NCBI RefSeq assembly: GCF_001719045.1
Contig: NZ_CP015423.1
Location: 1,820,001 to 1,884,000, forward strand
Direction of reading: 5' to 3'
Length of the DNA stretch: 64,000 nucleotides
From: Paenibacillus polymyxa
GTDB taxonomy: Bacteria > Bacillota > Bacilli > Paenibacillales > Paenibacillaceae
Both the position numbers and the translations under genes were made by a program. Under the pieces are notes generated by a model that was not told the origin of the DNA, searched no databases, and saw nothing but the letters and a program-made list of their open reading frames with translations. Positions 1 through 64,000 of the stretch are shown here, piece by piece (the first letter of the stretch is position 1; each line of letters begins with the position of its first letter).

Positions 1-884
1 AGGGAGTAACGCAGTTCACGATTTTGCCCACGATCCCTAAAATCCCCGGCAGCTGTTTCTCTAATAAGTGAACGATATACCAGTTTACGGAGCACGACGG
101 TAAGATCCAATTGAAGATTCTTTAGTTCTGGATGGTTAATAAGTTCATTTATAGACCAGGGTTCCCGTCTGCTGCCTAATATACGGAATAGCGGAGATGA
201 GCACTCCTCCATTTTTGACATCACTGAAAATTCACAAGCAAGCAATACTAGTTCAACCCGTTGTTCCAAGGTTTCCGTACTTAATGTGAGTTCGTTATAC
301 AGTTTGTCAATCGTTCGATCCAGAGGCTGTACCTGAACCCATAAGTGAATCTTTGGATAAATCCCCCGTTCAATGAGTTCAATAGATGCCCAATGATCCA
401 ATGCTTTCAGAACACTTTGATAAGCGTCAATGATCCGCCCTTCTCGCACCGCTCTTTTACCATGAACGTAATTGACCAGAAAGCGGGAGAACTCATGAAA
501 TCGCTTCTGCTCCCGTAGTGGATCGTTAAAATCAACAATTTCCTGTCTTAAAAGACGGACCCTCTCATCCCGTTCCCAGACAATACGACCTTCTAGCACA
601 TAATCTATAATGTTGGCTTGTTCACCAGCGATAATCCATTCCTTCAGACAACTGAGCGTTGCGTACAACACTTGGCATCTTAAGCCATTCATAAATAAGT
701 GTTGAATAGAACGAACCGGCTTGGTGCCTTCTCCAATAATTAGAATGAGTTCATCAAAGTCATACAACATCGAACCGTGAAAATACTCTCCCGGCTTTCT
801 GTACGAAATAATACCTATTGAATCTTCCTGCAACAATTCATCATACATTAGGTTTAATTTGGTTAGCTGCACTTCTCCCTCCAT
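1..884 (-). CDS. ygxA: YgxA-like nucleotidyltransferase-family protein, 3' end outside window
   Basis: A minus-strand open frame runs from an ATG at 884 to the left edge without a stop, giving at least 294 residues. The reading is charged and helical, with an early segment resembling the nucleotidyltransferase-like fold (residues around YDFDELILIIGEG). In Bacillus subtilis ygxA lies next to perR, and here perR is about 2 kb upstream on the same strand, which supports the name. The start is uncertain: the ATG at 884 has only a weak AGG, while a GTG at 872 has GGAGG five bases ahead. Function in the family is not established; the assignment rests on resemblance and context. The C-terminus is cut off by the window. 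Confidence 0.6.
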   Translation of the reverse strand, partial: MEGEVQLTKLNLMYDELLQEDSIGIISYRKPGEYFHGSMLYDFDELILIIGEGTKPVRSIQHLFMNGLRCQVLYATLSCLKEWIIAGEQANIIDYVLEGRIVWERDERVRLLRQEIVDFNDPLREQKRFHEFSRFLVNYVHGKRAVREGRIIDAYQSVLKALDHWASIELIERGIYPKIHLWVQVQPLDRTIDKLYNELTLSTETLEQRVELVLLACEFSVMSKMEECSSPLFRILGSRREPWSINELINHPELKNLQLDLTVVLRKLVYRSLIRETAAGDFRDRGQNRELRYS

Positions 885-984
885 ACCTGCAAGGCGGCTA
901 TGACCGCAAATTGGATATTTGGATACATGTGATCATTTCTACATAAATAAGAAACTTCCTTCTTCAATTGTATAAATTTTTATC

Positions 985-2703
985 TTATTCACTTATTTTT
1001 TTCAGTGTTACCCAAGCGTTTTCATCTGCAAAGGTTCGATTCCACGCCCCAATTCCTCCGAGCTTCAGCGATTTGGCAAGTTCTACTCTTGCCTTCAAAG
1101 ATACCTGATCCTCTAGCCAAATCTTTTTGACCACGCCGTCTTCTGTATACTCGACATAATTCTGGCCTTCGGCAGCTCTAAACTTGGGCTTCAAGTTAAA
1201 TTCGGCTATGATACCGGCTGCTGACTTCATACCAAGTGATTTGGAGGTGACCTTAATCTTCCCTTCTTTGGGAGTCTCGGACCACACGCGAGTATATAAC
1301 GGAATACCTAAAATCACTTTTTGAGGCGGCACTTCATCTTCCTGAATAATTCGCTTAATTGACGCTTCCGTCCATGGTAGCGAGGCGACAGAACCAGCCT
1401 TTGGACTAGCCGCCCAATGCTCATCATACGCCATTACCATAAGGTAATCTGTGATGGTGCCCAATGATTTTCGATCCAAAAAAGCTGACCACATCTCACT
1501 TTGAGATTTAGGCGTAACATCAATGGACAGTATCAAATCATGTTCCCTAGCCATCGGTTTAAGTTCCCGCAAAAATTGGGTGACATTGGGGCCATCCTTT
1601 GTATGAACATTTTCAAAGTCAATATTAATACCATCCAGATCATTTTCTAGGGCAAGTGAAATCATCTGATCAACAATCGCCTTTCGACGTTCAAAGGTAG
1701 ACAATGCTTCAGTTGTTAATTCGGGATTAAAGCTGTTGCTCAACAAGCCCCAAACCTCCATCCCCTTGCGATGTGCCCAGCTGACATAGGCAGGATCTGC
1801 CTTGCTTTCTACAGTGCCCTCAGGATCGACGACACTGAACCACGTAGGACTCACCACATTTACTCCAGGCATAGGATCAAACTTGGAAGGATCGGGCTTG
1901 CGATTATAGACGGCTTCCCAAGCGAGGTTTACTGGCCTACCCTCCCAATGTTTTTCCGAGATGGACAAATCGTCTTTAGCCGAAGGGATCACAAGCTCTT
2001 CTCCTTCAGCGATATGGTCTGACTTAATGTATCCCGCATAGCCATTGTCTAATTGAACAAAATACCAATCTCCTTGTTTGGACCAAATACGTACCTTCGT
2101 CCGCTGAGATATATCTGTCAAAATGAAAGATAGGCTGGAGGCTTCTTTACGCAAGGCAATTCTAGCATCCTGTGGGCCATCCTTCTTTTCTACACTCCCC
2201 AGCCTGACCTTCTCTCCAGCTTTCATTAGGATGACAGCACCAGTTACAGGGTCTTCGTGTATAGAAACGCCGTATACTTCACGTACAGCCTCTATCGGGA
2301 TATATACCTCTCCACTGATCACCTGAGGGGCTACGCTAAGCGCATATGTCTTACCATTCAGTTCCCCTTGTGCCTTCGAAACCTTCATATAGAGCAGGCT
2401 TTGTCTCGTCGCCATAATGACGGTTTGGCTATCATCCTCATAGCGAACCGTAGGATCAATTTGACTTTGCACCAATTTAAGCGGCATCAGCATGTTCTTG
2501 CCCGAGCTTTGAGCTTCATACCCAGTCAACTTGCCCTGCATAAAAATAGGACGGACACTGCCCTGCCAATCGGGTTTCTCGTGAAGGGGATTACCAAACC
2601 ATACGACAGTAATTGCGCATATAATCGCTGCAAATAATAGCAGGCTTGCCGCTCCTTTGAATCGTGAACGTTTACGGCGGCGTCTGGAATGATTTCTGGC
2701 CAA
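985..2703 (-). CDS. Membrane-anchored glycosyl hydrolase family 18 protein with SH3 domain
   Basis: The 572-residue product probably cleaves a GlcNAc-containing polymer outside the cell, such as peptidoglycan or spore cortex. Seen: a very basic N-terminus, one membrane segment at about 18-37, a copper-amine-oxidase-N-like region at about 55-165, an SH3-like domain at about 185-235, and a GH18 barrel from about 260 to the end. The catalytic motif reads DGINIDFE at 357-364, with E364 as the expected acid and Asn replacing the middle Asp, as is common in spore-type GH18 enzymes. The start is TTG at 2703 with GGAGG seven bases upstream. It lies between perR and the ygxA-like gene. Substrate and any role in germination are inference. 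Confidence 0.85.
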   Translation of the reverse strand: MARNHSRRRRKRSRFKGAASLLLFAAIICAITVVWFGNPLHEKPDWQGSVRPIFMQGKLTGYEAQSSGKNMLMPLKLVQSQIDPTVRYEDDSQTVIMATRQSLLYMKVSKAQGELNGKTYALSVAPQVISGEVYIPIEAVREVYGVSIHEDPVTGAVILMKAGEKVRLGSVEKKDGPQDARIALRKEASSLSFILTDISQRTKVRIWSKQGDWYFVQLDNGYAGYIKSDHIAEGEELVIPSAKDDLSISEKHWEGRPVNLAWEAVYNRKPDPSKFDPMPGVNVVSPTWFSVVDPEGTVESKADPAYVSWAHRKGMEVWGLLSNSFNPELTTEALSTFERRKAIVDQMISLALENDLDGINIDFENVHTKDGPNVTQFLRELKPMAREHDLILSIDVTPKSQSEMWSAFLDRKSLGTITDYLMVMAYDEHWAASPKAGSVASLPWTEASIKRIIQEDEVPPQKVILGIPLYTRVWSETPKEGKIKVTSKSLGMKSAAGIIAEFNLKPKFRAAEGQNYVEYTEDGVVKKIWLEDQVSLKARVELAKSLKLGGIGAWNRTFADENAWVTLKKISE

Positions 2704-2785
2704 TATTGAACCTCCATTGTATGAACTTTGAATTCGTATTTTGTAACCACAACAGATTACTTAAAACAAAAATACAGTGATTTAA

Positions 2786-2824
2786 ATAAAAAAACGCGGT
2801 AAATCCCCACTTATGGGGAATTCC
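2786..2824 (-). terminator. Possible terminator after perR
   Basis: On the minus strand the hairpin TCCCCA-TAAG-TGGGGA is followed, after about ten bases, by a run of seven T. It lies between the perR stop and the GH18 start. The gap between stem and T-run makes it weaker than a standard terminator. Confidence 0.45.
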
Positions 2825-2886
2825 TCACGTTTCCAATCCATTACAATATATACATACCGCACAAAAAACTTCTATTCCTTGTTTCG

Positions 2887-3318
2887 TTACGTTTGTTTGT
2901 TACTACAAGCTTTGCATACTCCGTGTAACTCCATACGATGTCCATGCACCTCGAAGCCTGTTTCCAACGCGGCATGGCGTTCCACATCAGCCAAATAGGG
3001 ATAACTGAAATCTTCAATCTTTCCGCATTTTTCGCAAATGATGTGATAGTGCTCCGAAATATTGGCATCATAACGACTGGCGTTATCTCCATAGGTCAAC
3101 TCATGTACCATACCCGCTTCTATAAACATCTTTAAGTTATTATAAACCGTAGCCACACTCATACTTGGAAACTTGGACTCAAGCGCTCGATATATTTCAT
3201 CTGCAGTCGGATGCCCCATGGTTTCCATCAAATAGTTTAATATGGCATGACGCTGGGGTGTTATGCGTACACCTGTCTTCTTCAGAAGTTCCAAAGCATG
3301 CTGGACGCGTGCCGCCAT
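2887..3318 (-). CDS. perR: Peroxide-responsive repressor PerR (Fur family)
   Basis: The 143-residue protein is a Fur-family metalloregulator, most like PerR, which senses peroxide through metal-catalysed oxidation of a His-bound iron site and represses oxidative stress genes. Seen: a winged-helix N-terminus with ITPQRHAIL, the HYHIICEKCGK segment with a CxxC, a second C-terminal CxxC (VCKACS) for structural zinc, and the Asp in KIEDF expected for PerR. Length matches PerR (about 145 residues). The GH18 gene lies downstream on the same strand and no upstream partner overlaps. Fur itself is a possible alternative, but the acidic KIEDF and the ygxA neighbourhood favour PerR. Confidence 0.9.
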   Translation of the reverse strand: MAARVQHALELLKKTGVRITPQRHAILNYLMETMGHPTADEIYRALESKFPSMSVATVYNNLKMFIEAGMVHELTYGDNASRYDANISEHYHIICEKCGKIEDFSYPYLADVERHAALETGFEVHGHRMELHGVCKACSNKQT

Positions 3319-3426
3319 ATATGTCCACCGCCTTATCCCTTACTTACGATCCTATCAATTACCACGCATCTATTTACAACTTACTTCTAAACCTACTCAC
3401 ATTGTACGGTCTACTCAAGTTTCTTG

Positions 3427-4830
3427 TCAACGCGCCGTATTGTCGCCGGATGTTCCTATAGAGGTATCTGACTCAGGAGCTCCGGGTTCAGCCGGAGAGC
3501 TATCAGATGTATCGGGCGCAGTCGTACCCCCGGAATCCTCCAAGTCGGGTAACGACGGCATCAGTAACTTTTTAATCGTTAAATTGCTGTTACCCTCTAC
3601 GTTGATCGCATACTTACCTGTCCCATTCTGGCCTGAAATACTTTTACTATCTATTTTAAATGGAAAATCGGATTGAAGATTACCATAACTGCTTGAACCC
3701 TCTAACTGAAAATCTCCATTCGACGGAAGATCCAATACGATATCACCGACAGCACTGTATATTTTCCAATCTCCGCCCACCTGCTCGCTATGCACTTTGA
3801 TAGAGCCATTAAGCGAATTTGCATTCAGCTTGGCTGTAGAATTCAGCACATTCATGTCACCATTCTGAGTATCTACGGTGATGTCCCCTTCCGAGCGAGC
3901 GAGTTGAATATCACCTACCATGGTGTGTAGTGTCACAGCTCCTTCAATATCTCCTGCCTGCATATCGCCACGGTTCGTGCGCACATCTACATCTCCAGAA
4001 ATCCGATGCAATTTAACCTGACCGTTCAACGTGCCTCCCTTGACATTGCCGATAGCGTCATTAACAGTGAGATTTCCATTACCGCTCTCGAGCCGAATGC
4101 TGTCAATAGCATCAACTCCATTCAAGGAAATATTCCCGTTGGAGGTTCTAATCTGCACATTGAACCGCCGGTCCTCCGGCACGGTGATCAGCATATTCAC
4201 ACGGGGCTGACGTTTGCTTGATGCTCCGTACGACTTTGCCTCTGGACGAATCATGATAGTCTTGCCGTCGGTAGAAGTCAGTGAAGAAGCTTGAGCAATC
4301 TTGTCCGCTTCGGCAGCAGGCGCTTGATCCACCCATAGAGTCCCTCGTACCTCTATATTGGACACAGGCCGTCTGATTAGTGTTACATCACCATTAACCG
4401 AATCAACTACTAAATCGGACGTCTGCATAGTTACAGGTACCAGTACACCACCCATATCATACCGATTCTCTTTAGCCTGGCTAAAATCCATAGAGGCTGA
4501 CGTCAGATTGAGACTGACCCGGTTCCACAGATACATATAATGATTTTGCTGGGTCACGATAAAAACCGAGGCTGCCACTACCAAAGCGGACAGAATCCCC
4601 TTTAGGTCAGGCCTGAATCGCCTTCCGTTGTCAGACTTGCCTTCTTTCCGATAGTACACAGCAAAAAAAATCAGATATTCCAGTCCCCAAAGCACGAAGA
4701 TTACGGGCCACCAAACGAGGAGCTGAAGCATATATTCAGTATTTTGAAACACATCTACAATAAGCAAAATGCCTACAGCCATCAACAGAAGCGAAGAGGT
4801 GTAGCGACCGACTCTTATTTTACGGTGCAC
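3427..4830 (-). CDS. Membrane protein with DUF4097-type beta-repeat domain
   Basis: The product has 467 residues. The N-terminus (about 1-110) holds three or four hydrophobic segments; the rest is a repetitive beta-rich region with many short motifs of the kind NGDITV, NGNISL and VGDIQL, typical of the DUF4097 family related to LiaF/LiaG. The last 40 residues are low-complexity Ser/Pro/Asp/Thr. DUF4097 proteins often accompany cell-envelope stress systems, but no kinase or regulator is adjacent here. The next gene upstream, another membrane protein, ends seven bases before this start, so the two form an operon. Specific function is unknown. Confidence 0.8.
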   Translation of the reverse strand: MHRKIRVGRYTSSLLLMAVGILLIVDVFQNTEYMLQLLVWWPVIFVLWGLEYLIFFAVYYRKEGKSDNGRRFRPDLKGILSALVVAASVFIVTQQNHYMYLWNRVSLNLTSASMDFSQAKENRYDMGGVLVPVTMQTSDLVVDSVNGDVTLIRRPVSNIEVRGTLWVDQAPAAEADKIAQASSLTSTDGKTIMIRPEAKSYGASSKRQPRVNMLITVPEDRRFNVQIRTSNGNISLNGVDAIDSIRLESGNGNLTVNDAIGNVKGGTLNGQVKLHRISGDVDVRTNRGDMQAGDIEGAVTLHTMVGDIQLARSEGDITVDTQNGDMNVLNSTAKLNANSLNGSIKVHSEQVGGDWKIYSAVGDIVLDLPSNGDFQLEGSSSYGNLQSDFPFKIDSKSISGQNGTGKYAINVEGNSNLTIKKLLMPSLPDLEDSGGTTAPDTSDSSPAEPGAPESDTSIGTSGDNTAR

Positions 4831-4837
4831 GCCAGCT

Positions 4838-5467
4838 TCACCCTCTTTCTTTCAACTTTTTACGCTTAAAGGACAGAAAGGCTTCCCTTAGAAAAAGGGA
4901 TAAACCGATCATCATTAATAAAATGGCCAGCGTCAGGAATCCATAATCCTCAAAGAAATTGCTCAACCAGCGAGGTTTCATGCGAAACAAAATCATAAGC
5001 CCACCGCCTGCCACCATCAGCACAGCAAAAGCAAAGCCTCTCTCCCATGCATAAAAAGGACTACTTTGCTGACCTTTAGCATCCATTCGTGCATAACGAT
5101 CTGGCTTACGCCGATAACGAACCATGTAATCTGCTGACTGTAAGACATCATATACATTATAAAAATATAAAACGGGTATGAACAATCCAAGCAAAATAAG
5201 TAATGGGATGTTAATCCTCAAGCCATCAGAAGAAACATACAGCATCGCAAAAATATCTAGCAGGAGCAACACAATAAAACTAAGCCCCCTAATAAACAGC
5301 CCTAAAAAAAGATGTCCCAGTCCGGGTAACAATGCGGCCATGATAATGGCAATCACTTTGCGAAATTTAGCGTATTTTAGACGCTTCCCCTGTCTGGGTT
5401 GTTCCCGCTGTTCCGGCGCTTGTAGCTGCCCAGCCTCTCCAGACGGTAACGGTTGTTCCGAGTTCAT
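4838..5467 (-). CDS. Multi-spanning membrane protein paired with the DUF4097 gene
   Basis: The start is placed at the ATG at 5467, which has GGGGAGG five bases upstream; a longer frame exists but lacks a site. The 209-residue protein has a polar, Gln/Arg-rich N-terminus, then hydrophobic stretches at about 40-60, 65-80, 85-110, 145-165 and 175-195, suggesting four to five membrane segments. The C-terminus is basic (FKRKKLKERG). It is transcribed ahead of and nearly touching the DUF4097 gene. No known catalytic motif is visible, and I do not recognise the family. Confidence 0.7.
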   Translation of the reverse strand: MNSEQPLPSGEAGQLQAPEQREQPRQGKRLKYAKFRKVIAIIMAALLPGLGHLFLGLFIRGLSFIVLLLLDIFAMLYVSSDGLRINIPLLILLGLFIPVLYFYNVYDVLQSADYMVRYRRKPDRYARMDAKGQQSSPFYAWERGFAFAVLMVAGGGLMILFRMKPRWLSNFFEDYGFLTLAILLMMIGLSLFLREAFLSFKRKKLKERG

Positions 5468-5574
5468 GCCATCCTCCCCTTTGAATCCCATGCGTGGCTC
5501 CGCTGAAAAATACTTCAATGCTTACATAGTACCCCAATCGGATTTAAGAGTAACTGTTAAAAAAAGGTATACTA

Positions 5575-6288
5575 TTACTCAACAGAGACTGCAGCTATAT
5601 CTTCCCATTGTCGTAAATCAGCTGCAATACGTACGGGATTAAAATCATGACGGGACAGCACCTCTAGGGAAACCTCCATACTCTGCCGATCTGGATGTAA
5701 TTCGTGAAATGGGACATTTTCATGTTCTTTAATCATTATTTTACGTATTTCCACTTTTTCTTGCTCTAAATAAGTCGAAATCTGCTCCAGCAATCCGTGA
5801 GACGACAATCCGTACAATGTAATAAGATGACGCTTGCGTCCACGCATATATCGGAGTTCGACTTTGTTAAATACCCATAAATTTAAAAACACGAGCACCG
5901 TTGCCGCAATAGACGGGAAATAAAAGCCTGCTCCGACCCCAAGACCAATGGCAGCCACGACCCAAATGGAAGCCGCAGTCGTTAGTCCGGTAATCGATTT
6001 ACCTGTGAACATAATCGTCCCTGCACCCAAAAAGCCTACGCCAGTGATTACAGCCGTAGCCAAACGAGCGGGATCTATGCGTACATTAGCTTCTTTAATA
6101 AAATCGGCAAAGCCGTAAATGGAGAGTAGCATAATCAGCGTCGAACCAAGACTGACCATAATATGAGTCCTCAAACCAGCTGCGTGATTGGAACGTTCGC
6201 GTTCAAAGCCAATGAATCCACCGAGAAGCATGGACAGCAAAAGCCGTAAAATGATATGTGAATCGTCTATAATCCACGGATTATTCAT
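5575..6288 (-). CDS. MgtC/SapB family membrane protein
   Basis: The 237-residue protein begins with the MgtC signature: LLLSMLLGGFIGFERERSN near residues 13-31, then VSLGSTLIM, and GFLGAGTIM with several more hydrophobic helices to about residue 140. A soluble C-terminal domain (about 150-237) resembles the ACT-like tail of longer MgtC proteins. MgtC-type proteins are linked to magnesium limitation and membrane potential, though their transport role is disputed. The ATG start has GGAGG ten bases ahead. No riboswitch or operator was seen upstream. The gene appears to be transcribed alone. Confidence 0.85.
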   Translation of the reverse strand: MNNPWIIDDSHIILRLLLSMLLGGFIGFERERSNHAAGLRTHIMVSLGSTLIMLLSIYGFADFIKEANVRIDPARLATAVITGVGFLGAGTIMFTGKSITGLTTAASIWVVAAIGLGVGAGFYFPSIAATVLVFLNLWVFNKVELRYMRGRKRHLITLYGLSSHGLLEQISTYLEQEKVEIRKIMIKEHENVPFHELHPDRQSMEVSLEVLSRHDFNPVRIAADLRQWEDIAAVSVE

Positions 6289-6386
6289 TCAAGTCACTCC
6301 TCCCGGTTATGTCGTACTTCCCACTCCGGGTGCGCGGTTTGTGGGCTTATGTGCATTTTTAATGCCAATTTAATGATATTTCAATG

Positions 6387-6848
6387 CTATTCCAACTTAT
6401 GCAGATGGTAGGTGGTTAATTCCACGCCTGGGGCGACCTCCGCCGCAGATACGGGGCGAAAGCCATGTTTTCGATACAATGTCACCGCAGGAGTATTTAA
6501 AGTTCCTGTAGAGACGATAAACAACGGGATATTTTGATATTCATTCAAAACATGCTTCATTAAAGAGTCTGCAATACCTTTTCGAAAATGATCTGGGTGA
6601 ACCATCATACGTGTAAGGGTAAGCGAATCGGGCGACTCAGACTGCACAGCCAGTGCCCCTAGCAATTCACCTTCCTCCAGCCACCCATAAAAAGACTCTC
6701 CACAGCTTCTCAGCGTATCCAATGTATCCATCAGTGGAGGAATCTCATCAAACCCAATCAGCTCAGCTTCCAGCCTATAGGCAACGTGCTGTAGACGCCA
6801 TATCTGACTGACGATATCATCATCTTCCAATGAACATAGGGTAACCAT
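6387..6848 (-). CDS. GNAT family N-acetyltransferase
   Basis: The 153-residue protein has the GNAT core: LTRMMVHPDHFRKGIADSLM is motif A, with the acetyl-CoA-binding loop H-x-x-K-G-I-A, followed by FIVSTGTLNTPAVTLYRKHGF as motif B. I chose the ATG at 6848 because AGGAGG lies nine bases upstream; the frame can be extended to 6875 without a site. The acceptor substrate cannot be predicted from sequence. It lies between the gatB terminator and the mgtC-like gene, all on the minus strand, but with gaps that suggest independent transcription. Confidence 0.85.
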   Translation of the reverse strand: MVTLCSLEDDDIVSQIWRLQHVAYRLEAELIGFDEIPPLMDTLDTLRSCGESFYGWLEEGELLGALAVQSESPDSLTLTRMMVHPDHFRKGIADSLMKHVLNEYQNIPLFIVSTGTLNTPAVTLYRKHGFRPVSAAEVAPGVELTTYHLHKLE

Positions 6849-6930
6849 GCTGTTTTCCCTCCTAAGGAAACTCATAAAATGCCATCAGGATTCTAAAGTT
6901 TGTTCGTGCCAATCGTTCTCAGCGTCTATG

Positions 6931-6963
6931 CAAAAGGGGCCTGTCCCTAAAAGACAAGCCCCC
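6931..6963 (-). terminator. Terminator of the gatCAB operon
   Basis: The stem GACAAGCCCC / GGGGCCTGTC (one mismatch) is followed on the minus strand by TTTTG. It sits 17 bases past the gatB stop and probably ends the gatCAB transcript. Confidence 0.7.
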
Positions 6964-6979
6964 TGTCAAATCTATGCCA

Positions 6980-8425
6980 TTAGCGGTTCAGCACTTCCGT
7001 CAGTAACTTATTAGCAAGGCCAGGGTTTGCCTTTCCCTTGCTCTCCTTCATCACCTGACCGACTAGGAAGCCGATGGCCTTTTGCTTGCCGGCTTTGTAA
7101 TCTTCGACCGATTGCGGGTTAGCTGCTACAACTTGTTCGACAATGGTCAAGATTGCACCCTCATCACTGATCTGTACAAGCCCTTTTTCTTCAACAATTT
7201 GCTGTGGCAGTTTATCACTTTCCAGCATTTCCTTGAAGACCGTTTTGGCGATTTTGCTATTGATCGTTCCCTTCTCCAGCAGTCCGATCATTTCGCCCAA
7301 GCCCCGACCGGTCAATTTAACTTGCGACAGCTCTACACCGGCACTGTTCAAATAGCCGAGTAGATCCCCCATAATCCAGTTGGATACTGCTTTGGCATCC
7401 TTGGTGAATTGAAGGCTATCCTCGAACAAATCGGCCAATGGCTTGGAGGACGTAATCACCTGAGCATCATACTCAGGTAATCCATATTCCGAAGTGTAGC
7501 GTGCTTTACGCTGGTCAGGCAATTCAGGAATCGAAGCACGGATGCGTTCTTTCCATTCCTCATCTATATGCAGTGTAACCAGATCCGGGTCTGGGAAATA
7601 ACGATAGTCATGGGCCTGTTCCTTACCACGCATAGACAAGGTTTTACCTTGTGCCTCATCCCAACGACGTGTCTCCTGTACAATCGTTCCGCCTTCGTCC
7701 AGCGTCTGCTCCTGTCGGAACTGCTCATATTCCAGTCCGCGCTGTACGCCACGGAAGGAGTTCATGTTTTTCAGTTCCGCTTTAGTTCCCAGCTCTTTTT
7801 GTCCATGCGGACGAAGACTGATATTCGCGTCGCAGCGAAGTGATCCTTCCTCCATCTTCACATCGGATACATCACAATACTGCATAATGGCACGTATTTT
7901 TTCCAGATAGGCCTTGGCTTCTTCCGGCGAAGATATTTCCGGCTCCGAAACGATCTCGACCAATGGTGTGCCGACCCGATTAAAGTCGACCAAAGATGCG
8001 TAGCCACCATCAACATGTGTTAATTTCCCTGCGTCCTCTTCCAGATGCAGTCGAGTAATACCGATACGCTTTGTCTCACCATTCACTTCAATATCAATCC
8101 AGCCATTTTCGCCAATGGGTTGATCGTATTGTGAGATTTGGTAAGCCTTAGGTGAATCGGGGTAAAAATAGTTCTTACGGTCAAACTTGCTCACATCAGC
8201 AATGGTGCAATTCAGCGCCATTGCTGCTTTCATTGCATAATCAACGGCCTGACGGTTCAATACCGGCAATACCCCTGGATGACCGAGACAGACCGGACAT
8301 GTATGAGAGTTGGGTGGTGCTCCGAAGGATGTCGAGCATCCACAAAATATTTTAGACTTCGTATGCAATTCCACGTGCACTTCAAGTCCGATGACCGTCT
8401 CATATTTGGATGTAGTTGTAGACAT
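6980..8425 (-). CDS. gatB: Aspartyl/glutamyl-tRNA(Asn/Gln) amidotransferase subunit B
   Basis: The 481-residue GatB binds misacylated Glu-tRNA(Gln) or Asp-tRNA(Asn) and carries out phosphorylation of the side chain before amidation. Seen: the N-terminal signature [12 protein letters not shown], the zinc-type Cys cluster (FCGCS ... [11 protein letters not shown]), the [16 protein letters not shown] block and the tail domain (about 330-481) with [13 protein letters not shown]. Length and motifs are standard. It is the last gene of gatC-gatA-gatB, 26 bases after gatA. The organism therefore probably lacks GlnRS and uses the transamidation route for Gln-tRNA. Confidence 0.97.
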
Positions 8426-8451
8426 GAATAGGTTCCCTCCTTTTTAGCAAA

Positions 8452-9909
8452 TTACAGCTGCGGACGCTGCTTGTGAAATTCGGTATTTTGTTCAAAAGCA
8501 TGAGCTACGCGTAGCACGGAAGACTCGTCAAAGGCCTTTCCGATAATTTGTAGTCCGACTGGCATTCCATCCGCAAGACCACACGGAATGCTGATGGCTG
8601 GCACACCAGCCAAGCTCACCGGAATCGTCAAAATGTCGTTCAAATACATCGTCAATGGATCATCCACTTGTGAGCCGATTTTGAAAGCAGTTGTCGGTGC
8701 AGTAGGTCCGATAATTACATCATATTGTTCAAATACACGATCAAAATCCTGTTTAATCAGTGTGCGCACTTTTTGAGCTTTCAAATAATAAGCATCGTAG
8801 TACCCGGAGCTGAGTGCATAGGTACCCAGCATAATCCGACGCTTCACCTCGGGACCAAAACCCTGCGTACGGGACTGATGGTAAAGATCAAGCAGGTTGT
8901 CCGGATTGTCAGAACGCACACCATAGCGTACGCCGTCAAAGCGGGCCAGATTGGACGACGCTTCGGATGAAGCCAACAGGTAGTAAGTCGCTACCGCATA
9001 TTCCGTGTGCGGAAGAGATACCTCTTCCCATACCGCGCCCAATCCTTCCAGCGTTTTCAGTGCGTCGAGCACCTTTTCCTTGACCTGTGGATCTACGCCT
9101 TCACCAAGATACTCTTTAGGCACAGCGATACGAAGTCCTTTTACATCCCCGGTTAAAGCGTTCAAATAATCAGGAATGTCTACCTTTGCAGAAGTGGAGT
9201 CCTTCTGGTCATAACCTGCAATAGCTTGTAGGACATAGGCCGAATCCTGAACATTTTTAGTAATAGGTCCAATTTGGTCTAAAGAGGAGGCAAAAGCCAC
9301 CAGTCCAAAACGGGATACTAGACCATAGGTTGGTTTCAGGCCAACTACACCGCAGTAAGAAGCGGGCTGGCGAATGGAACCACCTGTATCCGAACCGAGC
9401 GTGAAATAAGCCTCACCCGCTGCAACAGCCGCAGCCGAGCCGCCACTGGAACCGCCGGGAACACGTTCTAAATCCCAAGGGTTACGTGCAGGGAAAAAGC
9501 TGGAGTTCTCGTTAGAGCCGCCCATGGCGAATTCGTCCATGTTCATTTTACCGAGTGTCACAGTTTGCGCTGCGCGCAACTTGCTAACAACTGTGGCATC
9601 GTAAACAGGATCAAAATTTTTCAAAAACTGACTGCCACATGTTGTACGTAGCCCTTCTGTCACAATATTATCCTTAATACCAACCGGCAGACCAAACAAT
9701 AATCCTCTTTCCTCTCCGGAAATCAGCTGATCATCCAGCTCACGTGCGGATGCACGGGCCTGTTCCTCGTCAACGGTAATATAAGCTCTGATCTTGTCTT
9801 CCCGCGCACCAATTGTCTCCAGAGCGTGTCCCACCAGATCACTCACGGAAATTTCCTTTTGATGCAGCTTGTTATGTATCTCGGGCAATGTGTTATTGAA
9901 CAAGCTCAA
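8452..9909 (-). CDS. gatA: Aspartyl/glutamyl-tRNA(Asn/Gln) amidotransferase subunit A
   Basis: GatA hydrolyses glutamine to supply ammonia for tRNA-dependent amidation. The protein shows the amidase signature: PVGIKDNI with the catalytic Lys, the Gly/Ser-rich [17 protein letters not shown], and the nucleophile region [13 protein letters not shown] place the start at the TTG at 9909 ([10 protein letters not shown]), with GGAGG seven bases upstream, giving 485 residues, the usual Bacillales length. A longer frame begins at 9927, but its ATG sits too close to the site. It is flanked tightly by gatC (27 bases) and gatB, so all three are cotranscribed. Confidence 0.96.
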
Positions 9910-9936
9910 TTTGCATCCTCCTTTCAAATATGAGAT

Positions 9937-10224
9937 CTATTCCAGAACAGCAGGAACCTTAAACTGTCCGTCTTCTTCTTCAGGTGCATTGCGCATCACT
10001 TGCTCATGTGTCAAACTTTCACGAACTTCGTCGTCTCGCATGACATTGCTGACGTGCAGCACATGAGTGGTCGGTTTTACCTGCTCCGTATCCAGCTCAT
10101 TCAGCTTCTCCGCATAATGGAGAATGGCGTTTAATTGTCCTGTCATCGTTTCTTCTTCAGCCGCGGTCAGATTCAACCTAGACAGCTTGGCTACGTGACG
10201 GACATCTTCCGTGGAAATGTTCAT
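9937..10224 (-). CDS. gatC: Aspartyl/glutamyl-tRNA(Asn/Gln) amidotransferase subunit C
   Basis: The 95-residue GatC wraps around and stabilises the GatA-GatB complex. The family start is clear: ISTEDVRHVAKLSRL, followed by the NELDTEQVKPTTHV block and the C-terminal RDDEV segment. The ATG at 10224 has GGAGG about six bases ahead. It is the first gene of gatCAB. A 53-bp palindromic repeat (10248-10300) lies only about 13 bases upstream of the ribosome binding site, so the leader RNA could fold close to the start. Confidence 0.95.
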   Translation of the reverse strand: MNISTEDVRHVAKLSRLNLTAAEEETMTGQLNAILHYAEKLNELDTEQVKPTTHVLHVSNVMRDDEVRESLTHEQVMRNAPEEEDGQFKVPAVLE

Positions 10225-10247
10225 ACAAAACCCTCCTCATGTATATG

Positions 10248-10300
10248 AGGATTTTGCAAAAAGTCCAATAAGCGACTGGAATCGAATTTTGCAAAATCCT
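10248..10300. repeat. Short copy of a MITE-like palindromic repeat
   Basis: The 53-bp element has 14-bp perfect terminal inverted repeats (AGGATTTTGCAAAA). Its interior matches the outer parts of the 116-bp element at 51206-51321 in inverted orientation. The short copy equals the long one minus 64 bp between two GCGACT direct repeats, apart from one extra G. It lies directly in front of gatC. Confidence 0.8.
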
Positions 10301-10433
10301 GATATTAAAAAATGCTGCACCGAACTTTGAAATAACGTTTTTAATTATAGGATAGAACCCTTTACAATTCAATCTTTGACGCGGTACAGAAGCAAACTGT
10401 ACACCAATGAGGGAAATGTTGCTAAAAGAATAT

Positions 10434-10459
10434 AAAAAAAGCACCTCTCGGTGCTCTTT
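10434..10459 (-). terminator. Second hairpin terminator downstream of the 10529-10891 gene
   Basis: The stem GCACC-GAGA-GGTGC is followed on the minus strand by seven T. It lies about 70 bases past another terminator, so the two may act in tandem to insulate gatCAB. Confidence 0.6.
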
Positions 10460-10501
10460 CGAGATAACTATAAGAGCTGAGATTGTGCCCATTATATATT
10501 T

Positions 10502-10526
10502 TTAAAAAGAGTCGGCAGTAGCCGAC
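10502..10526 (-). terminator. Terminator after the 120-residue hypothetical gene
   Basis: A hairpin GTCGGC-TACT-GCCGAC ends two bases past the stop codon and is followed on the minus strand by a T-rich run. Confidence 0.7.
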
Positions 10527-10528
10527 CC

Positions 10529-10891
10529 CTATATCCAAGCACGCAAATTGACTTGTCTGATAAAATCAGCCTGTGACAACAACTCTGCCGCGGTTTCTTC
10601 TTCTTCAGTCTCTACCGAATCAAGACCACCGTTCATTACATGCTTGAACAGTTGCTCATTATGAGTAGCAAGGGCATAATCTATCAGCGCTTCACGCTCA
10701 ATCCGCTCGGCTTCTAGCTTGAGAATACTCTCCTCCAGCTCGATGTCCCCGGATGGTACAAAAAAATTGCGGTTCACCTTCGGTACGCGAATGACATAGT
10801 CAAAAGCATTGTCCGCATTACGGTCGTAAGCAATGATATAACCATGTTCGCCCACAGGAAGATTCTGCTCAAAAGCATCCGCGACGATCAT
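10529..10891 (-). CDS. Conserved hypothetical protein, acidic, 120 residues
   Basis: I do not recognise the family. The start is the ATG at 10891 (MIVADAFEQNLPVGEHGYI) with AGGAG a few bases upstream; the longer frame to 10915 lacks a site. The first half looks like a small beta domain (GYIIAYDRNADNAFDYVIRVP), and the second half is acidic and helical, with a Glu-rich stretch (VETEEEETAAELL). There is no signal peptide or membrane segment. It is monocistronic, with its own terminator. The coding call rests on frame length, ribosome site and terminator placement. Confidence 0.65.
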   Translation of the reverse strand: MIVADAFEQNLPVGEHGYIIAYDRNADNAFDYVIRVPKVNRNFFVPSGDIELEESILKLEAERIEREALIDYALATHNEQLFKHVMNGGLDSVETEEEETAAELLSQADFIRQVNLRAWI

Positions 10892-10995
10892 AATTCTAGC
10901 TCCTAAATGATGCATCGTTAGCCCCCCCGTTTGTCTGAACTTATCTGCTAAGTCTACTAAAAAAAAAGTAGCTTGTCTATATCATCTATGTATCT

Positions 10996-11205
10996 TCATA
11001 ATCGACCGTCTCCACGTCCCAACCTGTGTTCATTCAATCTCACATGCCAGTTTTGTGAAGGGATTCCGCCCCGTCGTTTCACCTTTTTCCAAGTTATGAT
11101 CTTCGGTTCGGAACCTACCACAGAATCTTCAATATCTATTATATTGGGAACACGGAAACTACCTCCAATCTCACGTTGTACCCCATATATATGTTTTCTT
11201 TTCAT
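10996..11205 (-). CDS. Small basic hypothetical protein, 69 residues
   Basis: The ATG at 11205 has GGGGGAG five bases upstream, and the 69-residue product is strongly basic (MKRKHIYG ... KVKRRGGIPSQNWHVRLNEHRLGRGDGRL). No known motif was seen. A frame on the opposite strand (10973-11323) overlaps it but has no ribosome site. The gene lies just downstream of a likely terminator (11261-11303), so it would need its own promoter. Function unknown. Confidence 0.45.
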   Translation of the reverse strand: MKRKHIYGVQREIGGSFRVPNIIDIEDSVVGSEPKIITWKKVKRRGGIPSQNWHVRLNEHRLGRGDGRL

Positions 11206-11260
11206 TCTTGCTCCCCCTTGTGATCTGACGGCCTCATGCCTCTTTATCCTCTTAATGGGC

Positions 11261-11303
11261 AAAAAAAAGAACGCAAACCGGGATTCATCCACAGCTTGCG
11301 TGC
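11261..11303 (-). terminator. Terminator of the DedA-thioredoxin-MBL operon
   Basis: The stem ACGCAA / TTGCGT, with a 19-base loop, is followed on the minus strand by eight T. A second, T-less hairpin (GGGGCAAAA / TTTTGCCCC, 11394-11427) lies nearer the MBL gene end. Confidence 0.5.
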
Positions 11304-11447
11304 TTCGCGAGTTTAGTATGTAACTTTAATAAATTTATGTTAACAAAAATAAAAACCTTTGTCTATACATAATTTATAATTTGTTGTCGAATTGGGGCAA
11401 AACTTGTCACACCTTTAATTTTGCCCCTCCTGAAAGGTTCATCACAT

Positions 11448-12077
11448 TTACCGGATATACGGATTGTTAGCTTTCTCATAACCGATGGACGTTTTGGGAC
11501 CGTGACCGGAATAGACTGTAACGTCATCTCCGAGCGGAAACAATTTGTTTTGAATAGAATCGTATAAATCCCGTTCCCGGCCACCCGTCAGATCCGTGCG
11601 TCCAACGCCCTGACGGAATAGCACATCCCCGGAAAAAAGATCTTTGCCACACAGAAAGCTGACACTTCCGGGTGAATGGCCCGGTGTATGGAACACCTTG
11701 AACGTGTGCCCGATCAGGTTCAATTGCTGACCTTCCGCCAAATCATATTCGGCAGGACCGGTTGAGATTGGTGGAGATGCCTCTGGCCACATCAAGGAGC
11801 CATTCAGCTTAGGAGATGTGAGCCAGTCTTGCTCCAAGGCGTGCAAATACACCGGGCATCCTTTAGCATTGCGAATCTCCTCCACCCCACCAATATGGTC
11901 AAAATGGGCATGGGTCAGCAGGATAGCTTCAATAGTCAGAGACTCAATCGCCCTCAGCAAAGGACCCGGATTCATTCCTGGATCAATAATAATGGCGCGC
12001 TGTGGATCATCCCCTTGAAGCAAATAAGCGTTCGTCTGAAGTGGACCGAGATTAAAGCTGCGAATAGATAGCACCAT
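11448..12077 (-). CDS. MBL-fold metallohydrolase, glyoxalase II-like
   Basis: The 209-residue protein has the metallo-beta-lactamase motifs: THAHFDHIGG for the dinuclear metal site, HTPGHSPGS, FSGDVLF and a final SGHGPKTSIGYEKANNPYI like YqgX-type hydroxyacylglutathione hydrolases. In Bacillales, which use bacillithiol rather than glutathione, related proteins may act on bacillithiol or persulfide thioesters; that is inference. It starts three bases after the thioredoxin-like gene, giving an operon with that gene and dedA. There is no signal peptide, so it is cytosolic. Confidence 0.85.
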   Translation of the reverse strand: MVLSIRSFNLGPLQTNAYLLQGDDPQRAIIIDPGMNPGPLLRAIESLTIEAILLTHAHFDHIGGVEEIRNAKGCPVYLHALEQDWLTSPKLNGSLMWPEASPPISTGPAEYDLAEGQQLNLIGHTFKVFHTPGHSPGSVSFLCGKDLFSGDVLFRQGVGRTDLTGGRERDLYDSIQNKLFPLGDDVTVYSGHGPKTSIGYEKANNPYIR

Positions 12078-12080
12078 AAG

Positions 12081-12650
12081 TTAAAATCCCGAGATCAGCT
12101 CACGTAATTCCTGAACAATCACAGGATGGACCTCGGTTCCCTCCCCATATTTTTCAGCCATTTCTTTACGAGCAACTGCGATTTTTTCTTGATAATCATC
12201 GGCTTCCCGATCTGGATTTTCACGTTTGAATTCGATCATAATTTGTTGGACATGTGCAGGGCGTGGTCCCCAGTGGCCAAGTACGTGACCTCCTGTATCC
12301 GCAAAAATCACAATCGGTACAGCACGTCCGCCCATTGTCAGGAAGTCATCCATCAGCGCCTGATGGTTTTCCAAGATTAATACTTCGGTCGGAATCCCGC
12401 TATTTTCCAGTGCACGGAACACAACTGGCACATTACGTACCACATCCCCACACCAGTCGGCAGCCAAAATAAGCACGCGCAGATCATCCCGATGGTTCAG
12501 GCTTTCAAAATACTCTCGATCCTCTTCGCGATTCCACACAAACTGATCGTACCCAGAGCGGAAGGCTTCTTTGTTCTTTTCCATGCCCTCCATAAACTGT
12601 TCAGGGCTTAAGCCCTTTCCGAAGTATTGCGATACATTAGTACGGCTCAT
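12081..12650 (-). CDS. Thioredoxin-fold protein with a single active-site cysteine
   Basis: I place the start at the ATG at 12650 (MSRTNVSQYFGKG), preceded by AAGGAAGTG in the end of the dedA gene, giving 189 residues. The thioredoxin signature is modified: ILAADWCGDVVRNVP holds only one Cys where CxxC is usual, while the cis-proline region (RAVPIVIFAD) is intact. It resembles the thioredoxin-like proteins of Firmicutes with a WCGD motif. One cysteine argues for a monothiol or disulfide-exchange role rather than a standard reductase. It is translationally coupled to dedA (TAA-C-ATG). Confidence 0.8.
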   Translation of the reverse strand: MSRTNVSQYFGKGLSPEQFMEGMEKNKEAFRSGYDQFVWNREEDREYFESLNHRDDLRVLILAADWCGDVVRNVPVVFRALENSGIPTEVLILENHQALMDDFLTMGGRAVPIVIFADTGGHVLGHWGPRPAHVQQIMIEFKRENPDREADDYQEKIAVARKEMAEKYGEGTEVHPVIVQELRELISGF

Positions 12651-12651
12651 G

Positions 12652-13278
12652 TTATACACTTCCTTTTTTGTTTTTGGACAAAATCCATTTGATAACAAAA
12701 TAAATGATCAAGAGCGCAAGGGCAACCAGCAAAATCGGTTTGATGTAAGGTGCTGCCACTTCGTCAATTTGCTCCCACTTGTCTCCTAGCAGCATACCTA
12801 AATATATAAACAAAACAGACCAAGGTATAATCGCTAGCGTTGTCAAAATAATAAAGCGCCATACGTTCATTCGAGCCAACCCGGCAGGGATTGAGATGGC
12901 ATGACGCACAACAGGAATAAAGCGAGCTGTGAAAATGACCCCTGTGCCGTATTTGTTAAACCAGGCTTCAGCATGGTCGACATGACTTTTTTTGATAAGT
13001 ATGTATTTCCCGTACTTATCTAATACCGGTCTGCCGCCATAGCGTCCAATCCAGTAAATGAACAACTGGGCCAGAACCCCGCCAATCGTTCCAAAAACGA
13101 CTGCGCCAAAAAAATTAATATGACCCGAGGATACTAAAAAGCCACCATAAGCGAGGACAATTTCGCTTGGAATGACCTCAACCATCAAGCCTAGCATAAT
13201 ACCAAAATACCCAAGACTACGAATGATCTCAAACAAATAATTAATGATACTAGATATTTGGTCCAATTCTCTTCCCAC
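12652..13278 (-). CDS. DedA family membrane protein
   Basis: The 208-residue protein has the DedA pattern: LGLMVEVIPSEIVLAYGGFL, then FGTIGGVLAQLFIYWIGRYGGRPVL, and FTARFIPVVRHAISIPAGLARM with the conserved Arg and Pro. DedA proteins take part in phospholipid flipping and envelope homeostasis. Four to five membrane segments are expected. It heads the operon with the thioredoxin-like and MBL genes. The start is uncertain: a GTG at 13278 has a site that is too close, and a TTG at 13266 is an alternative. Confidence 0.85.
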   Translation of the reverse strand: MGRELDQISSIINYLFEIIRSLGYFGIMLGLMVEVIPSEIVLAYGGFLVSSGHINFFGAVVFGTIGGVLAQLFIYWIGRYGGRPVLDKYGKYILIKKSHVDHAEAWFNKYGTGVIFTARFIPVVRHAISIPAGLARMNVWRFIILTTLAIIPWSVLFIYLGMLLGDKWEQIDEVAAPYIKPILLVALALLIIYFVIKWILSKNKKGSV

Positions 13279-13410
13279 TCCCTGCCTGTTTCTCTATTTT
13301 CATTAGTGTATCACAGCGGCAGAACAAGTCGCCACTTCGACCAAATAGGGAGGTCAGTGACCCCGGCTCCTCTGCCCGCATAAGTTGGGAGAGAGAGGAG
13401 GGGGTACAAT

Positions 13411-13734
13411 ATGCCTCCCGGCAAATTCCCCAAACATGACAATTCACAATCCCGTTTACCCACGGCTCGTGGTATCCGCCGCGCATGTACCAAAGAGTTG
13501 TATCGAACCTGCAAACGTCTGCCTGTTCACATTGCTCCTGATCTGGTCAAGCAGGGCGAGGAGCTATACTGCCGCAAGGTCGTCGGACACCTTATCTGGA
13601 TTGCGGAAAACCATAGTAATCGCAAACTACTATGCGACTGGTGGGACGAAGATGTCAGCGAGGAGCTCGCGGCATTGTGGAAGGTGGATCGCGATGTCTT
13701 GTGCACCGCTTTTAGAAGCGCCTATGGCGGATAG
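13411..13734 (+). CDS. Conserved hypothetical protein, 107 residues
   Basis: The ATG at 13411 has GGAGGGGG eight bases upstream. The product is basic at the start, with several cysteines (RRACTKELYRTCKR, YCRKVV, KLLCDWWDED) and a C-terminal DVSEELAALWKVDRDVL segment. No signal peptide or membrane segment is seen. It faces the methyltransferase gene, and a strong shared terminator separates them. I do not recognise the function; spaced cysteines could bind metal but do not form a standard zinc motif. Confidence 0.6.
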   Translation: MPPGKFPKHDNSQSRLPTARGIRRACTKELYRTCKRLPVHIAPDLVKQGEELYCRKVVGHLIWIAENHSNRKLLCDWWDEDVSEELAALWKVDRDVLCTAFRSAYGG

Positions 13735-13770
13735 ATATTGGCGTACTGCAACCATGAACTGTGAACTACA

Positions 13771-13806
13771 AAAAAGTGGAGCCACCCCGCAGTGGCTCCA
13801 CTTTTA
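13771..13806. terminator. Bidirectional terminator
   Basis: A 13-bp perfect stem (AAAGTGGAGCCAC / GTGGCTCCACTTT) with a six-base loop, A-run on one side and T-run on the other, lies between convergent genes. Confidence 0.9.
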
Positions 13807-13814
13807 CTATATTC

Positions 13815-15029
13815 CTAGCTATGTGTCTGCTTCTTCCCCGCTCCTTCGGGAAGCAAATCCGCACAAGCGCGTTCCAAATAAGGATCAGCATGAATAAAAT
13901 CCCGAAATGCTGTGTATTCACGCCACAAAACGGATTGTTCTCCCGCCTGCCCTTTGACGGCACGAATCAGAATATTTTTAGGTGTATGCTCCATGTCGAT
14001 AAATTCCAATAGCTGTGTCCGATATCCCATCATATCCAGCAGTTTGGCCCGGATTCCATCCGTTGCCAGTGCAGAAAAACGCTCCTTTAAAATACCGTGG
14101 GAAAGCAAAGGCTCCAATACTGGATTTTCTAGTTGGCTGAACAGCTCATGCTGGCAACACGGAACCGACAAAATAACGGATGCTCCCCAGCGGACGGCCT
14201 TTTCCAGCGCCGCATCTGTTGCTGTATCACAAGCGTGCAAGGTAACGACCATATCCACCTGTTCCAGTTCGTTATAGTCTGCGATATCACCGACCAAAAA
14301 CTCCAACTGTCGATATTGCAGCTTTTGAGCCAGAACATTACAGGTTTCAATGACATCTGCCTTCAAGTCCAAACCAACGATCTGCAATGGTCGCTTTTGC
14401 TGTACAGCCAAATAGTGATACAGAGCAAAGGTCAAATACGATTTGCCACAACCAAAATCCACAATCGTCAATGGGCGGCCTACCGGAAGGCTAGGCAATA
14501 CATCCTGCACCATTTCGAGAAAACGGTTAATTTGACGAAACTTATCATACTTGCGGGCCAGTACCTTACCATCCTCATTCATAATCCCCAGCTCAATCAG
14601 GAAAGGAATTCGCTCTCCTTCTTCGAGTACATATTGCTTTTTGCGATTATGAGACAGGTCGGCTTTACTTTTGCTCGGTGACTTTGTCAGAATGGATACT
14701 TTATATTTTTTACTGATCAGCACTTGGTAGTCTGCATCTTTGGCGCATAGAAGTCCTTGGCGGAACGTGTCCTCAAACAAGGCAGTCATACGCTCATTAG
14801 CTTCGTCAGGGGTCAGATTTTCATGAATGACTTTGTTGCTATAATGAAAAGCAAACTGGTAATGCAGCTTATTTTTCAATTCTACAGGTTTGATTTGCAC
14901 TTTAGTAAAAGAAGCATCCTCCCGTTTGCGAAGCTGACTCAGCGTCGCTGTTATGAGGGATCCTCCCGTGGTCAATTGGTATATAAGTTCGCGCAGTGAA
15001 TCCAAAAGGTACATCTCACTTTCTTTCAT
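13815..15029 (-). CDS. SAM-dependent methyltransferase
   Basis: The 404-residue protein holds a class I SAM-binding core: VDFGCGKSYLTFALYHYL (motif I, about 190-207), VGLDLKADV (motif II), and LVGDIADY ahead of VVTLHACDTATDAAL. The N-terminal 150 residues form a separate, basic domain (SKSKADLSHNRKKQYVL), perhaps for RNA binding. Overall it resembles the METTL25/RRNAD1-type methyltransferases of Firmicutes; the substrate is unknown. It overlaps the end of the preceding helical gene by 14 bases. The start may instead be the ATG at 15014, since neither start has a strong site. Confidence 0.8.
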   Translation of the reverse strand: MKESEMYLLDSLRELIYQLTTGGSLITATLSQLRKREDASFTKVQIKPVELKNKLHYQFAFHYSNKVIHENLTPDEANERMTALFEDTFRQGLLCAKDADYQVLISKKYKVSILTKSPSKSKADLSHNRKKQYVLEEGERIPFLIELGIMNEDGKVLARKYDKFRQINRFLEMVQDVLPSLPVGRPLTIVDFGCGKSYLTFALYHYLAVQQKRPLQIVGLDLKADVIETCNVLAQKLQYRQLEFLVGDIADYNELEQVDMVVTLHACDTATDAALEKAVRWGASVILSVPCCQHELFSQLENPVLEPLLSHGILKERFSALATDGIRAKLLDMMGYRTQLLEFIDMEHTPKNILIRAVKGQAGEQSVLWREYTAFRDFIHADPYLERACADLLPEGAGKKQTHS

Positions 15030-15672
15030 GTAATTGGGTGATCTCGGTCAAACCCTCGGTGACTTCCTGGCGTGAAATTCCACCCAGCTCCAGCTCTGCA
15101 TTGGTCTTATCCAGTAATTGACTGTAAAACGCCTCCGCTTCGGATAGAAGCTCTGGCTGCTCCCATGCCAATCCAAACCAGACATCGGCGGCTTCGTCCA
15201 GCCTGTTTTCTCGCTCGTAATGAACAGCCAACAGTTTGCTGGTTTCAGGGGGAAGCTCATATTCACGCACCAGTTTCACGATACACGCTATTCGTTCAGG
15301 CAAGACCTGCAGATCACGAGTCGCGCCATTCGTATCGCTGTACAAATATAAATGAAGAGATTTCATCAAGATTCGTATGCCCTCGTCTGTTCTGCTGGTT
15401 TCCAGGTAAATCACGGCTTCTTCTTCCAAAATGCGAGCCACCTGCTGAAGCTTATCCGCTTCAATTCCAGGGCCCAATCGGAAAAGCTCAATAATTTGTT
15501 CCGGCGGCAATCGTCTGAGCAGATCTGAACGAAGACGAAACTGCTTGTTGAGCAGGTCATCTAGCTGTTTTAGCGCTTCGACATGTTTATTTTCACGCCT
15601 TAGACCGAGCACCGATGCTACTGCGGATGTCAATTCTTCCATCATACTGAGCAAATAATCTTTTCTAAGCAA
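15016..15672 (-). CDS. Hypothetical helical protein, possibly DUF6483-like
   Basis: The 218-residue protein is almost entirely amphipathic helix, with an N-terminal MLRKDYLLSMMEELTSAVASVLGLR and a C-terminal half that reads like TPR helices (ETSKLLAVHYERENRLDEAADVWFGLAWEQPE). I associate this pattern with the DUF6483 family but cannot confirm it. TPR-like helices suggest protein contact. It overlaps and is cotranscribed with the methyltransferase, so a joint role is plausible. No membrane segment or signal peptide is visible. Confidence 0.7.
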   Translation of the reverse strand: MLRKDYLLSMMEELTSAVASVLGLRRENKHVEALKQLDDLLNKQFRLRSDLLRRLPPEQIIELFRLGPGIEADKLQQVARILEEEAVIYLETSRTDEGIRILMKSLHLYLYSDTNGATRDLQVLPERIACIVKLVREYELPPETSKLLAVHYERENRLDEAADVWFGLAWEQPELLSEAEAFYSQLLDKTNAELELGGISRQEVTEGLTEITQLHERK

Positions 15673-16066
15673 GCCGTTCCCTTCCTTTCATCCCGATGCC
15701 TAGACAACCAGAAACTCTGTCTTCTGATTGTATGACATCCTTGTCTAAAAGCCAAATGCCCTACCATGCAGAAATACCACTTATAACCTTCACCCTCAGT
15801 TAATAACATCAATGATCAGGAAGTCAGAATGCTCACGTATGGCAGTGAATTCCTACGATACAGTACTTTATAGCTGATCATGTGACTAGCGAATGACGGT
15901 TTTTTTTAAATCAATATTGCTTCTTCGTTAGTGTTGTGATATTTTTGTTTCATACGAAACAAAAAATAATCAGTATATTTAAACATCCCACAAAATAATT
16001 CATAGTAATTATTTTCTTTAGAAACAAAATTTATATGAATATTTTTGTGAGAAAGGATGATGGAGT
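15673..16066. other. Intergenic region with a palindrome
   Basis: No gene was seen in these 394 bases. The only structure I see is the inverted repeat at 15942-15965 in front of the PNPOx-like gene, and general AT-richness. Confidence 0.6.
15942..15965 (+). promoter_or_regulatory. Candidate operator palindrome
   Basis: Perfect 10-bp arms TTTTTGTTTC / GAAACAAAAA around the four bases ATAC lie about 100 bases upstream of the 16067 gene. A partial further copy (GAAACAAAA) occurs at 16021. It has no T-run typical of a terminator, so an operator for a dimeric repressor is likelier. The regulator is unknown. Confidence 0.45.
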
Positions 16067-16633
16067 TTGGGTAAACAATTTAGCTCGATATTACCGGAAC
16101 ATCAAGAGTTTATACAGCGGCAGCACATTTTCTTTGTAGGATCAGCACCGCTATCCAAGACAGGGCACGTTAACCTTTCCCCCAAGGGATATGATTCCTT
16201 TCGTATTCTATCGGACCAAAGGGTAGCCTATCTCGACTTGGCGGGAAGCGGCAACGAGACAAGCGCCCACATTATCGAGAACGGACGGGTAACAATCATG
16301 TTTTGTGCATTTGAGGGCGCTCCCAGTGTACTAAAGCTCTATGGTACTGGTACCGTCGCGCTGCCCGATACTAAGCAATGGAATGAACTGTACCCTCTCT
16401 TCAAACCGCTTCCCGGTGCAAGACAAATCATTGTTGTGGACGTTCACATGGTGCAGAATTCATGTGGTTTTGCGGTTCCCTTTATGACATACACGAGCGA
16501 ACGGGAAAAGCTGAAGGAAGTCTCGATTCAGATGGGAGAAGAAGCACTTAAAAAATATGCCTATGAGAAAAATCTGGAGAGTATTGACGTTTTGCCGACA
16601 GCGTTTGCCTTTAACAAAAGCAATATAAATTAG
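16067..16633 (+). CDS. Pyridoxamine 5'-phosphate oxidase family protein
   Basis: The 188-residue protein has the split-barrel PNPOx fold: FFVGSAPLSKTGHVNLSPKG near the start, VAYLDLAGSGNETSAHI, and RVTIMFCAFEGAP, which correspond to FMN-binding strands of the family. Members bind FMN, F420 or heme; the substrate here is unknown. The start is TTG at 16067, with AAAGGA nine bases upstream; the nearby ATG is out of frame and leads to a stop. It is monocistronic, with a candidate operator upstream and a strong terminator downstream. Confidence 0.85.
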   Translation: MGKQFSSILPEHQEFIQRQHIFFVGSAPLSKTGHVNLSPKGYDSFRILSDQRVAYLDLAGSGNETSAHIIENGRVTIMFCAFEGAPSVLKLYGTGTVALPDTKQWNELYPLFKPLPGARQIIVVDVHMVQNSCGFAVPFMTYTSEREKLKEVSIQMGEEALKKYAYEKNLESIDVLPTAFAFNKSNIN

Positions 16634-16665
16634 ACACCTTACACACCTAAAAATAATTGACTACT

Positions 16666-16713
16666 CAAAAACCGGAACCTTCTGTTTATCACATCAGAAG
16701 GTTCCGGTTTTTG
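16666..16713. terminator. Bidirectional terminator
   Basis: A 15-bp perfect stem (AACCGGAACCTTCTG and its complement) with a ten-base loop and flanking A and T runs separates the convergent PNPOx-like and hydrolase genes. Confidence 0.9.
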
Positions 16714-16726
16714 GGCTTACCTTAGT

Positions 16727-17521
16727 CTACCTTTTCAAGTTTTGCTCTAAAAATGTCAAGATGGTGTTCGCTAATAACTCCGGTGCCTCGAACAGGCTCA
16801 TGTGACCTGTTTCCGGTAGGGTAACCTGAGTTACTCCGGCCCGATCTGTTGTAAACGTCCGCGCTGGAGGAACCGCCTGATCCTGCTCACCCGCTACTAA
16901 AAGGGCTGGCAATGCAGAAGCCGACAACACATCCCGCCGATCAGTACGCTCGCGCATAGCCAGTGATGCTCCGACGGCTCCTTGTGGTGGTGTTTTGTAG
17001 CCAATTTCTTTGACTTTAAGTAATTGGCTGGACATTGACTTCACATGATCAAGAGCAAACAGTCCCGGTACGAGTCCATCTACAAAGGTCGTAATCCCCT
17101 CCGTTTGGATGGTGGATACAGCCTTATTCCGCTTTTCTTTACCTTCATCCGTATCTGCATATGCTGTGGAATGAATCAGTCCAAAGGCTGTCAGGCGTTC
17201 TGCATGTCTCTGCACTGCCGAAAGGGCAAGATAGCCTCCTAGGGAGTGACCAAACCAGGCAGCCTGAGGAATGTCCAATTGTTCTTGAAGTTTAAGCACA
17301 TCATCTGCCATTTGATCAATAGTATAGGCTCCTAGTGGAGCATCGCTGCGTCCGTGTCCACGCAAGTCTGGAACAATACAACGATAGCTTTGGGATAGCA
17401 AGGGAACAACCTCATCCCAGTAGGAAGAGCTTCCGCAAAATCCGTGCAATAGAATGATCGGATCTCCTTTTCCCTGTTCGGCATAGCAGATCGTCGTTCC
17501 TTCGCATAATACCTTTTCCAT
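16727..17521 (-). CDS. Alpha/beta hydrolase
   Basis: The 264-residue protein has the classic fold: LLHGFCGSSSYW (oxyanion loop), VPDLRGHGRSD, the nucleophile elbow GHSLGGYLAL with Ser, VAGEQDQAVP with the acid Asp, and ETGHMSLFEAPE with the catalytic His. Substrate is unpredictable; esterase, lactonase or haloperoxidase-like activities occur in the family. The ATG at 17521 has AAGGAAGGG nearby. It is cytosolic and seems to be transcribed alone. Confidence 0.9.
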   Translation of the reverse strand: MEKVLCEGTTICYAEQGKGDPIILLHGFCGSSSYWDEVVPLLSQSYRCIVPDLRGHGRSDAPLGAYTIDQMADDVLKLQEQLDIPQAAWFGHSLGGYLALSAVQRHAERLTAFGLIHSTAYADTDEGKEKRNKAVSTIQTEGITTFVDGLVPGLFALDHVKSMSSQLLKVKEIGYKTPPQGAVGASLAMRERTDRRDVLSASALPALLVAGEQDQAVPPARTFTTDRAGVTQVTLPETGHMSLFEAPELLANTILTFLEQNLKR

Positions 17522-17609
17522 GTGGAACCCTTCCTTCTCTGTATATAATCTATTGGATCTGAATATATTAGTGAGTAGAACATGCTGATGTATATTATTA
17601 AGCAGACCA

Positions 17610-18200
17610 TCAATATCTGAAACGGTAACCCTCTGGAAAATCTTGCAAATCTGTTTTTAAACCAAATTCATAAGCCGCCGCATTAGCAATATGCGCAGCC
17701 ATGGTCATGACCAAGTGAAGCGACGTCATTTGGAGTGTCCAATAGGGTTTGGGACTGCGCTCATTCACAATCGCTGCAACACTATAATGACCAACAGACG
17801 GCAGAGACAGCCCCACCGATCGCGCAGGAGTTAGCGGTTCACGCGCAATAAGAAACATTCCCGTTGAGCCGTGCTGTCCAAGACAAGCATCTATGGCGAT
17901 CACATGATGATCTTGGGGAATGCACTCCAAGTATGAAACCAGATGATCTGCATCACAGGGCTCCGTCATTGTGCCAATCACGTGCGGAAAACCTTGCTCC
18001 TTGAGCATGGTGCCTACCAGTGGCCCGAGTGAATCACCCGATGAGCGATCTGTACCGATGCAAACAAAAGTCAACTTATCTATAGCATGCTGATGATGAA
18101 TTTCTCGGAAAAACGGCGCGAGTCCATCTCGATCTGTTTTCTTTACATTATGTTCTAAGGACGAGCGACCGGGTGCGGAAGCTCGATTATACAAAGACAA
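17610..18200 (-). CDS. yyaC: Spore protease YyaC family protein
   Basis: The protein has the DUF1256 pattern: FVCIGTDRSSGDSLGPLVGTML, then VIAIDACLG and LPSVGHYSVAAIVNE, close to the germination protease fold. YyaC is a forespore protein in B. subtilis of about 205 residues. I choose the TTG at 18200 (MSLYNRASAPG), with GGAGG ten bases upstream, giving 196 residues; the frame extends further but without a site. It marks the organism as a spore former. The proteolytic activity is predicted, not shown. Confidence 0.85.
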   Translation of the reverse strand: MSLYNRASAPGRSSLEHNVKKTDRDGLAPFFREIHHQHAIDKLTFVCIGTDRSSGDSLGPLVGTMLKEQGFPHVIGTMTEPCDADHLVSYLECIPQDHHVIAIDACLGQHGSTGMFLIAREPLTPARSVGLSLPSVGHYSVAAIVNERSPKPYWTLQMTSLHLVMTMAAHIANAAAYEFGLKTDLQDFPEGYRFRY

Positions 18201-18320
18201 CTTTGTCCATCCTCCTTGATTCGGTTGTATATCAGTAATCTGGCTTTCAGTACATTCTACAACAAAAACATGATACAATACAGGCAACTTCCCCTGTTAT
18301 GAAAGGATGGAAAATTAACG

Positions 18321-18548
18321 ATGGATTTGTCTGTACCGTCTCATGCCAACATTGAGTATATGATTGAGGGTATTAAAACCAAGCTCCGTATGGCGAGTGG
18401 TGCTGCTATGCAGGCATCCGCTTTCTCGCTGGAGCAATACGAGGACATCCATGATGTCTATGATATGGTGATAAGCAAGCCTAACCTGAGCATTTCAGAG
18501 GTTGAAGCTATTGTTTCTGAACTGGGTAGATTGCGTAAGTCCTCCTGA
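18321..18548 (+). CDS. yfkK: DUF1128 family protein, YfkK-like
   Basis: The 75-residue protein matches DUF1128: the N-terminal NIEYMIEGIKTKLRMASGAAM and the QYEDIHDVYDMVISKPNLSISEVEAIVSELGRLR tail are typical of the family (about 70 residues). It is a small helical cytosolic protein of unknown function. GAAAGGATGG lies ahead of the ATG. It is divergent from yyaC, with a shared promoter region between, and ends before a strong hairpin terminator. Confidence 0.85.
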   Translation: MDLSVPSHANIEYMIEGIKTKLRMASGAAMQASAFSLEQYEDIHDVYDMVISKPNLSISEVEAIVSELGRLRKSS

Positions 18549-18632
18549 ATTAGCTTATAGGAATACAGCTCAGCTGTATTACAACCTATCATCATGAACA
18601 ACAGCCTTCATGATAGTGGCCCTGTCAGCGTA

Positions 18633-18694
18633 AATAAAGCTCGTATCTCCGCTCGTCTCAACAGACGTGCACCGGGATACGAGCTTTATTTTTT
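18633..18694. terminator. Bidirectional terminator with long loop
   Basis: A 15-bp perfect stem (AATAAAGCTCGTATC and its complement) encloses 28 bases, followed by a T-run. It separates the convergent yfkK-like and pirin genes. Confidence 0.75.
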
Positions 18695-18744
18695 CGAATG
18701 CATATGCGCATTTTCATACACTTCTTCACTCACTCAAGGATACT

Positions 18745-19464
18745 TCAAGGCAAATCCGCTAACACCAGTTCAGATATATCCTCATTGCCTGTAGCTCGTA
18801 TCTTTAAGTTACAGCTTTTTTGAATTCGCGCGGCATCGCCAGGCCCTAACTGAAAATCCCCATCCTGGCACGTAACTTCCACATGACCGTTAACTACATA
18901 GATGTGGGTGCGGCGCTCCTCTTGCTGCGGATATTCAAGCTGCTGTCCTTTTTCCAATCTGCTCAGATACAGATTTATATCCTGCGCGATGGATAACGCC
19001 CCCTCCACTTCTGAACCAGACACAACAGGCTGAAGCCGATTTAGACGTTCACTGTGCTTGAATCTTTGCACCTGATAAGAAGGCTGAATGCCAGGACTCT
19101 CGGGTAAAAACCACATTTGCAAAAAACGAACCGGTCTTTCATCCCCAGTATTTCGCTCTTCATGTTCAATTCCGGTGCCTGCACTCAGAACCTGGATCGA
19201 GCCGCTTTTCAAATCCTGCTCATGTCCTAAGCTGTCGCTATGATGCAATTGGCCTTCAATCACGTAGGTGACGATTTCCAAATCGTGATGCGGATGTCTT
19301 TTGAAGCCTTGCTGCGGTTCAAGCTCGTTATCATTATGGGCTAGCATACAGCCAAAATGGGCATTGCTCGGATCTTCATAATCGGCAAACGAAAAGCTAA
19401 ACTCACTATGAATCCACCCTTTATTTGAGGTATGTCTTTCTGCCGATGTCACTATTTTAATCAT
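18745..19464 (-). CDS. Pirin family protein
   Basis: The start at ATG 19464 (MIKIVTSAERHTSN) has GGAGGTG six bases upstream, giving 239 residues. Bicupin pirin motifs are seen: HPHHDLEIVTYVIEGQLHH holds the metal-binding His residues, then the GTGIEHEERN segment. Pirins bind a metal, and some show quercetinase activity or act as regulators; the role here is not known. The gene appears monocistronic. The 230-base upstream region to the PAP2 gene holds a T-rich AT stretch but no clear operator. Confidence 0.9.
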   Translation of the reverse strand: MIKIVTSAERHTSNKGWIHSEFSFSFADYEDPSNAHFGCMLAHNDNELEPQQGFKRHPHHDLEIVTYVIEGQLHHSDSLGHEQDLKSGSIQVLSAGTGIEHEERNTGDERPVRFLQMWFLPESPGIQPSYQVQRFKHSERLNRLQPVVSGSEVEGALSIAQDINLYLSRLEKGQQLEYPQQEERRTHIYVVNGHVEVTCQDGDFQLGPGDAARIQKSCNLKIRATGNEDISELVLADLP

Positions 19465-19695
19465 CCTTAACACCTCCATGGATTACAGTTCCGTAAAGCA
19501 GCTTTGCTTCGTGATGACTATTCCACTTCCGGCCCTGGCATTACAAACGCTGTGATACGATCCCTTTACCCCGGGCTTATATGCCTCAATCAGCCTGTCG
19601 TCTCCGTCGGGTTTTGCTCTTAAGTTCATTATTAGTTAAGTTAATAGTACGAAAAATTGAATCTATCATAGCCATAAGGAGGAGATTTATTACAT

Positions 19696-20400
19696 ATGCT
19701 ATCTCATGAACCCCAACCATCCCGGTTCCTACCAAGCTATTTGCGCCGTAGTCTGTGTGCATCTATTATCATGATCGCTGTGTTGCTTCTCATCGCCTAC
19801 TCTGTGAAGTGGATTGGCACAGCTCCTTTTCTATATTGGGATGAACGCATACAGGATGCCGTTTTTCCAGACACAGCAGCTGCTCGTTACCAACTGCTAA
19901 CCATCGCTATATTCATTACATCTTTAGGTTCACTCCGCATGTCGTTGATCATCGCCCTCGGTGCTGCTACCTTGTGTTGGGTCAGCCTTCGTTCAAAAGC
20001 TTATTCCTTTGCGATCCTAAGCAGCTTTACGGCGATGTGGGTGCTAAATACGCTCATTAAGGAAATTTTGCAACGGGAACGTCCGTCACTTCAACATTTG
20101 GTTGAAGCCGGGGGTTATAGTTTTCCCAGCGGTCATGCGATGATTTCTATGGGATTTTTCGGAACGATATTTGCCATTTGGACCATAGAACGAAAGATTC
20201 GTGGGCGTTCGCTCTTTCTTCCGTGCGCTCTGGGTGCACTACTGATTCTCTTGATTGGATTAAGCCGCGTATATCTAGGCGTTCACTTTCCTACAGATAT
20301 CGTGGGTGGCTATATTGCGGGTATAATTTGGCTGGTGTTTACCGTTCCTGTGATCTATTGGCGAGCGCGCATGCAGCTTCCTTCCACTCCCCACCGGTAA
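19696..20400 (+). CDS. PAP2 family phosphatase
   Basis: The 234-residue membrane protein carries the three PAP2 motifs: KEILQRERPS (Lys and Arg-Pro), SFPSGHAM (catalytic His), and SRVYLGVHFPTD with the conserved Arg, His and Asp. Such proteins dephosphorylate lipid phosphates, commonly undecaprenyl pyrophosphate or phosphatidylglycerol phosphate. Five to six membrane segments are seen. The ATG has GGAGG about ten bases ahead. It appears to be transcribed with its own promoter, ahead of two small membrane genes. Confidence 0.92.
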   Translation: MLSHEPQPSRFLPSYLRRSLCASIIMIAVLLLIAYSVKWIGTAPFLYWDERIQDAVFPDTAAARYQLLTIAIFITSLGSLRMSLIIALGAATLCWVSLRSKAYSFAILSSFTAMWVLNTLIKEILQRERPSLQHLVEAGGYSFPSGHAMISMGFFGTIFAIWTIERKIRGRSLFLPCALGALLILLIGLSRVYLGVHFPTDIVGGYIAGIIWLVFTVPVIYWRARMQLPSTPHR

Positions 20401-20537
20401 ATGTCTGAGTCGGCTTTTTGTTTCACTCCGGGTCACGACGTTTATATACGAAGTAAGCAAGGCTCAGCAATATCGAAGCTCAGCATTCATCAAAAACGTT
20501 ATGGTTTTGTGAACTTAGGATAAGGGAGGCGATCCTT

Positions 20538-20795
20538 GTGTGGGGAATTGTACTAAGTATTGTAATGGCTATTATTATCGGATTGATTGGCGATGCACTG
20601 GCTGGTCATGAAATGCCTGGCGGCATTGCCGGCTCTATGATTGCTGGATTTGTAGGAGCTTGGCTAGGTGTCATGCTATTGGGAGACTGGGGCCCGGTCA
20701 TCGGAGATTTTGCAGTCATTCCAGCCATACTCGGAACCGCATTGTTCGTGTTCTTGCTCGGACTGGCGTCCAGGCTATTAAGAAGGGCTACCTAA
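20538..20795 (+). CDS. Small GlsB/YeaQ/YmgE-type membrane protein
   Basis: The 85-residue protein starts at a GTG at 20538 with GGGAGG eight bases upstream. It has the glycine-rich three-helix pattern of the transglycosylase-associated family (IGLIGDALAGHEMPGGIAGSMIAGFVGAWLGVMLLGDWGP). Such proteins are commonly stress-induced. The YtxH-type gene follows in 51 bases, so both may be cotranscribed. No sigma-B promoter with proper spacing was found in front. Confidence 0.85.
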   Translation: MWGIVLSIVMAIIIGLIGDALAGHEMPGGIAGSMIAGFVGAWLGVMLLGDWGPVIGDFAVIPAILGTALFVFLLGLASRLLRRAT

Positions 20796-20846
20796 AATTT
20801 TATATATATTTTTTATTCTTTAATTCTATAAGAGGAGTGATATAAC

Positions 20847-21248
20847 ATGAGTAACATTGACAATCAAAATATGGCAAGTACTTCAGGTTTTGCAAAAGGT
20901 TTATTTATTGGAGGTTTGATTGGTGCTGCCGCAGCCCTGCTATTCGCGCCGAAGCCGGGTCGTGATTTGCGTAGTGATCTGTCTGATAAAATTACAGTTG
21001 TCTCCGATAAAACAAAGGACGTGGCATCTGTAGTGAGCAGCAAAGCGACAGATTTGGCCAAAACCGTTTCCACCAAAACAGCAGATGTAGCCAAAACGGT
21101 ATCCGAGAGCAAAGACAACATCGTATCCAGCGTAACCAAGGCTTCTGCAGATGTCGCTAATGAAGCAGCCAAAGCGGATAAAGAAGTTATGGATGCAACG
21201 GCTCAAGCGGCCAAGGATACGCAAAAACAATTGAATGCAAATTCCTAA
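20847..21248 (+). CDS. YtxH-domain general-stress-like protein
   Basis: The 133-residue protein has an N-terminal membrane segment with the YtxH pattern GFAKGLFIGGLIGAAAALLFAPKPGRDLR, then a repetitive alpha-helical tail of Lys, Thr, Val, Ser and Ala (VSSKATDLAKTVSTKTADVAKTVSESKDN) that should form a coiled coil outside or along the membrane. In B. subtilis ytxH is a sigma-B member, but no obvious sigma-B promoter precedes this gene. GAGGAGTGATATAAC precedes the ATG. A terminator follows at 21291. Confidence 0.85.
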   Translation: MSNIDNQNMASTSGFAKGLFIGGLIGAAAALLFAPKPGRDLRSDLSDKITVVSDKTKDVASVVSSKATDLAKTVSTKTADVAKTVSESKDNIVSSVTKASADVANEAAKADKEVMDATAQAAKDTQKQLNANS

Positions 21249-21290
21249 CAGCTACACATTCTGATGGCAAAAAATAAGCCCTACACTGAA

Positions 21291-21321
21291 CAGCCAGCAT
21301 GCAAGAAGCTGGCTGTTTTTA
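21291..21321 (+). terminator. Terminator after the YtxH-like gene
   Basis: An 8-bp perfect stem CAGCCAGC / GCTGGCTG with a short loop is followed by five T. Confidence 0.85.
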
Positions 21322-21339
21322 AATGATAGAAAGGCTGGG

Positions 21340-21816
21340 ATGACAATGAACAAGCCAAATTCCTATGGAGATGATCTTACCGCGAAGAACAAAAGAACCT
21401 TTCATCCCCTACAGGCTCAAGATCAGCCAGATGAAGTTTCATCCAAGCAGACTTCTTCTACTCATAATCATGTTAAAACACATGATCAGGAGAGGGACTT
21501 TGATGTAAATGAGCATCCTTTTGAGCTGCGCCATGAGGTCAAGCGGCTTAACAAACGCTTAGATCAAATAGCAGATACGCTCGAAAGAGCAGAATTCAAA
21601 GATATTCTGGAGAACTACTCCAGCACTAAAAGAAGAATTATGAGCAATCTGACCGCAGGCATTGCACGTGGTCTCGGTCTTACGCTGGGCACAGTGGTTA
21701 TACTCGCCTTGCTCGCTTGGTTGCTCAGTTTCCTGGTACAGTTAAATCTTCCGGTCATCGGAGATTTCATCGCCGAATTATTAGGATATATCAAAATGAG
21801 CCAAGGTACTAAGTAA
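21340..21816 (+). CDS. DUF5665-type membrane protein
   Basis: The 158-residue protein has a polar N-terminal half rich in Gln, Ser and His, a coiled-coil segment (LRHEVKRLNKRLDQIADTLERAEF, about 66-90), then two hydrophobic segments (TLGTVVILALLAWLLSFLVQL and a shorter VIGDFIAELLGYI). The C-terminal half resembles DUF5665 proteins. Function unknown. The ATG at 21340 follows AAAGGCTGGG; an alternative ATG lies six bases on. A bidirectional terminator lies downstream. Confidence 0.7.
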   Translation: MTMNKPNSYGDDLTAKNKRTFHPLQAQDQPDEVSSKQTSSTHNHVKTHDQERDFDVNEHPFELRHEVKRLNKRLDQIADTLERAEFKDILENYSSTKRRIMSNLTAGIARGLGLTLGTVVILALLAWLLSFLVQLNLPVIGDFIAELLGYIKMSQGTK

Positions 21817-21833
21817 TCGTCCTTATCTCATTT

Positions 21834-21899
21834 AAAAACGATCCATCGTAACCGATAATAGACTCCTCAAAGAGCCTCCAGTTACGATGGATCGTTTTT
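21834..21899. terminator. Bidirectional terminator
   Basis: An 18-bp perfect stem (AAAACGATCCATCGTAAC and its complement) with a 28-base loop lies between convergent DUF5665 and corA genes. Confidence 0.85.
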
Positions 21900-21931
21900 T
21901 ATTTGTACATTGTAACAGCTGTAATCAACCG

Positions 21932-22891
21932 CTACAATTTGTTGCGCTTGTTAGCCTTCAATAAATCTCCTGTCCACCCCTTCATCATCAGCCAGCCGTA
22001 CATTCCCGCCATACTTAGCAATGTGGCAATAATCACGGTGGTAAAACCCCAGCCTGTTTTAATCCAAGGCAGATTTTCAAAGTTCATGCCCCATATAGCG
22101 CCCACTACGGTTGCTGGTGTAAATACGGCGGTGACAATGGTGAGCGTCTTCGTAATCTCATTCCCCCTAAATGCGGAAATGGCGTCGTCAATGGAGATCA
22201 ATGTGTCGATTTCCTTTTCATAATGCAGGAAAAGTCCTTCCATCCGAGTAACACGGTAAAGTAACTGCTTAAAAAAACGATTCTCCTCCAGTTGATCCAG
22301 ATATGCCTCCCGAGAAGCCGTCACCAGCTCTGAAAAAGGAATGAACATATTGCTCCAATACAACAGCTCGAAACGTGCATTCAATATAGAATCCATCAGC
22401 GTACGGGCATTCCTTTTCTCCATCTCCTCTTCCAGTCTTCTCAGGTTGATCTCGAACTTATCCATACCTGTATGAAAATAATGAAGCACGGCTCTCGCCA
22501 ATACAAACATGCCGTCAGCTGCATCCTCACACTGTTCCAGCATTTTTTGGCGTTCCGCGGTGTGCATGATTTCACGGGTATTTTGATCCAGATTTAACGT
22601 CACTAACTTCTGGTTTAGAACCAAAAAATAAAACTTGTTGCAATTACGCTGACTGTCGATCTCCTCCTGAACGGAGTAGATCAGCGACCCGTACATTAAG
22701 GGCTGATTGCCATCTGGAAAGCGCACAGATATAAAGCTGGATGGAATGTCCTCTACCTTGTCCAGCCATTCCGCGGCTTCTGGGAGCTTCTCCTTCAAGT
22801 GCTGTATGACCGAATCTTGCCAATTCCCAGCACTGATGTCCCACCATTCCCATCCTCCACGAAAGGAAGAAATCTGTTCAAATGCTGTCAT
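21932..22891 (-). CDS. corA: CorA family divalent metal transporter
   Basis: The 319-residue protein is a CorA-type magnesium or cobalt channel, with a long helical cytosolic domain and two C-terminal membrane helices. The family signature GMN is present at the end of the first helix (IWGMNFENLPW). The start at ATG 22891 (MTAFEQISSFRGG) lies behind GGAGGAAGG; the open frame extends to 22981, but that stretch overlaps the sigB terminator, so it is not coding. Length suits the family (about 315). It is divergent from nothing and follows the sigB terminator closely. Confidence 0.88.
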   Translation of the reverse strand: MTAFEQISSFRGGWEWWDISAGNWQDSVIQHLKEKLPEAAEWLDKVEDIPSSFISVRFPDGNQPLMYGSLIYSVQEEIDSQRNCNKFYFLVLNQKLVTLNLDQNTREIMHTAERQKMLEQCEDAADGMFVLARAVLHYFHTGMDKFEINLRRLEEEMEKRNARTLMDSILNARFELLYWSNMFIPFSELVTASREAYLDQLEENRFFKQLLYRVTRMEGLFLHYEKEIDTLISIDDAISAFRGNEITKTLTIVTAVFTPATVVGAIWGMNFENLPWIKTGWGFTTVIIATLLSMAGMYGWLMMKGWTGDLLKANKRNKL

Positions 22892-22926
22892 GGATTCCAA
22901 CCTTCCTCCCAACTTTTTTCGCTTTA

Positions 22927-22966
22927 TAAAAAGGACACGCTTCCCATATCGGAATAACGTGTCCTT
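22927..22966 (-). terminator. Terminator of the rsbV-rsbW-sigB operon
   Basis: A 9-bp stem AAGGACACG / CGTGTCCTT with a long loop ends in TTTTTAT on the minus strand, just past the sigB stop. Confidence 0.75.
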
Positions 22967-23011
22967 ACGATGTGACGCCAAATATGTTAAGCCAAGAATT
23001 CCGCGGTCTTC

Positions 23012-23785
23012 TCATGAAATAGAGGAATTAGACATAATCTGCTTCAGCTTTTCCGTTGCCCGCTTCTGAATACGTGAAACGCTCATCTGCGATACGCCCA
23101 ACGTCTGTGCAATCGCACGTTGAGATTGACCGTCCTGAAATGCCAGAAGAAGCACCTTTTGTTCCTGCTCCTTCAGTTGGCTTAAAGCCTGCTGCAAATC
23201 CATTCGTTTTTCCACAGTGTCATAATCGTTAGCATCCGAGCTAATGAGCTCGCCTAACGTAGCTGCACTCTCTTCCTGAGATAAAGGAGAGTCTAGTGAA
23301 ACATAGTGATAGCACTCACGACCAGCAAGCACCTCGATCGTTTCTTCTACGGTAAGATCCAAATAGGTCGCAATCTCGTCTACATTGGGTGAGCGTTCCA
23401 ATTTAACGGTCAGTTCATCAATAGCATGTTGAACAAGCGCACCCTTTTCCTTAATGCGGCGAGGAACCTGGATGTACCAGGATTTGTCGCGCAAATAATT
23501 TTTCATATGTCCCAGCATACTTTTCATAGCATACGGTTCAAATGGGATACCCAAGCTGATATCGTATTGCTGAAGCAGACGTATCAAAGCCATCTGACCG
23601 GTCTGATATAAATCCTCGTATAAGTCCGGACGGTTACGGGAGATCTTCCCGGCAGCCATCTTGACCATTGGCTCATACTTGCGGATCAGCACGGTAGCAA
23701 TCTCGTTATCTTTTGTTTGCTGGTACTCCCAGATTAGACCAACGGCTTCATCCATCGACTCCGGGGGAGTTACCTTTTCATTCAT
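23012..23785 (-). CDS. sigB: RNA polymerase sigma factor SigB (general stress)
   Basis: The 257-residue sigma-70-type factor has region 2 (YEDLYQTGQMALIRLLQQYD), region 3 and the region 4 helix-turn-helix (QSQRAIAQTLGVSQMSVSRIQKRATEKL). It belongs to the SigB/SigF/SigG group. Its position in an rsbV-rsbW-sigB cluster identifies it as the general stress sigma factor. It overlaps the rsbW stop by four bases (ATGA), coupling translation. SigB directs stress genes with GTTT(A/C)- and GGGTA-type promoters; one such site is seen at 34031. Free SigB is released when RsbW binds dephosphorylated RsbV. Confidence 0.9.
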   Translation of the reverse strand: MNEKVTPPESMDEAVGLIWEYQQTKDNEIATVLIRKYEPMVKMAAGKISRNRPDLYEDLYQTGQMALIRLLQQYDISLGIPFEPYAMKSMLGHMKNYLRDKSWYIQVPRRIKEKGALVQHAIDELTVKLERSPNVDEIATYLDLTVEETIEVLAGRECYHYVSLDSPLSQEESAATLGELISSDANDYDTVEKRMDLQQALSQLKEQEQKVLLLAFQDGQSQRAIAQTLGVSQMSVSRIQKRATEKLKQIMSNSSIS

Positions 23786-24234
23786 ACTCTTTCCTCACTT
23801 CTGGTTAGGCGCTTTACCAGCACCACTTCGGTGCCTTTTCCTGTCTCATTCAAGATATGGACATCGTCCATAAGCGCCTGCATGAGATAAAAGCCTAATC
23901 CGCCTATCTGCGCATCATTCAACTCCTTGTCATGCAAGGATGCGATACGGGACGGGTCCTCCACACGTTCAAAGCTCTCCCCTTCATCTTTGACACGAAT
24001 GGACAACGAAGCTTCATCAAATTCAAATGTCACTTCCACGACTCCCCCCTCATGACCATATGCATAAAGGACAGAGTTATTACAGGCTTCCGATACAGCC
24101 ACTTTCATGTCTTCAATATCCTCATAAGAGAATCCCATTTTCGCGGCAATACCGTATAAATTTAATCTTACAATATCAACAAAGTCAGCAGTTGCCGGCA
24201 AATTAAGAACTACTTTTTGAATTTGAGCATTCAT
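23782..24234 (-). CDS. rsbW: Anti-sigma factor and serine kinase RsbW
   Basis: The 150-residue GHKL-type kinase both binds SigB and phosphorylates RsbV. Seen: the N-box region AVSEACNNSVLYAYGHEGG, DEGESFERV (the Mg-ATP-binding DxGxG-like segment) and GGLGFYLMQALMDDV near the C-terminus. It follows rsbV by 18 bases and overlaps sigB, the standard order. A strong AGGAAAGG-type site lies upstream of the ATG at 24234. Together with RsbV it forms the partner switch that holds SigB inactive in unstressed cells. Confidence 0.9.
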   Translation of the reverse strand: MNAQIQKVVLNLPATADFVDIVRLNLYGIAAKMGFSYEDIEDMKVAVSEACNNSVLYAYGHEGGVVEVTFEFDEASLSIRVKDEGESFERVEDPSRIASLHDKELNDAQIGGLGFYLMQALMDDVHILNETGKGTEVVLVKRLTRSEERV

Positions 24235-24252
24235 TTCTTTTTCTTTCCTTTC

Positions 24253-24591
24253 CTATTGGGAATTCTCCTGGGGGACAAAGAATTTGGCAATACCGGTCAT
24301 ATCAAACAGCTTTTGAATTTGAGGCGGTACCTCTTGAACAGCAAAGCGAGACTCCATCCCATGCCTTGCTTTTAAAATGGATAACAAGATACCAATACCC
24401 GTGCTGTCAATGTATTTAAGGTCTCTCAAGTTAATAATCAAATCTTGGCTGGACTCCCCCACCAAAGGCTCCATCACCAGACGAAAATCAGGTGCTACCG
24501 AAAGATCCAACTCTCCACTCAGATAAACGGTATTTACGCCATCGGTTGTTTCTGTAATTGCATTAAATTTCTCATTTTTATTTGTATTCAT
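24253..24591 (-). CDS. rsbV: Anti-anti-sigma factor RsbV
   Basis: The 112-residue STAS-domain protein carries the phosphorylation motif IDSTGIGILLSIL, where Ser63 is the RsbW target. Dephosphorylated RsbV binds RsbW and frees SigB. It is the first gene of the rsbVW-sigB part, about 100 bases downstream of a hybrid kinase gene in the same direction; a TATAAT lies in that gap, so it may be transcribed both from its own promoter and by readthrough. The ATG at 24591 has GGGAGAG upstream. Confidence 0.92.
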   Translation of the reverse strand: MNTNKNEKFNAITETTDGVNTVYLSGELDLSVAPDFRLVMEPLVGESSQDLIINLRDLKYIDSTGIGILLSILKARHGMESRFAVQEVPPQIQKLFDMTGIAKFFVPQENSQ

Positions 24592-24690
24592 AGGCCTACT
24601 CTCCCGAAAAAAGATTTCCCTACATACTAACCCATTATACGAGCGTTTGAATCACGGTATAACTTTTTAAACACTACCAAATGCCACCAT

Positions 24691-26361
24691 CTAGGCTTCA
24701 TTGATTTGATCTTTACCCGGCTGCATTGGAAAATGGTCCGGAGAATGCCGTAGCAACGCCTGTTTTACACTGCTGATTTTAACGGGCTTACTAATATAAT
24801 CGTTCATCCCAGCTTCAATACATCGAGGCTGAATACCCTCCATGACGTTAGCCGTCATGGCGATAATGGCAGGTTGGGATCTTCCCGCCAATTGTTTACG
24901 CATTCTACCCGTACATTCCAGACCGTCCATCACGGGCATCTGCAAGTCCATAAAGATATAGTCATAGTCCTGATTCGCCATGACCATATCAAGCGCCTGT
25001 TGCCCATCTGCTGCCACATCTGAAGCTAAACCAAGCTTATCCAGTATATTAACCATTAGCTTCTGGTTGATCGGATGGTCATCCACCACCAGTACAGGTT
25101 TACGACTTGGAGACTCCTGATGTGGAATTTCCCAATCGTGGCTGGACTCCCCCTTCAGTTCATTTTCCTCAGCAAAGCCAAGCTTCATTGTAAAATGAAA
25201 CGTCACGCCTTGTTCTCCACTCGTATCTACACGAATATCTCCGCCCATCATATTCACCAAGGTTTTACAAATGGCAAGTCCTAACCCGGTACCACCATAT
25301 TTACGCGTCATTGAAGAATCCAGTTGGGAAAAGGGCTGAAATAGCCTTCCGACCTTAGCCGAATCAATGCCAATGCCTGTATCCTTCACAGAAAACTCAA
25401 CGGTAAGTCCATTGTCACTGTGCTCTTTGACAGATGCGAAGACATATACCCCGCCTCGGTCTGTAAATTTGACGGCATTGGATACCAGGTTAATCAATAC
25501 TTGTCGCAATCGCCCCATATCTCCATATAACACCGGTGGCATCTGTTCATCGAGAAAATAAACCAGCTCCAAATTCTTTCGGTTGACTTCTACTGTAAAC
25601 AGGCTGAAAACTTCCTTGATACAGGAAACCAGATCAAAAGGATATTCCTCTACCTCCATTTTGCCTGACTCCAGCTTGGTAAAGTCCAGAATATCATTAA
25701 TGACCGCTACCAGCGCGTCTGCGCTACGACGGATGATATCAGCATATTCCTGCTGATCGGTCTGCAGCTCTGTCTCCATCAGCAGATCAATCATGCCAAT
25801 AACACCGTTCATAGGTGTACGGATCTCATGGCTCATCATTGCCAGAAATTCCGTTTTGGCATTGGCAGCAATCTCTGCTGCCTCCTTGGCGGCAATCAGT
25901 TCGCTGTTCATCTTCTCAAGCTCCTGCGTCTTGTGGTGAAGCAGCATGGATTGTGTCTTCAAGCGTTTGTTTGTCAGATACATTTGCACGAAGCCTTCAA
26001 TTTTGGACTTGAGAATTTGAGGGATGAACGGCTTCACCATATAATCAATACCACCGGCCGAATATCCCGCAAACAAATGCTCAGCTTCCTTGCTGTTAGC
26101 TGAAATAAAGATGATCGGAATATCCTTTGTTTTCTCTCTGGCCTTGATTAACTTTGCAGTCTCAATTCCATCCATACCCGGCATCTGCACATCAAGGACT
26201 ACAAGTGCGAATTCATCTTTTAATAGACATCGCAGCGCTTCTTCCCCGGATGTGGCTTTTACCAGATTATATTGTTCACTCTCCAGCACCGCCTCAAGAG
26301 CGAGCAGGTTCTCAGGTCTGTCATCTACCAGCAATATATGAATCGGTTCATGAAGCCCCAT
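24691..26361 (-). CDS. Soluble hybrid histidine kinase, REC-HisKA-HATPase-REC
   Basis: The 556-residue protein has no membrane segment. Domains: an N-terminal receiver (about 5-120, D57 in [13 protein letters not shown]), a coiled coil (130-165), HisKA with H178 in [12 protein letters not shown], HATPase (about 280-395, with NAVKF and KYGGTGLGL), and a C-terminal receiver (about 420-540, in [10 protein letters not shown]). It lies between the CheR gene and rsbV, only 20 bases from the former, so it is likely part of sigma-B signalling. No counterpart is known to me in the classical B. cereus rsbK locus. The input may be phosphotransfer from the larger kinase. Confidence 0.88.
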
Positions 26362-26380
26362 GGAATCCTCCTAAGCATCT

Positions 26381-27250
26381 CTATTTAATCTTCCGGTATA
26401 TTTTTTCTATCCGGTCCAGCGGCTCGTAGGAATCACTATAATCGGTAAAATGTATGGATTCCTTGGCCCCAAGCACCAACACACCAAAATGACTTAAGCT
26501 ATCATAAAACAACCCATGTACATGGTTGCGAAGTTCGTCGTTAAAATAGATCATGACATTCCGGCAAAAAATCACATTGAACTCGTTAAAGGACCGGTCT
26601 GTCGCTAAGTTGTGCTCCGCAAAAATAATATTCTTCCGTAAAAAAGGATGAAACATCACTGAATCATACTTGGCTGTATAATATTCAGAGAACGATTGTG
26701 TGCCCCCGGACTCCAAATAATTTTTGGTATACAGCTTCATTCGGTCGATCCCGTATACGCCTTCCTTCGCCTGCTGTAAAGACAGGTTATTCATATCCGT
26801 CGCATAAATGCGAGCCTTATCATATAAGCCTTCTTCATGCAGCAAGATCGCCATAGAATATACTTCCTCACCAGTGGAACAACCTGCATGCCAGATTCGA
26901 ATGTACGGATACGTTCGCAAAATAGGAATGATTTTCTGCCTGAAATTTAGAAACAGCTCCGGGTCACGGAACATCTCGGTCACCGGAATGGAAAGGCTTT
27001 GTACCAGTCTATCGAAGGCGCTGCGATCATGCAGCACCTTCTCCTGAAGTCCTGATATCGTGCTTACGTTCTCGGACTGCGCATGATAATAAACACGCCG
27101 CTTAATCGAAGGCAGAGCATAGTTACGAAAATCGTAGCCGTACAGCCGATGTATACCTTCCAGCAACAGCTCAATCTCAATCAATTCCCGCTCAGTATCA
27201 TTCGATTTCACTTCATTAGCAGCATTATCCGCCATATCCTTAGATGTCAT
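26381..27250 (-). CDS. CheR-type protein methyltransferase, RsbM-like
   Basis: The start at ATG 27250 (MTSKDMADNAANEV) has GGAGAG seven bases upstream; the frame extends to a TTG at 27295 without a better site, so the product is 289 residues. CheR motifs: VTEMFRDPELF, IWHAGCSTGEEVYSMAIL (SAM motif), YATDMNNLSL and FCRNVMIYFN. CheR-type enzymes methylate glutamates of receptors; in B. cereus the analogous RsbM methylates the RsbK kinase and restrains sigma-B. The gene sits just after the large kinase gene, as RsbM does relative to RsbK. The target here is inference. Confidence 0.88.
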   Translation of the reverse strand: MTSKDMADNAANEVKSNDTERELIEIELLLEGIHRLYGYDFRNYALPSIKRRVYYHAQSENVSTISGLQEKVLHDRSAFDRLVQSLSIPVTEMFRDPELFLNFRQKIIPILRTYPYIRIWHAGCSTGEEVYSMAILLHEEGLYDKARIYATDMNNLSLQQAKEGVYGIDRMKLYTKNYLESGGTQSFSEYYTAKYDSVMFHPFLRKNIIFAEHNLATDRSFNEFNVIFCRNVMIYFNDELRNHVHGLFYDSLSHFGVLVLGAKESIHFTDYSDSYEPLDRIEKIYRKIK

Positions 27251-27329
27251 AATCTCTCTCCAATTCCTAAATAGGTTTTGCCTATGCCGCTCCAATCATG
27301 TGTCGATTTATATTACCCATTTTTTTGGG

Positions 27330-30300
27330 TTACGAATACAACCAAACCCGCATTAATGATAAAAGCTGTTCGGTTTGAATCGGTTTTTTCACATAATCGG
27401 AAGCGCCTGCCTCAATACACTTGGAACGATCATCCTTCATGGCCTTGGCTGTCAGGGCAATAATAGGCATCTTCTCGAATTGTGGCATTAGCCGGATACG
27501 TCGCATCGCTTCATATCCATCCATTTCCGGCATCATCATATCCATCAGCACCAGATCAAAATCAGGTGTCTGTTCCAGCAGTTCCAGTGCTTCTCTTCCA
27601 TTTTCCGCAAAGGTAACCTCCATACGATAGCTTTCCAGCACACTAGACAGAGCAAATACATTGCGAATATCATCGTCTACCAACAATATTTTTTTTCCTT
27701 CAAACAGTTCTTCCTTGTTGTATAGCTTCTGCAAAATTTTGCGTTTGTCCTCAGGAAGGTTCGCCTCTACACGATGCAAGAACAACGTTGTTTCGTCCAA
27801 AAGCCGTTCCGGCGATTTAACATCCTTAATAATAATAGACTCTGCATATTTACGAAGTTGCGTTTCTTCTTTGCTATCCAGATCTTTGCCTGTATAAATA
27901 ATGATCGGCAGATCAGTTAGCTGCTCATTCTCTCGAATACGATCCAGCAGTTCAAAACCAGTCATATCGCTCAGCATCAGATCCAGTACCATGCAGTCAT
28001 ACCGCTGGGTAGCCAGCTCATTTAGTGCTTCCTGACCTGTCGATACCGCCGTAATGGCAACATCATCATGATCGATCAGCTCAATAATGGATTTACGCTG
28101 ATTATCATCATCTTCAACCACAAGGAGACGTTTGACCATCTGGTCCGTATACGATTTGATATGTGAAAATGCTTTATCCAGACTTTCCTTCGAAGATGGC
28201 TTTTTGAGATAGGCAATCGCACCCATCATCAAGCCCTGCTTCACATCATCTATGACCGAAATAACATGCACTGGAATATGACGTGTCGATGAATTTCCTT
28301 TTAGCTCGCCCAAAATGGACCAGCCATCCATCACAGGTAATTGAATATCTAATATAATAGCGTCCGGCAAATAAGACTGAGCCATGTTGAGCCCATCGTC
28401 TCCTTGGAGAGCGATCAGGGCCTTAAAGCCCCGACTACGGGCCATATCGTACAAAATATTAGCAAAATTAATATCATCCTCAATAATCAGCAGCACTTTA
28501 TCCTGTGAGGTAATCTCGTTTCGGTCGTCCCCCGGATGTATAATGTCCGCTGCTTTGTTTTTCGAAGGCATCTGATATAATGGCAAACGTTTAGCAGGCA
28601 TAATCATGGGAAGATCCGTTTCTGCCGAGGCTACGACATTCTCAAAATCCGAATTCACAACCGTACCGTTAAATTCCTCTCTCGAATGAGAATCCATATC
28701 CTCAGCCGTTGGCGTTTGTTCCGGCAAATACAGTGTGAAGCAACTGCCCTGTCCCTGCTCGGATTCCACCGTAATAACGCCGCCCAACAATCTGGAAAGC
28801 TCGCGGCTGATCGACAGACCTAGTCCTGTCCCTCCGTACTTCCGGCTGGTTGTACCGTCTACCTGCTGGAAGGCTTCGAAGATCAGATCCGTTTTATCGG
28901 AAGCAATCCCAATGCCCGTATCACGCACAGATAGAGCCAGATAGGCTCTTCTTGGATTTAGCAGACCAGGAAGCTGCTCTCCGTTTGCCCGGGATACATT
29001 GAAACGAATAGAACCTTCCGTGGTGAACTTGAACGCATTGGACAGCAAATTACGTAAAATTTGTTTGAGACGATAACCGTCACTGATAATGGCATCTGGC
29101 AGGTTCTCTTCAATCTCGGTATGCAGTTGAAGCTCACGTTGGGCTGCGACCGGAGCAAAATTCTGCTCCACAAACAGTTCCAGTTCCTTCAAGTGGACCG
29201 CTTCATGGTTAATATCCATTTTTCCAGCGTCCACTTTGGATAAATCCAGAATTTCATCAATCATTTTCAACAAATCGGCGCCTGACATATAAATGGTTTG
29301 TGCATATTCCACTTGCTTTGGCTTGAGATTGCCTTCCTTGTTCTCAGACAAGAGCTGAGAAAGAATAAGCAAGCTATTTAGCGGAGTACGCAGCTCATGA
29401 GACATATTGGCCAAAAACTCGGATTTGTATTTGCTTGTGATTCCTAGCTGCATTGCTTGTTGCTCCAACTGAGCTCGTGCATGTTCAATCTCGTCGTTCT
29501 TTTCTTCCACTTCTCGAACTTGTTCTTCTAGCGCTCTCGTTTTGGCAATCAGTTCAGTATTAAAATGCTCCAATTCTTCTTGTTGACGTTGTAACAATTC
29601 CTCTGAACGCTTGAGTTCTTCTGTTTGCTCCTCCAAATTTTCGTTGGAGCGCTTGAGTTCCTCTTGCTGAGTTTGTAGTTCTTCGGATTGGCATTGCAAT
29701 TCCTCAGTAAGTGCCTGAGATTCGCGCAGCAATTGCTCTACACGCATCCGTCCCTTGATATTGTTCAGAATGATCCCCAAGCTCTCTACTAATTGAGCAA
29801 ACAGCTTGGTTTCCAGATCACTGAAGCGATCCAGTGACGCTATTTCTACAGCACCAATACACTCATCCTCGAACAAAATAGGGAAAATCATAATTCCCAC
29901 GGGCTTACTTTCTCCTAAGGCAGAGCCTATGGACAAATATCCGTCAGGAGCCTCTGTAATCAAGATCGGCTTACGATCCAGAACACATTGTCCGAGCAAT
30001 CCTTCGCCCACATGGATAATGTCCCTAATCGAATTTTCGCCAGTCACCTTTGCATAGGAACCGTATAACTTAAAACGGTTGTCTTCTACATCTTTCCCTT
30101 GCAAATAGATGGCTCCATAGCTGCCTCCCAAGATGGGCGTAAACTCACTAATGAACATCTGAGCAACCTGCTCCAGTGAATTTACGCCACGGAACAACTC
30201 AGTCACCCGAGCAGTATTGGCATTAAGCCAAGTTTGGTCCTTCTGCGTTTGAAGGACGGAATGTTCAAATTTCCGCTTTTCTTCCAAGTCTCCGGCCATT

Positions 30301-31049
30301 TGTTGAAATACACGAGCGACCTCACCAATTTCATCTTTGGAGGCAACACTTATTCGGCTGATGGCCCTGTACTTTCCCTTGCCAAAACCATTAATCATGA
30401 GATTCACGACATTTAGACCTTTGGCAATGCTTGGGAGCACCCACAAAATAACCAGTAAGCCCATGATCAGGCCGGCGGCCATCAGAATTGTGGTAATCTG
30501 CACAGATTCTTCATACGCCAAATTGGCCTGCTTCATGTCGCTATCAATTTCCCGATCCTGAAAAACGGCAAGGGCATTAATACTATCCATCGCCTCTTCT
30601 TGGGCAGGCAAACCAGTACTATTGCGGAAAGCGTTAGCCTCATCAATACGATCTTGCCCCAACAAAGAAACCAGTCTTTGTTCGTAACTTAAAAATTCAT
30701 TCCACGCGACGGCTACCCGATCAACCTGCTGTTGCTCTTCACTGGTGCCGGAATTCGTTTGCAGACTAGTCAGCACTTTCGTTCCAGTAGCCGAAATATC
30801 GTCCAGCTCGCGTTTGGCCTCACTAACGGAGGAACCTGGATTCAAGATCAGATTGGCCATCACTTTGGCCATATCATTCACCTGCCCGCGAATAGCTGTT
30901 GTTTTCCGGACCTTCATATATCGATCCTGATAAACCTGGTTTAGCTGTTCATTCAGGCTCCCCATCCGGTCATAGCTGATTAGCGTCAGCACAAGGAGGA
31001 TCGCCATAAGCGATCCAAAGCCGATCAGCAGTTTATTTCTGATTTTCAT
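27330..31049 (-). CDS. Membrane hybrid histidine kinase with three receiver domains, RsbK-like
   Basis: The 1239-residue sensor has TM1 (about 7-27), an extracytoplasmic helical sensor (30-185), TM2 (185-207), HAMP (207-262), GAF (285-430), a long coiled coil (440-535), HisKA with H551 (FLANMSHELRTP), HATPase (about 650-770), and three receivers (about 860-975, 990-1105, 1120-1237), each with a phosphoacceptor Asp (LDIQLPVMDG, LDLMLSDMTG, MDMMMPEMDG). The coiled coil is the region where B. cereus RsbK is methylated. It overlaps the REC-PP2C gene by 17 bases and is followed by CheR. It is therefore probably the sigma-B stress sensor; stimulus is unknown. Confidence 0.9.
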   Translation of the reverse strand: MKIRNKLLIGFGSLMAILLVLTLISYDRMGSLNEQLNQVYQDRYMKVRKTTAIRGQVNDMAKVMANLILNPGSSVSEAKRELDDISATGTKVLTSLQTNSGTSEEQQQVDRVAVAWNEFLSYEQRLVSLLGQDRIDEANAFRNSTGLPAQEEAMDSINALAVFQDREIDSDMKQANLAYEESVQITTILMAAGLIMGLLVILWVLPSIAKGLNVVNLMINGFGKGKYRAISRISVASKDEIGEVARVFQQMAGDLEEKRKFEHSVLQTQKDQTWLNANTARVTELFRGVNSLEQVAQMFISEFTPILGGSYGAIYLQGKDVEDNRFKLYGSYAKVTGENSIRDIIHVGEGLLGQCVLDRKPILITEAPDGYLSIGSALGESKPVGIMIFPILFEDECIGAVEIASLDRFSDLETKLFAQLVESLGIILNNIKGRMRVEQLLRESQALTEELQCQSEELQTQQEELKRSNENLEEQTEELKRSEELLQRQQEELEHFNTELIAKTRALEEQVREVEEKNDEIEHARAQLEQQAMQLGITSKYKSEFLANMSHELRTPLNSLLILSQLLSENKEGNLKPKQVEYAQTIYMSGADLLKMIDEILDLSKVDAGKMDINHEAVHLKELELFVEQNFAPVAAQRELQLHTEIEENLPDAIISDGYRLKQILRNLLSNAFKFTTEGSIRFNVSRANGEQLPGLLNPRRAYLALSVRDTGIGIASDKTDLIFEAFQQVDGTTSRKYGGTGLGLSISRELSRLLGGVITVESEQGQGSCFTLYLPEQTPTAEDMDSHSREEFNGTVVNSDFENVVASAETDLPMIMPAKRLPLYQMPSKNKAADIIHPGDDRNEITSQDKVLLIIEDDINFANILYDMARSRGFKALIALQGDDGLNMAQSYLPDAIILDIQLPVMDGWSILGELKGNSSTRHIPVHVISVIDDVKQGLMMGAIAYLKKPSSKESLDKAFSHIKSYTDQMVKRLLVVEDDDNQRKSIIELIDHDDVAITAVSTGQEALNELATQRYDCMVLDLMLSDMTGFELLDRIRENEQLTDLPIIIYTGKDLDSKEETQLRKYAESIIIKDVKSPERLLDETTLFLHRVEANLPEDKRKILQKLYNKEELFEGKKILLVDDDIRNVFALSSVLESYRMEVTFAENGREALELLEQTPDFDLVLMDMMMPEMDGYEAMRRIRLMPQFEKMPIIALTAKAMKDDRSKCIEAGASDYVKKPIQTEQLLSLMRVWLYS

Positions 31050-32214
31050 GCAAGCTCTCTCCCTCTTTCAATGAAATCCAGATCAGGCACTTATCATCAT
31101 CGCGATCCTGTGGCGTCTCATTACGAAAAAATGCATCCAGCATCGCTTCTTCGTTCCATTCCTCATACTTACGTAGACACTCAGTCAGATACTCCAACTG
31201 CTCCTCATATTCACCTTCCACCGCTTCCAGCAAGCCATCCGTATACAAAGCGATATGTCCAGTTCCTTCATAATGAATCGTGTGCATTTCTGCATCAATC
31301 TTATCAAACAAACCAACCGGGCTACATGCACGGTCAAATTTGGTAATGCTGCCATCCTGGTTGAACAGCAAACCGGGAGGATGTCCCGCATTTACATAGT
31401 CAATTCGCCGTGAACGGGTATCAATCACCATATAAATCGCCGTAAAATAATACTGTACCAGCTGCTTGCCCAGATCCAGTTGATTAAAACGACGATTCAG
31501 CTCTTGTATGACTTTCTCAGGCTCCACATATGTGGTCACCGTATCCTTAAGTACAGACGCAATGAACATGCAGAACAACGAGGAAGAAATGCCATGCCCC
31601 ATCATATCAAGCAAAATGATGGCATATCGCCCCTCCCCTAACGGATACCATGAATATAAATCCCCTGCCAGTTCAAAGGAAGGCTGATAGAGCGCATTCA
31701 CTTGCAGCACTTGGTCATGGATGGCAGGACTAAGCACCGCCTGCTGCACCATCGCGGCCAGCTTCAACTCATCCTGAATTCGCTGATCCCGATCCTTATG
31801 CCAATCCTTCTCCTGTTTGAGACGCAAGGCAGACCGGATTCGCGCCATGAGCTCTACCTTGTTGATCGGCTTCGTGACGTAATCGACGGCTCCCACATCT
31901 AGAGCTTCGGCCAATTTTTTGGAATCTCCTACCGCCGTTACCATAATAATCGGGATATCTTTTAAATGCTCATATTCCTGCACAATACTGCAAGCTTCAA
32001 TGCCGTCCATTTCAGGCATCATCATATCCAGCAGCACCAGATCAATATCGGAAGGACGGGGCCGAAGACTAATGGTACGGTCGCCGATTCCCAGATGCTC
32101 CAACATTTCTGCGGCCGAGCTAGCAGAGATCACATCCCGATAATTTTCTTTTTTCAGTATTTCACGAATAATAATGACATTCGTCGGGTTATCGTCAACA
32201 ATTAGAATTCTCAT
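31033..32214 (-). CDS. REC-PP2C phosphatase, RsbY-like
   Basis: The 393-residue protein has an N-terminal receiver (1-130, D63 in VLLDMMMPEMDG), a linker coil, and a SpoIIE-type PP2C domain (about 175-385) with LAGDLYSWYPLG, ILLDMMGHGISSSLF, VNAGHPPGLL and LYTDGLLEA. This is the architecture of RsbY in B. cereus, which dephosphorylates RsbV when its receiver is phosphorylated, and so activates SigB. It is the first gene of the signalling set. AAGGAGAGG precedes the ATG, and a TATAAT (32242-32247) lies about 30 bases upstream. Confidence 0.92.
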   Translation of the reverse strand: MRILIVDDNPTNVIIIREILKKENYRDVISASSAAEMLEHLGIGDRTISLRPRPSDIDLVLLDMMMPEMDGIEACSIVQEYEHLKDIPIIMVTAVGDSKKLAEALDVGAVDYVTKPINKVELMARIRSALRLKQEKDWHKDRDQRIQDELKLAAMVQQAVLSPAIHDQVLQVNALYQPSFELAGDLYSWYPLGEGRYAIILLDMMGHGISSSLFCMFIASVLKDTVTTYVEPEKVIQELNRRFNQLDLGKQLVQYYFTAIYMVIDTRSRRIDYVNAGHPPGLLFNQDGSITKFDRACSPVGLFDKIDAEMHTIHYEGTGHIALYTDGLLEAVEGEYEEQLEYLTECLRKYEEWNEEAMLDAFFRNETPQDRDDDKCLIWISLKEGESLHENQK

Positions 32215-32310
32215 TGGCCTCTCCTTATCTGTAACTCATGTATTATACTATACCTGCTTAAACGGCAACACCCTTGTTGATTGGAAGTAGTGTTTCCGTA
32301 AGAAGGCATT

Positions 32311-32366
32311 CCAAAAACATAGATAAGGAATGAGGCTAAAACCCCATTCCTTATCTATGTTTTTGG
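32311..32366. terminator. Bidirectional-looking terminator upstream of the kinase set
   Basis: A 22-bp stem (CCAAAAACATAGATAAGGAATG and its complement) with flanking A and T runs lies after the YflT-like gene. It separates the three-gene stress unit from the rsb signalling genes. Confidence 0.85.
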
Positions 32367-32449
32367 AGGACCCGCGAAACACTTGTGCTGCGGTCAACAT
32401 CCTCTTTTTCGAATCTAATGTCACTCTGCTTTTATGTTGAACAGCAATA

Positions 32450-32791
32450 TCACGCTTTTTTAGCAATGACCAGCACTTTACCCTGATCCAGTTCTTTTTC
32501 ATAAAAGTCAGCTTCGGTATCTGTAAATCCCAAAGAAGTAATTTTAGCGCGAAGCTCATCGCCACGGGAACGGAACAAGTTGGCTAATGAATCGAAAACG
32601 CCCTCTTCCTTAATCCCGATTTCCTTGGCATCCACCGTATCGGCAATACGATCTGTCCGATCCTGATCATGAGCGAGCACGAACACATCCTCATAACGAT
32701 AGCCCGTGTTACGCAACTCATTTACTGCTTCAACGGCTTGTACACCGTTATCTACCACTTTGGCATAAGATTTATGATTGGTCTGATTCAT
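32450..32791 (-). CDS. yflT: General stress protein, YflT-like
   Basis: The start is ATG 32791, ten bases after GGAG; a GTG at 32800 is too close to the site. The 113-residue protein shows the general-stress-protein-17M pattern: KVVDNGVQAVEAVNELRNTGYRYEDVFVLAHDQDRT and FYEKELDQGKVLVIAKKA. The B. subtilis homologue is sigma-B dependent. Here it ends a three-gene unit (with DUF948 and a secreted protein) that starts at a sigma-B-type promoter at 34031. It lies next to the sigB locus, which fits a stress role. Confidence 0.82.
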   Translation of the reverse strand: MNQTNHKSYAKVVDNGVQAVEAVNELRNTGYRYEDVFVLAHDQDRTDRIADTVDAKEIGIKEEGVFDSLANLFRSRGDELRAKITSLGFTDTEADFYEKELDQGKVLVIAKKA

Positions 32792-32887
32792 GTTTCTCAC
32801 GCTCCTTTAAGGATTGACTTCTCTGACTATTACACTTCACATATCCATTTGAAACTTCCATGTTATGTCACGCCTCGTAAAAATCGA

Positions 32888-33406
32888 TTACCACTCCGTT
32901 TCATCAAAAAACTCAACATACTTAGGTTTATCAGACGTCTCATCCATAAACACTTTGATTGCACGTTGTCCGCGTACATAGACCTCTCCGTCTTCCGCCG
33001 TGAATTGCGAGCCACCCAGCGCCTGATCCAGCGTTTTCCGTTGCAGCGGCAGCCACTTATCATTTACCTTGATTCGACCAGCAGCAGGATCTACATGCAC
33101 ATAAGAAACGACGTCCTCACGCATACCTACGACAACATCTGGATATTGGTATTCTGTAGAAAGCAGCAGCGTATCTTTTTTGACTCGTATTGGCTTACCC
33201 AGTTTTTTTAATACATCCGCACGGGTATCATCCAGAGATATGCCATTTAAGGTATGAAAATCTGCTGGTACAGCATGTGGAGTGGGTATCGTCTGCACAG
33301 TCCTAACCATATGCCCCGCTGTTTGCGGGGAAACGGTTTGCTGAACCGTATCCTGTCCGGAAAAGGGAGTGAGCAAACCAGCAGCTAGTAATAACGTCTT
33401 CATCAT
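32888..33406 (-). CDS. Secreted hypothetical protein
   Basis: Starting at ATG 33406 with AAAGG nine bases upstream, the 172-residue product has a short signal peptide (MMKTLLLAAGLLTPFSG) and an extracellular domain with the pattern GISLDDTRADVLKKLGKPIRV, a DUF4309- or SmpA/OmlA-like alpha-beta repeat of the kind found in Firmicute envelope proteins. The resemblance is weak, so I leave it unnamed. It lies between DUF948 and YflT-like genes, and the spacing suggests cotranscription with them. Confidence 0.7.
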   Translation of the reverse strand: MMKTLLLAAGLLTPFSGQDTVQQTVSPQTAGHMVRTVQTIPTPHAVPADFHTLNGISLDDTRADVLKKLGKPIRVKKDTLLLSTEYQYPDVVVGMREDVVSYVHVDPAAGRIKVNDKWLPLQRKTLDQALGGSQFTAEDGEVYVRGQRAIKVFMDETSDKPKYVEFFDETEW

Positions 33407-33457
33407 AAATCTCACCCTTTCAATGAATTTCCTGTAGTTTACGGTTCAGCCACTATG

Positions 33458-33979
33458 CTACTGACGCATTTTCTGCCACACCCCAGCAGCGATGTCTACA
33501 TAACCCAACCAGTTTTTACCCGGTTTGGCCGCAGGTTCCTCATACGTCGCATTGTAGCTCTGAACCGTCCGCTCCGTTGCGGTCAAAGGTCTATTCGGTG
33601 TCGTTGCCTTGATCGCGTGATCCGTTCTGGAGGTATTACTCGCAGCGCTATGCGATTTCTGAAACCGTGTCATTAACGCTGTTGAAGCCTGCTTGGCAGC
33701 CAGCGTCACTTCGCTGAGTACCTCTCCCAAGTTTCTAACCGATTCCATCACTGGCTCCACTTGCTTCAATTTATGATCAACGTCTGCGGTGATGTCATTC
33801 GCATGTCGAACCGTTTGTTTTACTTCATAACTCAGTTCATCTATCGTTTTTTGTACATCCTGCAAGGTTTGAGTCACCTTATCCAGAGAGCCTTGTGCTG
33901 CTTTTAACGTTTTGATGAGGAAAATAACGAGAACTGCAAATGCGATAGCAATAATAAAAATGCTGACCTGTGTTAACAT
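33458..33979 (-). CDS. ytxG: DUF948 domain protein, YtxG-like
   Basis: The 173-residue protein has an N-terminal membrane segment (about 5-27) and then a helical region (KAAQGSLDKVTQTLQDVQKTIDELSYEVKQTVRHANDI) typical of DUF948, followed by a basic, low-complexity C-terminus. B. subtilis YtxG, of this family, belongs to a sigma-B-controlled operon. A close sigma-B-type promoter lies about 52 bases upstream (34031-34056). It appears to head a three-gene stress unit. Confidence 0.82.
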   Translation of the reverse strand: MLTQVSIFIIAIAFAVLVIFLIKTLKAAQGSLDKVTQTLQDVQKTIDELSYEVKQTVRHANDITADVDHKLKQVEPVMESVRNLGEVLSEVTLAAKQASTALMTRFQKSHSAASNTSRTDHAIKATTPNRPLTATERTVQSYNATYEEPAAKPGKNWLGYVDIAAGVWQKMRQ

Positions 33980-34030
33980 AGCGTAACCTCTCTTTCGTCT
34001 TTCACGATGATGTTTATGATTACTGCATAG

Positions 34031-34056
34031 TTACCCTTTAGATTCAGACACGAAAC
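34031..34056 (-). promoter_or_regulatory. Candidate sigma-B promoter
   Basis: On the minus strand GTTTCG (34056-34051) and GGGTAA (34036-34031) are separated by 14 bases. The B. subtilis sigma-B consensus is GTTTAA, 12-15 bases, GGGTAT. Transcription would start near 34024 and give a leader of about 45 bases to the ytxG-like start. Confidence 0.65.
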
Positions 34057-34180
34057 AACGTCCAGGCTGGCTTCTTCTCCGCTCCAAACGTTATGATTCA
34101 CGGACTCTCGCACCGTTTAAAACACCATATAACGATGGCACAGCCACGAATAATCTATAGAAGTCATTGTCATCTGCAAC

Positions 34181-34199
34181 CACGCTCTATCGGAGCGTG
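34181..34199. other. Hairpin upstream of the DUF1328 gene
   Basis: A perfect 7-bp stem CACGCTC / GAGCGTG with a five-base loop and no T-run, about 40 bases before the start of the small gene. Confidence 0.4.
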
Positions 34200-34239
34200 A
34201 GTATGCCACATTATATACAATTAAAGGAGGATACAGAAC

Positions 34240-34407
34240 ATGCTAAAATGGTCCGCTTTATTCTTAATTTTTGCTGTGATCGCCGGGATCTTAGGTTTTT
34301 TTGGTATCGTCGTGTCCATAGCTGCTACAATCGCTAAAATATTATTTGTGATATTTCTGGTGTTGTTCGTCATTTCACTCTTTACCGGAAGAAAACGGGT
34401 TTCATAG
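34240..34407 (+). CDS. DUF1328-type small membrane protein, 55 residues
   Basis: Too short for a 60-residue cutoff, but AAAGGAGG lies eight bases before the ATG. The 55-residue product is almost wholly hydrophobic, with two segments ([20 protein letters not shown] and [21 protein letters not shown]), ending in a basic GRKRVS. It matches the DUF1328 family of small inner-membrane proteins (about 55 residues). Function is unknown; homologues are often stress-associated. It is monocistronic and followed by a strong terminator. Confidence 0.8.
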
Positions 34408-34451
34408 TTATCGGATGCTAGCTGCACAAGAGCAATATTCTAAATGTTTAT

Positions 34452-34503
34452 AAAAAAAGGATGTTCCCACCCTGGTTAACAGGGCTGTGGAACATCCTTT
34501 TTT
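34452..34503. terminator. Bidirectional terminator
   Basis: A long stem (AAAAAAGGATGTTCC and its complement) with flanking A and T runs separates the DUF1328 and NlpC/P60 genes. Confidence 0.85.
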
Positions 34504-34532
34504 GATGTAGCTTTTTAACAGTTAGCAGCGCT

Positions 34533-35699
34533 TTATTGAATCACGCTGCCCCCAAACAGGAAACGATCCTGCCAAGGCTTACTGAAATCCGTAACTTTTA
34601 CACCGCCACCCGCTACAGAAAACGTATGGAGAAGCTTGTTGTCTCCCAAATATACAGCTACGTGTGTAATCGTTTGGGAGGAATTATCCAAGGACGTGTA
34701 CGCCCCGGAAGATGCATTATAATTTGTAAAGAAGAGCAAATCGCCACGCTTCAGTGTAGTCATGTCCGTATTCGGCTGACTGTTTTGCTTGATCCACTCA
34801 CCCTGTGAACGAGAATCTGCCGGAAGCTGGATACCTACAGCCTGACGGAAAATTTGACGGGTAAATGCCGAGCAATCAAAAGTAGCCGTACTGTTACGAT
34901 CTGAACCATATTCATATGGTGTTCCGAGATAAGTCATCCCCGTGTTAATAACCTGCTCTATTGCAGCCGCTGCATCACCGGAAAACATGTTCATAGTTGA
35001 CGCAGGAGAGGCTGTCACAGGTATTGCGGTAGTATCAGGAGTGGTTGTCACCGGAGCAGACACAGGTTGCTGCACAACAACGCCCTCACCAATACGAATA
35101 TACTGTGGAGACGAGCTGACGTAGCCCACCGTACCATCAGCATTGGTAACCTTGAACCAATAAGCATTACTTGGGTCGGTAATCGTAACGACATCCCCTG
35201 CATTCAAATAGCCCAAAACCTCGGAAGAAGTGGATGCCTCCGCCCGCAAACGAACGGACGTTTGAATCGTGGCTTTCGTTTGACCGGCAGAACTATTCAC
35301 TGAGGCGACTGCCTCTTTAGCTGAAACATTTTTAACTGACTCTGTGGCTTCCGATTTACGAGTGGTAGACGGGGTGACAGCAGCAGCGACGCTGGTAGCG
35401 CCAATTTTTATGTACTTGTCGGAGCTGCTAGTGTATCCGGTTACTCCATCAGAAGTCTTGATCTTATACCAATAGCTGTTCGTTTTCTCCAATACCGTTA
35501 CGGCCTCTCCCTGCTTCATAAAGCTGACTACATCCCCTGTAGTCGAAGGACCGGATCTAAGCTTTACAGCCGCCTGAATAACCGCCTTCTGTCCTGTGGA
35601 TGCTGTTGATGCCGCTGCGTCAACCTGACCCGGCGCCACATGAATTGCTGCCAACAGCGCGGCTGACGTCATGAGCATTCCCATCACGCGTCTTCTCAA
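34533..35699 (-). CDS. Secreted NlpC/P60 peptidase with two SH3 domains
   Basis: The 388-residue exported protein begins at a TTG at 35699 behind AGGAGGTG. It has a signal peptide (to about 29), two bacterial SH3 domains (about 35-100 and 140-205), a Pro/Ser/Thr-rich linker, and a C-terminal NlpC/P60 (C40) domain: YLGTPYEYGSDRNSTATFDCSAFTRQIF with the catalytic Cys, and THVAVYLGDNKLLHTF with the His. It likely cleaves peptidoglycan stem peptides (gamma-D-Glu-diamino acid endopeptidase), in growth or sporulation. Monocistronic. Confidence 0.92.
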   Translation of the reverse strand: MRRRVMGMLMTSAALLAAIHVAPGQVDAAASTASTGQKAVIQAAVKLRSGPSTTGDVVSFMKQGEAVTVLEKTNSYWYKIKTSDGVTGYTSSSDKYIKIGATSVAAAVTPSTTRKSEATESVKNVSAKEAVASVNSSAGQTKATIQTSVRLRAEASTSSEVLGYLNAGDVVTITDPSNAYWFKVTNADGTVGYVSSSPQYIRIGEGVVVQQPVSAPVTTTPDTTAIPVTASPASTMNMFSGDAAAAIEQVINTGMTYLGTPYEYGSDRNSTATFDCSAFTRQIFRQAVGIQLPADSRSQGEWIKQNSQPNTDMTTLKRGDLLFFTNYNASSGAYTSLDNSSQTITHVAVYLGDNKLLHTFSVAGGGVKVTDFSKPWQDRFLFGGSVIQ

Positions 35700-35890
35700 T
35701 GTTGCACCTCCTGGCTGTTTTTACGAATTTGAAGAGCATATCCAATTCCGACGAATATAGCCGGACATGCCTTCATTATAGTAAAAGCAGCAGGAAGAGA
35801 GATATAATCCAAACGTCACAAAAGGAAGCGTATACGCCTTTTACATATAGGTCTAAAGTCACTTTTAATACTAACAATTTAATAATTAAT

Positions 35891-36772
35891 CTATAATTTG
35901 GGTTCTACATGGACATGGACATGCATCGTGTTATGAACCTCTTGCAGGCGTTCCTCAATCCGGTCGCTGATCCGATGCCCTTCAATCAGGCTGAGTTGCG
36001 GATCCACCTCAATGACCACATCCACCAGCGCATGATTGCCGTGTACACGTGCCTTAACGTCCCGAATCCCCTCTACTCCAGGTATACAGGCAATCGTACT
36101 CCGTAAGTCAGACAGTTCTTGCTCATCAAATCCATCGGTCAAGCTGTGCGTGGAATCCTTAAAAATATCCCATGCTGTTTTACATATGATGAATCCTACC
36201 GCGATCGCAGCTACAGTATCCAGCCAGGGTAGCCCGAACTGTGCGCCGATAATGCCAACTGCTGCCCCAACACTGACAAGTGCATCCGATAGATTATCCT
36301 TGGCCGCTGCCAGCAAAGCCTTATTGTTAATTTGCCGTGCCAGTCTGTTATTGTAAAGGTACACTCCCAGCATAATCACCGCACAAATCACAGCTACACC
36401 CGCTGAGGTGATATCCGGTATTTGCTTTCCGCCCTTAAAAATGCTCCCGATCCCATCAATAAGCACCTGCAAACCGACGACAGCCATAATAAAGGACGCC
36501 AGCAGCGCCGCGATCGTTTCTGCCCGAAAATGTCCATAGGCATGGTCAGAGTCCGGTGGTTTTTGGGAAATTCTCAGCCCCACCAGTACAGCAACCGACA
36601 CTACAATATCGGTGACATTATTGAAGCCATCCGCCCGCAACGCGCTAGAAGCAAATATATATCCGCTAATCAGCTTAAAGGCGGACAGCAAGAGATAAGC
36701 AGCAATGCTCACCCACGCCCCACGCTCACCTTTTCGTATTTCTTCATAGACATTTACCACAACGTAGGACAC
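35891..36772 (-). CDS. Cation diffusion facilitator family transporter
   Basis: The 293-residue membrane protein shows six helices and the CDF motifs: ALRADGFNNVTDI and SDHAYGHFRAETIAALLAS with metal-binding Asp and His residues, and a C-terminal cytosolic domain (GHRISDRIEERLQEVHNTMHVHVHVEP) with terminal His. CDF proteins export Zn, Mn, Fe or Co by proton antiport; similar B. subtilis proteins handle Mn. Which metal is carried cannot be told from sequence. The gene is alone, with no riboswitch visible upstream. Confidence 0.9.
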   Translation of the reverse strand: MSYVVVNVYEEIRKGERGAWVSIAAYLLLSAFKLISGYIFASSALRADGFNNVTDIVVSVAVLVGLRISQKPPDSDHAYGHFRAETIAALLASFIMAVVGLQVLIDGIGSIFKGGKQIPDITSAGVAVICAVIMLGVYLYNNRLARQINNKALLAAAKDNLSDALVSVGAAVGIIGAQFGLPWLDTVAAIAVGFIICKTAWDIFKDSTHSLTDGFDEQELSDLRSTIACIPGVEGIRDVKARVHGNHALVDVVIEVDPQLSLIEGHRISDRIEERLQEVHNTMHVHVHVEPKL

Positions 36773-37170
36773 TCCTTCAAATATATAGTTTCCAGCAGAA
36801 CGATCTCACCGGGCCCAAAATAAAAATAGCAGCATCGCTGCCCTGAATAATAACAATTTGTCTTGGGTTAACTGTTATTTTCAGGATAGCAGACGAACTT
36901 TGTGTGGGTCTAGAGAAACAGTCTTTCCGCTCTGCATCGCTGTAGTAACAACGAAAAAGTATTGCCAGACCCCATTCCTGTAGGTTACACAAAACATTTT
37001 TTCCTTCACACAAAAAACATACGTTTTCTCTTCCACCCCACCCGAGATGTGTGTTATCATTGTTGCCCTTGTCCCTTCTTTTAAAAACGTATAAAATGAG
37101 GACACAGCCGCGTTTTTCTTCAATCCAGCATGATTGACATGAATCTGGCGGCAACAGGAGGAATTTATTC
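36773..37170. other. Gene-poor intergenic region
   Basis: No convincing gene in these 398 bases between the CDF and the small basic gene. Minus-strand open frames exist but lack a ribosome site and have poor residue composition. I see no clear riboswitch or strong hairpin. Confidence 0.5.
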
Positions 37171-37356
37171 ATGAGCGATGCCAATGAACCACGTAAAGTT
37201 AATCTCGCAGATGCCATTCGGGAAAAGCTGGCACAAAAAAAACAGCAGTCCGGCGCTTCACAGCAGGGCGGCTTTCAAGGCGGTTCCACCAAAACACTGA
37301 AAAGCCAAAATACGAAGAAGCCGAACAACCAACGCCGTCGTACAGGCGGATCATAA
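37171..37356 (+). CDS. Small basic hypothetical protein, 61 residues
   Basis: AGGAGGAA lies a few bases before the ATG. The 61-residue product is rich in Lys, Gln, Ser, Gly and Asn (MSDANEPRKVNLADAIREKLAQKKQQSG, then a low-complexity NTKKPNNQRRRTGGS tail), so mostly disordered. Such small basic proteins occur in spore-formers, but no family is recognised. It faces the ykpA-like gene. Confidence 0.55.
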   Translation: MSDANEPRKVNLADAIREKLAQKKQQSGASQQGGFQGGSTKTLKSQNTKKPNNQRRRTGGS

Positions 37357-37444
37357 TCCACCTCATAGCCTTAATAGGGTATCAAAGGTCTGGCGTACCT
37401 CACTGCCAGAACCAAGTAAGCTATGGGCATGGTACAAAAACGAA

Positions 37445-37492
37445 AAAGAGGAGTCTCCCTGCCATCTTAATGGCCTGAAGGAGCTCCTCTTT
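37445..37492. terminator. Likely bidirectional terminator
   Basis: A stem AAAGAGGAG / CTCCTCTTT with a 30-base loop is flanked by an A-run, T-run on the minus strand, between convergent genes. Confidence 0.6.
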
Positions 37493-37512
37493 CGTTTATC
37501 TAGTTGCTGAAG

Positions 37513-39141
37513 TTAGCCGATTTCTACCGGATACATACGTTCACGCAACTTTGTGATTTCTTCATTTTCCAAGTACTCATCATAGCTCATCGTACGGTCG
37601 ATTACGCCGTTTGGTGTAATTTCCACGATGCGGTTCGCGATCGTTTGAATAAACTGGTGGTCATGCGATGTGAACAATATAGTACCATCAAAATCAATCA
37701 GACCATTGTTCAGCGCTGTGATGGACTCCAGATCCAAGTGGTTGGTCGGTTCTTCCAGCAGCAACACATTGGCACCGTTCAGCATCATTTTCGCCAGCAT
37801 ACAGCGAACCTTTTCGCCCCCGGACAGCACACTTGCTTTCTTAAGCGCTTCTTCTCCAGAGAAAAGCATACGTCCCAAGAAGCCGCGCAGGAACGTTTCG
37901 TCCTGATCCTTGGAATATTGACGGAGCCATTCCACAAGATTCATGTCCACACCTTCAAAATAGGTGGAATTATCTTTCGGGAAATAAGCCTGGCTAGTTG
38001 TAATCCCCCAAGAAAATTCTCCGCTGTCTGCTTCAATCTCGTTCATCAACACCTGGAAGAGCGTCGTTTTAGGCAAACCGTTCGGACCCACAAACGCGAT
38101 TTTATCGCCCTTGTTCACAACCAGACTGAACTCGTTCAACACTTGCTCGCCTTCAACGGTTTTACTGAGACTGTCTACGGTCAGCAGTTGTTTGCCTGCT
38201 TCACGCTCAGGCTTGAAGTTAATGAACGGATATTTACGGTTTGAAGGACGGATATCGTCCAGCGTAATTTTATCCAGTTGCTTTTTACGTGAAGTTGCCT
38301 GTTTGGACTTGGAAGCATTCGCGGAAAAGCGCTGAATAAAGGCTTGCAGTTCCTTGATCTTTTCTTCCTTCTTCTTGTTCGCATCACGAGTCAATGCAAG
38401 CGCAAGCTGGCTGGACTCGTACCAGAAGTCATAGTTGCCGACGTACATCTGGATTTTACCAAAATCGATATCCGCAATATGCGTACATACCTTGTTCAGG
38501 AAGTGACGGTCATGGGATACAACGATGACGGTGCCTTCATAGTCCATCAAGAAATTTTCCAGCCATTGAATGGATTCGAGATCCAAATGGTTGGTAGGCT
38601 CATCAAGCAGCAAATTGTTGGGACGACCAAACAACGCTTGAGCCAAGAGAACGCGTACCTTGTCGTTCCCGCTCATCTCAGACATATTTTTATCATGCAG
38701 GTCACGCGGAATACCAAGACCGATCAGCAATGCAGCTGCATCCGGCTCGGCATCCCAACCGTTCAGCTCTGCAAATTCGCCTTCCAGTTCACCGGCACGC
38801 AAACCGTCTGCTTCGGAAAACTCCGTTTTAGCGTACAGCGCATCTTTTTCCTTCATGATTTCATACAGACGCGTGTGACCCATAATAACGGTTTCCAGAA
38901 CCGGGAATTCATCGTATTCATAATGGTTCTGCTTGAGGACTGCCATCCGTTCGCCCGGTGTCATGTGAACCTCACCAGAATTGGCTTCGATTTCACCGGA
39001 AAGAATTTTCAAAAAGGTGGATTTACCCGCGCCATTCGCCCCAATCAGGCCGTAGCAGTTCCCAGGAGTAAATTTGATATTTACGTCTTCAAAAAGTGGG
39101 CGTTTACCATAACGAAGCGTTACGCCGCTTGTACTGATCAT
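37513..39141 (-). CDS. ykpA: ABC-F ATPase, YkpA-like
   Basis: The 542-residue protein has two fused ABC ATPase domains and no membrane segment, and the order of motifs matches YkpA, an EttA-like translation factor family that acts at the ribosome. Domain 1: GANGAGKST (Walker A), LLLDEPTNHLDL (Walker B). Domain 2: GPNGLPKTT in place of the usual GxxGxGKT, LSGGEKVRC signature, and LLLEEPTNHLDL with Glu for Asp. B. subtilis YkpA is also degenerate in its second Walker A. The linker is Lys-rich (about 240-290). Antibiotic resistance by ribosome protection is possible but not indicated. Confidence 0.9.
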   Translation of the reverse strand: MISTSGVTLRYGKRPLFEDVNIKFTPGNCYGLIGANGAGKSTFLKILSGEIEANSGEVHMTPGERMAVLKQNHYEYDEFPVLETVIMGHTRLYEIMKEKDALYAKTEFSEADGLRAGELEGEFAELNGWDAEPDAAALLIGLGIPRDLHDKNMSEMSGNDKVRVLLAQALFGRPNNLLLDEPTNHLDLESIQWLENFLMDYEGTVIVVSHDRHFLNKVCTHIADIDFGKIQMYVGNYDFWYESSQLALALTRDANKKKEEKIKELQAFIQRFSANASKSKQATSRKKQLDKITLDDIRPSNRKYPFINFKPEREAGKQLLTVDSLSKTVEGEQVLNEFSLVVNKGDKIAFVGPNGLPKTTLFQVLMNEIEADSGEFSWGITTSQAYFPKDNSTYFEGVDMNLVEWLRQYSKDQDETFLRGFLGRMLFSGEEALKKASVLSGGEKVRCMLAKMMLNGANVLLLEEPTNHLDLESITALNNGLIDFDGTILFTSHDHQFIQTIANRIVEITPNGVIDRTMSYDEYLENEEITKLRERMYPVEIG

Positions 39142-39422
39142 ATAAGCATACCATCCTTATCATTAGTAAAGTGCTAAACACAAAATTACCGACGGCAATA
39201 GTATAACACACAAAAGATCGGATTCGAACCGTAGTATAAGCATAACCGCCCTGAATCTCATCCAATATCTTATAAATAAAATAAAAAATGCTTCTGTCTC
39301 CACGATTGTCACCTGACAAACACATGGACCAGAACCATTTTCATGTTTTAAATTCGTTGAGATGCCGTGAGGACAGACGCGTTATTCAGTCGCAGCATTG
39401 ATTGTTCTGTGCGTCGTAAACG
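39142..39422. other. Intergenic region between ykpA and the heme ABC genes
   Basis: No gene, terminator with T-run or regulatory site stands out in these 281 bases, which hold the likely ykpA promoter. Confidence 0.5.
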
Positions 39423-40202
39423 TCAGGAAACCCCGACACCTATCGGAATGAGGTACATGCCCGCTTCATCATCCTGTTTGATTACGACCTCCACGTCATA
39501 GACCGCCTGGATCAGCTCAGATGTAACGACCTCTGTAGGTGGGCCGTTCGCTATAATACGCCCTTCCTTCATGGCAATCATCACATCGCTATACCGAATA
39601 GCCTGATTGATATCATGCAGCACCATCACGATGGTCAGTCCATGTTCCTGGTTTAACTGCCGAATGAGCTCTAAAATTTCAAGCTGGTAGTACATATCCA
39701 AATAGGTGGTCGGCTCATCCAAAAATAAAATTGGCGTCCGCTGTGCCAAGGCCATTGCAATCCATACACGCTGCCGTTCTCCTCCTGAGAGCTGATCCAA
39801 CGTGCGAGTTCTACGTTCGTTCAGGTTAGTGCAGGCTATTGCCCACTCGATCGCCTCCTCATCCTCATCACGTCTCGCTGTGAACATGTTCTTATGCGGC
39901 AACCTTCCGAAGCTGACGAGCTTTTCTACAGTCAAGTCGGAAGGTGCCTCATTCTGCTGATGGACTACCGCCAGTTGACGGGCCAGCTCCTTGGGCTTGT
40001 AGTGGGCTATCTCCTTGCCGTCCAGAATCACCTGGCCCAAGCGGGGAACAGCATTGTTGGACATCACGCTGAGCAGCGTCGATTTGCCGCATCCATTGGG
40101 ACCAATTATGGTCGTAATCCGTCCCGACTCAATAACAGCATTAATAGCGTGCAGACGATCCGTTTTCCGATCATATGTGAAGGTTATATCCTTAATGTCC
40201 AT
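39423..40202 (-). CDS. Heme/iron ABC transporter ATP-binding protein
   Basis: The 259-residue FecE/HmuV-type ATPase has GPNGCGKST (Walker A), LSGGERQRVWIAMALAQRTPILFLDEP (signature and Walker B), and HDINQAI (switch His). It powers import by the permease encoded just upstream, with which it overlaps by 11 bases. It is the last gene of the leftward NEAT-IsdE-IsdF operon. Its substrate is heme or a siderophore according to the substrate-binding partner; the IsdE-like partner favours heme. Confidence 0.9.
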   Translation of the reverse strand: MDIKDITFTYDRKTDRLHAINAVIESGRITTIIGPNGCGKSTLLSVMSNNAVPRLGQVILDGKEIAHYKPKELARQLAVVHQQNEAPSDLTVEKLVSFGRLPHKNMFTARRDEDEEAIEWAIACTNLNERRTRTLDQLSGGERQRVWIAMALAQRTPILFLDEPTTYLDMYYQLEILELIRQLNQEHGLTIVMVLHDINQAIRYSDVMIAMKEGRIIANGPPTEVVTSELIQAVYDVEVVIKQDDEAGMYLIPIGVGVS

Positions 40203-41175
40203 AGGTGCGATCCGCCTTTCTGATCAGGAATATCAGGAACGGCCCGCCAATGACGGCCATAATAATAGAAGCCGGGATTTCATTGGGAGCAAGCACCGTC
40301 CGCCCCAGTGTATCCGCGAGCAGCAGCAGCAAGCCGCCGCATAATGCAGAAAATGGAATCAGCCACTTATGATCCGAGCCAACTAGGTAGCGGGCACAAT
40401 GCGGAACGAGCAGGCCGATAAAGGCAATTACTCCTGCGATGGCTGTAGCCGTTGCTGCAAGCAGCACTGCAATCACAGAAATCAAAAGTCGTGCGCGCGT
40501 TACATTGAATCCTAGATTTTTAGCTGTTTTATCTTGAAGGGACAAGAAATTGCACCAAGAGAACACGAGCATGGCTAAAATTAGCCCAATCCCGCCATAG
40601 GTCACAATAACCTCGACATCTACCCATTTTTTCATAGACAAGGTTGATGTAGTGACCTGGTTAATACTGGTGACCGCATAACTGCCTCGATAGTTAAACG
40701 ACTGACCTAGACCGGAAAAAATGGCGTTCACAGCTACCCCGATCAGAATGAGACGAATCGGATGCAAGCCAGATTTCCACGAAAACCCATAAACCATTAG
40801 GCAGGCTAACGCACCTCCAATAAATGAAAAGAACGGCATCCAGAAATAAAGCGCCGGAAAGACCGTCACCGCAATCAGCGAGATCAATGCCGCTCCCGAA
40901 GAAATGCCGATAACCCCAGCATCCGCCAGCGGATTTTTCATGACGGCTTGCAGTAAAACACCCGCCACTGCAAGGGCTGCACCTGCCATTACGGACACGA
41001 AAATTCTCGGTAGTCTCAGGTCCTTGACCACATTCACCTGATCATCTGTACCTGTCCACAATCCGGTCACCAACTGACTCAAATCCACCTTGAGACTGCC
41101 TGTCATCGCTGAATACAGCATGACGCCAACGAGCAAGACAATTACAACAATAAGGCTCCAACCTTTTTTGGACAT
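40192..41175 (-). CDS. isdF: Heme/iron ABC permease, IsdF-like
   Basis: The 327-residue FecCD-type permease has about eight to ten membrane helices, with the conserved RLPRIFVSVMAGAALAVAGVLLQAVMKNPLADAGVIGISSGAAL, and the coupling-helix region PHCARYLVGSDHKWLIP near residues 260-280. It lies between isdE and the ATPase, overlapping the latter and 14 bases from the former. It should carry heme or heme-derived iron across the membrane from the IsdE-like lipoprotein. Confidence 0.9.
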   Translation of the reverse strand: MSKKGWSLIVVIVLLVGVMLYSAMTGSLKVDLSQLVTGLWTGTDDQVNVVKDLRLPRIFVSVMAGAALAVAGVLLQAVMKNPLADAGVIGISSGAALISLIAVTVFPALYFWMPFFSFIGGALACLMVYGFSWKSGLHPIRLILIGVAVNAIFSGLGQSFNYRGSYAVTSINQVTTSTLSMKKWVDVEVIVTYGGIGLILAMLVFSWCNFLSLQDKTAKNLGFNVTRARLLISVIAVLLAATATAIAGVIAFIGLLVPHCARYLVGSDHKWLIPFSALCGGLLLLLADTLGRTVLAPNEIPASIIMAVIGGPFLIFLIRKADRTYGH

Positions 41176-41189
41176 GTCATCAGCTTCCT

Positions 41190-42149
41190 TTAATTCGAAG
41201 GATACAGCATTTTCATCAGCTCATCCAGCGCCGAGTTTGCCGCTAAATTCCCTGTTGTGCCAAACAACGGTTCAGGCAGATCATAGACATGCCCATTTTT
41301 CACAGCGTTGAAATGCTTCCAGATATCGTTAGTTTTGAACTCTTCATCGAACATTTTCACTACTTCATCCGGCATCCCGTGTGCAGCGCGCAAAATGATA
41401 TCGGGGTTGGATTGCTGCAAGGCTTCGGTATTGTGGGCAATGAACTCCACCTTCTCGCCCTGAACCACATTGGTTCCGCCTGCAATTTTAACCAGATCCC
41501 CAATATAGGAATGCTCGGTAGCCACCAGATAGCTTCCCGGTACTCCCAGCAAAATCAATACTTTAGGGGATTTCTTCCCTTTGATCTTTTGTTGAATCTC
41601 GGCTACTTTGGCATCCAAAGCTCCATTAATCTCTTTGGCCTTATCGGCTTTGCCAAACGTGTCTCCCAGCTTTTGAATTTCTTTTTGCATATTCGCGAGA
41701 CTTTCAAAATTTAAAAATTCGGCATTGATTTTCAAATCTTTAAATTTAGGCTCCAGATCATATTTCAGTGTCGTCACCGACAGTACGTCCGTCGGCTTCA
41801 ATGACATCACTTTTTCCATATCAGGACTCATCGGATTACCCACATCAGGCACATCCTTGTAACGGTCAGGCAGCACTTTCGTGCTTGTCGGCTTGCCTGC
41901 CAAATCCAGGCCTAGTGCATCCGTGATTTCCGCAATGGCTACCGTAGTCGCCACAATACGAGGAGCTTGAGCTTTACCGTCAGACGACTTTCCGGTTGCA
42001 TTAGATGTTGCCGCTGATTTCGAACCATCGCTCTGGTTCTGCCCGGCCTGTGCCCCTCCCGAACATCCAGCCAGCAACAAGATCACGATGCCGATTAACA
42101 TATACAAACCAAATGTTTTTCCTTGAGCCAATGCTATATACCGTTTCAT
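41190..42149 (-). CDS. isdE: Heme-binding lipoprotein IsdE
   Basis: The 319-residue lipoprotein has a lipobox LLLAGC with Cys29 and a two-lobed substrate-binding fold. Long stretches match S. aureus IsdE as I remember it (RIVATTVAIAEITDALGLDL, VLILLGVPGSYLVATEHSY, IWKHFNAVKNGHVYDL). The IsdE heme ligands are kept: Met107 in GNPMSPD and His257 in RAAHGMP. It captures heme passed from NEAT proteins and hands it to IsdF. It is 163 bases from the eight-NEAT gene, with a hairpin between them. Confidence 0.93.
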   Translation of the reverse strand: MKRYIALAQGKTFGLYMLIGIVILLLAGCSGGAQAGQNQSDGSKSAATSNATGKSSDGKAQAPRIVATTVAIAEITDALGLDLAGKPTSTKVLPDRYKDVPDVGNPMSPDMEKVMSLKPTDVLSVTTLKYDLEPKFKDLKINAEFLNFESLANMQKEIQKLGDTFGKADKAKEINGALDAKVAEIQQKIKGKKSPKVLILLGVPGSYLVATEHSYIGDLVKIAGGTNVVQGEKVEFIAHNTEALQQSNPDIILRAAHGMPDEVVKMFDEEFKTNDIWKHFNAVKNGHVYDLPEPLFGTTGNLAANSALDELMKMLYPSN

Positions 42150-42228
42150 GAAAATCCAGTCACCTCAATTCAAAATGTAGAAAAACAGTCAGTAGGAGCC
42201 CCAACTTTTCGGGTATGTAAATGCTGAC

Positions 42229-42258
42229 AAGTCTTGATGCCGGGGCACCAAGACTTGC
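42229..42258 (-). other. Hairpin between the eight-NEAT gene and isdE
   Basis: Inverted repeat CAAGTCTTG / CAAGACTTG with a 12-base loop and no T-run. It may be an RNA processing or stability site within the operon. A half Fur-box (GATTATCA) lies at about 42290. Confidence 0.4.
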
Positions 42259-42311
42259 TCGCATACAAACTTTGCTGTTATTCAGACTTCATTGATTATC
42301 ACAACCTGAGG

Positions 42312-45300
42312 CTACTTCGCTTTTAGGCTTTCTTCATCAAATTGGAACTGAACTGTATACCAGTGATCATACGGCACTCCGCCAAGGACCAAACCAGGCA
42401 CAATGACGTGTGTGTAAGCACCCATTTTCTGAGACAAGTCCCCTACCTCGAATTGAACGACACGTGTATCGCCGGATGTCGAGATTACTTCCACATCTTT
42501 CAGGGTACCGTTTTGCTCTACTTGGAGAGCTGGCATCCATGAGCTATTTTTCAAAGTAATTTGAATATAGCGCTTGTCTCCCTTTTCAATCAGTGTAGCT
42601 GGCTTGTCGAGATAACCGTCCATAACGGAAGCTTCACTCGTTTTATCTTTAAATACGTTGTAATTAATCGTGTATTGCTTCTCGGAAGCCGTTTGAACCG
42701 GTTGCTCAACTACTGGTTTTGTTTCAGCCACAGATGCAGTTGTTTCTGCTGCCTTGTCCGTAGAAGCTGCTGTTGGTTCAGTTGCGGTTGCAGTTGTAGC
42801 TGCATTGACTCCCTCACCTTTAAGCGATGCACGGTCAAATTGAATCTGTCCGCCGAATTTCTCATTTAGAATGTATTTCTCAGGCAGATATACCTGTGTG
42901 TACACACTCAACTTTTTATCCAGATCAGGCACTTCAAACGCAATAGTGTGCGTGTCACCTTTTGTGTCGGAAGCCACAATCGTTGGATTGGCATAACGGC
43001 CTTCAAAATCCGTTTGGAATAGCTTCAAAGCCTGGTTGTCCGTAACGGTTACATGGGCCTGAACTTTACCATCTTTCACAATCAATTTCGCTAGATTTTG
43101 TACAAAAGGAGCCGCTAGAGAATCCTTATCCGTTCCGTTCGCAAGCACACGGAAGTTCGCAGTGTACTCTCCATCCGCTAAGTTGTTTTTCCCTTTTTCT
43201 GCTTCAGCCGACTTCTTGTCGTTGTAATAAGCTACATTACTGGTATCGAATTTAAATTCAAAATCGTATACCTTCTCTACCCGATCCTCCGTCTTAAAGA
43301 CCATCGGAGTGGCACTTGCCACTTTAGGGGCTTCATAGACAACTAGTTGGCCTTTTACATTGTTTTTAAAGTCATTTACGCTAAAACGAACGTGCTTCGT
43401 ATTGCTTGCTGCATCTTCCTGGGTCACTTCTGCGTCTCGGTAGTCCCCGCTTGCGTTGTCCCAAATGCGCAACGCCTTCACTTCATTACCGTTTTGCAGC
43501 TTCAGACCTACAAATTGTTTGTCGCCTTCCACGACCAATTGCGCTGGTTCATTAGTGATAAAGCGTTGAGCTGGAGAATCCACTCCTGTGGAACCATCCG
43601 ACAACAGAATGCTGAATTTCAAGGCATATTTCCCATTGACAAGCTTGTCAAAATCCAATTTTACGATAGGATCTGTAGCTCCTGTAGAGGAAGGCTCGAC
43701 AAAGCTGCGAATAGTAGCAGGCTCGAATTGAAATTGCACATCATATACGTGATCATATGGGATGCCGCCCAAATCCAATCCAGGTACGATCACATGCGTA
43801 TTCACTGTCACTTTATCCGAGAGATTTGGCACTTCAAATTGTACTGTTCTTGTATCTGCGGAGGTCGATTGCTCAACCACCGGAGCTTCTGCACCATTTA
43901 CTTTAAAGGTTTTGATCCAGCTGCTCTTGTCCATTTTGATCTGAATCACATTTTTACCGGACTGTCTTAGCAGTGTGGCTGGTTTTTGCATATAGCCATC
44001 CATCACAGATATTTCATTGCTTCCATTTTTGAGGACGGAGAAATCAATGCTGTATCTGCCGTTTTCAGTCACGGGAGTTGTGCCGCCGTCTGTTCCTTTT
44101 ACTGCAATGCTGCTGCGGTCAAATTGCAGACGAAGCTTATGATCCATCTCATAAACCCCACCCGGGTAGGTCGTGCTCACGTGTACTTGTGCATTCAGAA
44201 TAGCATCCAGATCCGCTACTTTGAATTTCACAACACGTGTATTAGCATTCTTGTCCTCACTTACGATATCTGCATCTGTCAACGTTCCGTTTTGTTCTGT
44301 TTTGAACTCCGTCACCGTTGCGCTGTCTTTGATGGTAAAGGAAGCTTCATACTTGCCTTTCAATGCCGTCAGTGTCGCTGGAGATAATAAATATTGCCCC
44401 ATTGCCGATTTTTGATCCTTTGTTGCGTGCAATGCATCGAAATGGATTGAATACGTTCCATCAGCTAAAACCTTTCCTGGCGTCCCAGGATCAACCGGGG
44501 ATGGAGTATTAGCTATGCTGCTCTTGTCAAATTGCAGACGAAGCTTATGATCCATCTCATAAACCCCACCTGGATAGGTCGTGCTCACATGTACTTGTGC
44601 ATTCAAAATCGCGTCCAAATCCGCTACTTTGAATTTCACAACACGCGTATTGGCTGTCTTGTCCTCACTTACAATATCCGCATCTGTTAACGTTCTGTTT
44701 TGTTCTGTTTTGAACTCCGTTACTGTGGTGCTATCTTTAATGGTAAAGGAGACTTCTTTTTGTCCCTTCGATACCGTCAAAGTCGCTGGAGACAACAGAT
44801 ATTGTGCCATCGCTGACGCTTGATCTTTTGTGGCGTGCAGCGCGTTAAAGTTAATCGAGTACGTTCCATCCGCCAAATCTGATGGTGCGGGTGCAGAGGC
44901 CAGCTGAAGATCTACGTTATAAGTATTCACGTAGCCCAGCTCAGGCCAGTTGATGCTTACCCATGCGTTCAGCTTGGCAGGCAGATCTTTTACTTCAAAC
45001 TCGATCATACGTGTATTCGCAGTTTGATCTTCACTTACAACAGAGGTGTCGGTTAACACTCCATTTTGCTCTACCTTGAAACCATCAATCTGCTTACTGT
45101 TCTTTAATGTAAATTGGACATATCGTTTACCACCACGCTCAATTAGAGAGCCTGGTTTCTCCGTATACCCATCCATCATTGACTTTTCATTGCTTTCATC
45201 TTTCAAAAGGGTAAAGTCCAAATCAGCGAGTTTCTCTCCTGTATTAGGAGGCGTTACCGGTGGTGTTACAGGTGGAACCGTTGGATTCTCCGTTGAGTTT

Positions 45301-45917
45301 TTAAGTCTCAAACTGGAAGGATCAAACTCAATCCATTCCTTCACTGAACGGTCTGGATCGGTATCTACATACCATGGAGAACTGCTATTAAATCCAAACT
45401 CCGTATTTACATTTTGATGAAAATCATAAACATCGAAGCTTACAGTCCCGGAAGTTTTCCCAGAATCCACCTCTATTTTTGCGGGAGCTGTTTCCCCGTT
45501 TTGTTCAACTAAAAATTTCGAAAGACCTTGAGATTCCGCAAACTTAAATGAAAAATGGTATTTTCCATCCTTAATGATCAAATCTCCAGGATAGGTATAG
45601 TTTGTTTTGAAGCTTGAATCCCTAGTGCTACCGCTGACTGTCTTTCTTAAAGGTTTGTAATCGATCAGGTATTCTCCATCTGCATAGGTCGCATCAGTAG
45701 TGGTCACAGCATTGGTAGGCTCAGCATATGTGCTGGGCACTTCTACCGGAATCTCATAAGTAGCATAAGTAGCACTAGTGACTGTAGTGCTTAAATCGGG
45801 CAAATTCGACGAAGTGGACTCACCCTCAGGTGTTGCTCCTACATATGGTGAAAATAAAGAAAACAACATTAGAATAGCAGCAAATGTCGTTATAAATTTG
45901 TTAAATCGGCTTTTCAA
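42312..45917 (-). CDS. Secreted protein with eight NEAT domains
   Basis: The 1201-residue exported protein has a signal peptide (to about 29) and eight NEAT domains: 79-200, 230-341, 348-465, 484-601, 617-732, 755-892, 911-1029 and 1078-1195. NEAT domains bind heme through a YxxxY in the last strands and an SxxxxY lip. YxxxY is kept in domains 2 (Y329/Y333), 5 (Y721/Y725) and 8 (Y1183/Y1187). Domains 3 and 4 have YxxxH (Y453/H457, Y589/H593). Domains 1, 6 and 7 lack it. There is no LPXTG signal, SLH domain or C-terminal membrane helix, so it should be secreted freely or held non-covalently. Confidence 0.93.
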   Translation of the reverse strand: MKSRFNKFITTFAAILMLFSLFSPYVGATPEGESTSSNLPDLSTTVTSATYATYEIPVEVPSTYAEPTNAVTTTDATYADGEYLIDYKPLRKTVSGSTRDSSFKTNYTYPGDLIIKDGKYHFSFKFAESQGLSKFLVEQNGETAPAKIEVDSGKTSGTVSFDVYDFHQNVNTEFGFNSSSPWYVDTDPDRSVKEWIEFDPSSLRLKNSTENPTVPPVTPPVTPPNTGEKLADLDFTLLKDESNEKSMMDGYTEKPGSLIERGGKRYVQFTLKNSKQIDGFKVEQNGVLTDTSVVSEDQTANTRMIEFEVKDLPAKLNAWVSINWPELGYVNTYNVDLQLASAPAPSDLADGTYSINFNALHATKDQASAMAQYLLSPATLTVSKGQKEVSFTIKDSTTVTEFKTEQNRTLTDADIVSEDKTANTRVVKFKVADLDAILNAQVHVSTTYPGGVYEMDHKLRLQFDKSSIANTPSPVDPGTPGKVLADGTYSIHFDALHATKDQKSAMGQYLLSPATLTALKGKYEASFTIKDSATVTEFKTEQNGTLTDADIVSEDKNANTRVVKFKVADLDAILNAQVHVSTTYPGGVYEMDHKLRLQFDRSSIAVKGTDGGTTPVTENGRYSIDFSVLKNGSNEISVMDGYMQKPATLLRQSGKNVIQIKMDKSSWIKTFKVNGAEAPVVEQSTSADTRTVQFEVPNLSDKVTVNTHVIVPGLDLGGIPYDHVYDVQFQFEPATIRSFVEPSSTGATDPIVKLDFDKLVNGKYALKFSILLSDGSTGVDSPAQRFITNEPAQLVVEGDKQFVGLKLQNGNEVKALRIWDNASGDYRDAEVTQEDAASNTKHVRFSVNDFKNNVKGQLVVYEAPKVASATPMVFKTEDRVEKVYDFEFKFDTSNVAYYNDKKSAEAEKGKNNLADGEYTANFRVLANGTDKDSLAAPFVQNLAKLIVKDGKVQAHVTVTDNQALKLFQTDFEGRYANPTIVASDTKGDTHTIAFEVPDLDKKLSVYTQVYLPEKYILNEKFGGQIQFDRASLKGEGVNAATTATATEPTAASTDKAAETTASVAETKPVVEQPVQTASEKQYTINYNVFKDKTSEASVMDGYLDKPATLIEKGDKRYIQITLKNSSWMPALQVEQNGTLKDVEVISTSGDTRVVQFEVGDLSQKMGAYTHVIVPGLVLGGVPYDHWYTVQFQFDEESLKAK
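44115..44876 (-). repeat. Tandem duplication of NEAT domains 3 and 4
   Basis: Domains 3 and 4 differ at 13 of about 120 residues and repeat with a 408-bp period in the DNA, much closer to each other than to other NEAT domains of the protein. Both keep the unusual YxxxH motif. Confidence 0.85.
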
Positions 45918-46015
45918 GGTGATGTATCCCCCTACTTAAAATATACTCATTTGGAGCTTTGAAACTAAGCTCCAAATGAGTATTCAATTCAAAATTATAT
46001 TTTCAAAAAGAAGTC

Positions 46016-46513
46016 TTAGATATCGCTGTCGTCGAATTGGAATTGAACAACATAGTCGTGATCGTACGGAATACCACCAGTGTATTCTGCAGGCACACTT
46101 ACATGCAGTTTAACGTTCAATTTTTGAGACGGGCTAGTTACAGGGAATTCGACTATTCTTGTATCCCCTGATGTGCTTACTACAGTCGCATTCACATACT
46201 GACCGTTTTGTTGAGTTTTGAATTCAGTAACCCAAGCACTCTTGGTAATAGCTACTCTCACTTTATATTGACCATTCGTAACAATCAGTGTGGCTGGTTT
46301 TTTCACATAACCATTTGTATCCATGTAAGATGGCTGAGTCGTTCCATCTTTATAAACGGTATAAGGCAATTGATACGTTCCATTAGGCAAAGCCGCGTTT
46401 GCTTTATTGGCAGAAAATGGAGCTAGTACCACAAAAACAAGCGCTGCCATCACTACAGTAAGCATTACTTTTTTCAAAGACCATTTTTCCATACGATTCA
46501 TAATCATGTTCAT
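46016..46513 (-). CDS. Single-NEAT secreted protein
   Basis: The 165-residue protein has a long signal peptide (about 1-40, ending in KANA) and a single NEAT domain (about 41-165) with SYMDTNGY in the lip and IPYDHDYVVQFQFD containing YxxxY. The domain is closest to domains 5 and 8 of the large protein. It has no anchor, so it is likely a soluble hemophore. It lies in the NEAT cluster, between the eight-NEAT gene and another single-NEAT gene. Confidence 0.92.
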   Translation of the reverse strand: MNMIMNRMEKWSLKKVMLTVVMAALVFVVLAPFSANKANAALPNGTYQLPYTVYKDGTTQPSYMDTNGYVKKPATLIVTNGQYKVRVAITKSAWVTEFKTQQNGQYVNATVVSTSGDTRIVEFPVTSPSQKLNVKLHVSVPAEYTGGIPYDHDYVVQFQFDDSDI

Positions 46514-46545
46514 GTTCTTAATCTCCTTTTACGCTTTATTTTGGA

Positions 46546-47013
46546 TTAGATTTCGTCGAATTGCAGTTGTACATCGTACTTGCCTGTGTAGCCGATTACT
46601 GGAATTGTGATTTCAGCGTAAGCATTCACTTTTGCATTCAGATCAGCAACTTCGAATTCCACTACACGAGTGTTGTTCGCAGTATCTGTGCTTACCACAG
46701 TCGCATCTTGCAGTACGCCATTTTGCTCTACTTTGAACGTTGTAATCAGATTGCTGCTTTTCACAGTCAGACGAACGACATTTTTGCCATTAGCTACCGT
46801 AACCTGAGCAGGCTTCGTCAGGTAGCTATCCAATCGAGAAGTTTCATTGGTTTGATCCTTCAGAACGGTATAGTCTACGTTATACGTGCCGTCGGCTGCT
46901 GCCGCTTTAGCTGAGAATGGAGCAACGAGTGCAAAAACAAGCGCTGTCATGATCAATGCTACAAATACCTTCTTAAAAGAAAATTGCTCAAAGCGATTCA
47001 TTACCATATTCAT
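46546..47013 (-). CDS. Single-NEAT secreted protein
   Basis: The ATG at 47013 (MNMVMNRFEQFSFKK) lies 13 bases after GGAGG; an upstream GTG is too close. The 155-residue product has a signal peptide to about 38 and a NEAT domain with SRLDSY in the lip and YTGKYDVQLQFD with YxxxY. The signal peptide region nearly matches that of the neighbouring gene, so these two genes probably arose by duplication. It likely extracts heme outside the cell. Confidence 0.9.
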   Translation of the reverse strand: MNMVMNRFEQFSFKKVFVALIMTALVFALVAPFSAKAAAADGTYNVDYTVLKDQTNETSRLDSYLTKPAQVTVANGKNVVRLTVKSSNLITTFKVEQNGVLQDATVVSTDTANNTRVVEFEVADLNAKVNAYAEITIPVIGYTGKYDVQLQFDEI

Positions 47014-47085
47014 ATCTACACACACTCCTCCATTTTTTATGCTTCAATTTGTGTTGATTTTATGAACGATAAAGATGGCTTGAAT

Positions 47086-47601
47086 TTACTTCTTGGAAGA
47101 TTTAGTTGATTTCGCTGACTGGACGGCTGCTATTTTTTTGACGCTTTTGGAATCAAAAGCGAAGCGGATCGTATAATCATGATCGTAGTTATACGCAGGG
47201 ACAGTAACATGGATTTTAGAGATTAACGGGCTGTTCACACTCGTAATTGGAAATTGTACGGTGCGGGTATCGGTTTTGGCATCCTTATGGATGACCTTTG
47301 TATCGATGATTTTGCCTTTGTAATCTACTTTAAACCCAGTTGTCCATTCGCTATGATTCAGCTTAATTTGCATGGTCATTTGACCTTTTTTTACATACAA
47401 CTTAGCTGGTTTTTCAAAATAATCATTAGCCATGGACACCGAATCATTTTCTGCCTTGAGGATATTGTATTTGAGCGTGTATGTACCATCCGCCAATGTT
47501 GGAGAAGCCGCAGCGGCTACTACAGATGACGAAGTTGGCCAAAAGCTCAGCACACTCACCAGCAGAAACACAGCAATAATTGCAGAATACCCCTTCTTCA
47601 T
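47086..47601 (-). CDS. Single-NEAT secreted protein with basic tail
   Basis: The 171-residue protein has a signal peptide (about 1-30), a NEAT domain (about 35-150) with SMANDY in the lip and YNYDHDYTIRFAFD with YxxxY, then a Lys/Ser-rich tail (KKIAAVQSAKSTKSSKK) that could bind the wall electrostatically. It is the first gene of the leftward NEAT-isd operon, and Fur-type sites lie upstream. AGGG-type site GGAGGG precedes the ATG at 47601. Confidence 0.9.
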   Translation of the reverse strand: MKKGYSAIIAVFLLVSVLSFWPTSSSVVAAAASPTLADGTYTLKYNILKAENDSVSMANDYFEKPAKLYVKKGQMTMQIKLNHSEWTTGFKVDYKGKIIDTKVIHKDAKTDTRTVQFPITSVNSPLISKIHVTVPAYNYDHDYTIRFAFDSKSVKKIAAVQSAKSTKSSKK

Positions 47602-47637
47602 TTTGACAGCAGTCCCTCCCCACGAGAATAAACTAAT

Positions 47638-47652
47638 TGATTATCATTCTCA
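47638..47652. promoter_or_regulatory. Candidate Fur box for the NEAT operon
   Basis: TGATTATCATTCTCA matches the 7-1-7 Fur consensus TGATAATNATTATCA at 12 of 14 fixed bases. It lies 37 bases upstream of the first NEAT gene. Confidence 0.7.
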
Positions 47653-47918
47653 ATTGATAATTTAAAAAAAATAGCTCTTTTCGAGCTTGTCTCCCCACCT
47701 CTCTATTCCATAATTTCGCAAAATCAAGTAAACCCATCACCAATATATCTTACACTTTTCGAAAATGTCAATATGTATTTGCATGTACATAATCCCTTGA
47801 TATATGCTATTTTTTAAGAAAAATTTGTAGTTCCTTCTTCTATAATTCGAATTACTCTCTTTTATTTTTAATTCAAAATTTATTTAAAAATTTACCTTTT
47901 TCAATTGACAATCCTCAG

Positions 47919-47933
47919 TGATATTCATTATCA
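47919..47933. promoter_or_regulatory. Candidate Fur box in front of the second heme transporter
   Basis: TGATATTCATTATCA matches the 7-1-7 Fur consensus at 13 of 14 fixed bases, about 66 bases upstream of the substrate-binding gene. Confidence 0.75.
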
Positions 47934-47949
47934 TTCTCTTATACATAAA

Positions 47950-47964
47950 TGAAAATGATTATCA
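47950..47964. promoter_or_regulatory. Second Fur box before the heme transporter
   Basis: TGAAAATGATTATCA matches the 7-1-7 consensus at 13 of 14 fixed bases, close to the start of the 48000 gene. Confidence 0.75.
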
Positions 47965-47999
47965 TTATTGTTTAACTTGAAAATTGCAGGAGGAATAAC

Positions 48000-48980
48000 A
48001 TGAAATCTTATGTGTTGTGGTCATCCGCAGCGCTTTTATTGACAGTTACCGGATGCAGTAATGGTACCTCGACCGCAGATCACAAACCAGCCAGTGCTTC
48101 CGTATCTACCGCTTCAAGCACGACAAGTGGCGCGACGATTCAAGTTACTGATTTCTCAAAACGGATGTTGGCCTTTCAAAAGGTCCCTCAACATATCGTT
48201 GCGCTCAGCAATGGCGATCTGGATATTATTTACGCATTGGGCGGGACAGCCGTGGGCAGGCCCAACTCCAATGGACCCTCCGTCGTACCTGCTGCTGAAA
48301 ACGTTCAGCAAATAGGCTCCACTCACGAAGTTGATCTGGAGAAAATTACGATGCTCAAACCGGATGTCGTGCTAGGCAATTATCCTATGAATGAAAAAGA
48401 CATTCCAGCCATTGAAGGAGTCGGTTCACAGCTGCTGCTGACGGGAGCCAATTCAGTTCACGATATTCAGTCGCAAATTACGCTGTTCGGACAATTACTG
48501 CAAAAGCAGGCTCAGGCCGTGAAGCTAAATCAGCAAATTGACCAACAAGTAGCTAAGCTGCAAAAGGAAACCGCTTCTGCCTCCAAACCGAAGGTGTTGC
48601 TGGTCTACGGAGCCCCGGCTACGTATATGGCGGCACTGCCAAATTCACTAAGTGGAAACATACTGGAAGCTGCGGGTGGCTCGAACATCGCCGCTGATTT
48701 TCCGGGCCTGCAAAATTTCCCGCAATATGCGCAGCTGAACACAGAACGCATCATCGAGGCTGACCCTGACTACATCTTCATCATGACCCATGGCAATACG
48801 GAAGATGTTAAAGCCGCATTTATAAAAGAAATGCAGGAAAATGCAGCTTGGAACGGAATCCGAGCAGTCAAAAACAATCAGGTCGAGGTTTTACCTTCAG
48901 ATCTGTTCGGTACGAATCCGGGCACACGTGTCACTAAAGCGCTGGATTTGATGCATCAAAAGCTGTATCCGGCGAAATAG
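48000..48980 (+). CDS. Heme/iron substrate-binding lipoprotein, second copy
   Basis: The 326-residue lipoprotein has a lipobox with Cys19 (LTVTGC) and the same two-lobe fold as IsdE but with low identity. The Met ligand of IsdE is replaced by His109 (IGSTHEVD), and the second ligand position is His264 (IMTHGN). This would give bis-His rather than Met-His coordination. It begins a rightward operon, with AGGAGG before the ATG and two Fur boxes upstream. A siderophore substrate cannot be excluded. Confidence 0.88.
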   Translation: MKSYVLWSSAALLLTVTGCSNGTSTADHKPASASVSTASSTTSGATIQVTDFSKRMLAFQKVPQHIVALSNGDLDIIYALGGTAVGRPNSNGPSVVPAAENVQQIGSTHEVDLEKITMLKPDVVLGNYPMNEKDIPAIEGVGSQLLLTGANSVHDIQSQITLFGQLLQKQAQAVKLNQQIDQQVAKLQKETASASKPKVLLVYGAPATYMAALPNSLSGNILEAAGGSNIAADFPGLQNFPQYAQLNTERIIEADPDYIFIMTHGNTEDVKAAFIKEMQENAAWNGIRAVKNNQVEVLPSDLFGTNPGTRVTKALDLMHQKLYPAK

Positions 48981-48983
48981 GCG

Positions 48984-49988
48984 ATGGAGATGAACAAACT
49001 ACAGCGCGCCAGAAGACGCACCATCGCCTGGATTACCCTTCCGATTCTACTGCTGGCCGTCTCTGTGTACGGTCTGGCCTACGGTTCGGTGTCGATTCCA
49101 CTTCAAGAAATCTATCATGTTTTGCTACATAATGATGAATCTACCTATCGCACGATCCTGATAGATCTCCGGCTACCTAGAGTATTAGTAGGTTTACTGG
49201 TGGGAGCTTGTCTTGCAGCTTCTGGAGCACTTCTTCAAGGTGTGATGAAAAATCCATTGGCTGACCCTGGCATTATTGGTGTATCGGCTGGAGGTGGACT
49301 TGCCGCCGTCATTACGATGGTGATGCTTCCACAGCTCAGCTACCTTCTTCCGATAACCGCCTTTTTGGGAGCCTTCCTGAGCGCAATCGTCATTTATCTG
49401 CTGGCTTGGGACCGAGGGGCATCGCCTGTCAAAATTGTGCTCGCTGGCGTTGCGATCAACGCGCTGCTGGGCGCACTCACTAACGGCGTAATGGTCATGT
49501 ACAGCGACCGCGTACAGGCCGTTCTTCCTTGGCTATCCGGCGGATTAAACGGAAGAAGCTGGCATCATCTAGAGTTTATGGCGCCTTACGCCATCATTGG
49601 ATTAATCGCCTCTTTCTTTGCAATTAAACCTGCTAATTTACTGCTGCTGGGCGACGATTCAGCACAGCTGCTTGGTCAGCGAGTAGAGCTTCAACGTATG
49701 CTCATTATCCTGCTGTCTGCCCTGCTCGCCGGTACAGCGGTCAGTGTAGCTGGGCTAATCGGCTTTGTAGGACTGGTCGTTCCCCATGTCATACGGCTGC
49801 TAATCGGGGAAGATTATCGTTTCCTCCTCCCCCTTTCCATGGTAGGCGGTGGAACGCTGGTTGTCCTAGCAGATACGGTGGCACGATCTTGGTTTGACCC
49901 GATTGAACTGCCTGTAGGTATTTTGTTAGCCGTCATCGGGGCACCGTTCTTCTTAATCCTGCTCAAGAAACGGGGGAGTTTCGGATGA
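48984..49988 (+). CDS. Heme/iron ABC permease, second copy
   Basis: The 334-residue FecCD-type permease has multiple membrane helices and the conserved RLPRVLVGLLVGACLAASGALLQGVMKNPLADPGIIGVSAGGGL, plus PHVIRLLIGEDYRFLLP. It starts three bases after the binding-protein gene and overlaps the ATPase gene by four bases. It should move the heme or iron complex delivered by its binding protein. Confidence 0.92.
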   Translation: MEMNKLQRARRRTIAWITLPILLLAVSVYGLAYGSVSIPLQEIYHVLLHNDESTYRTILIDLRLPRVLVGLLVGACLAASGALLQGVMKNPLADPGIIGVSAGGGLAAVITMVMLPQLSYLLPITAFLGAFLSAIVIYLLAWDRGASPVKIVLAGVAINALLGALTNGVMVMYSDRVQAVLPWLSGGLNGRSWHHLEFMAPYAIIGLIASFFAIKPANLLLLGDDSAQLLGQRVELQRMLIILLSALLAGTAVSVAGLIGFVGLVVPHVIRLLIGEDYRFLLPLSMVGGGTLVVLADTVARSWFDPIELPVGILLAVIGAPFFLILLKKRGSFG

Positions 49989-50776
49989 CAGCCATTCAGA
50001 GTGAGCATATCTCCTTACAACGTGGGTATTTCCAGCTGGACGATGTGAATATCACCTTGCCTGCTGGTCAGCTCACCGCGATCGTCGGACCGAACGGTTC
50101 AGGCAAGTCCACGCTTTTGCGGATTATGACCCGGTTGCTCAAGCAGGATCAGGGTCAGGTTTCCGTGCTGGGCAAACCCGTGCAGGAGTACAAGCGGCGT
50201 GATTTTGCCCAGACGATTACAATGCTGCCGCAAATGAAGGATATGCTGCCGTTATTGACGGTCCGCGAGCTGGTCGCTTACGGGAGATCTCCTCATGCCA
50301 AAGGCTTGAGGGTACGCCATACCGGACAGGACCAGCAAATCGTGGACCATGTCATGAAGATCACGGGCATCCAGCCCTATGCAGATCGAATGTTCCATAC
50401 TCTATCAGGAGGTGAACAACAAAAAGCGCGAATTGCAATGGCTTTGGCCCAACAAACAGGTATTCTTTTGCTCGATGAACCGACCACTTTTCTGGATATC
50501 GCCCACCAATTTGAAGTTATGGATATGCTGCGGCGTATCAATCACGAGTCCGGCTTGACGATTGTTATGGTACTGCATGATTTGCAGCAAGCTGCGGCCT
50601 ATTGTCATCATATGATTGCACTTAAAAAGGGACGAATCGCCGTTGCCGGCGAACCCCGTGAGATTTTGACGTCTGCTTTTCTTCGCGACATTTATGAAAT
50701 GAACGCTACCATCAAATTTGAGGATGGCTATCCGGTTATTATACCGACCATACCACATCATTCAGGAGGAATTTAA
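49985..50776 (+). CDS. Heme/iron ABC transporter ATP-binding protein, second copy
   Basis: The 263-residue FecE/HmuV-type ATPase has [36 protein letters not shown], and HDLQQAA. It overlaps the permease and ends two bases before the heme-oxygenase start, so it is part of the same rightward operon. Substrate depends on the binding partner. Confidence 0.92.
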
Positions 50777-50777
50777 T

Positions 50778-51128
50778 ATGGTTATCGTTACAAATACATC
50801 TAAAATCACACCGGGCAATGCACATTTACTCATCGAAAGATTTAACAAAGAAGGAAAAGTTGAAAAAATGGAGGGCTTTCTCGGTCTGGAAGTACTGCTG
50901 ACTGAAAACACGAAAGATTATGAGGAAGTAACCATCAGTACACGCTGGAAAGAAAAAGAGAACTTCCAAGGCTGGACGAAAAGCAAAGCATTCCGCGAAT
51001 CCCATAGCCATCGTCAAATTCCGGACTATATTATTGAAAATAAAATCACGTTCTATGAAGTTAAAATCGTTCGTCATCCCATCGCCAACAGCGATTCCTC
51101 TTTGGCAAGTGATTCCGAAGCAGTTTAA
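50778..51128 (+). CDS. isdG: IsdG-type heme-degrading monooxygenase
   Basis: The 116-residue protein cleaves heme to free iron, forming staphylobilin- or biliverdin-type products. The catalytic residues known from IsdG/IsdI are at the same positions as IsdI: Asn6, Trp66 and His76 ([18 protein letters not shown]). Ferredoxin-like fold of about 108 residues with a short polar tail. AGGAGG lies about six bases before the ATG at 50778, inside the ATPase end. It closes the heme operon, so imported heme can be opened in the cytosol. Confidence 0.93.
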
Positions 51129-51150
51129 TCCTGCATTATAGCTAAAAACC

Positions 51151-51202
51151 AAAAAAAGCGGCTCGGCAGGCAAAATTAATTGTCCGCCGAGCCGCTTTTT
51201 TT
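51151..51202. terminator. Bidirectional terminator after isdG
   Basis: A 17-bp stem (AAAAAAAGCGGCTCGGC and complement) with flanking A- and T-runs separates isdG from the MBL gene. Confidence 0.85.
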
Positions 51203-51205
51203 ATC

Positions 51206-51321
51206 AGGATTTTGCAAAATTTGATTCCAGTCGCTCCGAAGTACAAGATATAGACGAACTAAAACATTTCGATCTATATCTTATTCATTGGAAGTCGCTT
51301 ATTGGATTTTTGCAAAATCCT
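51206..51321. repeat. Long copy of the MITE-like palindromic repeat
   Basis: The 116-bp element has 14-bp perfect terminal inverted repeats (AGGATTTTGCAAAA) and an inner hairpin (AAGATATAGA / TCTATATCTT). It matches the 53-bp copy at 10248-10300 in inverse orientation, plus 64 inner bases between GCGACT repeats. It lies directly after the isdG terminator. Confidence 0.8.
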
Positions 51322-51347
51322 CTTATATAAGGATTATGTCGAATTCC

Positions 51348-52358
51348 TCAGATTGTAGTTGAGCAGCGACGTCCAATTTTCAGCGTCTCTCCGTGCCCAA
51401 GAACATGAATGCGTTCCTTCGCAATACCCATACGCTCACGCTCCGCTTCGAGCCGGTCCAGCGCCTCTCTTGGCGTATCATCCGCCAGCTTGAAGGCTCC
51501 GTAGTGCATCGGAATCATCTGATCTGCGCCACAATCTACAAACCCTTGCAATGCCTCCTCCGGTGTCACGTGCTGCGAGGTCATGAACCATTCCGGTTCG
51601 TACGCGCCAATCGGCATAAAGGTCAGATCAATGGCAAAGCGCTCGCCAATCTCCTTAAACCCACGAAAATATCCGGTGTCTCCCACAAAATACAACGTTG
51701 GTGCATCCTCTGAGTCTGCACTAGAATGAGGATTGGATTCCGTGACGGACGTGGCAGAGCCAATCACCTGCTGTTCACTTTGCAGAACGTATCCACCCCA
51801 ATGCGAAGTATTGGTATCAAACGGCGTGCGTCGTGTCCAATGCTGGGCTGGAACAAACGTAAATCGTACCCCTCCTACCGTAAAATGCTCCCACCATTGC
51901 AGCTCATGACAGTTACGAAAACCTTTGCGGATCATTTTCGCCTTTAACCCCGAGGGGACAAGCATCAACGTATCTGCACGATATAATTTCCGCAACGATT
52001 CTAAATGTAAATGATCATAATGGGAATGAGACAGCAGAATGATGTCCAGTGGTGGTACATCCTGAATACGAATGCCGGGCGGAGCCAACCTTTTATCAAA
52101 AGCCATACGCTCTGCCCATACCGGATCGGTGACGATATTCAGCCCAAGATACTGGATGAAAAAGGTGGAATGTCCCACCCAGGTGGCTGTCGCCATCTCC
52201 CGATTGCTATGCAGAAATTCCAGCTCCGGGGGATGGTTTGGCACAACGAACGTATAATCCTTTATTTTGCTGCGTCGCTCCTGCCGCCATTGTCTGAATT
52301 GCTTGATTGTTTTATCGGTATTTACATGATCCATATTGTTAAAACGTACTTTGGGCAT
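51348..52358 (-). CDS. NAPE-PLD-like metallo-beta-lactamase hydrolase
   Basis: The start at ATG 52358 (MPKVRFNNMDHVNTDKT) lies seven bases after GGGAGGGAG, giving 336 residues. MBL motifs LLSHSHYDHLHLESL, YFVGDTGYF and PMHYGAFKL suit the UlaG/NAPE-PLD-like branch, together with TDPVWAERMAF. Substrate in bacteria is uncertain (phospholipid or lactone). It has no signal peptide. It is convergent with isdG, and a terminator lies between them. Confidence 0.85.
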   Translation of the reverse strand: MPKVRFNNMDHVNTDKTIKQFRQWRQERRSKIKDYTFVVPNHPPELEFLHSNREMATATWVGHSTFFIQYLGLNIVTDPVWAERMAFDKRLAPPGIRIQDVPPLDIILLSHSHYDHLHLESLRKLYRADTLMLVPSGLKAKMIRKGFRNCHELQWWEHFTVGGVRFTFVPAQHWTRRTPFDTNTSHWGGYVLQSEQQVIGSATSVTESNPHSSADSEDAPTLYFVGDTGYFRGFKEIGERFAIDLTFMPIGAYEPEWFMTSQHVTPEEALQGFVDCGADQMIPMHYGAFKLADDTPREALDRLEAERERMGIAKERIHVLGHGETLKIGRRCSTTI

Positions 52359-52522
52359 GATGCAGCTCCCTCCCTGATGAACCCGTTCTCCAAAAAACAC
52401 AGCGGTTCAATTTAACTATATATTGTCACTCGAGTGTGAACATAAAATGATGCAACATCCTGATATATGTAAAGTATAATTCAATCACGTCTGTAAAGGA
52501 AATTCTGCGATAATACAGCAAA

Positions 52523-52556
52523 AACAGACCTCCCGTATCAATCAGGAAGGCCTGTT
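52523..52556 (-). terminator. Terminator of the cyd operon
   Basis: An imperfect stem AACAGGCCTTCC / GGGAGGTCTGTT ends in a TTTTTG run on the minus strand, just past the cydS stop. Confidence 0.65.
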
Positions 52557-52569
52557 CTACCTGTAGTTG

Positions 52570-52680
52570 TCAGTCCTGTGGATTTTTAAAGCGTGCCGAA
52601 TAAATAAACAAAAACGCTATCGCCACGACAATAATGATAGGTGACTCGTACATAATCGTAAAATGCTCGAAAGCAGCCAC
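52570..52680 (-). CDS. cydS: Cytochrome bd small subunit CydS
   Basis: This 36-residue peptide is too short for a normal ORF cutoff. A GTG at 52680 follows GGGTGAG at the end of cydB by five bases. The product has a single hydrophobic helix (SPIIIVVAIAFLFIYSA) and a short basic-acidic tail. CydS is the third subunit of Bacillales bd oxidases. The position right after cydB and before the terminator supports the call. Confidence 0.75.
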   Translation of the reverse strand: MAAFEHFTIMYESPIIIVVAIAFLFIYSARFKNPQD

Positions 52681-52686
52681 TCTAAC

Positions 52687-53718
52687 TCACCCTTTCTTCC
52701 CTTCATGTCCGCGCACATATTTTGCATCGAATAGAAACAATCTTAATATCAGAATCAGCGAAGGGATCAGCACTAGCAAACCCGCAACAAACGCCGTAAT
52801 CAACGCATACGCCATCGTAGAATTTGTAAAGCTGTCGTAGACATTAATGTAGGGATACAGAACATACGGGAGATGCGAGCGGCCGTAGCCATACCAGGCA
52901 AATGCAAATTGCAGCATCACCAATATGAATGATACCCCCAGATGCCGCCGCTGCCATACCAGATAAACTGCTCCCGCAAAGCATATGAAGGATGCAACAA
53001 ACATCCAGGCTATGTTCAGCATATTGGTAAAATGATCTGGATTTTGTTTGTTAATCTGAAAAAATGCGAGCAGACTCGCAACAATCGTTGGACCGCTCCA
53101 AAGCAGCGCATATCCCCGTACAATTTCAAAAGCGACCTTGTCTCCCGCCCTTTTGGCATAATAGGCCAAAAACATCGCCGAGATATACAGCACGCTCACC
53201 AGCGCCAGAATAATAACCGCCCACGTGTAGGGATTACTTAATAGCTGACCCCATTGCAGGTGTACACCTGTACTGTTTTCTATAATAATGCCGCCCTCCG
53301 AAATAGCGAGAACTGTGGACAGTGCCGCCGGAATCAGCAACCCTGTCGCACCGTACAACGCCATGTAGACGATATTATTTTTACCGGAATGCCCATACGT
53401 ATTGTATGCATAATACACTCCCCGGATGGCAAGAAGCACAATCGCAATACTGCCGGGAACGAGTAACGCCGTACCATAGTAATATGCTGCATCCGGGAAG
53501 AACCCGTTTAATCCCACCACAAAAAAGATGAGAAATACGTTTGTTACCTCCCACACCGGGGATAGATACCGTTGAATGATATTGTGGATTTTGTTCTGGT
53601 GGCCTGTTAACACACTGTAAAAGCTGAAAAACCCTGCACCAAAATCAATGGATGCCACAAGCAAATATCCGAACAGGAACGTCCACAAAATGGCGATACC
53701 TACAATTTCATAGCTCAC
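52687..53718 (-). CDS. cydB: Cytochrome bd oxidase subunit II
   Basis: The 343-residue integral membrane protein has eight to nine helices and the CydB features: the N-terminal ILWTFLFGYLLVASIDFGAGFF, WEVTNVFLIFFVVGLNGFFPDAAYYYG, and WSGPTIVASLLAFF. It supports CydA in the quinol oxidase. Its ATG overlaps the cydA stop by four bases. No cydCD genes follow in the window. Confidence 0.93.
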   Translation of the reverse strand: MSYEIVGIAILWTFLFGYLLVASIDFGAGFFSFYSVLTGHQNKIHNIIQRYLSPVWEVTNVFLIFFVVGLNGFFPDAAYYYGTALLVPGSIAIVLLAIRGVYYAYNTYGHSGKNNIVYMALYGATGLLIPAALSTVLAISEGGIIIENSTGVHLQWGQLLSNPYTWAVIILALVSVLYISAMFLAYYAKRAGDKVAFEIVRGYALLWSGPTIVASLLAFFQINKQNPDHFTNMLNIAWMFVASFICFAGAVYLVWQRRHLGVSFILVMLQFAFAWYGYGRSHLPYVLYPYINVYDSFTNSTMAYALITAFVAGLLVLIPSLILILRLFLFDAKYVRGHEGKKG

Positions 53719-55061
53719 TTGCCTTCAGCCCCTTCCAGGCCCAGCTGCCTTATCTCTTCCACCGCATCCTTATTGCGGAATAGCTTGCTGAGTACCTTAA
53801 TGGCCGAGAAACACAACACCAGATACAAAATAACAAACAACACCAGCATCCACCCGACACTCGTAGAAGTGGTTGCTGCTTCGGAGACCTTCATATATCC
53901 GCGTAAAATCCACGGCTGTCTACCGACCTCCGCAAACATCCATCCGAGCTCAATAGCTACCATCGCCATCGGCCCCACCAGAATGAGCGCCAACAGCAGC
54001 CATCTGGGGTACGGTTTGCGACCTGGCAAACGCTTGCGGATCAGATACAGCAGTGGGATGACGAGAATCAGCACTCCTGTGGTGATCTTGAGGTCAAACA
54101 TATAATGAATAGACAGCGGCGGACGCTCCTCCACCGGATAGTCATTTAATCCCTTAACCTCCGTACTGGGCAAATTACCAGCCAACACACTAAGTGCATA
54201 AGGCACTTTCAGCGCATACTTGATTTCACCGTTCTTATCCATGTATCCGCCATATACGAAGGGCGCGTGTGTCATCGTATCAAAATGCCATTCGGCGGCG
54301 GCCAGCTTCTCCGGCTGATATTTGGCCAGAAATTTACCGGATGCGTCTCCAATCATCACGGTGCTGATGGCAAACACAATGGTACAGGTAGCAGTCAGCT
54401 TCAGCGCCTTTTTAAAATAAGGGTGATTACGCCCTCGCAGCATGCTGTAAGCAGCCAGCCCCATCAGCACACCAGCGCTCAATGTATACGAGGAAGCCAA
54501 TACATGGGACACTTTGGTCGGCGTAGCCGGATTTAGCATAGCCTCGATGGGATGAATATTTGTCATGACTCCATTTTTGAGTGTAAAGCCTTGAGGTTGG
54601 TTCATGAACGAGTTCACAGTTGTAATAAAAACCGCTGAGGCAGACGAGGCAATCGCTACCGGGATGAGCAGCATCAGGTGAAAATATTTGCTTTTAAACC
54701 GATCCCAGGTATACAAGTAGATGCCCAGGAATATAGCTTCAATGAAAAAAGCAAACGTCTCCAAAAATAGAGGCAGCGCAATCGCTTGTCCAGCCACCCG
54801 CATAAAGGTGGGCCAAAGCAAGCTGAGTTGCAGACCAATGGAGGTGCCTGTAACGACACCCACGGCAACGGTAATGACAAACCCTCGCGCCCACCGTCGG
54901 GCCAGCAGTGTATAATGCGGATCACCAGTTCGCAGCCCGCGCCATTCTGCTAGTGCAATCATTAAGGGTACGCCGACGCCGATGGATGCAAATACGATAT
55001 GAACAAACAGGGTAATTCCGGTCAGCATCCGGCTTAGCAATACAGGGTCCAGTGAAGACAA
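53715..55061 (-). CDS. cydA: Cytochrome bd oxidase subunit I
   Basis: The 448-residue subunit carries the hemes and the quinol site of the bd oxidase. The heme ligand His21 (LTGITLFVHIVFASIGVG) and the GRQPW motif are present, and VSHVLASSYTLSAGVLMG holds the second conserved His. The Q-loop appears short, typical of Bacillales. The start is TTG at 55061, with AAGGAG ten bases upstream. bd oxidases allow respiration at low oxygen and are commonly Rex-controlled; a weak Rex-like site is at 55353. Confidence 0.92.
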   Translation of the reverse strand: MSSLDPVLLSRMLTGITLFVHIVFASIGVGVPLMIALAEWRGLRTGDPHYTLLARRWARGFVITVAVGVVTGTSIGLQLSLLWPTFMRVAGQAIALPLFLETFAFFIEAIFLGIYLYTWDRFKSKYFHLMLLIPVAIASSASAVFITTVNSFMNQPQGFTLKNGVMTNIHPIEAMLNPATPTKVSHVLASSYTLSAGVLMGLAAYSMLRGRNHPYFKKALKLTATCTIVFAISTVMIGDASGKFLAKYQPEKLAAAEWHFDTMTHAPFVYGGYMDKNGEIKYALKVPYALSVLAGNLPSTEVKGLNDYPVEERPPLSIHYMFDLKITTGVLILVIPLLYLIRKRLPGRKPYPRWLLLALILVGPMAMVAIELGWMFAEVGRQPWILRGYMKVSEAATTSTSVGWMLVLFVILYLVLCFSAIKVLSKLFRNKDAVEEIRQLGLEGAEGK

Positions 55062-55119
55062 ATGGGTTTCACTCCTTCATTTCACATTTTAAACATCGCA
55101 GATCACTCTGGATTACCAA

Positions 55120-55222
55120 CTAAGGAGTCAAGCGAGCTATGCTTTTAATTACGGCATATAGCATGATGGCCGCAATTACTATACATACAATAATGAGCGT
55201 TCTTTCCTGCTTGCGGAACATA
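55120..55222 (-). pseudogene. Possible broken small membrane ORF upstream of cydA
   Basis: GGAGG is followed seven bases on by an ATG at 55222, but the frame runs to a stop after 25 residues. Read one base out, the same stretch encodes a hydrophobic helix of the kind TLIIVCIVIAAIMLYAVIKS, ending at 55120. A one-base shift in the AGAAAC run would join the ATG to that frame. It may be a frameshifted gene, a sequence error or a coincidence. Confidence 0.3.
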
Positions 55223-55352
55223 GGAACGCCTCCTTCACTTATCTATTGGCGCATTTTGGTAACCTATTCACAGTTTGGTTCATTCTATCGAGTTTTAACC
55301 CTGCTTCTGCATTGAATGTAGCAGTATTTCTTTTTAGTGTTTACCTGAATTA

Positions 55353-55370
55353 GTGTGAGATATGTCATTG
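55353..55370. promoter_or_regulatory. Weak Rex-like site
   Basis: GTGTGAGATATGTCATTG matches the Rex palindrome TTGTGAAATATTTCACAA at 12 of 18 bases. It lies about 290 bases upstream of cydA and 108 upstream of the CvfC-like gene, so which gene it would serve is unclear. Confidence 0.25.
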
Positions 55371-55477
55371 TGTTTTTCCTGTATACGCGAACTTATCTTT
55401 GGAGACATTCGCAGAATGAGTTACAATACAGATAAGCTATATATGGAGAACTTTTGAACAGGAGGCTGTACTGAGCT

Positions 55478-56611
55478 ATGAAAATAACATCTATCGAGCC
55501 TACTCCCAGTCCGAACACCATGATGCTGCATCTGGATGAGCGACTGGAAGCGGGTATCCGCAGAACATATACACGGGACAATGAGCGTTCCGCTCCCCCA
55601 TTTATCCGGCGCATGCTGGGCATTGAAGGGGTCAAAAGCGTGTTTCACACGACCGACTTTGTAGCCCTTGACCGCAAAGGGAATGCAGATTGGTCTACCA
55701 TTCTGGGTCAAGTCCGGGATCAGCTAGGCGAGGAAGGCGCTGACGCCAATTGGGATTTGCCAGAGGAAACCTCTGGAGAAGCATTTGGCGAAGCACAGGT
55801 CTTTGTGCAATTTTTTCGCGGCATTCCTATGCAAATTCGAGTCAAGGCGGGGCAGCAGGAGGAACGAATTTCCTTGTCCGACCGCTTCGTGCAGGCCGTT
55901 ACCCGTGTAGCGAGTGCAACGCTGATCAAGGAACGCAAGCTGAGTGATTACGGCGTCCGCTATGGTGAACTGCCGGACATTGCACGCGAGGTCGAGCAGG
56001 AATTGGAGGCAGCCTTTCCGCAAGAGCGGCTGGAGCAGATTATCCAACAGGCGATTGCCCACGGCGCAAACAACAGCGAATTCGTAGAGGAACGCCGCGA
56101 GTGGAGCGATGCCGAGCTGGAGAAGGCCCTGCAGCACGAGGATTGGCGCACACGCTACGCTGCGCTGGATCGGCTGGAACCGACGCCCGAGCATTTGCCG
56201 CTTATCCGGCAAGCGCTGCATGACGACAAAATGCAGCTGCGGCGGCTGGGCGTCGTCTATCTGGGCGATATTCGCTCACCGGAGGCGATGGATCTGCTAG
56301 CCGAGGCGCTGCGCGATCCTTCAGCGGCAGTACGCCGCACCGCAGGCGACACGTTGTCGGACATCGGCGACCCGGTCGCTACCAGCGCAATGATCGGAGC
56401 CCTGTCGGATAGCAGCAAGTTGGTGCGCTGGCGGGCGGCACGTTTTTTATACGAGGTTGGAACCGAGGATGCACGTGATGCGCTGGAGAAGGCTGTCGAT
56501 GATCCCGAATTCGAGGTTAGTCTGCAGGCTAAAATGGCGCTGGAACGCATCGAATCAGGCGAACAAGCCGCGGGCACAGTTTGGCAGCAGATGGCCAAGC
56601 GGAACTCTTAA
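55478..56611 (+). CDS. cvfC: CvfC-like protein with NifU-like N-terminus and HEAT repeats
   Basis: The 377-residue cytosolic protein has an N-terminal domain resembling NifU N-termini (IEPTPSPNTMMLHLDE, with GVKSVFHTTDFVALDRKG, residues about 1-90), a middle helical region, and C-terminal HEAT-like repeats (AALDRLEPTPEHLPLIRQALHDD, VRRTAGDTLSDIGDPVA, VRWRAARFLYEVGTEDARDALEKAVDD; about 225-370). This is the layout of the conserved virulence factor C family. Its biochemical role is not established. GGAGG lies 12 bases before the ATG. Confidence 0.85.
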   Translation: MKITSIEPTPSPNTMMLHLDERLEAGIRRTYTRDNERSAPPFIRRMLGIEGVKSVFHTTDFVALDRKGNADWSTILGQVRDQLGEEGADANWDLPEETSGEAFGEAQVFVQFFRGIPMQIRVKAGQQEERISLSDRFVQAVTRVASATLIKERKLSDYGVRYGELPDIAREVEQELEAAFPQERLEQIIQQAIAHGANNSEFVEERREWSDAELEKALQHEDWRTRYAALDRLEPTPEHLPLIRQALHDDKMQLRRLGVVYLGDIRSPEAMDLLAEALRDPSAAVRRTAGDTLSDIGDPVATSAMIGALSDSSKLVRWRAARFLYEVGTEDARDALEKAVDDPEFEVSLQAKMALERIESGEQAAGTVWQQMAKRNS

Positions 56612-56735
56612 TTTAAGATTCTACAGGTGATTTTCAAAAAATTGTCGATTGTCAGAAGATGTACAGGTACGATATACTGTAGTTCGCTATACAATAAAAT
56701 ATCATGTCATACACCTCATCAACCCTGTTTTATGA

Positions 56736-56932
56736 TGAGGTAGAGGTCGCGGATGTAATCAGTACACCGGAGGAGACGATAAGAGCCGTCTGAGATTCCA
56801 GTGGAAAGGTACACCCGCCGAAGTATGCGGAGCTGACTCTTTGTAAATACTCCGAATGCTGGGGCTGCTAACCGAAAGGAGCAGAACTGTCACACGCTGT
56901 CCTAACACAGACACGTGTGTTGAGCTATCTTG
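56736..56932 (+). ncRNA. Lysine riboswitch (L-box)
   Basis: The leader between cvfC and the lysP-like gene carries L-box hallmarks: GGTAGAGGTCGCG at the 5' side, GAAAGG and CGCCGAAG in the core, and the 3' GGGCTGCTAACCGAAAGGAG-type segment. The closing helix pairs AGGTAG (56738) with CTATCT (56925). A terminator hairpin follows at 56967. High lysine should cause termination and lower the permease expression. Confidence 0.9.
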
Positions 56933-56966
56933 TTATGGAAGAAGGTATGGTGCGGAATGCATAGAC

Positions 56967-56997
56967 AAAACCGCAGGCGTATTCCCTGCGGTTTTTT
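56967..56997 (+). terminator. Riboswitch expression-platform terminator
   Basis: An 11-bp stem AAAACCGCAGG / CCTGCGGTTTT ends in six T, between the L-box aptamer and the permease start. Confidence 0.85.
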
Positions 56998-57069
56998 GAT
57001 TTATATACTCCCCCTCCTTCTGGCTCTTGCCCTGACATGAAATACAATTTCATGAAGGAGTGTTTGAAC

Positions 57070-58536
57070 GTGCAACACAAAGCAACACCTGACGCAACCT
57101 TGCGTAAAAGTCTCAAAGCCCGCCATATGACGATGATCGCCCTCGGCGGCTCTATCGGTACGGGCCTGTTCCTCGCCAGTGGAGGCGCGGTTGCCGAAGC
57201 TGGACCCGGCGGTGCGCTGCTGGCTTATGCAGCAGTTGGCCTCATGGTCTACTTCCTTATGACCAGCCTCGGTGAGTTGGCTACATTTATGCCTGAATCC
57301 GGCTCTTTTAACACCTATGCAGGTCGCTTCGTCGATCCGGCTTTTGGTTTCGCCATGGGCTGGAACTTCTGGTACAACTGGGCGGTGACGATTGCTGCCG
57401 AATTAGCAGCAGCGACCGTGCTCATCAAATATTGGTTCCCGGAAAGCCACTCTGCCTGGTGGAGTCTGTTATTCCTAGCCGTAATCTTCGCGTTGAACGC
57501 ATTGACAGTCAAAGGCTACGGTGAGTCTGAATACTGGTTCGCCATGATTAAAATTGTGACCGTGGTCATCTTTTTGACCGTAGGTGTGCTGATGATCTTC
57601 GGTATTATGGGTGGCCCTGCGGTTGGCTTTGCCAACTTCACGGTAGGAGACGCCCCGTTCCATGGCGGATTCTTTGCTGTATTGGGCGTATTCATGGCAG
57701 CGGGATTTTCCTTTCAGGGAACGGAGCTGATTGGGGTAGCCGCTGGAGAGAGCGAAAATCCGCGTGAAAATGTGCCGCGCGCCATCCGTCAAATCTTTTG
57801 GCGCATCCTGTTCTTTTATATTCTCGCGATTCTCGTGATTGGGTTGATCATTCCGTACACCAATCCAAATCTGCTGCGGGGAGATATCAGTGACATCGGT
57901 GTCAGCCCGTTCACGCTCGTATTTGAAAAAGCAGGGCTTGCGATTGCTGCTTCTGTTATGAACGCCGTTATTTTGACTTCCGTATTGTCGGCAGGTAACT
58001 CGGGTATGTACGCGGCAACTCGGGTACTATACGCTTTGGCACGGGAAGGTAAAGCCCCGCGTTTCCTCGGACGTATCAATAGACGTGGCATTCCTATGAA
58101 TGCACTGCTGATCACGACCGCTGTCGGTATGCTAGCCTTTCTCGCCTCCCTGTATGGAGACGGTGTAGTCTATAACTGGCTGCTGAATGCTTCTGGAATG
58201 TGCGGATTTATTACGTGGGTCGGGATTGCAGTCAGCCATTATCGTTTCCGCCGTGCCTTTACTGCACAGGGCCACAGTCTGAGTGAGCTTCCATACAAAG
58301 CCCGCTGGTTCCCGTTTGGGCCGTTGTTTGCCTTCGCTCTGTGTATCATTGTCATTATCGGGCAAGGGGCGGATGCCTTCACCGGACAGGAGATTGACTG
58401 GAAAACGATGATCGCTACGTATATGAGTGTGCCGCTGTTCCTTCTGCTGTGGCTCGGCTACAAATGGATCAAACGTACTAAAATCGTTCCGTTAAAAGAA
58501 TGTGATTTGAGTCCAGATGCTTCTTCGGATAAATAA
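57070..58536 (+). CDS. lysP: Lysine-specific APC permease, LysP-like
   Basis: The 488-residue amino acid permease starts at GTG 57070, nine bases after GGAG; a longer frame from 57037 lacks a site. It has twelve hydrophobic segments and APC signatures: HMTMIALGGSIGTGLFLASGGAVAEAGPGG, GFNFWYNW near 108-120, and FQGTELIGVAAGE. Length is near E. coli LysP (489). The lysine riboswitch in its leader supports lysine as its substrate. It is monocistronic with a long-loop terminator at its end. Confidence 0.92.
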   Translation: MQHKATPDATLRKSLKARHMTMIALGGSIGTGLFLASGGAVAEAGPGGALLAYAAVGLMVYFLMTSLGELATFMPESGSFNTYAGRFVDPAFGFAMGWNFWYNWAVTIAAELAAATVLIKYWFPESHSAWWSLLFLAVIFALNALTVKGYGESEYWFAMIKIVTVVIFLTVGVLMIFGIMGGPAVGFANFTVGDAPFHGGFFAVLGVFMAAGFSFQGTELIGVAAGESENPRENVPRAIRQIFWRILFFYILAILVIGLIIPYTNPNLLRGDISDIGVSPFTLVFEKAGLAIAASVMNAVILTSVLSAGNSGMYAATRVLYALAREGKAPRFLGRINRRGIPMNALLITTAVGMLAFLASLYGDGVVYNWLLNASGMCGFITWVGIAVSHYRFRRAFTAQGHSLSELPYKARWFPFGPLFAFALCIIVIIGQGADAFTGQEIDWKTMIATYMSVPLFLLLWLGYKWIKRTKIVPLKECDLSPDASSDK

Positions 58537-58548
58537 TAGAAAACAGTA

Positions 58549-58652
58549 AAAAAAGCCCGTCTCCACATATCAGGGAAAACACGCTGGTAAGCCTGGTCCA
58601 AGACCATTTATCCGCATTTTCACCTGTATATGCCCGGAGACGGGCTTTTTCT
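58549..58652. terminator. Long-loop bidirectional terminator
   Basis: A 15-bp stem AAAAAGCCCGTCTCC / GGAGACGGGCTTTTT encloses about 70 bases and ends in a T-run, between convergent lysP and MFS genes. Confidence 0.75.
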
Positions 58653-58654
58653 GT

Positions 58655-60031
58655 TTATTTGGAGGAAGGTTCCAATGAAGCTGACAAAGACATGGATAAG
58701 GCACGACGACTAAAAACACCGTATATAACAGCAATCAGCGTCAGCACTGCAGAAAACAAGTACAAATTAACGATGCCCAGATGATCTGCAATCCAGCCCA
58801 TTAACAGGAGCGAAATACAAAAGGTCAAACTTGTCAGTGTGGCCTGGGCAGACAGCACCTTGGGCAAATCATGTACAGACACACTCATCTGCATCATCGT
58901 GCGGCGGGATACGACAGACATTTCCGCAGGTAGTCCCATCAACAACACGATAAGCAGCGTCAGCGGCGGTAATGTGTTCAGTGCGTACCATGCTGTCAGC
59001 AGCCCGTAGCCTGCCATCCCCGCTAACATGGCGGGCAGCAGCCTGCGCTGCAAATGCTTGACGCAGGCGAGGACAACGATGCCGCCGCCAATCGCTCCTG
59101 CAAAATACGCTGCATTGATGTATCCCCACCATGCCTCGCTCTTGTGCAAAACCTGCTGGGCGAAAGCAAGCGTGAACGCGCCTACCCAAACCGAACCCCC
59201 TAGAAGGTCAATCATATCCATAAAAATAAGAGCTTTCAGTCTGCGACTGGCTCCGATAAGGCTCCAGCCTTCACGAAGTATTTCCTTTTTACGTTTGGGA
59301 GGTAGTGCAGGGCTCTCTGATTCCGGGCCATACAGTGTATCTTCCAGCTGTGAAGGGGGCAAGTCATGATGCCCTTGCCCGGGCTCAGTACCAGTTTCGG
59401 AAACCGAAACATCTCCACCTCGCACCCTTGTTCCAGGTTGCAGCAAATAATGGGCTTTGCCCTCTAGTGGATCTCGGATCAAGCTGGTGAAGATCATTGC
59501 TACCATATAGAGTCCACCAGCCACTAGCAGTGTTTTTTCCGAGCCTAGCATGGCTACGAGCACCCCACTAAGCCCCCACCCCGCTAATTGCACCGTCTGA
59601 TCGCTGACCGACACCAGACTGTTTGCCCGCATGAGTCCTTCCCCAGACGCAAGGCGAGGAATCAGTGCATTACGCGCAGGCGTGGTCCATCCATCCAGAA
59701 AGGACATGGCTGTCACCAACGTAAACACAATCACCCATATCGGCTCCGTACCCGCTGACCACAAGTGGCCCAGCAGAACAGCGAAGAAAACCAGTTGTCC
59801 GAACTGAGAAACGAATAAAATAAAAGGAAGCTGGAATCGGGCCAAAATGAGCGGTGCTAAAAAGCCGCTGATCATCTGTGCTCCCATTCGCAGCAACGGA
59901 ACGAGCACCGAAGAGAAGATGGAGTCCGTTTCATGAAAAACCAGAGACACAAGTGCCATAATGTAAAGAATGTCGGCCGCATTAGACATGGTCTGCGTGC
60001 CAAGCAAATAGGTAAAGGAACGCTTGTGCAT
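58655..60031 (-). CDS. MFS transporter
   Basis: The 458-residue protein has about twelve hydrophobic segments and a soluble, low-complexity loop (about 195-240, with many Glu, Ser, Pro). The sequence FLAPLILARFQLPFILFVSQFG and the FLDGWTTPARNALIPRL segment resemble MFS multidrug-type permeases. Substrate is unknown. The ATG at 60031 is preceded by GGAG with a 12-base gap. It is convergent with lysP. Confidence 0.85.
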   Translation of the reverse strand: MHKRSFTYLLGTQTMSNAADILYIMALVSLVFHETDSIFSSVLVPLLRMGAQMISGFLAPLILARFQLPFILFVSQFGQLVFFAVLLGHLWSAGTEPIWVIVFTLVTAMSFLDGWTTPARNALIPRLASGEGLMRANSLVSVSDQTVQLAGWGLSGVLVAMLGSEKTLLVAGGLYMVAMIFTSLIRDPLEGKAHYLLQPGTRVRGGDVSVSETGTEPGQGHHDLPPSQLEDTLYGPESESPALPPKRKKEILREGWSLIGASRRLKALIFMDMIDLLGGSVWVGAFTLAFAQQVLHKSEAWWGYINAAYFAGAIGGGIVVLACVKHLQRRLLPAMLAGMAGYGLLTAWYALNTLPPLTLLIVLLMGLPAEMSVVSRRTMMQMSVSVHDLPKVLSAQATLTSLTFCISLLLMGWIADHLGIVNLYLFSAVLTLIAVIYGVFSRRALSMSLSASLEPSSK

Positions 60032-60078
60032 ATAAATAAAATACTCCTTTGTTAATGTAGCTTTTTACAGCAAGATGA

Positions 60079-61206
60079 TTAGGTCCATTTCAGGGTTACA
60101 CGAAGATTGCCGGTACTTCCTAGATCCGTAATCTGATAGGAAATGGATTTCAAACCGAGTTGATATAAGGATTGTAAATCCTCCTTGAGACTTCGCTCCG
60201 TTCCCTGATAGGCAAAGGTAAGTGTCGTCCCTCCCTTATTTACAATCTTACGTACCTGTTCCTTAATGTCGGCAGATGATTTAACCAGACCCTTGCCGTC
60301 TTGCAGCGGATATTCGAGGGTATTGTACAGTTTTTGATACACAGCAGCCTTTGATCCTCCGGCAGTTACTAGTGCTGATAAGGTTTCCCGATACAATGTA
60401 TTCGCCTGAGGATACGGCTTAACCCATGAATGATCCCGCCGCATTTCGGTATCCGTCAGCAGATAATATGAAGTGCTTACCTCGTTCGCGCGATCCGGGG
60501 TTGGATCATCCCATGTCGTATCCATGTGATACCATCGACCATCTAATAAAACCAGATTCCATGCATGCAGCTGACCCCCTGCTCTTCCTTCCACAATCCG
60601 GTTCGTAATGCCTGCACGTTCCAGCATTTTATAGGCCAGCAGTGAATAACCCTGACAGACCGTGCTTCCCGTTTTCAGGCCATCATAGGCTGTGTACTTT
60701 TGCTGTGCTTCATCATACTTCAGGCGAACGACGATCCAATCATGAATGGCCTTTACCTTCTCATGATCCGTCATTCCCTTCGTCATAATATCCCCCAGCA
60801 CCGCTTTAACTGTGCTATCCACATATGCTGTCTGTTCCTTCGTCTCCCGGTAGCTTAAACGAATCGTAACCTGAGCGGAGGTCGTTGTTCCTGTATAGCT
60901 GAATGCGTAGCTTTTGATCGTATAATTCACATACGGATCGCTCTCCATGGCCTGTTGGATGGCCGTCTGTAATTGCTGCTTGAGACCGTTCACTCGCCCT
61001 TGATATGTAAAGGTCAGCGTTTCACTCCGCGTAGCCATTGCCTGTAAAAGCTTGTTCTGAAGCTGCTGCGATGATACGGATGGAGCCGGCTTAACCGACG
61101 TCGCATACACATTGCTGCCCCACTCCACAGCCTGCGGCAGCAACACAGCCAGCGCTGCACCCGCAACCAGACATTTTACAAGCCTAACCCCGATTTTTCT
61201 GTTCAT
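60079..61206 (-). CDS. Exported transglutaminase-like protein
   Basis: The ATG at 61206 (MNRKIGVRLVKCLVAG) lies nine bases after AGGA, giving 375 residues. There is a signal peptide or membrane anchor at about 8-28, then tandem weak repeats (FTYQGRVNGLKQQL at the start, FAYQGTERSLKEDL near the end), and a central transglutaminase core with catalytic Cys (GSTVCQGYS), His (GGQLHAWNLV) and Asp (YHMDTTWDDP). The role may be protein crosslinking or peptidase action at the envelope. It is followed by the MFS gene on the same strand. Confidence 0.85.
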   Translation of the reverse strand: MNRKIGVRLVKCLVAGAALAVLLPQAVEWGSNVYATSVKPAPSVSSQQLQNKLLQAMATRSETLTFTYQGRVNGLKQQLQTAIQQAMESDPYVNYTIKSYAFSYTGTTTSAQVTIRLSYRETKEQTAYVDSTVKAVLGDIMTKGMTDHEKVKAIHDWIVVRLKYDEAQQKYTAYDGLKTGSTVCQGYSLLAYKMLERAGITNRIVEGRAGGQLHAWNLVLLDGRWYHMDTTWDDPTPDRANEVSTSYYLLTDTEMRRDHSWVKPYPQANTLYRETLSALVTAGGSKAAVYQKLYNTLEYPLQDGKGLVKSSADIKEQVRKIVNKGGTTLTFAYQGTERSLKEDLQSLYQLGLKSISYQITDLGSTGNLRVTLKWT

Positions 61207-61446
61207 ACAGAGCGTTCCTGCCCTTCTTAGCATAGTTGTAAACAGCTATATCTTACCATAAAAACAGTTGCCCCAAACGCTCTAGTTTTGTCGGTTGCAG
61301 ACGAGTAAGGGTGCAGTTCAAGACAGGTTGTGACATCATACTCGGCTATATAACAGATCGGATAATGAGCAAACATGTCGTTCGTAGAGAGTTTTATCAC
61401 AGCAATCTAGATTTCCTCATGATATGGTACTGGCATCGGAAGTAAA

Positions 61447-61461
61447 TGATATTGATTCTCA
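61447..61461. promoter_or_regulatory. Candidate Fur box before feoAB
   Basis: TGATATTGATTCTCA matches the 7-1-7 Fur consensus at 12 of 14 fixed bases, 26 bases before the feoA start. Confidence 0.7.
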
Positions 61462-61486
61462 TTCTAGATCAGAAAGGCTGAGCACT

Positions 61487-61732
61487 ATGCCAGAATGTAT
61501 CTCACTCCTTCGTACGCCACTGGGTCAGACTGTGCGTTTGCAATCTCTCGCCCCTCTTCATCCCTCATTGCGCCGCCGCTTAACAGACATGGGCATTAAC
61601 GAAGGTTCCATCATACGGTTAAAAAAAATCAGTTTATTGGGCGGTCCTATTGTCATTGAATGCAACGGCCAGCTGGTCGGCCTTCGCCAAAATCAGGTGA
61701 AGCAACTGGAGGTTGTTCCAACATGGACATGA
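61487..61732 (+). CDS. feoA: Ferrous iron transport protein A
   Basis: The 81-residue SH3-like protein starts at ATG 61487 (MPECISLLRTPLGQTV), nine bases after AAAGG; the open frame further upstream overlaps the Fur box and is not used. LAPLHPSLRRRLTDMGINEGSIIRL is typical of FeoA. It binds and modulates FeoB. It overlaps feoB by 10 bases, and a Fur box precedes it. Confidence 0.9.
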   Translation: MPECISLLRTPLGQTVRLQSLAPLHPSLRRRLTDMGINEGSIIRLKKISLLGGPIVIECNGQLVGLRQNQVKQLEVVPTWT

Positions 61733-63732
61733 TCGCTCTATTCGGTAATCCCAACACAGGAAAAACCTCATTATTTAACAAGCTGACTCGTACGTATGCA
61801 GAAGTAGGAAACTGGTCCGGCGTCACAGTGGAAAAGAAAACAGGCATCCTGCGTGACAAGTCTGCCGTATTGGTGGATTTGCCGGGCGCCTACTCTTTAC
61901 TCCCTCTTTCGCTGGATGAAGGTGTCGCAACTCGATATTTGCTGGAAGAACCTCCTACGGCCCTGATTAACATTGTGGATGCCTCCCAGCTCCAGCGTAA
62001 TCTCTATCTAACCGTACAACTACTGGAGTATGGCCGTCCGCTTGTACTTGGCTTAAACATGACTGACGTAGCCGATGCCACGGGTCTTCGTGTAAACAAG
62101 GAATTGTTAGCCGATCAATTGAACGTTCCCATCATTCCTATGGTGGCGCGTACAGGCAGTGGAAGTAAGCAAATGCTCGCTTCTCTTCGGGAGGTAAGAC
62201 GTACATCCAATGCTTTTCAATTGGACTACGGCCCTGCCGTTGAAGCTGCTATTACCGATATTTGCAACTTGCTGCCAAATGCACCTGTGCCGCAACTGCG
62301 GTGGGCCGCACTGCAATGTCTGGAAGGCAATCCTGTCGTCATGGAATGGATGACGAATGAGGTACAGCGTGAACAAGTAACTGCACGCATCCACCGTTGC
62401 GAGGAAGAACTTCTCGGTGAAGGCCATGCCATCACCCCTGCTCAGCATATTCGTTCTGTACGAACAGCATGGATTGCTGATCTGTGCACCAAGGCACTCG
62501 ACACCTCCAAACTCAGACCGCACAGCCTGACGGATAGGCTGGATGCACTATTAACTCACCGGTATCTGGGGATTCCGATCTTTTTGCTGCTGATGTACGC
62601 TACCTTCAAGTTCACCTTCGATTGGGCGGGGACGATCCTTTCAGATATGCTGGATGGATTTTTTTCAGGGACACTCAGCACTTGGATTTCTGAGTTACTC
62701 GTTCACTTGAACGCGTCTGCTTTTACGCAAAGTCTAGTCGTGGACGGCATCGTGGCTGGAGTCGGGGGTGTGCTTGTATTTCTGCCTCAAATTGCTATTT
62801 TATTTCTGATAATTTCAGTGATCGAAGACTCTGGTTATATGGCACGGGTCACGATACTCATGGATCGCCTGATGCAAGCCGTTGGCTTGAACGGGAAAAG
62901 CTTCATTCCCTTCATCATCGGATTTGGCTGCAATGTCCCTGCGATTATGGCGGCACGCACCATTGAACAGCCCAGAGAACGTCTCATTACCACGTTGCTG
63001 GTGCCCTTTATGTCGTGTTCAGCCCGCCTGCCGGTATATGCGTTGTTTGCGGGTGTGTTTTTCCCAACACATGCGGCAAGCATTATCATGCTGATGTATG
63101 TGTTAGGAATCATCGTTTCACTTATACTTGCCAAAATTTTTTCCAAAGTATCCATTTTGTCGGGTGAGCCCTCCCTCTTCATCGTGGAACTTCCTCCCTA
63201 TCGAGTGCCGCAGGCTCTTACACTATTCCGCAGCACATGGGAGAAGGTCAAAGGCTTCGTCCGTAAAGCCGGAACCATTATTCTTGCAGGTTCCGTTGGC
63301 ATCTGGCTCTTGTCCAATTTCGGTCCGCAGGGCTTCGGGGCAGAAATGAATGACAGCCTGCTTGCCACCGTTGGGGGTTGGTTCGCTCCATTACTGGCCC
63401 CTCTCGGTTTTGGCACCTGGCAAGCAGGAGCTTCCCTGCTCACAGGCTTTATGGCCAAGGAAGTTGTCGTATCAACGATGAATATTATTTACCACGTTCC
63501 CGATATGCAGGGACTTGAACTACAAGTCAGACAGGCCTTTACACCGCTTGCCTCTTTTAGCTTTATGGTGTTCATTCTGCTGTATGTTCCGTGTCTGGCT
63601 ACAGTAGCGGTCATTCGAAAAGAAACCCTTTCGTGGCGTTGGACCGCATTTTCTGTGATCTATCCTTTGACCGTCGCATATATCATCGCCGTTTTGATCT
63701 ATCAATGTGGCAGATTATTAGGTTGGGGTTAA
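61723..63732 (+). CDS. feoB: Ferrous iron transporter FeoB
   Basis: The 669-residue protein has an N-terminal GTPase (GNPNTGKTSLFNKL as G1, DLPGAYSL as G3, NMTDV as G4), a helical GDI-like domain, then a multi-helix membrane region with the two gate motifs (GFGCNVPAIMAARTIEQPRERL, near the middle, and LLTGFMAKEVVVSTMNIIY). The ATG at 61723 follows GGAGG by ten bases. It imports Fe(II) under low-oxygen conditions. It is translationally coupled to feoA. Confidence 0.95.
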   Translation: MDMIALFGNPNTGKTSLFNKLTRTYAEVGNWSGVTVEKKTGILRDKSAVLVDLPGAYSLLPLSLDEGVATRYLLEEPPTALINIVDASQLQRNLYLTVQLLEYGRPLVLGLNMTDVADATGLRVNKELLADQLNVPIIPMVARTGSGSKQMLASLREVRRTSNAFQLDYGPAVEAAITDICNLLPNAPVPQLRWAALQCLEGNPVVMEWMTNEVQREQVTARIHRCEEELLGEGHAITPAQHIRSVRTAWIADLCTKALDTSKLRPHSLTDRLDALLTHRYLGIPIFLLLMYATFKFTFDWAGTILSDMLDGFFSGTLSTWISELLVHLNASAFTQSLVVDGIVAGVGGVLVFLPQIAILFLIISVIEDSGYMARVTILMDRLMQAVGLNGKSFIPFIIGFGCNVPAIMAARTIEQPRERLITTLLVPFMSCSARLPVYALFAGVFFPTHAASIIMLMYVLGIIVSLILAKIFSKVSILSGEPSLFIVELPPYRVPQALTLFRSTWEKVKGFVRKAGTIILAGSVGIWLLSNFGPQGFGAEMNDSLLATVGGWFAPLLAPLGFGTWQAGASLLTGFMAKEVVVSTMNIIYHVPDMQGLELQVRQAFTPLASFSFMVFILLYVPCLATVAVIRKETLSWRWTAFSVIYPLTVAYIIAVLIYQCGRLLGWG

Positions 63733-63768
63733 GTCAGGCCCTATAGTAAATAAAAGGAAGTGAATTCC

Positions 63769-63945
63769 ATGATCAATATCATGATTTTATTGGCGATCCT
63801 CGGTTATAGTGCATGGGTGCTGGTACGATTTTTGCGAAAAAGCCGTCAAGGCGCCTGTGCGGGGTGTTCGTCGAGCAAGTCATGTCCTGGCTGTGCCGTA
63901 AGTTCTATGAATGAAGATCATGCGAAAATCAAGAAAAGTATTTAA
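63769..63945 (+). CDS. FeoB-associated Cys-rich membrane protein
   Basis: The 58-residue protein starts at ATG 63769 with AAGGAAGTG upstream; a GTG at 63760 touches the site. It has one membrane helix (INIMILLAILGYSAWVLV) and a cytosolic Cys-rich tail (CAGCSSSKSCPGC). Proteins of this type often follow feoB and are thought to aid iron handling. It closes the feo operon. Confidence 0.88.
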   Translation: MINIMILLAILGYSAWVLVRFLRKSRQGACAGCSSSKSCPGCAVSSMNEDHAKIKKSI

Positions 63946-63963
63946 TTCATGCTCATCATCACA

Positions 63964-64000
63964 TGAAAAAAGCGGTTCCGGGGGTTCTTCCACCCGAAGC
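63964..64000 (+). terminator. Possible terminator cut by window edge
   Basis: AAAAAAGCGGTTCCGGGGG begins what may be a hairpin with the following GTTCTTCC; the rest lies outside the window. Confidence 0.3.

Follow-up and report, generated by a model that had tools for sequence, protein, structure and literature searches.

The SigB locus of Paenibacillus polymyxa carries a second hybrid kinase that looks like part of an older, widespread cassette

Gene content of the locus

Seven genes on the minus strand, between positions 23012 and 32214, make up a SigB locus within the window, by which we mean the whole stretch of 64,000 nucleotides of Paenibacillus polymyxa DNA that was analyzed. A check of the open reading frames found all seven at the positions given here, and the Pfam architectures were as first described, all above cut-off except the HAMP domain of RsbK. 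A preliminary description had given the gene order as REC-PP2C, tri-receiver kinase, CheR, REC-kinase-REC, rsbV, rsbW, and sigB and had likened the first three products to RsbY, RsbK, and RsbM; the reading frames and Pfam agree with that order, and the likeness is supported. The REC-kinase-REC protein is called HK2 below.

31033..32214, minus strand: rsbY-like gene, REC plus SpoIIE/PP2C, 393 aa (Pfam Response_reg 96 bits, SpoIIE 119.5 bits)
27330..31049, minus strand: rsbK-like membrane hybrid kinase, 1239 aa (4HB_MCP-HAMP(weak)-GAF-coiled coil-HisKA-HATPase-REC1-REC2-REC3)
28155..28499, minus strand: RsbK receiver 1, aa 851-965, phospho-Asp D901
27780..28133, minus strand: RsbK receiver 2, aa 973-1090, phospho-Asp D1023
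27354..27689, minus strand: RsbK receiver 3, aa 1121-1232, phospho-Asp D1170
26381..27250 (frame listed to 27295), minus strand: rsbM-like CheR methyltransferase, 289 aa from ATG (Pfam CheR 138 bits)
24691..26361, minus strand: HK2, REC-HisKA-HATPase-REC, 556 aa (Pfam)
25978..26340, minus strand: HK2 N-terminal receiver, aa 8-128, corresponding to the leading receiver of the REC-X protein in the cassette described below
24754..25095, minus strand: HK2 C-terminal receiver, aa 423-536 (Pfam)
24628..24653, minus strand: SigB-type promoter upstream of rsbV, G[T/A]TTC box and GGGTTA with a spacer of 14 (motif conservation)
24253..24591, minus strand: rsbV, STAS anti-anti-sigma factor (Pfam STAS)
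23782..24234, minus strand: rsbW, anti-sigma kinase, HATPase_c_2 (NCBIfam NF003144, 155.8 bits versus a cut-off of 145)
23012..23785, minus strand: sigB-like sigma factor (Pfam sigma-70 r2/r3/r4)

The rsbY product is presumed to be the phospho-RsbV phosphatase. For the CheR gene, the ATG at 27250 (289 aa) is a more likely start than the TTG at 27295, and the CheR of locus L035 is also 289 aa long; the protein belongs to an RsbM-like subfamily that is clearly distinct from other CheR proteins. RsbW passed one of the two RsbW equivalog cut-offs, scoring 127.9 versus 155 bits under the other (TIGR01924), and the sigma factor scored 201 versus 315 bits under the NCBIfam SigB cut-off (TIGR02941). 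In a hydropathy scan, which is not a dedicated membrane predictor, HK2 showed no membrane-like stretch, and RsbK showed two, near residues 3-27 and 182-217. Pfam found no CHASE3 match in the window's RsbK, where 4HB_MCP_1 matched instead, and neither CheB nor Hpt among the seven cluster proteins.

Promoter and transcription units

The genes are tightly packed: rsbY and rsbK overlap by 17 nt, HK2 starts 19 nt after CheR, the gap between HK2 and rsbV is 99 nt, that between rsbV and rsbW is 18 nt, and rsbW and sigB overlap by 4 nt. The SigB-type promoter ahead of rsbV was present in 51 of the 59 genus loci, with a spacer of 14 in 50, and the motif was found in none of 348 regions upstream of six other gene types and in 0.06% of shuffles. 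Because it separates HK2 from rsbV-rsbW-sigB, the cluster probably comprises two transcription units. SigB-type sites near yflT and a DUF948 gene were rejected, their scores lying inside the shuffled-window range. A hairpin ahead of rsbY has AGATAAGG in one arm in common with the rsbY ribosome-binding site in 43 of 56 hairpin loci; a role as a trap for that site was also set aside, since the 13 exceptions are mostly from other genera, so that kinship may account for the match.

Conservation of gene order and active sites

The seven-gene order was intact in 54 of the 58 further loci of the genus, which rules out chance adjacency; of the remaining four, one has a deletion and three have split frames. 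Of the refuting conditions set in the preliminary description, a lack of conservation with the cluster does not hold: the extra kinase is conserved, active-looking, and 19 nt behind rsbM. Across other genera of the family, the order was intact in 25 of 80 loci, and another 25 were without a linked sensor gene. Architectures in these comparisons were scored with profiles made from the window's own proteins, by which distant domains can go undetected, with Pfam applied to selected proteins only; the genomes behind L040/L195, L056/L198, and L182/L214 are present in both locus sets.

The catalytic residues and phosphoacceptors of the cluster are close to invariant. In an alignment of 126 Paenibacillales rows, the phospho-Asp D63 of RsbY was found in 125, with a gap in the remaining row, and the three PP2C Asp residues in all 126, and Ser S63 of RsbV was kept in 143/143. 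Among 97 three-receiver RsbK rows, H551, N671, both G-box glycines, D901, and D1170 were present in all and D1023 in 95, making receiver 2 the least conserved active site of the three. HK2 retained D57, H178, N295, and D472 in all 87 REC-HK-REC rows, which rules out a decayed kinase, and the C-terminal receiver is missing from several related lineages. Within the genus, HK2 was at least as conserved as RsbK, with a median identity of 72.4% versus 67.4%, in a count that retains an off-target match as the HK2 minimum (28.7%).

Kinship with a widespread cassette

Among 80 named loci, a three-receiver kinase preceded CheR in 49, and in 38 of these a REC-headed protein lay downstream of CheR. In all 49 three-receiver kinases, 44 of them outside Bacillales, the first receiver matched RsbK receiver 1 best; receiver 2 had a positional match in 49/49, and the receivers stood in the order K1-K2-K3 in every one, the 44 outside Bacillales included. 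In 28/28 one-receiver kinases, the single receiver matched receiver 3 best. Likewise, the HK2 N-terminal receiver was the best match of the REC-X N-terminal receivers in 50/50 named loci (43 outside Bacillales) and 112/112 from Paenibacillales, compared to 35/85 in a background control. Pfam applied to chosen neighbors gave kinase, HWE-kinase, GGDEF, GGDEF-EAL, or PilZ as the outputs of the REC-headed proteins. CheB was present in both of the gaps tested (L220 and L231) and absent from the window's cluster.

Judged from these sequences, the kinase, CheR, and HK2 together look like one form of a cassette of many phyla, probably cfcABCDE in Pseudomonas putida, in which CheR is followed by a REC-headed protein whose output varies. 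The preliminary description had taken the second kinase and the extra receivers for additions to the Bacillus cereus design; instead, they look like what has been kept of a cassette that is older and widespread, and it is more fitting to regard HK2 as a response regulator whose output is a kinase than as a sensor that was added.

Relay parts in the same genome

Searches of the organism's own genome found no stand-alone Hpt protein, with Hpt matches only within frames of 709, 576, and 857 aa, and no match to a stressosome STAS protein. The lack of a stand-alone Hpt weakens a classical His-Asp-His-Asp relay, so that of the branched or multistep relay suggested earlier, branching is plausible as an interpretation and the classical relay is left with no obvious Hpt. 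In favor of a linear path from RsbK to the HK2 N-terminal receiver, the HK2 histidine, and then RsbY, the His and Asp modules alternate and have kept their residues, and phosphate flow between the hybrid kinases CheA3 and CheS3 is in print (PMC3868531). Such a path, however, would make HK2's own conserved ATPase domain unneeded, HK2 is kept where RsbK has been lost, and in the literature RsbK of B. cereus drives RsbY without HK2, a similar arrangement recurring in lookalike loci; together with the missing Hpt, this makes the linear relay very improbable.

The CfcR/CfcD report had led to the expectation that the RsbY receiver would be nearest to that of HK2. It was not: HK2 ranked 8th of 60 other matches to the RsbY receiver in the genome, at 54.6 bits, outranked by, among others, an OmpR-size regulator (71.9 bits) and RsbK receiver 3 (57.9 bits). 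From the HK2 side, RsbY ranked 5th of 62 other matches, after four frames of OmpR-regulator size.

Natural variants among relatives

The cluster has been reduced in several ways among its relatives. In loci of g12, g17, Cohnella, and Neobacillus, RsbK stands beside rsbY without HK2. The converse, HK2 without RsbK, occurs in L043 and in three g6 loci (L123, L124, and L126), and L119 to L122 carry a receiver-less kinase derived from HK2, no receiver other than that of RsbY being scored in these loci. No relative of the RsbK sensor or of RsbM was found elsewhere in those g18 genomes or that of L043 at E 1e-15 and 1e-30, and relocation of RsbK in L043 or the five g18 loci was rejected. In L118, the receiver of rsbY is intact although no kinase is linked to the gene, and linkage is therefore no proof of input. 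Taken together, the natural reductions (RsbK alone, HK2 alone, and the stripped HK2-derived kinase) favor two routes that would converge on RsbY.

These variants are also relevant to whether HK2 is merely carried along with the cassette, serving a different output and leaving SigB unaffected. HK2 is missing from several lineages that keep RsbK, RsbM, and RsbY, and mutating the other cfc genes of P. putida had no effect on the phenotype tested for cfcA, according to unpublished results told in PMC4951495. Nevertheless, HK2 or its kinase part is kept beside rsbY in three RsbK-less lineages (L043, part of g6, and part of g18), and its residues are strictly conserved, so we regard a passenger as decidedly unlikely.

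A further alternative is that HK2 acts on RsbK, phosphorylating receivers 1 and/or 2 and setting the threshold of the main kinase as an adaptation or sink, with RsbY phosphorylated by RsbK alone. In sigB-containing loci, HK2 accompanied 0 of 15 one-receiver RsbK proteins and 103 of 103 with two or three receivers, counts that include at least two genomes twice and rows that share ancestry. The g12/Cohnella branch, which is nested within the three-receiver clade, has lost receivers 1 and 2 along with HK2, and the sole receiver of B. cereus RsbK, the probable counterpart of receiver 3, is reported to be inhibitory (PMC4574943). Away from SigB the pattern breaks: three-receiver kinases lack a neighboring HK2 in L180, L181, L186, and L191, and one-receiver kinases have a REC-headed neighbor in five loci (L177-L179, L199, and L201), so a strict link between receiver count and HK2 was rejected. 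HK2 also persists without RsbK in the L043 and g6 loci named above, and an independent-pairs test of receiver number against HK2, with 2-3 pairs and three receiver-number changes on the tree, was not significant. We consider an action of HK2 on RsbK unlikely. A link between RsbK receiver 1 and the HK2 C-terminal receiver, suggested by g6, did not hold for g12 or for further families of the order.

In a quick tree search of the GAF-HK region, which did not include B. cereus, the one-receiver Bacillaceae and g17 loci formed a branch apart from the Paenibacillus kinases. Separately, three genomes (G082, G124, and G157) have elsewhere a distant RsbK-like frame of 930-938 aa with 26-30% identity, which may be an L182-type paralogue.

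Candidate specificity residues of the HK2-derived kinases

DHp positions reportedly bear on specificity, from work on EnvZ. Position H+11 is V in 4/4 of the stripped kinases, I in 102/102 RsbK proteins, and G in 83/83 of the main HK2 group; in residue terms, this V is a shift toward the I of RsbK and away from the G of HK2. The stripped kinase also has S at +13 in three of four and E at +14 in all four. The same residues, however, occur in the HK2 of g12 (S at +13 in 3/3, E at +14 in 2/3), where RsbK is still present and which is the tree neighbor of the stripped kinase in a quick search that includes long outgroup rows; +13 and +14 are thus no sign of re-aiming and were discarded as such. In L043 and g6, where HK2 stands without RsbK, the DHp pattern is still of the HK2 type, so that either HK2 would phosphorylate RsbY unchanged or those loci have lost their input.

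Discussion

Drawing on gene content and order, conservation, active sites, cassette kinship, the promoter motif, the lack of a stand-alone Hpt protein, and the natural reductions, all of them read from sequence, we tentatively favor (with a probability of about 0.45) a SigB partner switch under the control of an old two-kinase sensor cassette, with branches that meet at RsbY in place of a linear relay. By analogy with B. cereus, membrane-bound RsbK, with its GAF domain and a coiled coil presumably methylated by RsbM, would autophosphorylate and pass phosphate to the RsbY receiver; the PP2C domain of RsbY would dephosphorylate RsbV-P, RsbV would take RsbW, and the freed SigB would fire its own promoter ahead of rsbV. 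For the second route, we infer that RsbK acts on HK2 and HK2 on RsbY. HK2 would be the second response regulator of RsbK and not a further sensor: its N-terminal receiver would take phosphate from RsbK, or be read by it, tuning the HK2 kinase, which would feed or drain RsbY.

More speculatively, and in our estimate unlikely in full, HK2 as a response regulator with its kinase output on the same switch would form a kinase-over-kinase feed-forward loop on SigB. RsbK-less species would then have re-aimed HK2, which in one genus shed its receivers, became the sole kinase beside RsbY, and drifted at H+11 to the RsbK type, a natural change of specificity.

The convergent reading places the general-stress RsbK module within a cassette (tri-receiver kinase, CheR, and REC-headed partner) that is widespread and has been little studied, and this placement suggests a purpose for the extra receivers and the second kinase. 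The family's variants, with both kinases, either, a stripped one, or none around the same output phosphatase, are natural experiments on circuit rewiring, and the series makes the role of multiple hybrid-kinase receivers directly testable with one reporter.

RsbK, RsbY, RsbM, RsbV, RsbW, and SigB have been reported in Paenibacillus sp. JDR-2 and Y412MC10 (PMC9847131), where the rsbKYM genes are probably orthologous to those of the window, and RsbQP has also been reported in Paenibacillus (PMC9847131). The branched or multistep relay had been put forward as one not seen described; RsbK/Y/M of Paenibacillus was already in print, and what is new is the proposed cassette origin of the "extra" kinase. 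The portions of that account available to us mention neither HK2, the three receivers, nor the gene order, and no description of HK2 or of this order was found in open-licence PMC papers. The B. cereus RsbK-RsbM-RsbY system shares with the locus a REC-PP2C protein, a GAF hybrid kinase, an unpaired CheR, and rsbV-rsbW-sigB, linked to sigB; in its RsbK, however, a single C-terminal receiver goes with a CHASE3 sensor (PMC4574943), whereas here there are three receivers, a 4HB_MCP sensor, and HK2. The cfcABCDE cassette of P. putida has in common the hybrid kinase CfcA, a CheR/CheB pair, and the REC protein CfcD (PMC4951495), and L220, from a P. putida strain other than KT2440, encodes CHASE3-GAF-HK-3REC, CheR, CheB, and REC-HK. 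Its output is the diguanylate cyclase CfcR rather than a PP2C phosphatase, and CheB is present (PMC4951495); KT2440 was not part of the sequence comparison. CheA3 and CheS3 of Rhodospirillum centenum, likened here by description and not by sequence, also place two hybrid kinases in one pathway, but in a chemotaxis-like cascade (PMC3868531).

Cluster organization and transcription

The preliminary description had placed a whole stress relay beside sigB, and all seven genes were indeed found in the order it gave. The cluster and the features discussed with it are listed by window coordinates.

20847 to 21248: YtxH gene, flanking the cluster
23012 to 32214, minus strand: seven genes, read from 32214 downward as REC-PP2C (rsbY), hybrid kinase (rsbK), CheR (rsbM), REC-kinase-REC (HK2), STAS (rsbV), anti-sigma kinase (rsbW), and sigma factor (sigB)
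24628 to 24653: promoter motif upstream of rsbV
32317 to 32360: 27-bp hairpin between yflT and rsbY
32450 to 32800: YflT gene, flanking the cluster
32830 to 32855: weak SigB-like site (YflT gene), score inside the shuffled-window range
33458 to 33979: DUF948 gene, flanking the cluster
34031 to 34056: weak SigB-like site (DUF948 gene), score inside the shuffled-window range
56733 to 56935: lysine riboswitch (Rfam RF00168, 95.7 bits)

The RsbK-like protein, a membrane hybrid kinase, has 1239 aa and three receivers (K1, K2, and K3), and HK2 is a 556-aa protein in which a hydropathy scan detected no membrane-like stretches. RsbW scored above one of two NCBIfam equivalog cutoffs; the top matches of the sigma factor were the SigB/F/G and SigB models, with scores below both cutoffs, so that its promoter and partners, rather than these scores, are the grounds for calling it SigB. 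Spacing is close among the first four genes (-17, 34 or 79 depending on the CheR start, and 19 nt), and a 99-nt gap after HK2 precedes rsbV, rsbW, and sigB, which are spaced by 18 and -4 nt. Upstream of rsbV, a G[T/A]TTC box followed by GGGTTA was present in 51 of 59 genus loci, with a spacer of 14 in 50 of them, and a looser form occurred in 27 of 84 other loci. At these loci, none of 348 regions upstream of the other six gene types had the motif; among shuffled upstream sequences the rate was 0.06%. This conserved SigB-type motif suggests that rsbVW-sigB is probably a unit under SigB's own control, separate from the sensor unit.

The hairpin between yflT and rsbY (-50 kcal/mol over a 101-nt stretch, z of -9) is probably a bidirectional terminator. 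Its pattern occurs once in the own genome, and Rfam gave no match at these positions. Yet its 14-nt stem core was identical on both arms in 57 of the 84 loci checked (59 genus and 25 family), and it is retained in the genus locus L043, where yflT is reduced to a 15-aa tail match.

Conservation across the genus and family

RsbW was present in 59 of 60 genus genomes and in 103 of the 118 genomes of the family set; in the sole genus genome without it (G038), RsbK-sensor and RsbM matches were also absent. Besides the window locus, the comparison took in 58 loci of the genus and, from the family's other genera, 80 out of 91. The seven-gene order was intact in 54 and 25 of these, respectively, and the extra kinase is kept with the cluster there. 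The four genus exceptions comprise one deletion (L043) and three loci with split frames (L055, L068, and L077). Among the family loci, another 25 carried rsbV-rsbW-sigB with no linked kinase of the RsbK or HK2 kind, 21 of them also without the REC-PP2C gene, and the remaining 30 were shortened or rearranged versions. HK2 is at least as conserved as RsbK: median identities to the window were 72.4% versus 67.4% in the genus (one counted HK2 value, 28.7%, being an off-target match) and, across the 25 family loci with the order intact, 70.1% versus 63.5%. In rows with full architecture, the phosphoacceptors and kinase motifs of RsbK (H551, D901, and D1170, 97/97 each; D1023, 95/97), HK2 (D57, H178, and D472, 87/87 each), RsbY (D63, 125/126, with one gap), and RsbV (S63, 143/143) were invariant or almost so.

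Own-genome searches returned four SpoIIE-type phosphatase matches (RsbY, an 836-aa frame, and two weak ones). No stressosome candidate appeared among the STAS matches, which comprised RsbV, a 119-aa frame interpreted as SpoIIAA, and two long frames (606 and 534 aa). Hpt matches lay solely within three large frames.

A widespread kinase-CheR-REC cassette

The RsbM-type CheR is distinct: among the matches listed from 299 genomes of the phylum, 10 exceeded 290 bits and the remainder fell below 134; the own family supplied five of the 10. In named genomes, we considered the best 80 loci of at least 593 relatives, in which Bacillota, Proteobacteria, Bacteroidota, Cyanobacteria, Spirochaetes, and others were represented. 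A kinase was scored directly before CheR in 66 of these 80, and 49 had three receivers, which matched K1, K2, and K3 of the window RsbK in order in 49/49 each (44 outside Bacillales). Within 2.5 kb behind CheR, 38 of the 49 encoded a REC-headed protein of >250 aa, 29 of which were scored as kinases. The N-terminal receiver of the REC-headed protein matched that of HK2 in 50/50 cases (43 outside Bacillales). Background matches among 85 other receivers of the same loci were high for the HK2 receiver (35, versus 27 for K3, 10 for K2, and 6 for K1), yet 50/50 is well above this. HK2 thus lies in the response-regulator slot of the cassette. Pfam analysis of ten chosen neighbors identified CheB in both gap genes tested, one REC-HisKA and one REC-HWE kinase, four REC-GGDEF proteins (one with PAS), one REC-PAS-PilZ protein, and one REC-PAS-GAF-GGDEF-EAL protein. 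At L174, L175, and L176, the RsbK-RsbM-HK2 trio stands alone, with rsbY and sigB absent from the fetched stretch, and rsbV-rsbW-sigB of these genomes sits elsewhere (L136, L140, and L132). An RsbM-type CheR match within a 1196-aa open frame (G447:C3:2771673-2772506) is possibly a fusion.

Natural reductions of the two kinases

At loci with sigB, HK2 accompanied 0 of 15 one-receiver versus 103 of 103 two- or three-receiver RsbK kinases (related rows, with at least 2 genomes counted twice). The remaining receiver was the K3 counterpart in 28/28. One-receiver kinases of Bacillaceae and genus group g17 form a separate branch (SH-aLRT 99), and those of g12 and Cohnella nest among three-receiver ones (SH-aLRT 100), suggesting that K1, K2, and HK2 were probably lost in that single branch. 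A reading that accommodates this pairing, in which HK2 acts on the extra receivers of RsbK, is not far behind the one we favor, in which both kinases would converge on RsbY. Away from sigB the pairing is looser: L180, L181, L186, and L191 have a three-receiver kinase without adjacent HK2, and five one-receiver kinases have a REC-headed partner. The kinase and CheR pairs of these four loci are paralogous modules; that of L180 adjoins MarR and FUSC genes.

In L043, RsbK, RsbM, and the C-terminal receiver of HK2 are gone, and the rest of HK2 is kept at 95% identity directly behind rsbY. RsbK is lost and RsbM and HK2 are retained in L123, L124, and L126; L119 to L122 have just a stripped kinase behind rsbY, which groups with HK2 (38-row clade, SH-aLRT 98); and L118 has neither RsbK, HK2, nor a stripped kinase. 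Searches of the genomes carrying L043 and the five g18 loci yielded no RsbK-sensor or RsbM relative outside these loci. At position +11 from the phosphotransfer (DHp) histidine, the stripped kinase has V (4/4), RsbK has I, and HK2 has G (83/83 in the main group; G or A in the order set). Its +13 and +14 residues are RsbK-like, but g12 HK2 has the same residues with RsbK present, so that +11 alone distinguishes the stripped kinase. Taken together, these reductions suggest that either RsbK or HK2 by itself can serve RsbY, which favors convergence on RsbY. HK2 would belong to the RsbK module as a kinase under receiver control, and RsbK may steer it besides. Against convergence stand the ranking of RsbY's receiver relative to HK2's in the own genome, the unchanged HK2 DHp interface in L043 and genus group g6, and the Pseudomonas putida phenotype, for which the remaining cfc genes were dispensable (unpublished results cited in PMC4951495).

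Comparison with known systems

RsbKYM is already known in Paenibacillus (PMC9847131). Searches of open-license PMC papers turned up nothing that described HK2, the three receivers, or the kinship with the cassette. According to PMC4574943, Bacillus cereus RsbK activates RsbY, its coiled coil is methylated by RsbM, and its one receiver has an inhibitory role; that study argued against a relay, lack of Hpt being among the reasons. By kinship, this RsbK/RsbM/RsbY core should be valid here too. In P. putida, CfcA was proposed to control the cyclase CfcR (PMC4951495), and, judged from the locus of another P. putida strain (L220), cfcABCDE is very probably the same cassette.
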